Positions 1-36,572 of a stretch of 36,572 bases of DNA are shown here, piece after piece. The notes under the pieces were generated by a model. That model saw only the letters and a program-made list of their open reading frames with translations, had not been told where the DNA came from and did no database searches. Numbering within the stretch: position 1 is the stretch's first letter; every line of letters starts with the position of its first letter. The stretch spans positions 1 to 36,572 of the forward strand of contig NZ_DS989909.1 of assembly GCF_000155595.1 (NCBI RefSeq). The letters are read 5' to 3'. This stretch comes from Synechococcus sp. PCC 7335 (lineage in GTDB: Bacteria > Cyanobacteriota > Cyanobacteriia > Phormidesmidales > Phormidesmidaceae). The translations under genes were made by a program, and so were the position numbers.

Positions 1-301
1 TTTTGAGCAACTTGATGACGTTGATGGCCTTGTCTGTGAACCGCTCAAAACCGAAGTCTAAACCGAAGAAATCTTTGACGCGCTCAACTAATGCCTGCAT
101 AGAATTCTTTGCCTCGTAGATAAAAACATCTTCAATTGCAACATTGAACAAGCCAGACAACTTGAAGGCCATCTCCAAACTTGGGTCAAACTTACCTGAC
201 TCAAACCCGTTTACCGCTTGGCGACTCACACCTAACTCTCTAGCGAGATCAGCCTGAGAGCGTCGATGGAGCTTACGGAGTTCCTTCAACCGATTTTTCA
301 T
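1..301 (-). CDS. XRE-family helix-turn-helix regulator fused to a ClpC-type N-terminal domain (5' part, cut by window edge)
   Basis: Too short for a complete reading frame here but clearly coding: it starts at the ATG complementary to 299-301 and stays open for 100 codons to the window edge. Residues 1-65 are an XRE/Cro-type DNA-binding domain; the helix-turn-helix lies in QADLARELGVSRQAVNGFE, followed by SLEMAFKLSGLFNVAIEDVF, the usual end of short YozG-like regulators. Instead of stopping, the protein continues after a short linker into FERFTDKAINVIKLL. This closely matches the start of the ClpC N-terminal repeat domain (in ClpC: FERFTEKAIKVI), the docking surface for substrates and adaptors. 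So it joins a DNA-binding head to a ClpN-like tail with no ATPase. The remaining part of the ClpN repeat appears to lie at 36507-36572. The promoter carries two dyads that could be its own operator. Fold assignments are strong; function as a Clp-controlled or ligand-sensing repressor is inference. Confidence 0.85.
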   Translation of the reverse strand, partial: MKNRLKELRKLHRRSQADLARELGVSRQAVNGFESGKFDPSLEMAFKLSGLFNVAIEDVFIYEAKNSMQALVERVKDFFGLDFGFERFTDKAINVIKLLK

Positions 302-318
302 AAGTAGACTTGCGCACT

Positions 319-369
319 GTCAAGTATTACTTTACATTTTACAAACCCAAACGTCAAGTCTTACTTGAC
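319..369. promoter_or_regulatory. Paired dyad operators upstream of the XRE-ClpN gene
   Basis: Two related dyads lie just upstream of the regulator's start. The distal one (353-369) is perfect: GTCAAGT, CTT, ACTTGAC. The proximal one (319-335) is GTCAAGT, ATT, ACTTTAC, with one mismatch in the second arm. Their starts are 34 bp apart, about three helical turns, as expected for cooperative dimers. Position and spacing suggest autoregulation by the XRE protein, which is inference. Confidence 0.6.
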
Positions 370-490
370 AATTGAATTCTAACGAGTGGCCATCAGTAGA
401 TGTAGTAGAAGTTGTTAGCAAGGAAGTTTTTCCTATGAAAAGCATCTTCGAGAAGGGCGAAAGACCAGAGAGCTTCACGAAGATGCAAAG

Positions 491-1057
491 CTATTTTCGT
501 GGGAGTAAGGGAGCGATCAGTCGATAGTAGGTAGAACGGCTACATCCAACTTGCTCACAAATCTCATTGATCGTTAGCTCGCCTGCCTCAGCCAGTGCGA
601 TCGCCACCTTCACCTGGCTCTTATCCAGCGCCTTCGGACGACCACCCATCCGGCCACGCGCACGAGCCGCAGCCAAACCTGCCATCGTCCGTTCTCGTAT
701 CAGATTCCGCTCATACTCTGCCATCGCACCGATGACCGAAAACACCATCTTCCCCGACGCGGTGGAGGTGTCGAAGCCATCCTGAATACTGGCAAAGTTC
801 ACACCTCGCTCTTTCAAGCCTTCAACGATGCTCAGCAGATCGCGCAACGAACGACCCAGCCGATCCAACTTCCAAATCACAAGTGTGTCTTTCTTGCGAA
901 TGTGATCGAGCGCTTTATCGAGTCCGGGACGTTCAGCCTTCGCACCGCTCACCCCGCGATCACTAAAAATCTTCTTGCAACCAACCTCTTCTAAAGCATC
1001 GATTTGCAGGTCTAGATTTTGGTCAGCAGTCGAAACTCTGGCATAGCCAATCTTCAT
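491..1057 (-). CDS. Serine recombinase (resolvase/invertase family)
   Basis: 188 aa, the usual length for small serine recombinases of the Tn3-resolvase/Pin-invertase type. Residues 1-125 are the catalytic domain: YARVSTADQN holds the nucleophile Ser9, and KLDRLGRSLRDL (63-74) carries the conserved arginines Arg66 and Arg69. The long E helix, AMAEYERNLIRERTMAGLAAA, leads to the C-terminal helix-turn-helix (about 141-183, GRPKALDK to CSRSTYYRLI). It would cut and rejoin DNA at a two-site synapse, for example to resolve plasmid multimers or Tn3 cointegrates. The truncated Tn3 transposase at 29398 could be a former partner, but it is far away. The upstream DNA (1083-1181) is rich in a TTTTTGG motif that could be its recombination site. 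No catalytic residue is missing. Confidence 0.93.
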   Translation of the reverse strand: MKIGYARVSTADQNLDLQIDALEEVGCKKIFSDRGVSGAKAERPGLDKALDHIRKKDTLVIWKLDRLGRSLRDLLSIVEGLKERGVNFASIQDGFDTSTASGKMVFSVIGAMAEYERNLIRERTMAGLAAARARGRMGGRPKALDKSQVKVAIALAEAGELTINEICEQVGCSRSTYYRLIAPLLPRK

Positions 1058-1082
1058 TGTCGCAAAACTCGCAAAGCGCCCT

Positions 1083-1181
1083 CATTTTTGGTACTTTGAT
1101 TATGACACAACTTTTGGAACGCAAATATGGCCTTAAAAGTCGCTTTTTGGCCGTTCTGTCAGATAGTTCCAAAAACGGTGG
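1083..1181. other. Cluster of TTTTTGG motifs, possible res/crossover site of the recombinase
   Basis: The intergenic DNA upstream of the recombinase contains four related elements: CATTTTTGGTAC (1083-1094), ACTTTTGGAAC (1110-1120), CGCTTTTTGGCC (1141-1152) and, inverted, GTTCCAAAAACGG (1166-1178). The last two face each other across an 18-bp spacer. Resolvases usually bind such paired subsites next to their own gene. Similar CCRTTTTTGG motifs recur at 25852, 32718 and 32806. Function is inferred from position and symmetry only. Confidence 0.4.
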
Positions 1182-1336
1182 TTTATACGACAGATCTTGA
1201 AAAAGTAGGCAAAGTCAATAGCTTGGGGATTCCAGTCTGCGATCAGCTATATTTAGGTGGCAAGTTTTCCTCTAATAAATCGCTAGCCCTATCTATAAGA
1301 CATGCGTGAGGGCTTTAGAATCAGTAAGATTTAGTC

Positions 1337-2230
1337 ATGACCCTGTGTATTACATACAAATTACAATCTCCTAATGACAAGCTCCCTAGAGCAATCTGCT
1401 ACACAGATTCTCGAATTACGACTACTGGAGCTAAGACTAAACAAACTGAGGTAGGAGGATTTCTTCCATCACACACAGAAATCAAACATCAAACTGATAA
1501 AGGTATTAAAATTCAGATCGTTTCCGCCTTAACAGGTAGTGGTGAGCATTGTCGTGACTTCGTCTTTTCCATTGCTGGAGCTGTTTCTCTCGGGATACAA
1601 AGCCTAATTCACTTAGATTCAGTTTTCACAACGTTCTACGAAGATTGTGATTTTGAACAGTACATAGAGAAAGCTAAGGCTACACTTCATACATTTTGGC
1701 AAGATGCATGGGATAAAGATATTGAATACTTAATGACAGCAACAGATGATAATAACGAAATAAGGATATTTCATGTCAAGGGAACAAAATCGGATTTAGT
1801 CTTCGAAGATCTTCAGCAGGAAGATGAATTACTTCTCGGCGTAATTGGAGATAACGCTGAGGAAGCCCGCGCAACGATTCGTCAAGAAATTAGCTCTCTC
1901 ATGTATGCAGGCATGGCGATACATTCGGCGTTAGACTTAGCTTGCGTACGTATGATGCGACGTGCCATTGAAAACCAAAATCAAAAATTTATTGGTGGAA
2001 ATATGCAAGCCTGCCTTTTGGTAGACAAAGGCGCTAACCATATGGTCTTAGATGATGGTCAAAACTTACTGTTTCGAGGCGTTAGGTACTCAAGAGAATG
2101 GTGTAAGTATCCAAGAATCCTAAATACGTTAACAGAGCGTCCTGGATTTCTAGTTTCAACTATCAACCAAGATATGTACGACCCCCAGAAAAATATCCAA
2201 GAGATTATGGAGAACATTAAACCTTATTGA
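1337..2230 (+). CDS. Proteasome-like (Ntn-hydrolase fold) protein, function unknown
   Basis: 297 aa without signal peptide or membrane segment, hence probably cytosolic. The N-terminus MTLCITYKL, the following CYTDSRITTTGAK, and VFSIAGAVSLGIQ and FIGGNMQACLLV further on resemble the beta-sandwich layout of HslV/proteasome-type Ntn hydrolases, in which a Thr exposed by Met removal is the nucleophile and a (A/T)DSR motif follows about 20 residues later. Here Thr2 would be the candidate nucleophile and Asp24 the second residue. No HslU, Mpa or other partner ATPase is nearby. A proteasome-like hydrolase next to two caspase-like proteases is suggestive of a proteolytic stress module, but that is inference. 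The ribosome-binding site is weak. The gene converges on the GUN4-caspase gene with 176 bp between them. Sure about coding, moderate about fold. Confidence 0.6.
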   Translation: MTLCITYKLQSPNDKLPRAICYTDSRITTTGAKTKQTEVGGFLPSHTEIKHQTDKGIKIQIVSALTGSGEHCRDFVFSIAGAVSLGIQSLIHLDSVFTTFYEDCDFEQYIEKAKATLHTFWQDAWDKDIEYLMTATDDNNEIRIFHVKGTKSDLVFEDLQQEDELLLGVIGDNAEEARATIRQEISSLMYAGMAIHSALDLACVRMMRRAIENQNQKFIGGNMQACLLVDKGANHMVLDDGQNLLFRGVRYSREWCKYPRILNTLTERPGFLVSTINQDMYDPQKNIQEIMENIKPY

Positions 2231-2318
2231 AAGCGACAGGTTGCTGACGATGGGTGAAGAGCGTTGATGTACCTTAAACTCTAAGACCCTTTGAGAAAGT
2301 TATTCTGAGACATCAAAA

Positions 2319-2341
2319 TAGACATATTTTTCTTATGTCTA
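2319..2341. terminator. Weak hairpin between convergent genes
   Basis: TAGACAT and ATGTCTA form a 7-bp stem with a 9-nt T-rich loop between the convergent genes ending at 2230 and 2407. It lacks a clear T tract after the stem, so a terminator role is only possible. Confidence 0.3.
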
Positions 2342-2406
2342 GCAAGGCATACATTTCTAGACTTCGTACAGTTTGGTTTCTCTCGATCGTTAACTTCTAG
2401 TAAACC

Positions 2407-3984
2407 TTACAAATTGCATCTTTCTACAGCAGACGAGAAGATAAACCATCCAGACGAGCTGAAAGAAGAAGAACCACCAACACGTCGAAAAAGTGAACCG
2501 CCAGCACCAGAGTCAAAATACATAGAGTGAGGGAAATGTCCGACAGGGGCTGCGTACGAAAATATCAAATCAGTAGAGTCGAAGTGCATAGCATCGAAAG
2601 GATCCAAGATTCCATCTGCACCTACGCCTGGAAAATCTTCAACCCAGCCTACCTTCTCTCGATAATCTGCTATGGCGATTCTATCGTATGCTCTTGTACC
2701 ACCGACTTCTTGATAAAGTCGATACTGAGACTTGATACCAAATCGTCCGTCGCTATAGAAAGACCAGAGACTATCAATGATTCGCAAATCTTCACATGCT
2801 TGCTCTAAAAAGTAGTCGCTTACGTATCCACCTTCAGCAAGCAAGAGCGTTGTCAATGTATCTGCTTCTAGCAAGTTTCCAGCGGCCAAGGCATCTCTGA
2901 GAGGCTGATAACTAACACCTCTCACGCTAGAAAGTTGAATAGGCTGTGATGTACCGGGTCGATTTATAAATGGGCTATGTGGCCTAAGTCCCGTCGCGTT
3001 CTCTGATGAGATAGTTCCTGAACTAGGTTGAGACTGTTGTGGCACCACGACGACTGAGTTCTCATCCATCGCTGTTTCCTGCTGCTGGGCCGAACTGATT
3101 ATATCTTCAGATGGATTGAGGGAGAATGAACCTACAAGAGTTTCTGTATACCAGGGGCGTTGTTTTCCATCTGTCTCTCTGATAACATCTGTTCTAACTC
3201 TCCTGAACATAGCAGCGATGTCCTCACCCTCGTTCAGAATATGCCTTAAAAGACTAGCTGTGTATGGAGAATTTCGACCCTTACCATCATCAGCAACATT
3301 TCCTGGCCCTGTAGAAAACGATAATATTGTACCCTCCGGAGGAATCTCAGAAGCCAATCCTCTTTCTACAGATCGGGAACGACTTCCAGAACGCCAGCGT
3401 CGATAGAATGGATTGTCCCGACAAGCGTCGACAATTATTAAATTGACCTGAGATTCTGACTCTTCCATAGCATCTAAAACTCTTCCAAGCGCAAGGGCTT
3501 CATAGCGTACATCACTCTGACGAGTCAAGCTTGCGCCGAGAGGTATCAGATAGTTCTCTCCTTCGGCCTGAGCCCCATGACCAGCGTAATAAAAGGCTCC
3601 AATGCTTCCCTGCTGTAGCTGCTGATAAAAACCTTCTAGAGCATTCTCCATACTTCTTAAGTCTTGATCTAGAAGTAATGTAACCTCGAAACCCAAAGTG
3701 CGTAATGCTGCTGCGATATCGGTAGCATCGTTGACTGGATTATCTAGAGGATCTTCTATGTAGTTAGCATTACCAACTACCAAAGCAACACGGGACTGTC
3801 TCTGCTGAGCTAATAATTGAGTCGCAAAGCTATTAATTAAACTAGAAGACGAGATGGTCAGAGCCGTAGGGGATCCGTCCTGTCTCGCAGACCTAGTAGC
3901 TTTTGCCTCTGTATAGGTAGGGCTAACTAGTACAGTGAAAGCCAAACTAAAAGAGAGCTTTGCAGTAGTAGACAATTTCATCAT
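2407..3984 (-). CDS. Exported caspase-fold peptidase (C14, orthocaspase-like) with C-terminal GUN4 domain
   Basis: 525 aa. Residues 1-28 look like a signal peptide (basic start, hydrophobic LSFSLAFTVLV, then TEAKA), so the protein is probably exported or periplasmic. Residues 64-290 are a caspase p20-type domain: RVALVVGNANY opens the fold, His136 is in YYAGHG and Cys188 in VDACRDNPF, so the His-Cys dyad is complete; the conserved RNSPYTASLL follows. After a Ser/Gln-rich linker (295-350), residues about 355-500 match the GUN4 domain: LRDALAAGNLLEADTLT, CEDLRIIDSLWSFYSDGRFG, YRLYQEVGG, VGWVEDFP, LIFSYAAPVGHFP and LFRRV. GUN4 is known to bind Mg-porphyrins and stimulate Mg-chelatase. A protease with a porphyrin-binding tail suggests activation by, or cleavage near, chlorophyll intermediates (inference). 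A close paralogue of the protease half lies at 5500-6918; an insertion sequence now separates the two. Confidence 0.88.
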   Translation of the reverse strand: MMKLSTTAKLSFSLAFTVLVSPTYTEAKATRSARQDGSPTALTISSSSLINSFATQLLAQQRQSRVALVVGNANYIEDPLDNPVNDATDIAAALRTLGFEVTLLLDQDLRSMENALEGFYQQLQQGSIGAFYYAGHGAQAEGENYLIPLGASLTRQSDVRYEALALGRVLDAMEESESQVNLIIVDACRDNPFYRRWRSGSRSRSVERGLASEIPPEGTILSFSTGPGNVADDGKGRNSPYTASLLRHILNEGEDIAAMFRRVRTDVIRETDGKQRPWYTETLVGSFSLNPSEDIISSAQQQETAMDENSVVVVPQQSQPSSGTISSENATGLRPHSPFINRPGTSQPIQLSSVRGVSYQPLRDALAAGNLLEADTLTTLLLAEGGYVSDYFLEQACEDLRIIDSLWSFYSDGRFGIKSQYRLYQEVGGTRAYDRIAIADYREKVGWVEDFPGVGADGILDPFDAMHFDSTDLIFSYAAPVGHFPHSMYFDSGAGGSLFRRVGGSSSFSSSGWFIFSSAVERCNL

Positions 3985-4119
3985 AAGAATGCTGTAAGAG
4001 ATATCATGTCTCTCTGTAGGTCCATTCAGTCGTGTTGTGACTATTCTAGGAAATGCTAAAGATTTTTCAGATAAGAAGAGCCACTACTAAGTTCCTTTGA
4101 GACTTAAACACAGGTATGC

Positions 4120-5445
4120 CTGATTGGCTGACAAAAGTTTAATCAGGAACAAACTTAACGGTAATCACGCTGAAATCGAGCAAGCGCCCGGACTTCTTGT
4201 TGTGTTGTGGCCTAGAAGCCATCGCCGGTTGCGGATCAATGTGAGAGGTAAAACAAGCCTGTTTAATCACCTGCCAACCGTTGAGCAGAGCCGCCTTAGT
4301 CCACTCCAATCCGATGCGAAAGTAGCTGTTGCCTCTATCCCAGTGTGTGTCAATCCATCGCCTACGGCCTGATTGCACAACCGCTACGCCTTGAGCCGTG
4401 ACGTAAAGCGTGGCTACTGCCAGAATAAACCATAAGCGAGAGAGGTCAGTGAGGCCTCGAATCTCAGAGCGTTGTAGATTCCAACCGGCGGACTGGTCGT
4501 CTAAAAATCCTTCCTCGATATCGAAGCGCAAGGCATATTCCATAAAGGTTTGCGGGCTAGTGGGCTGGTCGCTGACGACGGCCCAAAGTTCACCATTGAT
4601 GTTGTTGCGCCCGATGATGACATGCACTGGGCCGTACTGTTCGTGACGATGGAGTCTGATGTGGTGGAAACATAGTGCCCGACCTCGTTCTAGGTGAAAC
4701 GATTTAGGTTGACACCAGCCGGAACCGGGTCGCCAAATCCAGGTGTCACTTTTGATACGGATGCGGTAGTGCCAGCCGAGTTGTTTTATCAGCGTCATCG
4801 CACGGGTATGCACAAAGCCTCGGTCGGCCAACAGAATCATGTTTGCGTTTGAAGGCAAGTATTGCGTAGACTGCCTGAGCAGTTCTTCATAGGCTTCAAA
4901 CGCAACAGAGGCACTGTTGTGTTCTAGAACTCGCCAAGCCAGAGGAATGGAGCGGCCTCGATACACCACGGCTAGCCGAATTAAGCAGTACTGCTCCCAA
5001 AACAGCGAGGTGTCTAAACAAAGATAAAGGCACTCGGCTTCCCAGGTCGCCAAGGCCGCTTGAATCAGCGGTTTGTACAATCGGTGGATGTTGATGCGGC
5101 TATTGCCTAACCAGCGACGCACCCGTCTTTGTTTACTCTGGGCGTAGAGACCGCGACAGGGCAAGTAGGTTGTCCACTTTGTCAGGCTGACGCTGCCGGT
5201 TTGAATCAGCGCAAACACCATCCAACAGCAGGTCGTTAGATGCGATAGATGTGCCCAGGGGCAATCTTGACCCAGCCAGGCTTTCAAGGCATCGTAGAGG
5301 CGGGAGTTTTTTTCACAGCGTTCCTTTGGTTTTGAGTTGCATCTAAATCTTAGAACGCTGGCTCCCCCTCGCAACCTTTGCGGCTCTCAAGTCCCTGTAT
5401 GACAGCGATTCAACCTGGCTATTGCATCTTTTGTCAGCCAATCAG
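4120..5445 (-). mobile_element. Complete IS4-type insertion sequence, 1326 bp
   Basis: Both ends carry the same 18-bp terminal inverted repeat: CTGATTGGCTGACAAAAG at 4120-4137 and its reverse complement at 5428-5445. The 9 bases CAGGTATGC immediately flank both sides (4111-4119 and 5446-5454), a perfect target-site duplication. One transposase gene fills the element. Perfect ends and duplication point to a recent insertion. It lies between the two caspase genes in their own orientation, so it may either interrupt their co-transcription or supply a new promoter to the downstream one. Confidence 0.95.
4139..5374 (-). CDS. IS4-family DDE transposase
   Basis: 411 aa from a TTG start at 5374. An RNase-H-like DDE core is visible: first Asp in LCLDTSLFW, second in LLADRGFVH, and the glutamate in the IS4 signature region YALRFDIEEGFLDDQ. 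This fits the Y(2)R(3)E(6)K motif except that the last Lys is Gln. The frame ends two bases beyond the left inverted repeat, so the coding region spans nearly the whole element. The lack of a good ATG makes the exact start uncertain; a purine-rich AAAGG precedes the TTG. The protein carries out cut-and-paste transposition of its own element and has no link to the neighbouring genes. Confidence 0.92.
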   Translation of the reverse strand: MRGGASVLRFRCNSKPKERCEKNSRLYDALKAWLGQDCPWAHLSHLTTCCWMVFALIQTGSVSLTKWTTYLPCRGLYAQSKQRRVRRWLGNSRINIHRLYKPLIQAALATWEAECLYLCLDTSLFWEQYCLIRLAVVYRGRSIPLAWRVLEHNSASVAFEAYEELLRQSTQYLPSNANMILLADRGFVHTRAMTLIKQLGWHYRIRIKSDTWIWRPGSGWCQPKSFHLERGRALCFHHIRLHRHEQYGPVHVIIGRNNINGELWAVVSDQPTSPQTFMEYALRFDIEEGFLDDQSAGWNLQRSEIRGLTDLSRLWFILAVATLYVTAQGVAVVQSGRRRWIDTHWDRGNSYFRIGLEWTKAALLNGWQVIKQACFTSHIDPQPAMASRPQHNKKSGRLLDFSVITVKFVPD

Positions 5446-5499
5446 CAGGTATGCATAGAGATAGCGAACAATTTTAAGGCTGTGATCCGTTGTTGTATC

Positions 5500-6918
5500 C
5501 TACCTCGATCGACACGCATGGTACCAGGACTCGCGTTCACGAACATCGGGGTATGCTTCTATCGCAGCTGCTTCGTCACTTATAAAAATTGATAGGTAGT
5601 TTGGGGTCGTACCTTGAGGTCGAGTCAGACTCAGCAAATTTAAGGAGAAGCTCTGTTCTGTTGTAGACTGAGCGAGCAAGGTGTACAGTTCTCTAGCCGC
5701 TGAGTCCTCGTACGGCTCATAGCGAATTTCTGACCAAGAGCATATTCCTAGCTCCCTTGCCTTACCCAACGAATACGGTTTAATCTCTACAGATTCGAGA
5801 CCAGAGGCAAGTAAGTTTTCTTGTATAGATAAAGCTCGTCTTCGTAGATCTGGTCTACTAGAAGAGAAAAATATGTCGATGTTGTAGCCGATTAGTGAAC
5901 TGATACGTGAGTTCACAGGAAGTGGCTGAGTTTGTGGCAGGGAAGAAGTAGGTGCCGTTGATAGGGAGGAGCTTGAGGATGTAGAGGTAGGCTCCTCACG
6001 AGAAAGGGTAGAAGGTTCTGGTAATGTATCACTATTCAACACTGGGTTTAGTGAGAAGAAGCCAACTAGCGACTCCTGATACCAAGGAATTTGTTTTCTT
6101 TCTGTTTCTTGTAAAACGTCAGCACGAACTGACCTTAGAACAGTGCTTATGTCAACGCCTTCTCTATCTATATGCTGTAGCAGGCTTGCTGTATACGGAG
6201 AATTTCGTCCTACACCATCAGAAGCGACATTACCAGGACTTGTTGCAAAAGAAATTACTGTTCCCTCTGGCGGAACCTGTGCCGCTAGTCCTCTTGATGA
6301 AGATAGATTGCGATCGCGCGGTCGCCAGCGTCGGTAAAAGGGATTGTCTCGACAAGCATCGATTAGAATGAGATTGACTCGTGACTCTGACTCCTCCATC
6401 ACATTCAAGACTTTTCCCAGGGCCAAAGCGTCATAGCGTACGTCATTTTGACTAGCCAAACGTGCGTTTAGAGGGATTAAGTAGTTTTCTCCATTCACTT
6501 GAACACCATGACCAGCATAGTAGAAAGCTCCAATGCTTCCTTCTCGCAGCTGTCGGCTGAAGATTTCCAAAGCATCTTCCATATCTTTTAAGTCTTTATT
6601 CAGCAGCAGAGTAACCTCAAATCCTAACGCACGCAACGCTTCTGCTATGTCCGTAGCATCGTTTACCGGATTAGCCAAAAAATCGTCTGCATAGTTGGCA
6701 TTACCAATCACTAACGCAACGCGAGACTGCGTCTGCTGCGCTAATAGTCGGGTCACGGTGGAGCTATCCATCAGATCATGTACTGAGCTATTCACAGGCT
6801 CAAAAGTACTACTTTGTTCAGATGCTATGGTAGCCTCAGCCGCCGGAATAGACAGAGTGGTCAAGATAGTGGCTAACAAACTTGAGTACATTCTTCTACT
6901 GATAAAAGAATTATTCAT
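5500..6918 (-). CDS. Exported caspase-fold peptidase (C14, orthocaspase-like) with distinct C-terminal domain
   Basis: 472 aa from the ATG at 6918; the two extra upstream codons would begin with TTG and are less likely. The N-terminal 30 residues look like a signal peptide (RR, hydrophobic SSLLATILTTLSI, AAEA). The caspase domain is very close to that of the 2407-3984 protein: RVALVIGNANY, His137 in FYYAGHG, Cys189 in IDACRDNPF, then GRNSPYTASLL. Both catalytic residues are present. A Ser/Thr/Pro-rich linker (about 303-340) separates it from a C-terminal region about 345-472 with YNIDIFFSSSRPDLRRRA and ELGICSWSEIRYEPYEDSAA, which is not GUN4 and which I cannot assign. It starts 34 bp after the LSm-like gene, so the two are probably one transcript. 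Caspase-like proteases cleave after basic residues in known orthocaspases; substrates here are unknown. Confidence 0.9.
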   Translation of the reverse strand: MNNSFISRRMYSSLLATILTTLSIPAAEATIASEQSSTFEPVNSSVHDLMDSSTVTRLLAQQTQSRVALVIGNANYADDFLANPVNDATDIAEALRALGFEVTLLLNKDLKDMEDALEIFSRQLREGSIGAFYYAGHGVQVNGENYLIPLNARLASQNDVRYDALALGKVLNVMEESESRVNLILIDACRDNPFYRRWRPRDRNLSSSRGLAAQVPPEGTVISFATSPGNVASDGVGRNSPYTASLLQHIDREGVDISTVLRSVRADVLQETERKQIPWYQESLVGFFSLNPVLNSDTLPEPSTLSREEPTSTSSSSSLSTAPTSSLPQTQPLPVNSRISSLIGYNIDIFFSSSRPDLRRRALSIQENLLASGLESVEIKPYSLGKARELGICSWSEIRYEPYEDSAARELYTLLAQSTTEQSFSLNLLSLTRPQGTTPNYLSIFISDEAAAIEAYPDVRERESWYHACRSR

Positions 6919-6952
6919 ATTCAAACTAAATTATGTCTGTCTCAACAAGTCA

Positions 6953-7525
6953 TTATCTTCTTAAAGACTTAACTCTAATGTGCATATTCTCTGGGTCTGA
7001 TGGCTTAGATACTATACGAACCAGCGCATAGACTAGCTCAGAGTTCCTAGTCAATCGAGCAAGTTCGCTAGCTGTCAACACCCCTTGCAAATCGAGAGTA
7101 GCCAAACTCGAAGTCCCATTCCAGGTTAGAGCGGTAGTTGGTACGTCTTCCAAAGGTATGGACAACCCGCGAATCGTATAAGCCTCTCTATCTCCATCAA
7201 GATTACGAATCCAGGCTGTACCATACAGGTCAACCCGACTCACTTGAGAGCGTGGTATATCTATCGACTGTCCGCCAGCGGCTAAGACTAAGCTCTCCGA
7301 GCTAATCGAGGCTAGGTTACCTGTATAAGACCCTCCCGTAGACATCGTAACCTTTGCAGACTCAGGTAAAACTACCTGTAGTTTGGTAGAGGTTTGTATG
7401 AGGTCGTTTTCTTTTCCTTGTCTGCTATCAAAGTCGGATATCGCGTAGTCCTCTGCGCTGACTCCGTACATTGGGACGATTATAGCGGCGGTCAAAACTA
7501 TTAATCGGTGAAGCAGTTTTCTCAT
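6953..7525 (-). CDS. Exported protein with LSm/SH3-like small beta-barrel domain
   Basis: 190 aa if started at the ATG at 7525, which gives a clean signal peptide (MRKLLHRLIVLTAAIIV then GVSA). Upstream in-frame starts at 7546 and 7606 would put about 27 unlikely residues before it. After the signal, LPESAKVTMSTGGSYTGNLA, then SLVLAAGGQSIDIPRSQVSR, follows the strand pattern of an Sm/SH3-like barrel (KVxLxxGxxxxGxLxxIxxxxLxL, then I-x-I-x-V). The C-terminal half (RNLDGDREAYTIRGLSIPL onward) is unassigned; it has WNGTSSLATLDLQG and VRIVS. It lies directly upstream of, and in the same direction as, the second caspase gene, suggesting an extracytoplasmic partner or inhibitor (inference). It is divergent from the membrane-protein gene at 7648. 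Confidence 0.72.
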   Translation of the reverse strand: MRKLLHRLIVLTAAIIVPMYGVSAEDYAISDFDSRQGKENDLIQTSTKLQVVLPESAKVTMSTGGSYTGNLASISSESLVLAAGGQSIDIPRSQVSRVDLYGTAWIRNLDGDREAYTIRGLSIPLEDVPTTALTWNGTSSLATLDLQGVLTASELARLTRNSELVYALVRIVSKPSDPENMHIRVKSLRR

Positions 7526-7647
7526 GTAAGGGCGGCTTGAGCGCATAAAACCGACTTCTATATGATAGACAAACACTACAAAGCATTTTCCGATAGTTTT
7601 CATCAAACTATTAAGAATGCTTGCTATAGAAGAGGTGATTAAACTTT

Positions 7648-8442
7648 GTGTCTGACGATACTTCTCCTACCCCTAGCACCGGATTTTCTCCATTTAGTAA
7701 GCTACTAAGTGTGCTAGGACTTCTAGCGATAGCTCTCTACTTCACTGGATGGGTCTACCGTTGGGCTTACTTCAGTTTTTTTGAAATCAACCTCACATCT
7801 TTTGATCTGCCTCGCGAGTCATTCTTCTTAGCTGCTTTCCAGGTTTTCTTCGGGCATCCCTTCGCAATCATTAGAGCTGCTGTAGTGATTATCGCCTCTA
7901 TCATGGTTGGGATTGCTGTTATATGGCTGCGTCAACGACTCGCATCTCAACTTCCCCGTAGAGCTGCTCGTTTGGTACGGCTGATTCCAACAGCTCCATC
8001 CAGTTTTTTGACAGCTATAGTTGACGAGATCATCATTGCCTTAGTGTGCTTATCAGCTCTTTTCTGGTTAGCTCAGTGGCAGGCCAATGCTGATGCTTGG
8101 AAAGATGCTGTCAACGAAACCTCCTCTTTACCGATAGTCACTGTAGTGTTCGACAGGGAATCGGCGGTCTTGGGTCGTCGATTAGATGACCCGTTCACCA
8201 ACCCAGAAGGTATAAGACTAATTGGTGATGCAAATTTGTACAATCGGCTTCTAGGTCAGGAATTAACTAATACTGAAGATCCCAATCAGCCTAGGGTATG
8301 GCGGTTACTACTGAGTAAAAGCGGTGCTCTGTACATTTTCCCTGCACTTCCTAGCAAAGATAGATTTCTTCGTCTCCCAGTTCTAATCGTTCAGTCGAGT
8401 AATAGTAAGCTCACCATCTTAAGCCCTGACGTCTCAGAATAG
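7648..8442 (+). CDS. Membrane protein of unknown function
   Basis: 264 aa with a GTG start at 7648, preceded by AGAGG 12 bases upstream. Three hydrophobic stretches are visible: about residues 17-37 (LLSVLGLLAIALYFTGWVY), 73-94 (AIIRAAVVIIASIMVGIAVIWL) and 122-144 (TAIVDEIIIALVCLSALFWL). They are followed by a soluble C-terminal half of about 115 residues containing SLPIVTVVFDRES and LYIFPALPSKDRFLRLPVLIV. No family is recognised. It is divergent from the LSm-like/caspase transcription unit with 122 bp between start codons, so the two may share a control region. Membrane topology is supported by sequence; any link to the caspases is inference. Confidence 0.75.
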   Translation: MSDDTSPTPSTGFSPFSKLLSVLGLLAIALYFTGWVYRWAYFSFFEINLTSFDLPRESFFLAAFQVFFGHPFAIIRAAVVIIASIMVGIAVIWLRQRLASQLPRRAARLVRLIPTAPSSFLTAIVDEIIIALVCLSALFWLAQWQANADAWKDAVNETSSLPIVTVVFDRESAVLGRRLDDPFTNPEGIRLIGDANLYNRLLGQELTNTEDPNQPRVWRLLLSKSGALYIFPALPSKDRFLRLPVLIVQSSNSKLTILSPDVSE

Positions 8443-8567
8443 GGAAACGATGCGTATCAACACAGAAAAATCAAGACCTTATACACAGCAGTAAGGACTC
8501 TCCCTACTATGGATGTTTACCCTACATCTTCTCTATACATAAACTGCTGTCAAGAATAATTTCTCGG

Positions 8568-9812
8568 TTATGGTTCCATACCTCGAGCTTGCTTCTTCTG
8601 CCGCCGTCTTGTACGCTCCTGACACCCAATTGACTTTGTCTTCTTCTCAGCTGACGGTGCTGTCGTTCGCTCTTCCTCTAATTGAGTTTGGCGTACCTGG
8701 CCATCTGTCGGACGCTGAATTTCTTCTAGCTGAGCTAGCAACTCGTCTATCTTTGTACTGACTTCCTCTGCCGTTACTGGTGGTGTGTCTGTCGTCGCAG
8801 GAACTTTCTCTATCGCTGCGGCTAGTTCTTCAATCGTTGGCAAACTTTCTGAAAATACTTCCTCTCTATGCCTAACGGGTACCTCACCGAGGCGACGGAC
8901 AAGATCTAGATCAATAATCGGTACTAATGATTCATCTGACTGCTGACTATCTTCTACTGAAAATGACTCATCAGATGAGGTATGAGTTAGCTGCGCTGCT
9001 TCGATTTTTGACTCGCTCGGAAAGACAAGTTCGGGCAAGACATACGGCTCAGACGTAACCTGCTCTGCTTCGATCTCTACCTGTAGCTTTTCATGTTGCG
9101 CTCCTCGCCGTTCGATGTCGCGGTTCACCTTGCTAATGCGTCGTGACTCATCACCGACTCGCGTACGTACGCCTCGCGCTTCCATCTCTAGTACCTTCGC
9201 GCCCAGATGTATCTGCGGCTCTCTTTCTACGCCCTGTTCTTTCAAACTGCGGTGGTCGATTCTCTCTGTATGGCCTGCTCGCTCTAGCGCCTGGTTAGCA
9301 TACTCGGCCCAGCGCTCTCGATAGTCCTTTATCGCGTCTCGTCGGTTCCATTCGCGTTTCTTTTTACCAAAGCCATCCTCATTCACTGAGCGCATCGTCA
9401 GCATGATATGCACGTGCGGGTTGTGACTGTCGAAGTCGTGATAGCCGATGTCCGCTATCATCCCTTGCCCGGTGAATTCACCTCGCACATACTCACGGGT
9501 CAGCGCTTGCTTTTGCTCATGGGTGAGTTCGGCGGGTAAGGCTATCATCACCTCTCTCGATAGCTGGGCGTCCTTTCTCTTTTCGACTCGCTCGACTTCA
9601 TTCCATAGCGTCATCCGGTTGGCCAGTCGCTCCGGTGCTCCTTCGGGTAACAGGATCTCACTGTCATAGATATCGCTTTTGCCTGTGTAGTCATGCACTC
9701 TTCCTGTCCGCTCGTCTTTAACTTCTTCTCCTGAGCGATAGGCAGCCGCAGCCGTCGCGCTTCGCCCAGCGCTGCGACCGATTACCTGCATTCGCATACT
9801 GTAGATGGCCAT
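8568..9812 (-). CDS. mobA: MobA/MobL-type relaxase (MOBQ)
   Basis: 414 aa from the ATG at 9812. The frame is open further upstream, to 10016, but that would run through oriT and adds no conserved residues. MAIYSMRMQVIGRSAGRSAT is the usual MobA/MobL start; Tyr25 in AAAAYRSGEE corresponds to the catalytic Tyr that attaches to the 5' end at nic. The metal-binding HUH motif is HNPHVHIML (130-138, His130, His133 and His135), followed by KKREWNRRDAIKDYRERWA. The last 190 residues are acidic and Glu/Ser/Thr-rich, with no primase domain recognised. The relaxase nicks oriT just upstream of its own gene, starting transfer of the single strand. Since no mating-pair channel is visible in the window, transfer would depend on another element's secretion system. 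Confidence 0.93.
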   Translation of the reverse strand: MAIYSMRMQVIGRSAGRSATAAAAYRSGEEVKDERTGRVHDYTGKSDIYDSEILLPEGAPERLANRMTLWNEVERVEKRKDAQLSREVMIALPAELTHEQKQALTREYVRGEFTGQGMIADIGYHDFDSHNPHVHIMLTMRSVNEDGFGKKKREWNRRDAIKDYRERWAEYANQALERAGHTERIDHRSLKEQGVEREPQIHLGAKVLEMEARGVRTRVGDESRRISKVNRDIERRGAQHEKLQVEIEAEQVTSEPYVLPELVFPSESKIEAAQLTHTSSDESFSVEDSQQSDESLVPIIDLDLVRRLGEVPVRHREEVFSESLPTIEELAAAIEKVPATTDTPPVTAEEVSTKIDELLAQLEEIQRPTDGQVRQTQLEEERTTAPSAEKKTKSIGCQERTRRRQKKQARGMEP

Positions 9813-9865
9813 AATCTGCGGGTGCGTCTTCCCCAAGGGGCCTAGGGGCCTCGCCCCAGCGCACG

Positions 9866-9894
9866 CATCACAACGTGATGTATAAGTGCGCCCT
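9866..9894 (+). other. oriT: Origin of transfer (oriT) with MOBQ nic core
   Basis: TAAGTGCGCCCT at 9883-9894 matches the nic-region core of RSF1010/pSC101-type MOBQ origins (TAA(A/G)TGCGCCCT, cut between G and CCCT). By analogy the nick would be between 9890 and 9891 on the + strand. Two bases before it stands a perfect stem CATCAC (9866-9871), AAC, GTGATG (9875-9880), the inverted repeat that the relaxase binds in this family. It lies 54-71 bp upstream of the relaxase start, the expected place. Confidence 0.88.
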
Positions 9895-9897
9895 TCT

Positions 9898-9959
9898 GTT
9901 CTGGGAGAACTACGGGATGGTCGCTGACTGGGACAACCTAGGAGCTGTTCTCCCAGAAC
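9898..9959. repeat. 13-bp inverted repeat next to oriT
   Basis: GTTCTGGGAGAAC (9898-9910) and its exact reverse complement GTTCTCCCAGAAC (9947-9959) flank a 36-bp spacer. Each arm is itself nearly palindromic. Being directly beside nic it may bind an accessory mobilization protein, or repress the divergent mob promoters; this is inference. Confidence 0.55.
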
Positions 9960-10152
9960 GGGCCGTGCTTGCACGGGCAGGGTCAGAAGATGAAGGGAAC
10001 CGGCGGAGCGGGTCATCTCCTGATGACCATTTCAGGATATCTGGACTTACTTAGTACGAATGTTTCTTTTTCTAAAGTGACTGTTTCTCCTGCTCTGGTT
10101 CGTCGTTACGCTGAGTTGTGATTTATGTCACTGCTTTGCTTTTAGGATACGG

Positions 10153-10560
10153 ATGATGACAACTAAGCTTGAACGCTTGCTGGAGAAGGAGGCGCAACTC
10201 AAGGCCCAGATTCAGCAGGCCAAGGCGGCTGAACGCACCCTAGAAAAGAAAAGAGATACTCGCCGTAAGATTCTCGTCGGCGCGGCGGTCATGGCTCGGG
10301 TCGAGAACGGTAAGTGGCCTAAAGAAGATTTGCTGTCGATGATGGATGGCTTTTTGTCTCGTCCGAATGAACGGGAGCTGTTTGGGCTGGCGGTAGATGA
10401 GAAAGATGCTGCTGTGAATGGCGCAGCGTCTTCTCAGAAGAAGGCAGTTGCAGGCAGTAAGGCTACTGCTAGTCAGAAGGCGGTGAAGAAGAAGAGGACG
10501 GTTAAGCCTTTGCCTGAGCCGAACACTGATGACGATATCGACAATCCTTATGGTCTGTAG
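10153..10560 (+). CDS. Mobilization accessory protein (TraD/MobC-like)
   Basis: 135 aa, highly charged. Residues 3-40 form a coiled coil (KLERLLEKEAQLKAQIQQAK, then AAERTLEKKRD) followed by TRRKILVGAAVMARVENGKW and DLLSMMDGFL. This layout (coiled coil, then TRRKI.GA, then a short globular end) is that of small TraD/MobC-like proteins found beside MOBQ relaxases, which help the relaxase open or recognise oriT. The tail is Lys/Ala-rich and then acidic (NTDDDIDNPYGL). It is the first gene of a three-gene operon transcribed away from oriT; the gap to the next start is 12 bp. Confidence 0.7.
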   Translation: MMTTKLERLLEKEAQLKAQIQQAKAAERTLEKKRDTRRKILVGAAVMARVENGKWPKEDLLSMMDGFLSRPNERELFGLAVDEKDAAVNGAASSQKKAVAGSKATASQKAVKKKRTVKPLPEPNTDDDIDNPYGL

Positions 10561-10572
10561 GGTTGAGTAGCA

Positions 10573-11283
10573 ATGTCTGATATCCACTTCATCAATGGTG
10601 AAAAGGGCGGCGTCGGTAAGTCGTTTGTTTGCCGAACGGCGATTGCCTATCACCTCAAGCATCAGCTCGACTTCGTTGCCTTTGAGACCGATAGAACTAA
10701 TGCCGATGTGCTGCGTATCTATGGTGAGATGGCGGGCGTTAGACAGGCGATCTTTTCTGAAGGTGAGGAGTTCGATGCGGCGGCGAATGCCATCTTCAAT
10801 ACGGCGCTCTCTGGTCAGCGGGTACTGGTCAACTTACCGGCGCATGTGCTGCCTGCACTTTCGCTGTGGTTCGAGGATAACGAGATCTTCGAGATGGCCG
10901 ATGAGGGCGGTGTGACTCTCTACAACTGGTTTGTCTCTGACGGTGAGCTAGATTCGCTCTTACTGTTTGAGAAGACGTTGGATAACTTTGAGGACAACCT
11001 CAACCATGTCTTTGTGGCTAACCGAGGCAAGACCAAGAAGTGGGAGCTGCTGACGAAGAACAAGCCGCTGATGGATCGGATGCATCAGTTGGGGGTGACG
11101 GTGATTCGGTTTCCTAAGTTCATTGGCAGTGATGACTGCAAGCGTATTAGTCAGCTCTCGCTACCGTTTGAGGCGGTCGCTGAGCATCAGGCGTTCGATG
11201 CTTTCGGGCGCAAGCACGTCAGGTCTTTTCTGAGGAAGGCGTTTGCTCAGTTCGATGAATCGGGGGTCTTCGACGATGAGTAA
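10573..11283 (+). CDS. ParA/MinD-like P-loop ATPase of the mobilization operon
   Basis: 236 aa. It begins with a deviant Walker A motif, GEKGGVGKS (residues 9-17, signature Lys11 and Lys16), then AFETDRTNAD in the switch position where ParA has D-x-D, and RVLVNLPAHV near the Walker B strand. Overall shape is that of ParA/MobD-like proteins encoded in cyanobacterial mob regions. Position after the TraD-like gene and before a membrane protein, with a start codon 12 bp after the previous stop, points to a role in mobilization or plasmid positioning rather than ordinary partition. The last codons overlap the next gene. Confidence 0.75.
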   Translation: MSDIHFINGEKGGVGKSFVCRTAIAYHLKHQLDFVAFETDRTNADVLRIYGEMAGVRQAIFSEGEEFDAAANAIFNTALSGQRVLVNLPAHVLPALSLWFEDNEIFEMADEGGVTLYNWFVSDGELDSLLLFEKTLDNFEDNLNHVFVANRGKTKKWELLTKNKPLMDRMHQLGVTVIRFPKFIGSDDCKRISQLSLPFEAVAEHQAFDAFGRKHVRSFLRKAFAQFDESGVFDDE

Positions 11284-11995
11284 ACGCAATGGCGCTTCGT
11301 CTCGTCAGTCGCGCTCGTATGAGGAGCTGCTTAGGGATGACCCCGATAAGATTACGCTACTTGACCGGGCGCTTGAGGGGGCGAGCGATCAGCAAAAGGC
11401 TCGGGTCAGAGGCGTGCTGCGTCGGCTAGAGATTGAGGACGATGATGAGTTCTATATCATCATCACGGCGATCGGTTATCTGATGGTGCTCGTGGAGGAT
11501 GCGCCTGAGAATTGGCGCGGTTTATTTGATGACTTTGAGGAGAAGTTGGACGCATGGTCTCAGCAGAACGTCAGAACGCTGGAGGCGATCTATCAGCAGG
11601 CGGACAACACCGACCGCATGGCCAAATGCTTTCGGCGGCTAGCAGACTCAACGACGCAATTGAGCAGCGAAACCAAAGCGTCGCTGACTCGCTTGACCAA
11701 GTTGAACGGCTCCTTGGACAGCTTGACGGGCAAGTTGAACCGGGCCGAGAGCCACAGCCAGCAGTTGGCTCAGATGTTGCAAAAGAGTCAGCTACAGCTA
11801 GAACGGTTGGAAAGGCGCGTGACTTGGACTTCGAGCTTTAGTTTGGCGGCGCTAGTGGTGCTGATTGTTGGGGGTGGTTTTAGCTATCTACGATTGGCGC
11901 ATACGTCGGAACGCGCTCAGTGGCTTTTGGAAAAGGCGAATCGAGCTGAGTGCTTGTCTGGCATCAAGCCATCAAGCGATTCGCAGTGTCAGTAG
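11276..11995 (+). CDS. Coiled-coil membrane protein of the mobilization operon
   Basis: 239 aa from the ATG at 11276, which overlaps the end of the ParA-like gene by 8 bases, typical of translational coupling; an in-frame ATG at 11243 is less likely. Residues about 15-95 contain SYEELLRDDPDKITLLDRAL and RVRGVLRRLEIEDDDEFYII, resembling a domain of unknown function common in cyanobacterial plasmid proteins (possibly DUF6753, not verified). A long amphipathic coiled coil follows (about 95-183), then one membrane helix at about 187-205 (SLAALVVLIVGGGFSYL) and a short tail. It may anchor the mobilization complex at the membrane (inference). Confidence 0.7.
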   Translation: MSKRNGASSRQSRSYEELLRDDPDKITLLDRALEGASDQQKARVRGVLRRLEIEDDDEFYIIITAIGYLMVLVEDAPENWRGLFDDFEEKLDAWSQQNVRTLEAIYQQADNTDRMAKCFRRLADSTTQLSSETKASLTRLTKLNGSLDSLTGKLNRAESHSQQLAQMLQKSQLQLERLERRVTWTSSFSLAALVVLIVGGGFSYLRLAHTSERAQWLLEKANRAECLSGIKPSSDSQCQ

Positions 11996-12133
11996 GACAG
12001 TGCGGTCTAGGTAGATGTCGGAGAGGCGAATCGCAAAGAGCGTGTCATCGGGATTAAGCCATCTGATGATCCGCAGGGCCGACAGCACCGGTAGTCAAAA
12101 GATCAGCCTCAAAGAGCAGGTCTAACAACCCAA

Positions 12134-12892
12134 TCAAGCACCAGGTGGAAGCAGTTTCGTGATCTCTTCCAGCTTCGGCAATAGATATTCATCGGCGTCG
12201 GCAACAAGCCCTAGCAATCCGCCAAACTTCAGCATCAAGCCTAGAAATTTTCGCCATTCAGTTTGCCTTTTGGCTTGAGGACTCAGTCCCATTGACTTCA
12301 ACAAGGTTGCACCGATGTTGGCATTTATAACAAGGCGCAAACCCTCGCTACCTGAAACGCTGTAGTGGCGGATCGCCCTAACAACATCTTCTAAGTGAAC
12401 TATGAGGTAGGACTTTAGATCTTCTTCTAAGTCGCTATTCAATACATCGTCGAGTAACGCTTTAGTTAAGTTCAGCAACTCAGTCAGATGTTCCTGACTC
12501 AGCGCTGCCTGTTTGACATCTCGGTCGATCGCATCAGCGGTCATAGATAACATCGCCATCATCGGTTTGCTCTGGAGGGTATTGCCTAAATTCCCCCATT
12601 GCGGACTGAAGAAGCCATACTTGCTGATTGTCGAACTCACAAAGTCGAGTGCCTGTAGGTATGGACTGTGATCATCGACGGGTAGCTGTTCTATTACTCG
12701 TCGGCTCTGTCTCAACAGGACATAAAATGCTTCTGCGTAGCCTGTTAATGCTGAATGGTCGTTCTTACGAATCTTGAAAGTCGATGCCCAGATATCACTG
12801 CTGGCTACTGTCCGATCCCTATGTGCGCTGGCAATTTCACAAGCTTTGGTAATGATCTGATGTAGACGTCTGACAGGATTATCGTGTGACAT
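12134..12892 (-). CDS. Hypothetical helical protein
   Basis: 252 aa with an ATG start at 12892. No signal peptide. Predicted mostly helical: RRLHQIITKACEIASAHRD, then YLQALDFVSSTISKYGFF and LTELLNLTKALLDDVLNSDL. A hydrophobic stretch near the C-terminus, FLGLMLKFGGLLGLVADADE, could be a membrane-associated helix. I do not recognise a family. It stands alone between the mob operon (convergent) and the TGTGGT repeat array. Its codon use and length make it a believable gene, but nothing in the context assigns a role. Confidence 0.65.
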   Translation of the reverse strand: MSHDNPVRRLHQIITKACEIASAHRDRTVASSDIWASTFKIRKNDHSALTGYAEAFYVLLRQSRRVIEQLPVDDHSPYLQALDFVSSTISKYGFFSPQWGNLGNTLQSKPMMAMLSMTADAIDRDVKQAALSQEHLTELLNLTKALLDDVLNSDLEEDLKSYLIVHLEDVVRAIRHYSVSGSEGLRLVINANIGATLLKSMGLSPQAKRQTEWRKFLGLMLKFGGLLGLVADADEYLLPKLEEITKLLPPGA

Positions 12893-13066
12893 TCAGATAG
12901 ATGAGAAAGAACATTTGCCCTAATCTATCGAAAGAAATACTATTTGAGGCTCGCAACGCGCGAGTTTGTTGCAGTCCTTTTCCAGTGAGGATATTGTCTC
13001 TTGCGTTAGGGATAGGAGCGGAATTGAGCACGGTTCTGAAGCCTTAGTTGAGCTTGGCGGCGGGGG

Positions 13067-13106
13067 GTTCGCAGCGAAGCGGAGAAACACCAGCCGCTTA
13101 GCGAAC
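13067..13106. other. Strong intergenic hairpin, possible structured RNA or single-strand origin
   Basis: GTTCGC (13067-13072) pairs with GCGAAC (13101-13106) and AAGCGG (13077-13082) with CCGCTT (13094-13099), with a small internal loop. No reliable gene covers 12893-13290, and only short unconvincing frames exist there. The hairpin is followed by further GC-rich, self-complementary DNA to about 13175. Confidence 0.35.
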
Positions 13107-13295
13107 CTGGCTGAATGGCCTGCTCGATTGGTAGCGGATAGCCCGACCCGAAGGGGAACGCCCAACCCATCACGACTAAAACAGCTCAAGCTAGCTGCCA
13201 TAGAGAGATGACTAGCAGCCGTACCAATCGTCGAAAAATCAGCCCTAGAAGAGCGACAGCCTCACCCATCAGACCAGTCATGACCAAGCAATGAG

Positions 13296-13327
13296 AAAGG
13301 GAAGCAGCGTAGTCGCTGCTTCCCTTT
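13296..13327. terminator. Strong intrinsic terminator hairpin
   Basis: A perfect 14-bp stem, AAAGGGAAGCAGCG with CGCTGCTTCCCTTT, closed by the tetraloop TAGT (13310-13313) and ending in a short T run. It can act on either strand. It insulates the repeat array on its right from the left-hand region. Confidence 0.85.
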
Positions 13328-13332
13328 TCTGC

Positions 13333-13463
13333 TGTGGTTCACTTGTGGTCATTCCTGTGGTTCGTGGTTGTGGTCATCGCTGTAACCCTTATGTGGTCGT
13401 TGACCACAGCCTAACCACAGGGGTTTGTGGTCAACCACGAACCACAACCACAAGGGCCACAAT
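13333..13463. repeat. Dense TGTGGT/ACCACA repeat array (candidate origin iterons or centromere)
   Basis: About a dozen copies of TGTGGT or its complement ACCACA lie in 131 bp, in both orientations: forward for example at 13333, 13344, 13356, 13369, 13392 and 13426; reverse at 13403, 13414, 13441 and 13447. A 15-bp inverted repeat, TGTGGTTCGTGGTTG (13356-13370) and its complement (13432-13446), frames the array. It lies between a strong terminator and the end of the ATPase gene in non-coding DNA. Such clusters are typical of binding sites for initiators or partition proteins; the protein that binds here is unknown. Confidence 0.75.
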
Positions 13464-13469
13464 CGTCAA

Positions 13470-15236
13470 TCAAAGAGGTGATCGCTCATAGCTGTCGCCA
13501 TCAATACGGGTGAGTAACTCGTACTCCACCAGCGTCTCGAAGATAGCTCTGAGGTCGTCTTCGCTGGCAAACAGCGGGCGTAGCTTCTTGTTCGCCCGTG
13601 CTTCTCTTGGAGTGAACTGCGTCTTACTGGTCACCTCGATCCACTCCATCACGGCGACCAGTCCGGGAATGGAGCTGTGCTGCTTGCATAGCTCCCACTG
13701 ACTCGGCGCGGCGAGCGGCTCAACGGATGCAATCGGCGCGGTGGTCTCTGGGCAACCCCAGTTGCTAGGACTGGGCAGATCCGCATCGCAGTAACCAGGG
13801 CCAAGCTGGCCACCGGTCGCCATTCGGGGTTGACCAACTCTGAGAGTGAACGGCGATGGGTCGGGATAGCGCAGTAGGAATGTGTCTCTGCCTCGTAGCG
13901 AGATTTGCGCTAAACCCTGTTCTAGAATCTCTATCTTCAGCTCGCCCTGCGCTCGCATCTTCGCGGTGCCTTTCGCACCGCCTCTAGCCGTGTTCGTATC
14001 GCCATGCGCTACGGAGAAGGTTTGATAGCCCACCTTGCGAATGTCTGAGAGCGTCTCTTTGAGGAACTTACCCGCACCATCTACCTTATCCACCCAGTTG
14101 GTCTGCTCTTCTAGCACCAGCGCGACCGGCGCGGGCTTGTATCCAGCAAAGGTCGCTCGCTGCTGATAGCGTTCTTTCACGTCAGCGCTGAGGTTGGCCA
14201 ACGCTTCACTGACGGCGGCGTAGTCCATGCCCGCACCAATCACGAGACACCCTGGCCATGCACCGGCCTGGTAGTGCGGATCGAGAACAATCTTGTCGCC
14301 TCTGAGTAGGCTCAGTAGGTATTCGATTAGCGTTGTTTTGCCTAAGCCCTGTGCGCCAATCACCGCGATCGCAGGATACGTATCTTGATCCTTCACCAAC
14401 CCAAACACCGCCTGCCAGTCGGTGCGAACGCGATCGCCTACTGTCGTTTCATTAGGTGTATCAAATAAAGGGTCGGGTACTGCGGGCGCGATCACCTGAC
14501 TGCTCGTCATCACATCAGGCGCGATCGCTTCGACTTCGACCGCGATCGCCTTCAGCTCATCGGACGCGATCAGCCCTGCTGCATGTTCCTGCTGTGCCCG
14601 TTGCCATTCACTCTCTATCGCTGCTCGCTGCTTCGCTTCTAGCTTCGTCGTATCGCCCTGTAGTAGCGCTCGCACATCGGGAGCTAGCTTTAGTGCGACT
14701 ACTGGATTGCTGATCTGCTCATCTGAGATGGCATACTCCGAGGCTCTCACCGCACTATCGACAATGGCCGCAAAGCTGATGCCCTCCTGCGCGTTCTCAG
14801 CGGCAGCAATCAACAGATCAGCAGTGTGGGTCAGCAGGTAGTTAATCCGGCGTTCGCGCTGCGGTAGCCAATCAGTCGGGATGATCTCTACCGGCTCGGG
14901 TGCTATCGGGGCACCGCTGGCCATCAGCTGCGAGACCAGAACGCCGGGCACATAGGCAAACTGTTCAGCACTCACGGGCACACCCGGTAGCGGTAGGAAG
15001 TAGCCTAGCCGCTGCGATTGCAGTAGCTGCGAGATGCCGTAGAGCGTGGCACCGGCAGCACCGGCTATCAGCGCCACTTCTACAGCCAAGGGGGCGACCA
15101 GGACGGCACCGGCAGCGCAGCAGAGACCACCGGCTTGAGTCAGGGTGAACAGGGCTTTGTGCATCCCGCTAGCGGTGTCGATGTCGGCTAGCTTGTGTGA
15201 GATGGCGGCGTTAAGGGATTCTCTAGTGAAGGCCAT
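13470..15236 (-). CDS. Plasmid P-loop ATPase with N-terminal membrane segment (coupling-protein-like)
   Basis: 588 aa from the ATG at 15236. Residues 29-72 form two hydrophobic helices (AAGAVLVAPLAVEVALIAGA), as in membrane-anchored DNA pumps. The Walker A motif is GAQGLGKTT (294-302) and Walker B is VALVLEEQTNW (371-381), followed by FLKETLSDIRKVGYQTFSVA, the sensor-like segment of FtsK/HerA/TraG-type ATPases. The C-terminal 100 residues look like a winged-helix region (TPREARANKKLRPLFA, then LRAIFETLVEYELLTRIDG). A coupling or DNA-translocation role fits the layout, and it heads a run of membrane proteins, but similarity to VirD4/TraD is too weak to name it. The seven-base repeat at 15244 lies just upstream of its start. 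Confidence 0.72.
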   Translation of the reverse strand: MAFTRESLNAAISHKLADIDTASGMHKALFTLTQAGGLCCAAGAVLVAPLAVEVALIAGAAGATLYGISQLLQSQRLGYFLPLPGVPVSAEQFAYVPGVLVSQLMASGAPIAPEPVEIIPTDWLPQRERRINYLLTHTADLLIAAAENAQEGISFAAIVDSAVRASEYAISDEQISNPVVALKLAPDVRALLQGDTTKLEAKQRAAIESEWQRAQQEHAAGLIASDELKAIAVEVEAIAPDVMTSSQVIAPAVPDPLFDTPNETTVGDRVRTDWQAVFGLVKDQDTYPAIAVIGAQGLGKTTLIEYLLSLLRGDKIVLDPHYQAGAWPGCLVIGAGMDYAAVSEALANLSADVKERYQQRATFAGYKPAPVALVLEEQTNWVDKVDGAGKFLKETLSDIRKVGYQTFSVAHGDTNTARGGAKGTAKMRAQGELKIEILEQGLAQISLRGRDTFLLRYPDPSPFTLRVGQPRMATGGQLGPGYCDADLPSPSNWGCPETTAPIASVEPLAAPSQWELCKQHSSIPGLVAVMEWIEVTSKTQFTPREARANKKLRPLFASEDDLRAIFETLVEYELLTRIDGDSYERSPL

Positions 15237-15243
15237 GGGAAGA

Positions 15244-15271
15244 GATAGGGGATAGGGGATAGGGGATAGGG
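15244..15271. repeat. Heptamer tandem repeat GATAGGG x4
   Basis: Four exact head-to-tail copies of GATAGGG (CCCTATC on the other strand) lie between the ATPase gene start and the stop of the upstream membrane-protein gene. Short tandem heptamers are common in filamentous cyanobacteria. Any effect on translation of the ATPase gene eight bases away is speculative. Confidence 0.85.
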
Positions 15272-15290
15272 TCGTTGTAGTAGCAACGGT

Positions 15291-16169
15291 TTAGAGGTCG
15301 GGATCTATCTTCTGAGCGCTAAAGTCTGCGATCGCCCAGCACAACTCGGCCATGAACGTAGAAGCCAAACCGTAGATCCAGCGGGCAGTCTGGCCGAAGT
15401 TCGTACCGTCTAGGGCACCGTTGGCGACGAAGAACTCCCAGCCCCATCCGGCCAGCGCGACTAGGAACATGCCCCAGATAGCGGTGCGTCCGTAGTTGTT
15501 GGCTTTTCGCACTTCGCGTCTAGCCGGGGAGATTGCTTTCGGGTTCAGCTCTATCTTCGATATCCGGTTCAACCGGGCGGCGTACTCGCGCTGTTTGCCT
15601 AGCGGTACGGCGCGGGTGAAGAGTCCCTGTGTCGATGAGATCAGGATGGAGCCAAAGGCACCGACCCACCAGGCTAGGGCGAGTGTTGCAGAATTCCATA
15701 CGGTGGGGCGCGTTGCGGGGTTCCATTGCGGACTAGCACCATTGGTGAACGGTAGGTCAGGTATCACCAAGCCAACTAACCACATGGCAAAGTTCACGAC
15801 TTTGCTTAGCCACAGCAGCAGCGGTGGGAATAGGGCCATCGGACGGAAAGCAATCTCATCACGGCCTAAAGGGATGACAGTGGTGATGGTAGTCGCGTCT
15901 GGCTGCCAAGTCTGAAAACCAACGAAGTAGCTGTTGGCGCTGATCACTAGGCCGACTAAGGCGAGGCTGAGCCATAGGGCGACGGCGGGCGACATCTGTA
16001 GCCGAGGACTGGCAGCGCTGTTCTTGATGTCGGTGATGCGCCGTAGCAGGTCGCTGAAGCGCGGTAGGGCGTAGAGTACCAGTTCAATGAAGCTGTCTTG
16101 CGCCGGGGTGACCTGGGTCGGTGCTGGTGGGGTGCGGCGTGGCGGTGTCTTACGGGTGGTAGCGGCCAT
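15291..16169 (-). CDS. Multi-pass membrane protein of the plasmid gene cluster
   Basis: 292 aa. A Pro/Thr-rich basic N-terminus is followed by five hydrophobic segments: about 62-84, 112-136, 158-178, 229-249 and 262-281. The loop 181-228 is basic (KQREYAARLNRISKIELNPK), probably cytosolic. No family is recognised. It is transcribed with the ATPase gene (54 bp apart) and the single-span protein upstream (50 bp), so the three are likely one operon. A membrane platform for the ATPase is a reasonable guess but unproven. Confidence 0.75.
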   Translation of the reverse strand: MAATTRKTPPRRTPPAPTQVTPAQDSFIELVLYALPRFSDLLRRITDIKNSAASPRLQMSPAVALWLSLALVGLVISANSYFVGFQTWQPDATTITTVIPLGRDEIAFRPMALFPPLLLWLSKVVNFAMWLVGLVIPDLPFTNGASPQWNPATRPTVWNSATLALAWWVGAFGSILISSTQGLFTRAVPLGKQREYAARLNRISKIELNPKAISPARREVRKANNYGRTAIWGMFLVALAGWGWEFFVANGALDGTNFGQTARWIYGLASTFMAELCWAIADFSAQKIDPDL

Positions 16170-16219
16170 GATGTTCTTCCGTTTTGTTGTTGTTTGTTGT
16201 TCTGACTATTGCTTTGGAG

Positions 16220-16669
16220 CTAGTAGCCCAGACAGAGCGGCGCGTCTACGTTCTGAACAAAGCCGTTCGGCCCCATCGTGCCAATACAGACGGCAGTGTC
16301 GAGCTGCGGGCCGAGTAGGACGGGTACTTCGATTGCTCTGACACCTTTGACCTCATAGGTGACGCCGGGACTGTAGGCGGCATCGGTCACCCAGACCGGC
16401 GCGGCGTAGCCCCGTTTGAGCTGAGCGCGGCGCTGGCGCAGTTCGGCACGGCGGGCTAGCTGGGCTAGCCGGTCGCTCTGCGCTAGGCGGGTCTTGGCAT
16501 CCTGCATGTAGACGGTGATGGCGGAACCACCGAGGCCAATGCCAACCAGCAGCGCAGTGGCTGAAAGGCCGAGGAACAGCGCGGCGAGCGACTGCGGTGG
16601 TTTGGCGCTCGGTAGGGTGGGCAGTGACGGGGGAGCGGATAGAACGGGTGGTGCGGTGGAGTCTTCCAT
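16220..16669 (-). CDS. Single-span membrane protein with extracytoplasmic domain
   Basis: 149 aa. A Pro-rich cytosolic start (residues 1-27) is followed by one membrane helix at about 28-54 (LAALFLGLSATALLVGIGLG), a basic helix (AQLARRAELRQRRAQLKRGY) and a small beta-rich domain ending in AVCIGTMGPNGFV and LCLGY with two cysteines that could form a disulfide. The helix-basic linker-small domain layout resembles minor transfer-apparatus or pilus-assembly subunits, but I recognise no family. It is in the same direction and close to the genes on both sides. Confidence 0.65.
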   Translation of the reverse strand: MEDSTAPPVLSAPPSLPTLPSAKPPQSLAALFLGLSATALLVGIGLGGSAITVYMQDAKTRLAQSDRLAQLARRAELRQRRAQLKRGYAAPVWVTDAAYSPGVTYEVKGVRAIEVPVLLGPQLDTAVCIGTMGPNGFVQNVDAPLCLGY

Positions 16670-16737
16670 AGGGATGTTGGGGCGATCTCTTTGTGGATCG
16701 CCTTTGTGAAAGGAATAGTAGGCAGTGCCAGTAGGAT

Positions 16738-17493
16738 CTAGGCGTTGCTCGGCCAGTACTGCTCTGGCATCGGCTGCGTGCGGAAGGCCATCTCGTAGCG
16801 GGCTTGCTCTCGCCTGCCTTCGGGTAGGACTGCAACAGAAGACTCAATGGACTGCTGGTCTGATAGCCATAGCCGACTCCACTGTTCTTCGTACTCGGCG
16901 GCTTTGAGTTGGGCAATGGTCTCAGTGACTGCCGTTTCGTTCTCAGCAATCACCGTGTGGATTGGCAGTCCTAGTTCGTAGACCAGCGTGATGGCTGCCT
17001 CGGGGCTGTAGCCGCGTTCCATGTGCAGGCAGAACAGGCAGTCAGCGGCGGCGGTGCGGGCGTCGAAGTAGCCTCTATCTGAGGTCAGGTGGGCAAAGTC
17101 ATCGTCACGGTGCCACCACTGCGCTGATTCGTTCGGCTCTTGGCACAGTCCCTGCCAGTACACGCCGGGCTGGTTCTCGTACTGGTAGAGGGCAAAGTGA
17201 ACGCCGCTTTGATACGGACTACTCTCATCGAGTTCAAACGCACTCAGCGCGGCGGCGGGCGGTAGTTCGATTGAGCCCTCTTCTTCTGTACCGGAGTTGT
17301 AGAGGCTGCTCAGGTAGTCAATAGCGTCGGCACTGGCTTCTGCTTTGGTATCAAAGCCGTCTTCTGAGCAGTAGTCGTCGCCAAACTGGGGGCCGCAGCT
17401 GTACCAGTGCCAGTAGCCGTATAGCTCATGTAGGGTGAAGTCGTTGTTCTCGGTCGCCTGGTAGGGCGCTAGGCAACTTTCGCTAGGTGTCAT
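16738..17493 (-). CDS. Hypothetical acidic soluble protein
   Basis: 251 aa from the ATG at 17493. The frame is open to 17826, but the upstream part overlaps the ParR-like gene and looks non-coding in that frame. The protein is acidic and aromatic-rich: LHELYGYWHWYSCGPQFGDD, YQSGVHFALYQYENQPGVYW and WWHRDDDFAHLTSDRGYFDA. Eight cysteines are present. No domain is recognised. It is likely translated from the same message as the ParMR cassette or from its own promoter in the 113-bp gap. Confidence 0.7.
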   Translation of the reverse strand: MTPSESCLAPYQATENNDFTLHELYGYWHWYSCGPQFGDDYCSEDGFDTKAEASADAIDYLSSLYNSGTEEEGSIELPPAAALSAFELDESSPYQSGVHFALYQYENQPGVYWQGLCQEPNESAQWWHRDDDFAHLTSDRGYFDARTAAADCLFCLHMERGYSPEAAITLVYELGLPIHTVIAENETAVTETIAQLKAAEYEEQWSRLWLSDQQSIESSVAVLPEGRREQARYEMAFRTQPMPEQYWPSNA

Positions 17494-17546
17494 AATTGTT
17501 CTGTTCCGTGGTTTGATTCGTTGTGGTTTCGGGCGATGGACGTTGG

Positions 17547-17580
17547 GCGAGCCCGTTGTTGTCGCAACGGCTCGCTTTTT
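17547..17580 (+). terminator. Hairpin with T5 tract (plus strand)
   Basis: GCGAGCCCGTTG (17547-17558) pairs with CAACGGCTCGC (17565-17575) with one bulged C, followed by TTTTT. It is oriented to stop plus-strand transcription although the flanking genes are on the minus strand, so it may block antisense RNA through the par cassette. Confidence 0.6.
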
Positions 17581-17606
17581 ACTGGGTTGAAATTCTGTTG
17601 TTTCTT

Positions 17607-17927
17607 CTACCAGTCGTCTGAGTTGTTCTCTAGTCCGCCTATCGTCGGGGCAGGTGTAGTGCTCGCAGCAGGCGGTGTAACAGTCACAGACGGCGGCTTG
17701 GGTGGATGAATAGAGACCGATGAGCGCTGTAGCAGTTCGTAGCTCAGCAGCAGCCGTCCTAGCGCTTGCATAGGGGAAGGAGCGATCTCTGTGAGGGCAG
17801 AAAGCACCGCTTTCTGTTCCTGCCACTCTTGAACAATGCGAGCGAGCAGCTCGGTGTTACTTTCCGCCCCTTGTCTGAGTGCTTCCCACTCTGCCTGCTC
17901 GACGCGGGCGCGGATCTGCACTCGCAC
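17607..17927 (-). CDS. ParR-like small adaptor of a ParM-type segregation cassette
   Basis: 106 aa with a GTG start at 17927, one base overlapping the ParM stop, and a good ribosome-binding site (AAGGAG, 17934-17939). The first 50 residues are basic-helical (MRVQIRARVEQAEWEALRQG) followed by ELLARIVQEW, consistent with a ribbon-helix-helix DNA-binding head; the rest is Pro/Ser/Thr-rich and may be the disordered tail that contacts the filament. Assignment rests mainly on its position directly after the actin-like gene, as in type II partition loci. Sequence similarity to known ParR proteins is not evident by eye. Confidence 0.6.
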   Translation of the reverse strand: MRVQIRARVEQAEWEALRQGAESNTELLARIVQEWQEQKAVLSALTEIAPSPMQALGRLLLSYELLQRSSVSIHPPKPPSVTVTPPAASTTPAPTIGGLENNSDDW

Positions 17928-18919
17928 TAGCGCACTCCTTTAAGCAGCTCGGCTGAGACTTCAGCTAGCGCTTCTAGGTTTGCCCACTGCGGATGCTTCA
18001 GCGCTTTACCGCCTACTACCTGCTCAATACCAGGCAGCTTCGCACCACCGCCTAAGATGAAGCGCGGGGCGCTGTCGCCGCCGATGAACGCGAGCGCTTC
18101 GGCCAAACTCGCAGATAGGTCACCTGCAATCTGCTCAGATATCTCTGAGCCATGCTTTTGGTCTAGCAGGTAGTTAATCACCTGCTGCGGGCTGGGCGTT
18201 TTGAGCTGGGCAGCGAGTGACTCCCGGCTGACAATACGGTCAGCAATGCCGTAGACGCCGCACTCATCGAACGGGCGACGATTGAGGATACGACCTGATG
18301 CCGATACTTGAGTGACTAGAACGGTACGGTTGCCGATGTCGATTAGGTAGGCGGATTCACCTTTGAGCTTAGAGCGCACGGCGGCAAAGGCTTGATAGCC
18401 TTCTAGCTGCGGGGTGGCGCTATGGATATGAATGGCAAAGCGCTGCGGTTTGCTGCCAATCACTTCCGCGTCAGCAGGCACTTCAACTGGATGGCGTCCG
18501 ATGATTTGGGAGACGATAGCGGGGCCATAGCTTTTGACTGAGGGGGAGGTGAAGATTGCATCGGCGTGGATGTCTTCGGTGGTGCCGAACATCTGACGCA
18601 GGGCATGGAAGAGGAGCAGACGAGCGTTCTTCACTTTGCCGTCGGCGCTTTGGCCAGTGCGGGTGCAGGCGATAGTGGCGGCTGACTTACCAACTAGGTA
18701 GGGTTGGAGGCCATCAGCGGTGAGGACAGCAAGGCAGTCACTGTTGGCAGTAGGGGCCGTTGCAACGTGAGAAGGGAAGCGGCAGCGGACGAACTTATCG
18801 GTGCCGTTCATTTTGCCGAGTGCTTTAACATCACCATTGCCGAGGTCAATCAGGACAAGGGCTCTAGCGGTTGGAGTGGTGCAGTTTTTGACCTGTTTTA
18901 CTTTGAGGGCTGAAATCAT
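17927..18919 (-). CDS. parM: ParM-like actin-fold segregation ATPase
   Basis: 330 aa. The actin-fold nucleotide pocket is readable: phosphate-1 loop LIDLGNGDVKALG (23-35), phosphate-2 loop YLIDIGNRTVLV (191-202) and adenosine loop RFILGGGAKLPGI (286-298). This is the StbA/ParM pattern of plasmid segregation proteins that polymerise to push sister plasmids apart. A Shine-Dalgarno AGGTGA precedes the ATG at 18919. The ParR-like gene follows with a one-base overlap, and repeats upstream (18954-19104) could be the centromere, as in R1 parC. Family assignment is firm; the symbol denotes the family, not orthology to R1. Confidence 0.85.
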   Translation of the reverse strand: MISALKVKQVKNCTTPTARALVLIDLGNGDVKALGKMNGTDKFVRCRFPSHVATAPTANSDCLAVLTADGLQPYLVGKSAATIACTRTGQSADGKVKNARLLLFHALRQMFGTTEDIHADAIFTSPSVKSYGPAIVSQIIGRHPVEVPADAEVIGSKPQRFAIHIHSATPQLEGYQAFAAVRSKLKGESAYLIDIGNRTVLVTQVSASGRILNRRPFDECGVYGIADRIVSRESLAAQLKTPSPQQVINYLLDQKHGSEISEQIAGDLSASLAEALAFIGGDSAPRFILGGGAKLPGIEQVVGGKALKHPQWANLEALAEVSAELLKGVR

Positions 18920-18953
18920 AGAATCACCTAAAAGGGTTGTGGCTACTGGAGTT

Positions 18954-19104
18954 GCTCAGTTGTGTCTCAATCTCATTGAAACTGAGCCAAAGGAGGCAAG
19001 CAGAGGACAAGACGTTAACGAGCGTTAAGTATCCTGTCCGCCGCTACACAGCCAACATTAACTCAGTTTTTAGACAAAACGCAGACAAAACGCAGACAAT
19101 AAGC
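18954..19104. promoter_or_regulatory. Candidate parC/operator: hairpin, palindrome and three tandem 11-bp repeats
   Basis: Upstream of the ParM gene: (i) GCTCAGTT (18954-18961) pairs with AACTGAGC (18980-18987), with an inner TCAAT/ATTGA stem; (ii) palindrome TTAACG, AG, CGTTAA at 19015-19028; (iii) tandem AGACAAAACGC at 19072-19082 and 19083-19093, then AGACAATAAGC at 19094-19104. An 11-bp period puts each copy on the same face of the helix, as in R1 parC. This is the likely ParR binding and autoregulation site (inference). Confidence 0.65.
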
Positions 19105-19224
19105 AGCTTGAATGGAGTAATTCGCTGACGATACGCATATCTTATTTGTCGCCGCTGCGTCAGTGTTTAGCAGCTAAGCTGTCTGTTTAATGCCTTTTTC
19201 GGCTAATCTTGGGGAGCAAAGATC

Positions 19225-19446
19225 GTGAAAGCGTCCATGAAGGTTCCAAAGAATCGACAAACTAGAGCAGCCGACGACGTGTGGATGGCTAGCGAAGCTG
19301 TTGCTCGTTGGTTTGGAATGACAACTGCAAGGGAGGGGCTAGAAATGGCGGTTCGTGATTACGCCTCTCAACTAGCCAAGACAGATACCACCTTTGCTCA
19401 GATTTGGGAGAAAGTTAAAGAGGAGGGTGTTGAAACCAAAAACTGA
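19225..19446 (+). CDS. Small basic protein upstream of the replication gene
   Basis: 73 aa from a GTG start with a strong ribosome-binding site GGGGAG eight bases before it; an in-frame ATG lies four codons later. The sequence MKVPKNRQTRAADDVWMASE, then ARWFGMTTAREGLEMAVRDY looks like a small helical, possibly DNA-binding, protein. A terminator hairpin follows immediately. Its place between the parM and rep control regions suggests a copy-number or partition regulator, but the family is not recognised. Confidence 0.6.
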   Translation: MKASMKVPKNRQTRAADDVWMASEAVARWFGMTTAREGLEMAVRDYASQLAKTDTTFAQIWEKVKEEGVETKN

Positions 19447-19461
19447 CTGTTTAAAACCGCG

Positions 19462-19493
19462 AAACGACCTGAACCAAAAGGTTTAGGTCGTTT
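19462..19493 (+). terminator. Intrinsic terminator after the small basic gene
   Basis: AAACGACCT pairs with AGGTCGTTT around an ACCAAAAGGT inner stem-loop. It stops transcription of the 73-aa gene before the rep leader (19494-19621), in which I see no other gene. Confidence 0.75.
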
Positions 19494-19621
19494 GTTGGCA
19501 AGCTAATCCTGAAGCCTTCAAAATCGAATAACTGTGTCTTCTTGGCGGGAGGTAACAGTTGTTGATTTTTCACCGAAGAGCAACAGGGCTCAAGCTCCCA
19601 TTCGGGGGCGCATGAACCACT

Positions 19622-22600
19622 ATGTTACCCGATTTTCTTGGGCTGCGTCAGCAGTCCAGCTATAGAGTTGATCTATGTTCTATGGAACACAGATCAGACA
19701 AGCCTTTCAGACATCTAAAAAGTTTCCAACAATTTGCTCAAAACTGCGATCACGCTGTTCTCTTAGAAAACTTTCCTACTCTACTTCCGTTAAACGACGC
19801 AGTCTTTCCTACCTGCCATCACACCAGCGACAGCCCTCCAGCACCGAGTCCCGACTGCTCACCCACCCCGGCCTACGTTCAAGAATGGCAAGCTAGCCAC
19901 GTAGAGCCAGCCATCATCCGCGCCAACGTCCGCTACGCCGAAGATGACGCCGCCGTAGAGCTGCTCACCCGCCACGCCATCGAGCAGATGGGCGGTCACG
20001 CCGCTCAATACGCCACCACCGCCGTCATCAAACTACGCCAGCGCTACCACCACGCCCTAGCAGGCGGCTGGTGGGTCAGCGGCCTAGATCCGTTGAACGA
20101 CTGGGCACCGATGGACTGGGGCCAGTTCAAACCCGAGAAGCCCCGTCAGCGCTGGAACGACCCCGAGAAGGTCATCAAGTACGAAGTCCCCGCCCAGCAA
20201 AGCACCCGCGCCCTCTTCCTAGACGGCAGCGAGATCAACTGGGCAGATGTCCAAACCGACATCACCATTCCCAGACTGTGGACAGAAGGAGCCAAGAAAG
20301 CAGGCGCTGCCCTCACACAAGGCTACGCCGCCATCGCCCTACCCGGTGTCTACAGCGGCTATCGCTCCAAAGATAAGCTCGGTAACCCCATCACACCACA
20401 TCTGATTGCCGATGTCCTCGCCATCGCCCAACCCGGCAGCATCCACTATCTCGCCTTCGACCAGGACGAGAAACCCACCACTCGCCGTAACGTCGCGATC
20501 GCCCTCAGCCGCTTCAGCCAACTGCTGATCAGTGCAGGCGCTCACGTCCGCATCGTCCGCTGGAGTCCCAAACAGGGCAAAGGCATCGATGACCTAATCG
20601 CCAACCACGGCCCCGACGCCTTCCATACAGCCGTCGAGAAAGCGCTCACCTTCGAGGAATGGCAACTCTGGAACGCCCTCGATAACCGGCTAACTGTGAC
20701 GCCGACCCTCAAACTAAAAACCCATGACCTGACAGTCCTCAGCCCCGAGTCCGTCCCTGATACCGGCATCATCGCCCTCGCCGCCGCCAAAGGCACCGGC
20801 AAAACCAACCTGATCAACGGTCTTGTTGCTGACCAGCCCAAAACTCTGCTCGCAGGCCATCGCATCAGCCTGATGCGTCACCTATGCGAACGCTGCGGCA
20901 TCCACTATCGCGGCGACCTCGACCGGCAAGGCGGACGCTTCCTCACCGACAGCGCCTACACCCTGCGCGTTGGTACCTGCGTCGATAGCCTGCTCGCCAT
21001 CGACCCCGATAGCTTCAAAGACTGTGACCTGGTACTCGATGAAGTCTGTCAGGTACTCAGACACCTGCTCACCTCCAGTACCTGCAACCAGCAGGGCAAA
21101 CGCCCCGTCCTGCTAATGCGCTTTCGGCAGCTAATCAGAACCGCCAAGCGCGTCATCCTGGCCGACGCCGATCTAGACGACAGCGCCCTGCGCTACATCC
21201 AGCTGCTGCGCGGTGACGTAGACACGACTAAACCGTTCCTGATCCGCAACGACTACCAGGCCCCCGGCTATCCCGTCCGCTTCATCCAAGCGCCCGATAG
21301 CAGCGCCATCACCGGCGAACTGCTGCGCGATCTCAAAGACGGCCTGCGGCTCTACATCGCCACCGACTCCAAACGCGGTAGTAAGCGTATCCATCGCCTG
21401 ATCAATGAACTTCAAAGCCAGCTACCCAACCTGCTGATCAACTCCGATACCAGCGGCGGCGAGACCGAACGCGCCTTCATGGAGAACCCAGACCAGCATC
21501 TGACCACAATCTCACTCCAGGCGGTCACTGCCTCCCCTAGTGCCGGTACGGGCCTTTCTATCGAAGGTGAGCACTTCGATAAGGTCTACGGCCTGTTCTA
21601 CGGCGCTAGCTCTACCGATGCGGATATGGCTCAGGCACTCGGTAGAGTCAGAGCCCCGATACCGAGAGTGGTGTGGTGTGCCAAGTATGGCCGTAGCTTC
21701 TCCAAAGCAGGGCGTGAGACTAGCCCTAAGCAGCTCAGAAGCCTACTTAAACAGAAAACCCAGGCCAACACCCTGTTGATTCGCGCTAGCCTCTCTGAGG
21801 TCGGCTACAGCGGTCTGAGTAGCTACGACTGGGACAGCGACCCACATATTCACTACTGGTCGCAGATAGAAGCGCAGCGCAACCGTTCGATGTGGCATCT
21901 GAGGACAGCATTGAAAGTAAGACTGATGCACGAAGGTCATCAGGTAGAACCCGTAACCCTCGGCAAAGACCAGCAGGCCCATACCCTGCTCAAAGAAGCC
22001 AGGGACGATATGAAGGTAGAGCAGGCGATCTCGGTCGAAGCGGCGCACAACATCACGGCAGCAGAGGCTAAGCTACTCGACCAGATGGAGAGCTTAGAGC
22101 CCGAGCAGCAGCTGTCGTTGCAGAAGTACAAGCTAGCTGAGTTCTACTGTGTGCCGATTGAAGAGGTAGACGCCGATATGGTGTTTGCCGACAACCACGG
22201 CAGGCGGCGTGGGCAGTTGCTCAACCTAGAGCGGATGCTAGAGCCGGAGACGGCGACCGAGGCGGATGTCAGAGCGCTAGAACGACAGGGACAGTGGCAG
22301 CAGGGCTATACGCCTTGGGACTTATCGAATGCCACCCTGAAGCGTGAGATGAGAAAACGATTAGGTTTAGCGGCTTATCTGAAGCCGGGTAAGCAGTGGG
22401 ACGGTGACTCACTGGCTGAGTTCAAGGCGACGGCGCTGAGGTATGCCCCGCAGATAAAGGCAGCGCTGAACTTCACGGTCAAGCCTGAAGTGAGTGCGGT
22501 ACAGATTCTCAATCAGCTCTTAGAGCAAATGGGGCTGCTCTGCATTCAGTCTCGTTACAGAAGCAACGGTAAGCGAGTCAGAGTCTATCAGCTAGACCCG

Positions 22601-22879
22601 GTGTGCTATCAGCAGCAGCTAGCGATACTAGAGCGGCGTAAAGCTAGTCAAGAAAAGGCAACAGAAGAGGGGCCACCCCCGGCTACTAATCATTCAAGTA
22701 GGGGAGGGTGTCCCGTAGTTGAACACATACAAACAGGCAGATTAGAACAGTGGCGCTGGGGCACTTTGCCGAGTCCTTGGGTAATTCAAGCTGAGGTGGG
22801 TGAGCTGGTGACGATTCGAGATAGCAATGGGGAGACGTTCCTCGCTAGTCGGGCTGAGTTAGTGTCTTGGAATGACTGA
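19622..22879 (+). CDS. CyRepA1-family plasmid replication protein (primase-helicase)
   Basis: 1085 aa. Recognised as the large cyanobacterial replication initiator type of pSYSA. Residues about 85-175 are the N-terminal conserved region (YVQEWQASHVEPAIIRANVR, then GGWWVSGLDPLNDWAPMDWG). Residues 215-335 are a Toprim-like primase domain: LWTEGAKKAG with Glu222, LAFDQDEKPTTRRNVA with Asp280 and Asp282, and GKGIDDLIA. A helicase domain follows: Walker A AAKGTGKT (388-395), Walker B DLVLDEVCQ (469-477), then VILADADLDD, and QALGRVRAP near the end of the second RecA fold. The start is uncertain: the ATG at 19682 (MEHRSDKP) may be the real one, since the first 20 residues are not conserved-looking. 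A 128-bp leader precedes it. Confidence 0.92.
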   Translation: MLPDFLGLRQQSSYRVDLCSMEHRSDKPFRHLKSFQQFAQNCDHAVLLENFPTLLPLNDAVFPTCHHTSDSPPAPSPDCSPTPAYVQEWQASHVEPAIIRANVRYAEDDAAVELLTRHAIEQMGGHAAQYATTAVIKLRQRYHHALAGGWWVSGLDPLNDWAPMDWGQFKPEKPRQRWNDPEKVIKYEVPAQQSTRALFLDGSEINWADVQTDITIPRLWTEGAKKAGAALTQGYAAIALPGVYSGYRSKDKLGNPITPHLIADVLAIAQPGSIHYLAFDQDEKPTTRRNVAIALSRFSQLLISAGAHVRIVRWSPKQGKGIDDLIANHGPDAFHTAVEKALTFEEWQLWNALDNRLTVTPTLKLKTHDLTVLSPESVPDTGIIALAAAKGTGKTNLINGLVADQPKTLLAGHRISLMRHLCERCGIHYRGDLDRQGGRFLTDSAYTLRVGTCVDSLLAIDPDSFKDCDLVLDEVCQVLRHLLTSSTCNQQGKRPVLLMRFRQLIRTAKRVILADADLDDSALRYIQLLRGDVDTTKPFLIRNDYQAPGYPVRFIQAPDSSAITGELLRDLKDGLRLYIATDSKRGSKRIHRLINELQSQLPNLLINSDTSGGETERAFMENPDQHLTTISLQAVTASPSAGTGLSIEGEHFDKVYGLFYGASSTDADMAQALGRVRAPIPRVVWCAKYGRSFSKAGRETSPKQLRSLLKQKTQANTLLIRASLSEVGYSGLSSYDWDSDPHIHYWSQIEAQRNRSMWHLRTALKVRLMHEGHQVEPVTLGKDQQAHTLLKEARDDMKVEQAISVEAAHNITAAEAKLLDQMESLEPEQQLSLQKYKLAEFYCVPIEEVDADMVFADNHGRRRGQLLNLERMLEPETATEADVRALERQGQWQQGYTPWDLSNATLKREMRKRLGLAAYLKPGKQWDGDSLAEFKATALRYAPQIKAALNFTVKPEVSAVQILNQLLEQMGLLCIQSRYRSNGKRVRVYQLDPVCYQQQLAILERRKASQEKATEEGPPPATNHSSRGGCPVVEHIQTGRLEQWRWGTLPSPWVIQAEVGELVTIRDSNGETFLASRAELVSWND

Positions 22880-22999
22880 TAGCAAGTTAAGTTCGGCTGA
22901 TCCAGCAGGCTCCTGATCCATCACCCTGCTCAGACTTGGGTGCAGTTGGCAGCCTTATCGAGTGAGGAATAGAATTATAGGGAGCTTCAACATCCATAG

Positions 23000-23611
23000 A
23001 TGAGTAGGCCCAGGCTGATGATCTCAATTGCAACTAAGCGTCAACAGATTACCTTCAGCGAGTATCTATTGCGTCCCTATGACCGTAAGCGGACGGAATT
23101 AGTCAACGGAAGCATTATTGAGATGGCTGAGGCAAGTCCGCTGCATGTTTTGATTATTAAGCTGCTGCAACGCCTACTTGATGAGTACTTAGAAACATCT
23201 GGTTCAGACTTGGCAACTTATAGCGGCTGCGGTGTTGAAATACCTAGAGTAGATAGGGAGAGCAACACAAGAACACCTGACCTGGTGATCTGTCAGCAGC
23301 AGCAGTTCGAGGCGATGCTTGGGTTTACCAAGGCTATATTCTTACGAGGTAATCCACCCGCATTAGCCATTGAAGTCTCTAGCCCCAGCAATACTAGAAC
23401 GGACACAGAAGATAAGCGTATAGAGTACGCGCTAGCAGGAGTATCCGAGTATTGGATTGTCAATCCTGTAGATGGCTACGTACTAACTCTGTCGCTCGCA
23501 GGCGAAAGCTATCAAGAGATAGGCACGTTCCATGGCGATGAAATAATCCGCTCACATCTACTGGCCAACTTCCATCCGACAGCCAGCGAACTGTTGAGAA
23601 AGTCTCCTTAG
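23000..23611 (+). CDS. Uma2-family (DUF820) PD-(D/E)XK nuclease-like protein
   Basis: 203 aa. Shows the Uma2 pattern: ELVNGSIIEM (Glu34), TPDLVI (Asp94), AIEVSSPS (Glu125) and DKRIEYALAGVSEYWIVNP with Lys139, together the PD-(D/E)XK active-site residues. The family is hugely expanded in cyanobacteria and often linked with transposons; molecular function is not settled. The start could also be the ATG seven codons downstream, MISIATKRQQ. It stands alone between rep and a minus-strand hypothetical gene. No truncation is seen. Confidence 0.9.
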   Translation: MSRPRLMISIATKRQQITFSEYLLRPYDRKRTELVNGSIIEMAEASPLHVLIIKLLQRLLDEYLETSGSDLATYSGCGVEIPRVDRESNTRTPDLVICQQQQFEAMLGFTKAIFLRGNPPALAIEVSSPSNTRTDTEDKRIEYALAGVSEYWIVNPVDGYVLTLSLAGESYQEIGTFHGDEIIRSHLLANFHPTASELLRKSP

Positions 23612-23697
23612 CTAACACTTTAGAGCCTAGATAAGCAGCTAGAGTATGCCTGGGCTCAAGTCCCTGAGCACACTGGGCCATTAAAGATTGTTAAGGC

Positions 23698-24504
23698 TCA
23701 CCAGCGACTAGGAAACTGAGGATGCAGTTTGAATTTACGCACGGTTAATGTGATCGCTTCCCGGTGAGCCTCATCTAGAGAGTCAACGTACATCTGTACC
23801 ACCATGTTCTCGCAGAACTTTACAGCTGCAATTCCCTCAGCCTCTGAGATGTAGTTTCGCGCAATCTTTGGATCGCCCGCCATCAGCGACCAATTCCGTT
23901 TCATCTCTACCGCTGATATGCCAAAAAGCCCTTCATAGATGCGATTGGTAAGCTTGCCATAGGTGGTGTTGTGAACTCCTAAGTCGCTTAGCAAGTCAGT
24001 ATAGGTCTTACGGGTTGCTTTACCTGATTCGCGCTGTCTTAGCCACTGGGTAGTAGCTCGACTATCCTTCTGGCTATAGGTACCTTTAAAGGCGGCAAAC
24101 GCTTCTGCGTAGAAACCTTTCACAGCGAACCAACGGACAAACTCAGTTATGTTCGATCTAGTGGGCTTTCGAGTCTTTCCTGGATTCAACAGCACATCCA
24201 AACTCAGCTCGAACCAGTCACTAACCTCAATCACCTTATAGTCGTTGTTGTCAGATCCACGGATTTGCATGACCCTAAACAGCTTGCCACCAGGGGTTTC
24301 TAGCTCTTCTGACCCGTCTTTTGATGACACCCTCACACGCCGGGTCAAAGTCGGCTGAGGGATACCAATATATCGGCTCGCTTGGCCGAAGCCTAGTCCG
24401 ATTGAAGGGAGTCCCGGCCCTAAGCCATCCGGATCGATAACAATTGCATCAAACTCACGATCTTCATACACCACCGTGATCAGATCACCTGTTTCTACAC
24501 TCAT
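23698..24504 (-). CDS. Hypothetical protein, possibly phage-antirepressor-like
   Basis: 268 aa from an ATG at 24504 with AAGGTGA upstream. The N-terminal 100 residues are beta-rich (LITVVYEDREFDAIVI, then RRVRVSSKDGSEELETPGGK); the C-terminal 170 are helical with YGKLTNRIYEGLFGISAVEM and ISEAEGIAAVKFCENMVVQM. The second part faintly resembles the C-terminal domain of phage antirepressors (a TNxIYxGLFG motif), but I would not name it on that basis. It is convergent with the Uma2 gene and reads away from the repeat region at 24686. Confidence 0.6.
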   Translation of the reverse strand: MSVETGDLITVVYEDREFDAIVIDPDGLGPGLPSIGLGFGQASRYIGIPQPTLTRRVRVSSKDGSEELETPGGKLFRVMQIRGSDNNDYKVIEVSDWFELSLDVLLNPGKTRKPTRSNITEFVRWFAVKGFYAEAFAAFKGTYSQKDSRATTQWLRQRESGKATRKTYTDLLSDLGVHNTTYGKLTNRIYEGLFGISAVEMKRNWSLMAGDPKIARNYISEAEGIAAVKFCENMVVQMYVDSLDEAHREAITLTVRKFKLHPQFPSRW

Positions 24505-24685
24505 GGGAAATCACCTTATTTACTCAATCGTCTTGGCTTTGCCCCTTTTCTTAATGGGCTCGGCCAATGAGCCCATTGGCTAACCTGAGCCGAACGGTCG
24601 TATGCTCGTTTCACGCTGATCCAAGGGCACTTCAGACCTTCTCAACCCAGCACGGGGAGACCGTCTATATAGATGTCAGAGGAAG

Positions 24686-24740
24686 TTAGTAAGTTGGTAG
24701 ATTAGTAAGTTGGTAAAGATAAACTTACTAATCTACCAAC
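24686..24740. repeat. Repeats and 19-bp inverted repeat downstream of the ParA/RHH genes
   Basis: TTAGTAAGTTGGTA occurs at 24686-24699 and again at 24702-24715. The segment 24693-24711 (GTTGGTAGATTAGTAAGTT) is exactly complementary to 24722-24740, with a 10-base loop. The core AAGTTGGTA is the same as in the array upstream of parA. It may be both a terminator and a partition site. Confidence 0.75.
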
Positions 24741-24756
24741 GAAATAAAACTGACAG

Positions 24757-25026
24757 CTACGCCCAGTCTTTTGGATCATCGCTAAACATTTCAAAGTCGC
24801 TAGGTGCCTTGCCGTAACGTTCTTCAAATAGCTGCTGTATCAACTCGCTTGCAGTCGTATTGTCTTCTCGGCATTTGAGCATCCACCAACGGCGGTCACG
24901 TCTATCGACTTTGGCTGCGAGATTAGTCTTTACGGGCGTCCTTTCTTCAGGTGCAGTAGTCGCGTTTGCCTTTGGCATGAACTTAGCAGGCTGCTTCTTA
25001 TCCGGCTTCGCATCAGGTATCTTCAT
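24757..25026 (-). CDS. Small ribbon-helix-helix partition partner of ParA
   Basis: 89 aa. The start ATGA overlaps the stop of the ParA gene by four bases, so the two are translationally coupled; GGAGAG precedes it. A Lys/Pro-rich flexible N-terminus (1-40) is followed by DRRWWMLKCREDNTTASELI, and a RHH-like helix pair to ERYGKAP. This is the arrangement of type Ib partition loci (ParA/ParF plus a small ParG-like protein with a flexible tail). It would bind the repeats on either side of the operon. Confidence 0.7.
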   Translation of the reverse strand: MKIPDAKPDKKQPAKFMPKANATTAPEERTPVKTNLAAKVDRRDRRWWMLKCREDNTTASELIQQLFEERYGKAPSDFEMFSDDPKDWA

Positions 25027-25649
25027 TGCTTCTCTCCTAAGAATTGGATGATCTCAGTTCCTAGATTGGCGTAGTCACGCCCCGGCAGTTTGTAACCACC
25101 CGTCAGACTGCGTACAGCACAACCTTCTAAAGCAGCTTTAGGAACACCTGCGCTACGACGTATCCAACTGTCAAAGACTTGATAACCACCACTAATCAAC
25201 TCATCTCTCATCGTTTTGCCTTCTTTCGACGGTTTCGGCGGCACTGCTGATAGAAGGATACGGTAGTGGCTGATGCCTATCTTTTTGAGATCTGCGATCG
25301 CTTCTAGGGTCGGATCTAAATCATCTATAGATGGAGCCATCGGCAAGATTACTAAGTCAGCTCCATCAGCAAAATCAGACAACTCCTCACTGTGCGGTCT
25401 AGCTTGTGAATCGATCACTAAATATTCATATGATTTCTTCTGCAACTCATTAAGCGCACGTTGCTGACTCAGAATCTTAAACTCCAGAGCTTCACCTCTA
25501 GCCTTAAGCTTCGTAGCGGAGCGGTTGGGATCGCAATCTATCAACATGACGCTATGACTCTGGGTTTCTAACCAGTCAGCAACGTTGATAGCGGTCGAGG
25601 TCTTTCCTACACCCCCTTTGTAGTTGCATATCAATATCTGCTTGGTCAT
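25023..25649 (-). CDS. parA: ParA-type partition ATPase (type Ib)
   Basis: 208 aa, the short ParF/MinD-like form without an N-terminal DNA-binding domain. Deviant Walker A YKGGVGKTST (residues 10-19, Lys11 and Lys16), Walker A' LIDCDPNRSAT and Walker B YLVIDSQARP are all present. It forms an operon with the overlapping small gene downstream. The 24-bp repeats directly upstream (25653-25765) suggest autoregulation by the partner protein and a centromere. It moves plasmid copies over the nucleoid. This is a second partition system beside ParM/ParR. Confidence 0.92.
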   Translation of the reverse strand: MTKQILICNYKGGVGKTSTAINVADWLETQSHSVMLIDCDPNRSATKLKARGEALEFKILSQQRALNELQKKSYEYLVIDSQARPHSEELSDFADGADLVILPMAPSIDDLDPTLEAIADLKKIGISHYRILLSAVPPKPSKEGKTMRDELISGGYQVFDSWIRRSAGVPKAALEGCAVRSLTGGYKLPGRDYANLGTEIIQFLGEKQ

Positions 25650-25652
25650 TAC

Positions 25653-25765
25653 ATATTTACCAACTTACATACTTACTAACTTTGGTAAATATAGCAGCGA
25701 CGCGACAGCCATATCTAACTTATTGGTAAGTATGTAAGTTTATATTTACCAACTTACATACTTAC
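25653..25765. repeat. parA upstream array: 24-bp direct repeats with inverted copies
   Basis: A 24-bp sequence starting ATATTTACCAACTTAC is repeated exactly at 25653-25676 and 25742-25765. An inverted copy of its 3' 15 bases, GTAAGTATGTAAGTT, lies between (25726-25740), and its start is inverted at 25684-25692 (GGTAAATAT). The same motif family recurs at 24686-24740 after the operon. Placement fits a parS-type centromere and operator. Confidence 0.85.
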
Positions 25766-25851
25766 CTACAGATGCTCTAAGAACGTCTTTCGCCTAGCTA
25801 ACGGCGACACTTCTTCTAAGCGCTAGTGAATAGTACGCATCTACTACTCAA

Positions 25852-25884
25852 AAAACGACCATTTTTGGGACTGTAGCGGCACGA
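25852..25884. repeat. Dispersed 33-bp repeat, copy 1
   Basis: This 33-bp segment, starting AAAACGACCATTTTTGGGAC, matches 32806-32838 at 30 of 33 positions in the same orientation, about 7 kb away. The two copies enclose the KAP NTPase, methyltransferase, Tn3 remnant and RNase fragment. It also shares CCRTTTTTGGRAC with the DNA upstream of the serine recombinase. Confidence 0.75.
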
Positions 25885-26035
25885 CTAACTCAGACTATAC
25901 ATGCATATATTTGGGCTTTGAAGACTGCTCAGTCACTGGAGCAGAGTTTGTGCTCTACTCTGCTACCACTGTTAGAAAAATTGTCATTGGATTGAGAGTT
26001 GTATTAGCCTTACCAAGGTTTCTTCGCAATCACCT

Positions 26036-28201
26036 ATGTCCAGCTCTTTTAATGACAGTCCCGTTCAAGATATTCAAGATGACCACTATGGTATTACCCC
26101 TTTCGCTAAATCTCTGGCTAAGAGCATAGTTCGTATAAAAGATCCAAGAGGTACGACAATTGCACTAAATGGTGCCTGGGGCTCTGGAAAAAGTAGCGTT
26201 ATTAACTTACTCCGTGGCGAACTTGAGGATTTGAACGAAGAGACGTTAGTCGTATCAGAATTTAAGTGCTGGTGGTACAGAGGGGACGAGGCTTTGGCTT
26301 TGGCCTTCCTACAAAATCTGAACACTATTCTACGTGTCACTTTAGGAGATAAGGTTAAAGGCCTGATTCCTAGTATTGGACGCAATTTACTGCAAGCGGG
26401 TAAGGTATTAGGCTCCACTATTGCATTGACATCTCCAGGAATAATAGGTGCAGCTACAAGCACAGCACTGGACTTTGCAGAAAAGTTTTTTCCTCAAGAA
26501 GATACGCTAGAAACAACTTTCAGTAGACTGTCAGAAGCATTGGAGAAGGCAGATAGACGGTTCTTAATCATCATTGATGATATTGATAGGCTAGGTGCTG
26601 AAGAAGCAATAGCTATCTTCAGACTAGTGAAATCAGTTGGTCGATTGCCTAACGTTTTATATCTGCTTGCCTTTGATAGAACGCTAGTAGACAAAGCGGT
26701 CAATAAGCTATATCCATCTGAGGGAGCACACTTCCTTGAGAAGATTGTTCAAGCATCATTTGAGATGCCTGAACCATTACAGGCAGATCTCAACGTAGCA
26801 ATCTCTAAAGCTATTGAAGAGGGATGTAGTACAGATGTTTATGATAACGAAAAGCGTCTCGTGAGCGCTTTCTACGATGTGATTGTACGTTACATCACTA
26901 GCCCACGGGATGTTGTCCGCTTTCGTAACACAATCAGTATAACTTGGCCTATGATCGCTGACGAAGTTGACCTAGCAGACTTCATTACTTTAGAAACTCT
27001 TCGACTGCACGAGCCAGAACTGTTCCAAGCTATCAGAACGAACAGAAATAAAGTTTGCACACTCATGAGTGGAGTCCAACCCAAAAGTGATAAAGATGAT
27101 TCCTTACACGAACTCCTAGCTACTGTTGATGAGCCTCGTCGCGCAACAGCTGAGACTGCGTTAAAGATTCTATTTCCTCTACTGCGCTCCGTAGGATACG
27201 TTGGGTATGAACGTCGGTGGGATGAAGAACGATTAGTCTGTATCGATAAGCACTTTGACACTTACTTCCGACTGACTCTAAGTAATACATCTCTTTCTAC
27301 TATAAAGATTCAACAGCTCATTGAGCGCGCTGATGACGTAGAGTTCATCAAAAAGACTTTTCTTGAAGCATACTCAACTGTCAGGAATACAGGTTCAACC
27401 ATGGTTCCAGTCTTTCTTGATGAACTGATGACTCATGCAAGAAGGGTAGATAAATCAAAGGTCTCTCACCTCATATCAGCCTTATTCTCTATACATGACG
27501 AAATTAGCTCGCCAAATGATGACGAGGCAGTCACTAACTGGTTCGGTAACTCGACTACACTAAAATACCATTGGTTACTTGAGCGCCTTACAGAAAAGCG
27601 ATTCTCTATAGACGAACGTACAGATCTCTATCTTTCTGCAATAGAATGCTCTTCGCTGGGTTGGACAGTTGACTTCGTAGCCTCGCTTATAGACGATTAT
27701 CGGTCACAAGAAGAAGATAGACCCCAAAAACAAAGTGAATACCGTGTCAAGGAAGAAGCACTTCCTATGTTTGTGGAAAAGGCGCTAGCGCAGATTCACG
27801 AGGCTGCTGCTGACTTGTCACTTCTTCACTATGCCAATCTTTCAACTATTCTCCATAGATGGAAAAGCTTTTGCAATAATGACCTATCTGAAGTAAGACA
27901 GTGGACTGACCTTCTGATAGACAAAGATGAATTCGTTATCGTACTAGCAAAGGCTTTTACAGGATACGGTTTAGGTCATTCTGTAGATATATCTGGCCTC
28001 AACAACTATGTAGTAGACAAAATAACGCAGATTCAGATATACGAAAATACAGATGTAATCGACCAGATTGCCTTTAAAGATGCACTAGAGCGTATACTCA
28101 ACCAGAAAAGACTAGACCAGCATTCACTAGACCTAGTTGAATCCTTCTTGAGAGCGTGGAATAAGAAGAAAACTAAGAGCAGTGAGACTGTGATGTCATA
28201 A
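26036..28201 (+). CDS. KAP-family P-loop NTPase
   Basis: 721 aa. Walker A GAWGSGKSS (46-54) is followed by a membrane-like hydrophobic segment at about 118-145 (LLQAGKVLGSTIALTSPGII), and Walker B with the KAP signature FLIIIDDIDRLGAEEAI at 176-192, then LYLLAFDRTLVDKAV. A hydrophobic insertion between Walker A and B is characteristic of KAP NTPases, large membrane-associated STAND-like proteins. Bacterial members are patchily spread on mobile elements, and several are suspected or shown to act against phages. The 410-residue C-terminus is helical and unassigned. The gene stands alone within the 25852-32838 repeat-bounded segment. Role in defence is inference. Confidence 0.87.
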   Translation: MSSSFNDSPVQDIQDDHYGITPFAKSLAKSIVRIKDPRGTTIALNGAWGSGKSSVINLLRGELEDLNEETLVVSEFKCWWYRGDEALALAFLQNLNTILRVTLGDKVKGLIPSIGRNLLQAGKVLGSTIALTSPGIIGAATSTALDFAEKFFPQEDTLETTFSRLSEALEKADRRFLIIIDDIDRLGAEEAIAIFRLVKSVGRLPNVLYLLAFDRTLVDKAVNKLYPSEGAHFLEKIVQASFEMPEPLQADLNVAISKAIEEGCSTDVYDNEKRLVSAFYDVIVRYITSPRDVVRFRNTISITWPMIADEVDLADFITLETLRLHEPELFQAIRTNRNKVCTLMSGVQPKSDKDDSLHELLATVDEPRRATAETALKILFPLLRSVGYVGYERRWDEERLVCIDKHFDTYFRLTLSNTSLSTIKIQQLIERADDVEFIKKTFLEAYSTVRNTGSTMVPVFLDELMTHARRVDKSKVSHLISALFSIHDEISSPNDDEAVTNWFGNSTTLKYHWLLERLTEKRFSIDERTDLYLSAIECSSLGWTVDFVASLIDDYRSQEEDRPQKQSEYRVKEEALPMFVEKALAQIHEAAADLSLLHYANLSTILHRWKSFCNNDLSEVRQWTDLLIDKDEFVIVLAKAFTGYGLGHSVDISGLNNYVVDKITQIQIYENTDVIDQIAFKDALERILNQKRLDQHSLDLVESFLRAWNKKKTKSSETVMS

Positions 28202-28447
28202 GCTTTTACTTCTGAATTACCCCATCCGCACATCCTACAATAGAGCTTTGACAATATAGGAAAACATATGCTTCCAGCATCTAGTGCTTTTAAGAGCGCA
28301 GTACGGCGCAACTAGCCCGTTCTCGTGTATCTTTAACGAAGGTTTTTGAACTGGTTAATACGTACTAATTAAGAGCGTAGCAAAGACTATCTTGCTCCTA
28401 GAGTTAGAATTCACTCTGTAGACGAATGCAGAGAGTTTCTCCGACGT

Positions 28448-29266
28448 ATGTCTCAGTACAAGCAGCATGTAATCGACTGTTTTAATCGACGAACAGCCTA
28501 TGACTCGGAAGGGGCTATGCATCCTTACGAGGCAAACAAGATCATAGATTTTGCTCCTGACATCAGAGATGGTCAAACCGTTCTCGACCTGGCTACAGGT
28601 ACTGGTTTAGTAGCAATCCTTGCCGCTAAGCAAGCCGCTCCTTCTGGTTCCGTAATTGGCGTCGATATATCTGCGGGAATGCTGTCTCAGGCCAAACGTA
28701 AAACAGAGAGTCTAGAAATAGGTAATCTAGAATTTGTTGAGGCGGATATTGAATCAATTAATTTTGAGCCAGAGCGGTTTGACGTTATTTTTTGCTGTTC
28801 AGCAATTATGTACGTTGGTGACATTCCTGCACTACTAAATAAGTGTCGCGATTGGCTTAGGCCTGGAGGATATATAGTATTCAGCACCTCCGCAATAACT
28901 GCCTACCGCGCAGATATTCAGATGAAGGTATACCGGGATTTATTCGATGTTGAATTCCCTCATATCCTGGCACCTCTTGGAACTCCCGGGAAATGCAAAA
29001 GAATGCTAGAGCAGGCTAACTTTCTAGATATTGAGATAGAAAGAGACCGTCAAGGTGAATATCTGCGTCAAGGTGAATATTCTGTAGATGTGCAATGGGC
29101 AGAAGACCATGTGTCGCCTCATGCTGATTCATTGATGAAATTAGCGACTACGCAGAGAGAAGAGCTACAGTCAGCTTATCAGCAAGCAACTAGCGAGCTG
29201 ATGACAGCGAAAGGCTTCTGGAGTGACCGTAGTCTTCTATTTGTCAAAGCAAGAAAAGAAGTATAA
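28448..29266 (+). CDS. Class I SAM-dependent methyltransferase
   Basis: 272 aa. Motif I is VLDLATGTG (45-53), the SAM-ribose acidic residue is Asp73 in GVDISAGML, and FVEADIESI then RFDVIFCCSAIMYV and LRPGGYIVFS follow, the full order of UbiE/menG-like small-molecule methyltransferases. Substrate unknown. A six-residue in-frame tandem duplication, RQGEYL RQGEYS, at about 201-212 comes from a 15-bp DNA repeat at 29048 and 29066. No ribosome-binding site is obvious. The 246 bp before it (28202-28447) hold a TTGACA-like box at about 28248 but no gene. Confidence 0.85.
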   Translation: MSQYKQHVIDCFNRRTAYDSEGAMHPYEANKIIDFAPDIRDGQTVLDLATGTGLVAILAAKQAAPSGSVIGVDISAGMLSQAKRKTESLEIGNLEFVEADIESINFEPERFDVIFCCSAIMYVGDIPALLNKCRDWLRPGGYIVFSTSAITAYRADIQMKVYRDLFDVEFPHILAPLGTPGKCKRMLEQANFLDIEIERDRQGEYLRQGEYSVDVQWAEDHVSPHADSLMKLATTQREELQSAYQQATSELMTAKGFWSDRSLLFVKARKEV

Positions 29267-29361
29267 GACTCCTTTTGTGTTTTAGGCCCTAAAGTAGCGA
29301 AGCTGCGAAATGGGGCCATTTAGTTCATTTGTACTCTTTTAGAACTATTCTTTAGCCCTGA

Positions 29362-29385
29362 TATGTTTAGCGACAGTTAAACATA
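29362..29385. promoter_or_regulatory. Palindrome upstream of the Tn3 transposase fragment
   Basis: TATGTTTA (29362-29369) and TAAACATA (29378-29385) form perfect 8-bp arms across 8 bp, ending 12 bp before the transposase start. In Tn3 elements, resolvase-binding subsites of this kind control tnpA. Here it may be the remains of a res site or an operator. Confidence 0.55.
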
Positions 29386-29397
29386 GAGGAAGCTGAA

Positions 29398-31086
29398 ATG
29401 AAGCGACAGTGGGAACCAGAGGAGCTAATCGAGCAGTTTACGCTGATGCCATCAGAGCTAGCGCTGCTACCTGATGAGATCACTAACGCCGCCGCGCAAA
29501 ATAGACTGGGCTTTGCCATCCTGCTCAAGTTCTTCCAAGTAGAAGGGCGATTCCCTCAGCACGCTGGCGAGGTGCCAAAAGCGATCACCGATTTCATTGC
29601 TCAGCAGCTGAGTCTATCGACAGAGGACTCCCGACAATACAAATGGTCAAGTCGAACGATGAAGCGGCATCGTGGTCAAATCCGAGCCTTCCTTGGCGTT
29701 GGACCGATGACTCAGAGTGATCAGCAAGAGCTGAAGCGCTGGCTGATAGAGGAGATCTTACCATTGGGCCTTTCTTTTGAAGCGCTCAAAGCGCAAGCTT
29801 ACGGACAGCTACAGAAACTCAAAGTTGAGCCACCTGCGGCGAAAGAGCTAGAACGTCTACTGCGCTCTGCGGCCCGTCTGCATGAGCGCAGCTTCTGTAA
29901 ACAGATCGCGGCTGAGCTATCGGCAAAGACCCGCGCCAGCATCAATGCCCTGCTGAACACTGAAAGCCCGCTAGAAGATGAAAGCAGCCAGTTCAGACAG
30001 TCGCAGTTGAGCTACCTGAAAACAGACCCAGGACGGCTAGGACTTAAAAGTCTGTTGAAAGAGATCGAGAAACTACAGCGCATCCATGAGCTAGAGCTGC
30101 CTTCGGCGCTATTCAACCAGGCGGTTCCTAAGCTGGTGCAACAATATCGCCGTCGGGCATCCACCGAACCGCCAAGAGAGCTGAGACGCCATCCACCAGC
30201 GATTCGTTACACCCTGGTCGCGGCGTTCTGCTGGCAGCGAGAACGAGAGATTATGGATGATCTAGTCACCTTGCTAATCCAAATCATTCATCGCCTGAGT
30301 ATCAGCGCCGAACGGCGAGTTGAGCGCGAACTGATTGCTAGCTTCAAGCGGGTCAACCGCAAAGAGACCTTGCTATTGAAGATTGCGACTGCTTCTCTTA
30401 AACAACCAGAAGGCGCAGTAAGAGATGTTGTCTATCCGGTGGCCGACCCCGAGACATTACAGTCACTGATTGATGAGCAGAGTGCGGGCGAGACCTATCA
30501 CGAGAAGGTGCATACTCGGATTCGAGCGTCCTATCTGCATCACTATCGGCGGATGGTGCCTGCCATCCTGGATGCTTTGAGCTTTCACTCTAATAATGAA
30601 CAACATCAGCCTGTTGTCCAGGCTTTGGCGATTCTCAAACGCTATCAGGAGAGCAACCGTCGCTTCTATGACGCAGACGAAGCACTAGTAATTGAAGGCG
30701 TATTGCCCACTAACTGGCCAGAGCTGATCGGCGAAACCGATAGTGACGGGGAAGTCCGCATCAACCGGGTCAACTACGAGATCTGCGTGTTGCAAGCGCT
30801 GCGCGAGAAGCTCCGCGCTCGGGCGGTTTGGGTTGCCAGGGCCGGACGCTACGGCAATCCAGAACAGGATCTCCCCCACGACTTTGAGGCTCACCGCGAG
30901 GTCTACTACCAGGAACTCAGTCAGCCGCTAGAAGCAGAGGCGTTCATCCAACAGCTCCAGCAGACGATGCAAACAGAACTGAGCCAGCTGAACCAGGGAA
31001 TGCCGAAGAACAAAGGGGTTCGCATTCAAACGCGCAAGAATGGCTGGATCTCGGGGGTTTTTGCACAACCCCTCGAAAAGGTATAG
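29398..31086 (+). pseudogene. tnpA: Tn3-family transposase, 3'-truncated (N-terminal 550 residues)
   Basis: The reading frame of 562 codons begins MKRQWEPEELIEQFTLMPSE and covers the N-terminal DUF4158 domain and the following helical region (GVLPTNWPELIGE, then GRYGNPEQDLPHDFEAHREV) typical of Tn3 TnpA, which is usually close to 1000 aa. It then runs into KNGWISGVFAQPLEKV, where the transposase sequence ends abruptly at 31053 inside an inverted-repeat element. The DDE catalytic half is missing, so it cannot transpose. AGAGGAAGC precedes the start. It is the remnant of a formerly complete Tn3-like transposon. Confidence 0.9.
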
Positions 31087-31783
31087 TCCACTCTGAGACA
31101 GTTGAGACTCAGGTGTTCTCCTTGTCCGCATTCTGCGATCACAGAGTATAGTTGATACTCTGAATACTCATGCTTATTCAGGTGTAAGCATTGGTTAATT
31201 CTAGCTTTACTGGCTAGCTTGATACAGCTACTTTTAGCTACCGTCTTTAGTCACATTCATGATCCTTCGATAGCCAACAACTGCATCAGCGGCGCATTCT
31301 TTTAGTCTGCTTCTAGCAAGTGCAACAGCTTCATCTGAATGCCAGAATACATACTGCTCAGCAGTCTGGCGAGAGCGTTAGGAGAGTTCCTTTGTGTTGA
31401 CAGTAAGTTCTGACAACTTGAGGAAAGACACAATGAGAAAGCCTTTTCATGGCTGTGTGTTCGCACAGCCTAGCTACGTTTCCATACTGAAATATCAAAC
31501 GAAATCATTGATAGATAGCACTCAGGTTTTATCAATACTTTGAAAGCACCAGTACGCGATCACATGAGACAAACGGCGCGTGTCCATGTCAATCAGTAAG
31601 CTACATCAAATAAAGCTAGCTCCATATCGAGCGCATTGGTATGCAAGGTGCAAAGCATTGCATGTCAATAAAGTAAAAGCTTGAATCCATTGCTGTGAAA
31701 GAGATTACGTGGCCATGCCAGGAACGAGTCTCAATTGTCCCATTGTGGACTATACCTTTTTGAGGGTTAGTGCAAAAACCCCC
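31053..31783. mobile_element. 731-bp non-coding element with 56-bp terminal inverted repeats (TIME/MITE-like)
   Basis: Both ends begin GGGGGTTTTTGCAC. The first 56 bases (31053-31108) match the reverse complement of 31728-31783 at 49 positions. A GGGG start and long inverted repeats point to Tn3-derived miniature elements. Inside I find no convincing gene, only two small hairpins, GAGTAT/ATACTC near 31145 and GGCTGTG/CACAGCC near 31450. The flanks differ (truncated tnpA on the left, truncated RNase on the right) and show no target duplication, so the surroundings were rearranged after insertion. Confidence 0.8.
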
Positions 31784-32244
31784 TCGTAGGAAAAGCGTTT
31801 GGCGCTGACTATCCAGGACTCGTAGATCTCGGTGGTCTGGATCTCGGCTTGGTGGTTCAGGCTGACTTGGATGGTGAGGGTAGGACGCGGCTGGCCTTCT
31901 AGCAGGCTGAGCTTATCTTCGGATAGGGCAGGCGGCAGCATCGGTAGGTTGCCGCGACTCAGGTAGTGGGTACAGGTGCGGGCGATGGCGACTTTGTCTA
32001 AGACAGTGCCAGCGGTGACTAGCTCTGATACGTCAGCGATATGGATAGCGGCGATCGCACCCGTGGGGGTGGCTTCCAAGTAGATGGCATCATCGAGGTC
32101 TTTGGAGGTGGGGCCGTCGATGGTGACTCCCTGCACCTGGGGGCGTTGCCATAGGCGCTCGGGGAGGCTCAGCGCTGCGGCCTGGTCGCTTGCCTGTAAC
32201 CAGACTTTGTTCAACGCTTGGGTAGGACGGGTAGACGTTGACAT
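31750..32244 (-). pseudogene. RNase II/R-type (RNB domain) gene fragment
   Basis: 164 codons from the ATG at 32244. The RNB active-site region is present: VTIDGPTSKDLDDAIYLE with the acidic cluster, IHIADVSELV, and CTHYLSRGNLPMLPPALSED. The homologous part stops near 31784 in SYEG and is replaced by VFALTLKKV, encoded by the inverted repeat of the neighbouring element. The family normally continues for several hundred residues, so this is a 3'-truncated copy. It would have been a 3'-5' exoribonuclease. The end VF, then LEKV or LKKV, is shared with the transposase fragment because both genes run into the same repeat. Confidence 0.85.
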
Positions 32245-33241
32245 GCTCAGGAGTCAAACCGATGGAGTGGAACGGTACAGGAATAGCTGCTTAGCGGGCT
32301 ACCTGGTGAATCTTAGCTTGCCAGAGTTTCACGCCTACTGCCGACGGTTTGGCCAGCTGCTACGTCTTAGTGAGTATCTACCAGTTCATCGGCTGGAACT
32401 GATTCATCAGGCGGGTTCAGTAGGCCAAAGAAAGCTTGGCGGTCGTTCTCTTTAATTACCGCATACTCCTGCTTCTCAAACAGTAAGAGCAGCCAGACTT
32501 CAACAACTTCTGGAAGTTTGAAGACGTTCATCTCAGATACCAATGATTGTTCATTAGACTCCTTCAAGGGTATCACCACTCACAGCAAGCGATCAGTAAG
32601 GTCTAGACAGCTGCTACAGTAGGCGGTTCCTGTGTGGTCTACTATCGGGATGCTGAACTGCGATCTCATTGTTCCACGGCACTCCTCTTATTCAAAGACT
32701 AGCAACCGCTAATTTAACCCCCGTTTTTGGGACAGATTAGACCCATAAACTCCAGTGCTAACAGGCGAGCACGAAGCCCGAGCAGCAGTACTTCTAACAG
32801 CAAGGAAAACGACCATTTCTGGAACTGTAGCAGCACGAGAATTCAGAGCTTTGACTTCAAATAAGTGCAAATGTTTGGCTTATGCTAAAAGTCCGACTAA
32901 ACGTCTATGGGCTAGTGCATGCAAGCGGTTGGAAGCCTCAGCCGACACAGGCCATGCACGCACCCCGTACAGCAGTTCGTATTGACCCGTGCATAGAAGC
33001 CAAGAGATTCTAGCTGATAAGCTCATGAATTTTAGATTCTATTATCGAGTTTTTGGGAGCTTCAGCCATTGTTGATTCTAGACAGTAATTTTTGATGAGC
33101 ATGAATGCTTAGAGGGCGCTGAAGGTGGGCAGAACTTCGTGAGGTACTTTGCTTAGCTAACTGTGCGCCCCCCATCAAAGGTGATTGAGATGAAAAAGGT
33201 TGCTAGCGGATGAAAGCTTTGCTACTGTTATCAGTGACAGC
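32245..33241. other. Gene-poor stretch
   Basis: No convincing gene. A minus-strand frame at 32367-32579 (70 codons, GTG start) lacks a good ribosome-binding site and known motifs. It contains CCCCCGTTTTTGGGACAG at 32718 and the second dispersed repeat copy at 32806-32838. A tiny frame encoding MKKVASG at about 33190 follows AAGGTG. Confidence 0.5.
32806..32838. repeat. Dispersed 33-bp repeat, copy 2
   Basis: Partner of 25852-25884, 30 of 33 bases identical and in the same orientation (AAAACGACCATTTCTGGAAC at its start). A related motif, CCGTTTTTGGGAC, lies 80 bp upstream. Confidence 0.75.
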
Positions 33242-33262
33242 GAGTTCGCTAAAAGCGAACTC
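33242..33262. terminator. Perfect hairpin GAGTTCGCT/AGCGAACTC
   Basis: A 9-bp perfect stem with loop AAA, with no T tract after it. It lies directly after the tiny MKKVASG frame; it may be an attenuator or RNA end. Confidence 0.45.
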
Positions 33263-33478
33263 CCGCATACTCCCTCTAAATAGTGGCAACAGGTCTTTCA
33301 GTTGAGAGACCGAAGTGCTCGTTAAGCAGAAAGTTGAGGTCGAACACTAGCTTATGGTTTATGCGCTCTACGAACGTACAGTGCCGTCAGTCACTGATTT
33401 GATATTCATCTGTGCCGAAAAGTCTGTTATGAGAATTGAATTAGCTCGGAAAAATTATTGGAGCACGATAGTGGCTCT

Positions 33479-33681
33479 AAGGAGATGTGCTTATGAGCTA
33501 GCGTGCAATACAGCACGCGATCACACGGATAATAAACACGCTAATGACAAACCAGGGCCTTTCCTGGTTTACATAAAGACTCTAGCTAACCTAAGAACTC
33601 ATAGGAGGTGTAGTCGTTATGTAAAACAAAATTTCAAGAACAAAGAGATTGAATTCGATGGAAGAGGAAATCGCTATGTAA
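33479..33681 (+). other. Series of Shine-Dalgarno sites followed by start-stop frames
   Basis: Three good ribosome-binding sites each lead into an ATG that is closed almost at once: AAGGAG (33479) then ATG AGC TAG (33493); AGGAGG (33603) then ATG TAA (33619); GAGGAA (33664) then ATG TAA (33676). A terminator-like hairpin AAACCAGG/CCTGGTTT lies at 33549-33570. A frame of 164 codons at 33354-33848 overlaps all of this but has no recognisable domain and contains the hairpin, so I do not call it a gene. The layout looks like a leader RNA or decayed small genes. Confidence 0.4.
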
Positions 33682-33859
33682 AGCATGGACCAACGGCAGC
33701 AGAGCAGATGACCAGAAGGCTAGAGCCTCCTCTAGTTCTGAGAGATATGAGCCCAAGCAGACAGGAACCTAGTACTCATATTGTGTCAAACCTGTGTATG
33801 ATGCACGACTTACACAAGAGGGTCAGCATTATGGTTAATGTTGTATAGGAGATACGGTC

Positions 33860-33942
33860 ATCCTGGACTCATATCGCAAACATGTAGAAGAGAGAGCAGC
33901 TTTAAGTGTGCCTCCTTTGCCATTAGATGAAGAGATAATTTT
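33860..33942 (+). pseudogene. Fragment of the aconitase B (acnB) start
   Basis: In one frame the DNA reads LDSYRKHVEERAALSVPPL, followed by PLDEE. This is the N-terminus of AcnB (E. coli begins LEEYRKHVAERAAEG; cyanobacterial forms have AALGIPPLPL). AGGAG lies nine bases upstream, but the expected ATG is ATC. Similarity stops after about 25 codons, and a hairpin terminator comes next at 33973. It cannot encode aconitase. It looks like a captured 5' end of the chromosomal gene, including its ribosome-binding site. Confidence 0.7.
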
Positions 33943-33972
33943 ATTTCTTCTTACTGATGAGATAGGGTTACA

Positions 33973-33998
33973 GGTCTCTTCAAAGAGGCCTTCCTTTT
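33973..33998 (+). terminator. Intrinsic terminator after the acnB fragment
   Basis: GGTCTCTT pairs with AAGAGGCC (one G-T pair) across two bases, followed by a T-rich run TTCCTTTTT. Confidence 0.65.
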
Positions 33999-34100
33999 TC
34001 CTTTACCAATACCTCGCTGCCAAGAGGTCTGCATTGAGATTGTTCGTGGTGTCTTATAGAAATTTGCTACGTCGCAATAAGCGTCGAAGCGATTTTTGTT

Positions 34101-34135
34101 CGCATCACGAACTCTCTCTTACAACTTGTGATGCG
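34101..34135. promoter_or_regulatory. 8-bp stem upstream of higBA
   Basis: CGCATCAC (34101-34108) is complementary to GTGATGCG (34128-34135). It lies 70-106 bp before the higB start, and may be an operator of HigA or part of an RNA leader. Confidence 0.4.
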
Positions 34136-34206
34136 TTAGGCACCCAATAGTCTTGATGCTCCTCGCAAGGATTGCCCTCGGTATGCCTTGTGTGAAGGAG
34201 ATTTTC

Positions 34207-34488
34207 ATGCGCGTCAGTAAGTGCTATGTCATTCACGAGTTCTTAGAAGACCATCCTGAGGCTGAGCGATCGCTTCAGCTATGGCACAAAATTGTGTCCT
34301 GTGGATGCTGGAAAAACCTAAAGGAACTAAGCCAAACCTTTCCTGAATCAAAAAGAGTTGGAAAACTCACTACTTTCAGCATAGGCAACGGTAGATTTCT
34401 TGTTTCAGCAACCATAGATTACAGGGGGCAACGACTGTTTATCCGCAATGTACTTAGGTCTGCGGGTCATGAAGAACAGCAACCTTAA
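34207..34488 (+). CDS. higB: HigB-type toxin (mRNA interferase)
   Basis: 93 aa from the ATG at 34207, chosen because AAGGAG lies seven bases upstream; earlier in-frame starts would add 18 unrelated residues. MRVSKCYVIHEFLEDHPEAE, then LQLWHKIVSCGCWKNLKELSQTFP, GKLTTFSIGNGRFLVSATID and RGQRLFIRNVL follow the HigB/RelE layout (compare F.E.HP.A...L..W.......W.N..D....FP). It would cut mRNA at ribosomes when unopposed. The C-terminal tail is shorter and less typical than usual (the G-T-H-A-E-Y-D motif is altered to AGHEEQQ), which may lower activity. Toxin-first order with the antitoxin overlapping is typical of higBA. Confidence 0.88.
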   Translation: MRVSKCYVIHEFLEDHPEAERSLQLWHKIVSCGCWKNLKELSQTFPESKRVGKLTTFSIGNGRFLVSATIDYRGQRLFIRNVLRSAGHEEQQP

Positions 34489-34897
34489 GACTAAAGGACG
34501 AAGCTACCAGGAGCTTCTGGTAGCTTTTCATCCTAAGGTCATCAAATCCAAATCAGGGTTAGACGCCACTGTAGAGGTGGTTGAATCGTTGATGAATAAG
34601 GAAGAGCTAACAACCGATGAGAAGGACTACAAAGAACTACTCATTATGCTGATAGATGATTACGAGGAGAAGAAATTCTCCATTTCAGACATCTACGGAG
34701 TTGAGCTGCTCAAGGGACTGATGAAAGAGCGAGGTCTTCGTCAGAAAGATCTGGTTCACATCTTTAAGACGAAATCGGTAGTTTCTGAGATATTAAGCGG
34801 TCAGCGAGAGCTGACCCCGCAGTATACTAGGAGGCTGGCCGAATACTTCAACATCCCAGATTCCGCATTCTATCCTCTCCAAACCCATGATATTTAA
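34469..34897 (+). CDS. higA: HigA-type antitoxin, XRE helix-turn-helix
   Basis: 142 aa from the ATG at 34469, overlapping higB by 20 bases; an ATG at 34448 is also in frame. The N-terminal part SYQELLVAFHPKVIKS, then EVVESLMNKEELTTDEKDYK and LIMLIDDYEEKKF is the antitoxin region. The C-terminal XRE domain is LLKGLMKERGLRQKDLVHIF, KTKSVVSEILSGQRELTPQY and TRRLAEYFNIPDSAFYP. It neutralises HigB and represses the operon. A 10-bp perfect stem lies within its first codons (34501-34510 with 34517-34526, then TTT), resembling a terminator inside the gene. Confidence 0.92.
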   Translation: MKNSNLKTKGRSYQELLVAFHPKVIKSKSGLDATVEVVESLMNKEELTTDEKDYKELLIMLIDDYEEKKFSISDIYGVELLKGLMKERGLRQKDLVHIFKTKSVVSEILSGQRELTPQYTRRLAEYFNIPDSAFYPLQTHDI

Positions 34898-34917
34898 GGA
34901 GAGTATCTACAAACGAT

Positions 34918-34950
34918 GGGCCAACAACTTTTCTGGTCGTTGGCCCTATT
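34918..34950 (+). terminator. Hairpin after higA
   Basis: GGGCCAAC (34918-34925) and GTTGGCCC (34939-34946) form an 8-bp stem followed by TATTTC. It stands between higA and the next gene's ribosome-binding site. Confidence 0.65.
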
Positions 34951-34968
34951 TCTAAAGGAGAACGACTC

Positions 34969-35313
34969 ATGTGGAGTACAGCTATCGATACCTTTCTATA
35001 CGCCTGTAAGTTTGTGCTCGAATACTTCTTAGAAAGGTCTCTTGACCGAATGACTAGACAGATTTCTAAACAACGGACTATGCACTCACTTCAGCCTCGT
35101 AGCCATAATTCTATGCCTGACATATATGGTGTAGTGGCGCTAAAGGCTCTCATTGAGGAGAACGACTTACGCCGTAGGGATCTTTCTGACATTTTTGAGA
35201 CGAGAGCAAACTGCTCTGAAGTGCTAGCTGGCAGGCAGCCGCTAACCATTCAAAATGTTCAGAAAATATGTGACAGGTTTCATATCTCGCCTTTAGTATT
35301 TTTCCCAAGATAG
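34969..35313 (+). CDS. Solitary HigA-like XRE regulator
   Basis: 114 aa with a strong ribosome-binding site (AAGGAG, eight bases before ATG). Residues 50-114, DIYGVVALKALIEENDLRRR, then DLSDIFETRANCSEVLAGRQ and CDRFHISPLVFFP, align with the XRE half of the neighbouring HigA (DIYGVELLKGLMKERGLRQK), including the shared DIYG start. The N-terminal 49 residues are different: hydrophobic-amphipathic (FLYACKFVLEYFLERSLD), then basic. No toxin gene accompanies it. It probably arose by duplication of higA and may cross-regulate the operon or act as an anti-addiction module (inference). Confidence 0.82.
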   Translation: MWSTAIDTFLYACKFVLEYFLERSLDRMTRQISKQRTMHSLQPRSHNSMPDIYGVVALKALIEENDLRRRDLSDIFETRANCSEVLAGRQPLTIQNVQKICDRFHISPLVFFPR

Positions 35314-35481
35314 TCTGCTGACACAGAGTGATGCCTAAACCTTTTTACACGAAGACGAAGACGGATAAGGAGATATTATCTAATAATCTCATTATCTAGA
35401 CCTTTCTATACCCTCGGGAAATATGTCTCATTGCGTGTCTCAAAACTCCTTTATCAAAACATCTTAGAGGCAATAAGACCC
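35314..35481. other. Short intergenic stretch, no gene seen
   Basis: Contains AT-rich DNA with a direct repeat TATCTAATAATCTCATTATCTAG-like region near 35376 but no start with a ribosome-binding site. Confidence 0.4.
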
Positions 35482-36303
35482 TTAGCCTACTAACTGTTTT
35501 GTGACAAGCTCTACCGCATAAGTATCGTTCTCCAACGGCCTCTGTAGATCAAAACAACTGTGCAGTTCGGATATCTGATCTGAAAGTACCTTGCTGAGCT
35601 CGATAGTCACAGCTTCGAGTGTGATCGCTTCGAGTGGTGCATACGATGGTGCCAACGCAGCTCTAAGTCGCTCGCTGATTCGATGCTCTATCTTGAAGTC
35701 GGCCACGGTAACAGGCTCAAACGAACAAAGCCAGTCTTCCATCTGAATCATGTATGAGCGTAGACTGTCTAGCAAAGACTGCGCGTAGAATAACTCCCCA
35801 CGCTTTGCTTTACGAATGGCTTCGTGAGCACAGGCTAGCGCCTTACTAATCACTCGGCTGACTTCTATAGTCTCTGGTGGTGGAAACGTCAGTAGCGCAG
35901 ACTGATTGAGCAGCTCTTGTACTTGTCCAGTGCGATCAAAGAGAATATCAGTGTCAAACCTAAGAAAAGGTGAGGGCTGTAGCGTCTCTACATTCCAGTA
36001 GAAAACATCAATCTTGAGAAAGGAGCGAAAGTGCGATACACAGTGCTGCGTTCCACTACGCCACTCGTTGAACAGCCAATCACCCCAGAGTGCAGGCATA
36101 TCGAACTTTTCGATGATGAGACGTTCTTGCCCCGCAGGTGTAGCAACCACTCTCAGATCGATATCAGAGTAGGCATCTGCCGAACCATTAGGAATTGAGC
36201 CAGCGACAAAAGCGCCTACTACATCTTGCTGTTTAGAGAAGTAAGCTGATACGCGCTGAAGAAGCTGGTCTCGTTCTAGAACTAGCTGCTGTTGTGAGAT
36301 CAT
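35482..36303 (-). CDS. Nucleotidyltransferase-fold protein (aminoglycoside adenylyltransferase-like)
   Basis: 273 aa. The pol-beta-type nucleotidyltransferase motif is complete: AFVAGSIPNGSADAYSDIDL (31-50) has the GS pair at 35-36 and metal ligands Asp47 and Asp49, and the third Asp is Asp99 in FLKIDVFYW. The C-terminal half is a helical domain (about 145-260) with VISKALACAHEAIRKAKRGE. This is the layout of proteins annotated as aminoglycoside nucleotidyltransferases or lincosamide-like enzymes; it would transfer AMP to a small molecule or a protein. Substrate cannot be read from sequence. It is a complete gene with its own upstream region. Confidence 0.8.
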   Translation of the reverse strand: MISQQQLVLERDQLLQRVSAYFSKQQDVVGAFVAGSIPNGSADAYSDIDLRVVATPAGQERLIIEKFDMPALWGDWLFNEWRSGTQHCVSHFRSFLKIDVFYWNVETLQPSPFLRFDTDILFDRTGQVQELLNQSALLTFPPPETIEVSRVISKALACAHEAIRKAKRGELFYAQSLLDSLRSYMIQMEDWLCSFEPVTVADFKIEHRISERLRAALAPSYAPLEAITLEAVTIELSKVLSDQISELHSCFDLQRPLENDTYAVELVTKQLVG

Positions 36304-36506
36304 AGATACTTCTGTGCTAAACAGACGCGAAATTCTTAGATCGAACTATACTTTTTCCCTGTTTGACTATTTGCATAGGGCACAACTAGACAAACTAAGT
36401 CAATTCTCAAATACGACACAAGAACAGGTAAGAACAAGAGAGTGATGATGTCTTCAACAGACCTATCCAACCGCTGCCACGCCTTCAACCCCATGCAGAT
36501 CAGAAC
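36304..36506. other. Intergenic, no gene seen
   Basis: About 200 bp between the nucleotidyltransferase start and the end of the XRE-ClpN gene. No convincing gene or strong hairpin. Confidence 0.5.
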
Positions 36507-36572
36507 TTAGACCTTCTCTGATAATTGAGCCTTCAGAGTATTAAGATTGATGCCATAGTGCTCGAACATCTC
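36507..36572 (-). CDS. C-terminal end of the ClpN-type domain (probable 3' part of the gene at 1-301)
   Basis: The last 22 codons of a minus-strand gene run from the window edge to TAA (36507-36509) and read EMFEHYGINLNTLKAQL, then SEKV. This matches the closing part of a ClpC N-terminal repeat (in ClpC: KVLKSMGVNLKDARIEVEKI). The gene at 1-301 on the same strand ends in the opening part of that repeat. Joined across the window ends they make one gene of about 150 codons, if about 29 codons (86 or 89 bp by reading frame) are missing between them. Confidence 0.7.
   Translation of the reverse strand, partial: EMFEHYGINLNTLKAQLSEKV

Follow-up and report, generated by a model that had tools for sequence, protein, structure and literature searches.

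A caspase-GUN4 protein with changed ligand positions and a probable signal peptide, and the hypervariable tails of related cyanobacterial GUN4 fusions

Fusions of GUN4 to other domains have until now been interpreted as pigment sensors that serve signalling and programmed cell death. The window analysed here, a stretch of 36,572 bases that is the entire contig C6 of an 11-contig cyanobacterial assembly, carries a gene in which GUN4 follows a caspase domain and an N terminus resembling a signal peptide. A first-pass annotation of the DNA took it for a porphyrin-binding domain in an odd place, one that could link chlorophyll precursors or light stress to proteolysis.

The caspase-GUN4 gene and its surroundings

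The open reading frame (2407-3984, minus strand, 525 amino acids; ORF list and Pfam) encodes a signal-like N terminus, a caspase, a linker, and GUN4, in agreement with the first-pass annotation. The caspase (Peptidase_C14) domain covers residues 65-285 (3130-3792, minus strand), matches the Pfam model with E 1.1e-37 and 130.4 bits against a cut-off of 21.4, and aligns to the paracaspase MALT1 with E 1.3e-17. The His-Cys dyad is intact, as had been claimed: sequence and the MALT1 alignment place His136 (3577-3579, minus strand) in YYAGHG and Cys188 (3421-3423, minus strand) in DACRDN. Proteolysis by a caspase-family enzyme is predicted from this dyad. The linker (residues 286-353; 2926-3129, minus strand) is modelled by AlphaFold with low confidence at 310-347, and the GUN4 domain (residues 354-487; 2524-2925, minus strand) is recognised by Pfam, AlphaFold, and Foldseek. 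The profile search proposed for this domain places it over the Pfam cut-off (E 5.3e-17, 62.7 bits against 29.2). AlphaFold models built from 25 and 27 aligned sequences contain a caspase of high confidence, a linker of low confidence, a GUN4 core, a low-confidence stretch at 485-508 that corresponds to the former ligand loop, and a last helix at 511-522. The model of the GUN4 part had 11 Foldseek matches at E ≤ 0.001, all to GUN4 structures, and against the PDB the top 14 matches were GUN4 chains (E 2.1e-4 to 1.6e-3), with the next at E 9.1; as modelled, this part of the protein is a genuine GUN4 fold. An assembly error is an unlikely origin of the fusion, since L042, L049, and L052, from three other genomes, have their domains in the identical order.

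The N terminus (residues 1-29; 3898-3984, minus strand), MMKLSTTAKLSFSLAFTVLVSPTYTEAKA, looks by eye like a signal peptide, with charge, a hydrophobic core, and a putative cleavage site at an AKA motif. Its 10-residue hydropathy maximum of 2.11 lies within the range of the exported relatives, among which 16 of 18 other rows reach at least 1.46; the lower values are those of L057 (0.88) and L120 (0.64), and the rows of L119 and L120 began at a non-Met residue. By one script, the maximum tops that of 21 of 22 other GUN4 fusions, a set in which the exception (L074, 2.48) is an off-target ORF and the start of L084 (1.67) was set too late. Caspase-domain relatives at E ≤ 1e-20 amount to 17 matches in 14 of the 388 genomes of the class, the window's own included, and four of the 17 are exported caspase-GUN4 proteins. 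The place that the first-pass annotation called odd for GUN4 is thus rare, but not unique. Among ten Pfam-scanned relatives, the C-terminal modules over the cut-off are GUN4 (L042, L049, and L052, the last with its N-terminal part absent from the open frame), an M23 peptidase (L056), Lcl_C (L048), and DUF2808 (L043), while four (L044, L046, L047, and L050) have no C-terminal module over the cut-off. The fusion to M23, a peptidoglycan peptidase, fits an extracytoplasmic location. The gene for this exported caspase with M23 peptidase (L056:1372-3237) adjoins a second exported caspase gene. The signal-like N terminus, the exported relatives, and the M23-fused relative together leave export supported but not proven; the window protein is probably exported, and the original claim of export stands only in that weakened form.

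The tree built from 21 caspase domains makes a paralog without GUN4 the sister of the window protein (support 100/99) and clusters L042 with the GUN4-free L047 and L056 (support 99/96), so exported caspases acquired GUN4, or shed it, on more than one occasion. The three cytoplasmic-looking caspase-GUN4 proteins compared have a very distant caspase (L040 18.5 bits, L061 14.7, L080 23.0), compared with 291.7 and 235.4 bits for the exported L042 and L049 on the same comparison. No close relative of the whole window protein was found in the searched genome contigs. An alphaproteobacterial ancestry was considered and rejected: the best plasmid match has only 44.9% identity, and transfer is unsupported by the tree, in which Azospirillum, Phaeobacter, Sinorhizobium, and Rhizobium, four of the five alphaproteobacterial rows, lie outside the 13-member clade in which the cyanobacterial exported caspases near that of the window protein are found, and Croceicoccus is the one such row inside it.

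Contig C6 is likely a plasmid, judging by its genes for a MobA/MobL relaxase, a ParA-like ATPase, and a HigB-type toxin; its two ends share no exact overlap of 15-200 bases, and no DNA relative of the contig was found among plasmids. The paralog, an exported caspase without GUN4 identified by Pfam and comparison (5500-6924, minus strand), is 63% identical to the window protein over query residues 9-295. An insertion sequence (4120-5445), recognised by inverted repeats and Pfam, lies between the two caspase genes; it has 18-nt perfect inverted repeats at 4120-4137 and 5428-5445 and a DDE transposase (4139-5374, minus strand), is flanked on both sides by CAGGTATGC, and may have split an operon. 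The near end of the insertion sequence and the start codon of the caspase-GUN4 gene are 135 nt apart, with the insertion sequence on the upstream side. One reading of this arrangement is a decayed gene, poorly expressed since the insertion sequence arrived and now being lost; the perfect repeats, the separation from the paralog, and the disappearance of a 3' DNA element that ends related genes would all agree with it. However, insertion sequences can supply promoters, and the reading frame, the signal-like N terminus, the dyad, and the GUN4 core are all intact; decay is considered distinctly improbable.

Several other genes were seen in passing. The window also encodes a KAP-family P-loop NTPase (26036-28201, E 1.8e-45), of a class fused to hypervariable-tail GUN4 in one of 49 proteins, a HigB-type toxin gene with an overlapping helix-turn-helix gene (34153-34897), probably a toxin-antitoxin pair, and a short RNB-domain protein of 164 amino acids (31750-32244; model positions 10-129 of 326), probably a truncated ribonuclease. 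The genome has seven caspase loci and three GUN4 loci, namely a true GUN4 on contig C1, a TIR-GUN4 on contig C5 (TIR by eye), and the gene discussed here. The TIR-GUN4 protein (C5, 12153-12545, 353 amino acids) has the end KLFARLDDCY, which resembles the hypervariable family described below.

Ligand positions and the tail of the window protein

The ligand positions F196, N211, L213, R214, and R217 of Synechocystis GUN4 are L, M, F, D, and A in the window protein, counted ungapped from the GHLP codons and hence approximate inside the changed loop. The true GUN4 of the same genome keeps five of five, the window protein none. F196/F191 and R214/R211 matter for porphyrin binding according to passages of PMC8967248, and passages of PMC10156173 report that Asn211/219 matters for bilin binding and tie loss of the LxNxLR motif to lost bilin binding in GUN4 paralogs. 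The motif is present in one of 27 aligned GUN4 sequences, the true GUN4 of this genome, and in none of 49 further GUN4 sequences near their HLP codons. By its sequence, the GUN4 domain of the window protein would belong to the fusion (paralog) type that lacks the tetrapyrrole pocket of true GUN4. The porphyrin-binding label finds no confirmation, with all five checked pocket positions changed, Asn211 and Arg214 among them, and the link from chlorophyll precursors to proteolysis is unsupported, failing on a loss of ligand residues that the first-pass annotation had itself named as evidence against the idea. Porphyrin sensing was accordingly dropped as the leading reading.

A tetrapyrrole sensor, the idea of the first-pass annotation, may still be imagined, in which a remodelled pocket would bind a porphyrin or bilin and the protease would follow pigment or light stress. 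The GUN4 fold is retained, tetrapyrrole-dependent allosteric control is proposed for kinase-, caspase-, trypsin-, and TIR-GUN4 fusions in a passage of PMC7159879, and the tails of relatives are rich in aromatic residues (W 0.079, F 0.064). The changes at all five checked positions and the association of LxNxLR loss with lost bilin binding in paralogs speak against such a sensor, as does the failure of the replaced loop to align between close relatives, where a ligand site should be conserved; this reading is improbable.

The segment that stands in place of the canonical LxNxLR loop and of the hypervariable insert of relatives comprises residues 486-515 (90 nt; 2440-2529, minus strand), as delimited by G+T content and alignment, with model confidence that is partly low. 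Its G+T content is 0.69, compared with 0.55 in the GUN4 part of the gene. It is followed by a C-terminal helix, FSSAVERCNL (2410-2439, minus strand), the protein-level counterpart of the FSRVETCKL end of relatives. The 3' DNA element was detected at this gene by neither profile nor pattern; the same profile finds it in L049 at E 0.0016, and in L042 the match, though correctly placed, reaches no better than E 3. With no copy of the element in the genome at ≤ 3 mismatches, the tail looks frozen, and the specificity of the gene is probably fixed. A second copy of the tail was also sought in this genome, and none was found beyond a 20-base match at E 0.16. The genome has nine RVT_1 matches, on contigs C2, C3, and C5, and none on C6. 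The hypervariability of this tail is suggested by its relatives.

Hypervariable inserts and the 3' DNA element in related genes

Many cyanobacteria have kinase-, TIR-, NACHT-, and caspase-GUN4 genes in which a hypervariable insert of 24-200 nt has taken over the position of the ligand loop. Many fusion-type GUN4 genes end with an element that is approximately TCTTCTCTCGCGTCGAGACTTGTAAACTGTAACAT and is read in three frames, as SSLASRLVNCN, LFSRVETCKL, or LLSRRDL. A first set of tails was chosen with ≤ 4 mismatches to the core, so that conservation of the core is partly by construction. Of 48 tails, 47 were kept (L105 had no anchor); relative to GUN4, the element is in frame 0 in 15 of them, in frame 1 in 18, and in frame 2 in 14, and its conservation climbs sharply at the 5' edge and extends beyond the stop codons. 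A second set came from an exact search for the DNA pattern in 84,980 bacterial and archaeal genomes and comprises at least 116 loci among the matches listed, all 116 with cyanobacterial titles, and the pattern had no match in viral contigs. Tail, openness, protein, and arm-pairing analyses used the first 80 of these at least 116 listed loci, and the other 36 listed loci served for a motif count only. The first 80 contain 84 element matches; a GUN4 motif precedes 67 of them by no more than 600 nt, and in 64 of these 67 the frame stays open through the element. Of the 17 motif-less matches, several look by eye as if they had a GHLP remnant or lay at a contig edge. The remaining 36 loci, as a check, gave 37 matches, 33 with the GUN4 motif and 32 open. 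Frames 0, 1, and 2 were counted 16, 27, and 21 times in the first 80 loci (chi-square p 0.24) and 7, 15, and 10 times in the other 36: all three are used, perhaps not equally. Across the class, the element (≤ 2 mismatches) occurs in 86 of 388 genomes and a backward control in three. In 10 genomes, a GUN4 motif adjoins 25 of the 29 distinct element sites, and by eye the other four are one GUN4 missed by the motif, two remnants, and one diverged gene.

The effectors of the tail-bearing proteins are most often kinases: Pkinase in 21, TIR_2 in eight, caspase in seven, and NACHT in five of the 49 scanned with Pfam, out of 64 proteins from which 15 short or cut ORFs were left out. Two loci (L071 and L073) encode three successive GUN4 modules; every module has a variable tail of its own, together with the element or a remnant of it that is still in frame. 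A 146-kb plasmid of Cylindrospermopsis curvispora (L253) has seven places matching a GUN4 query; the part of it that was fetched has no element within 3 mismatches and no GUN4 ORF by motif. As a weak lead, a passage of PMC10811720 names a kinase/GUN4 gene among the three mutated genes of a phage-resistant Nostoc substrain.

The inserts have a distinctive composition. After the three of 67 tails that were not open and one duplicate were dropped, 63 distinct inserts of 64 remained in the second set, 25-200 nt long with a median of 58. Insert G+T exceeds that of the upstream GUN4 DNA in 55 of these 63 (p 1e-9) and in 43 of 47 in the first set. At codon positions 1, 2, and 3 it is 0.70, 0.70, and 0.73, compared with 0.56, 0.50, and 0.50, in 106 distinct inserts from both sets; the sets overlap (L158 = L100, L170 = L014, L199 = L090), and pooled figures use distinct inserts. 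The coding frame is open in 69 of 72 inserts, compared with 27.1 ± 3.6 in shuffled ones and with 32 and 23 of 72 in the other two frames (12 of the 84 element matches, without a DNA anchor, were dropped). This excess indicates that the inserts of relatives are translated and selected.

The inserts also differ where their surroundings do not: genes with 86-100% identity in GUN4 and element DNA have inserts that cannot be aligned. The nearest exported caspase-GUN4 relatives of the window protein, L042 and L049, share 320 of 372 positions of GUN4 DNA and 203 of 229 positions of the element and downstream DNA, and their tails are unalignable and their element frames differ. The tandem genes L060 and L101 are 97% identical upstream, 93% in GUN4, and 100% in the element, with unalignable inserts, different frames, and unlike downstream DNA. 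L176 and L069 have conserved flanks (87% upstream, 91% downstream) around unalignable inserts of 73 and 45 nt, and L132 and L198 have unalignable inserts between GUN4 at 93% and an element at 100%, followed by downstream DNA at 88%, the only sides that can be compared. In the L181 tandem pair (GUN4 89%, element 98%, downstream 93%), the inserts of 106 and 41 nt have different frames, and the shorter matches the longer at 0.71 by a permissive score. Against fast turnover, two pairs of related genomes (L090 with L102, and L125 with L147) have the same tail within each pair, at an upstream identity of 92-94%. Four near-strain sets had no tail change; their GUN4 genes lack the element (≤ 3 mismatches), and those sets are therefore no test of element-linked change.

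Such variation in length and frame would also suit a passive scaffold, with GUN4 serving just to anchor or dimerise the protease and the tail tolerated as a C terminus under loose constraint. The low model confidence of the loop in the window protein is consistent with this, as are the C-terminal modules of exported caspases, which vary or go unrecognised. The openness of the coding frame argues against it, as does the SR..C end, which is kept after the insert in many of 27 aligned rows; a passive role is unlikely, if less so than the sensor. The reading preferred here, on which confidence is evenly divided, is that of an exported caspase gated by a GUN4-scaffold recognition module, formerly variable and now fixed, with a ligand that is not a pigment. 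The GUN4 scaffold would display the loop-replacing segment for recognition; once a cell-surface or foreign partner had bound it outside the cytoplasm, a change in the conformation or oligomeric state of the protein would turn on the attached protease. The plasmid copy would have lost its diversification element, which would leave its specificity probably fixed. The domains, the dyad, and the changed ligand residues are observed directly, as are, in relatives, the hypervariability and the selection for open frames; export, recognition, protease gating, and a non-pigment ligand we infer. Counting against this reading, loss of the canonical pocket is also compatible with another small ligand, and most of the 64 hypervariable GUN4 proteins look cytoplasmic by eye.

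How the tails arise is a separate matter. The start of the element recurs within three inserts and the GHLP anchor within four (0.1 and 0.04 expected in shuffles), and these repeats, together with the oriented G/T richness, suggest synthesis or repair at a fixed break. Somewhat short of an even chance is given to the broader proposal that the GUN4 fusions are a receptor repertoire, in which a dedicated, hitherto undescribed process would synthesise the loop with a fixed orientation, a G/T-rich composition, and a variable length, always at one site bounded by the GHLP codons and a conserved 3' element with usable ends in three frames, and selection would keep in-frame products wired to cell-death or signalling effectors, the exported caspase-GUN4 included. 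If true, this would be a bacterial counterpart of junctional diversity with no template-based retroelement.

Other sources of the inserts were considered. A silent cassette or template was rejected for the two genomes tested, in which there was no second copy of a tail (matches of ≤ 25 bases, E 0.16 and weaker). Capture of foreign DNA is disfavoured, because captured pieces should lack strand bias, whereas G+T makes up about 70% of the inserts at every codon position, and amino-acid selection as the cause of the G+T bias is disfavoured by the third positions (0.73 compared with 0.50). The element consensus folds into two hairpins (z -2.95), and the arms of hairpin 2 pair at 65%, compared with 24-43% for slid arms; exchange of arms among sequences gave 376 compared with 372.7 ± 5.5, so that covariation lends no support to a folded RNA or DNA element, and Rfam found nothing in the element at gathering scores. 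A classical diversity-generating retroelement, with A-to-N retrohoming from a template repeat, would give effector-fused genes a variable 3' end with a fixed DNA element behind it, the arrangement that passages of PMC7517822 describe for cyanobacterial targets, and RVT_1 genes are present in 12 of 12 genomes searched. However, the tails differ by indels and by three frames rather than by substitutions, the nearest RVT_1 gene lies about 29 kb from an element on the same contig (nine genomes mapped for both), the element sites are mostly beside GUN4, and the second copy of the tail expected from a template is absent in the genomes tested. It is very improbable that such a retroelement makes the tails of the whole family; one acting in trans may be compatible with the data.

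Relation to known systems

The family-wide tails are the notable part of these findings. No published description of variable GUN4 tails was found in the literature searched, a body to which most subscription journals do not belong and which was represented in part by excerpts. The caspase-GUN4 architecture is already known, and the probably exported form with a lost pocket is new. Cyanobacterial orthocaspases with GUN4 (PMC2853523, PMC3501461, and PMC8283722, in passages) likewise combine C14 and GUN4 in one protein with an intact His-Cys dyad, and GUN4 occurs in 29 of 473 orthocaspases in PMC8283722. The window caspase differs in being of the exported type, very distant from that of the three cytoplasmic-looking caspase-GUN4 proteins, and the same passages contain no mention of pocket loss or a variable tail. 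True GUN4, the Mg-chelatase activator (1y6i, 1z3x, and 4xkc), has the same fold and shares the helical core with the LW..S.G.FG...Q signature, whereas the window protein is changed at F196, N211, L213, R214, and R217, is probably exported, and is fused to a protease. The GUN4 paralogs without a bilin motif (PMC10156173) also lack LxNxLR, but as far as the passages available describe them they have residue loss only, while replacement by an insert, use of several frames, and a 3' DNA element are features of the fusions described here.

PDLC04062, one of the PADLOC models for the anti-phage kinase PD-T4-6, has matches to the GUN4 parts of two proteins, the window protein (E 2.5e-15) and a kinase-GUN4 protein. 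The window protein has no kinase and only the GUN4 portion of the model is matched, which is no evidence of membership.

Loss of the ligand loop in the compared fusions, with selected hypervariable tails in its place, argues for recognition rather than the pigment sensing assumed earlier. If a dedicated process makes the tails, cyanobacteria would have a means of receptor diversification distinct from retroelement hypermutation and tied to effector types also known from anti-phage immunity, and the exported caspase form would put such a receptor outside the cytoplasm. A parallel exists with the effector-fused receptors of cyanobacteria and other multicellular bacteria that are diversified by retroelements (PMC7517822 and PMC10907252, in passages), which also join an effector (kinase, caspase, or TIR) to a C-terminal variable module with a 3' variable region. 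Those receptors are described there as having a C-type lectin scaffold, mutation at template adenines, and a reverse transcriptase with its template; the GUN4 fusions, in contrast, have a GUN4 scaffold, indels, three reading frames, and no linked reverse transcriptase that was seen.
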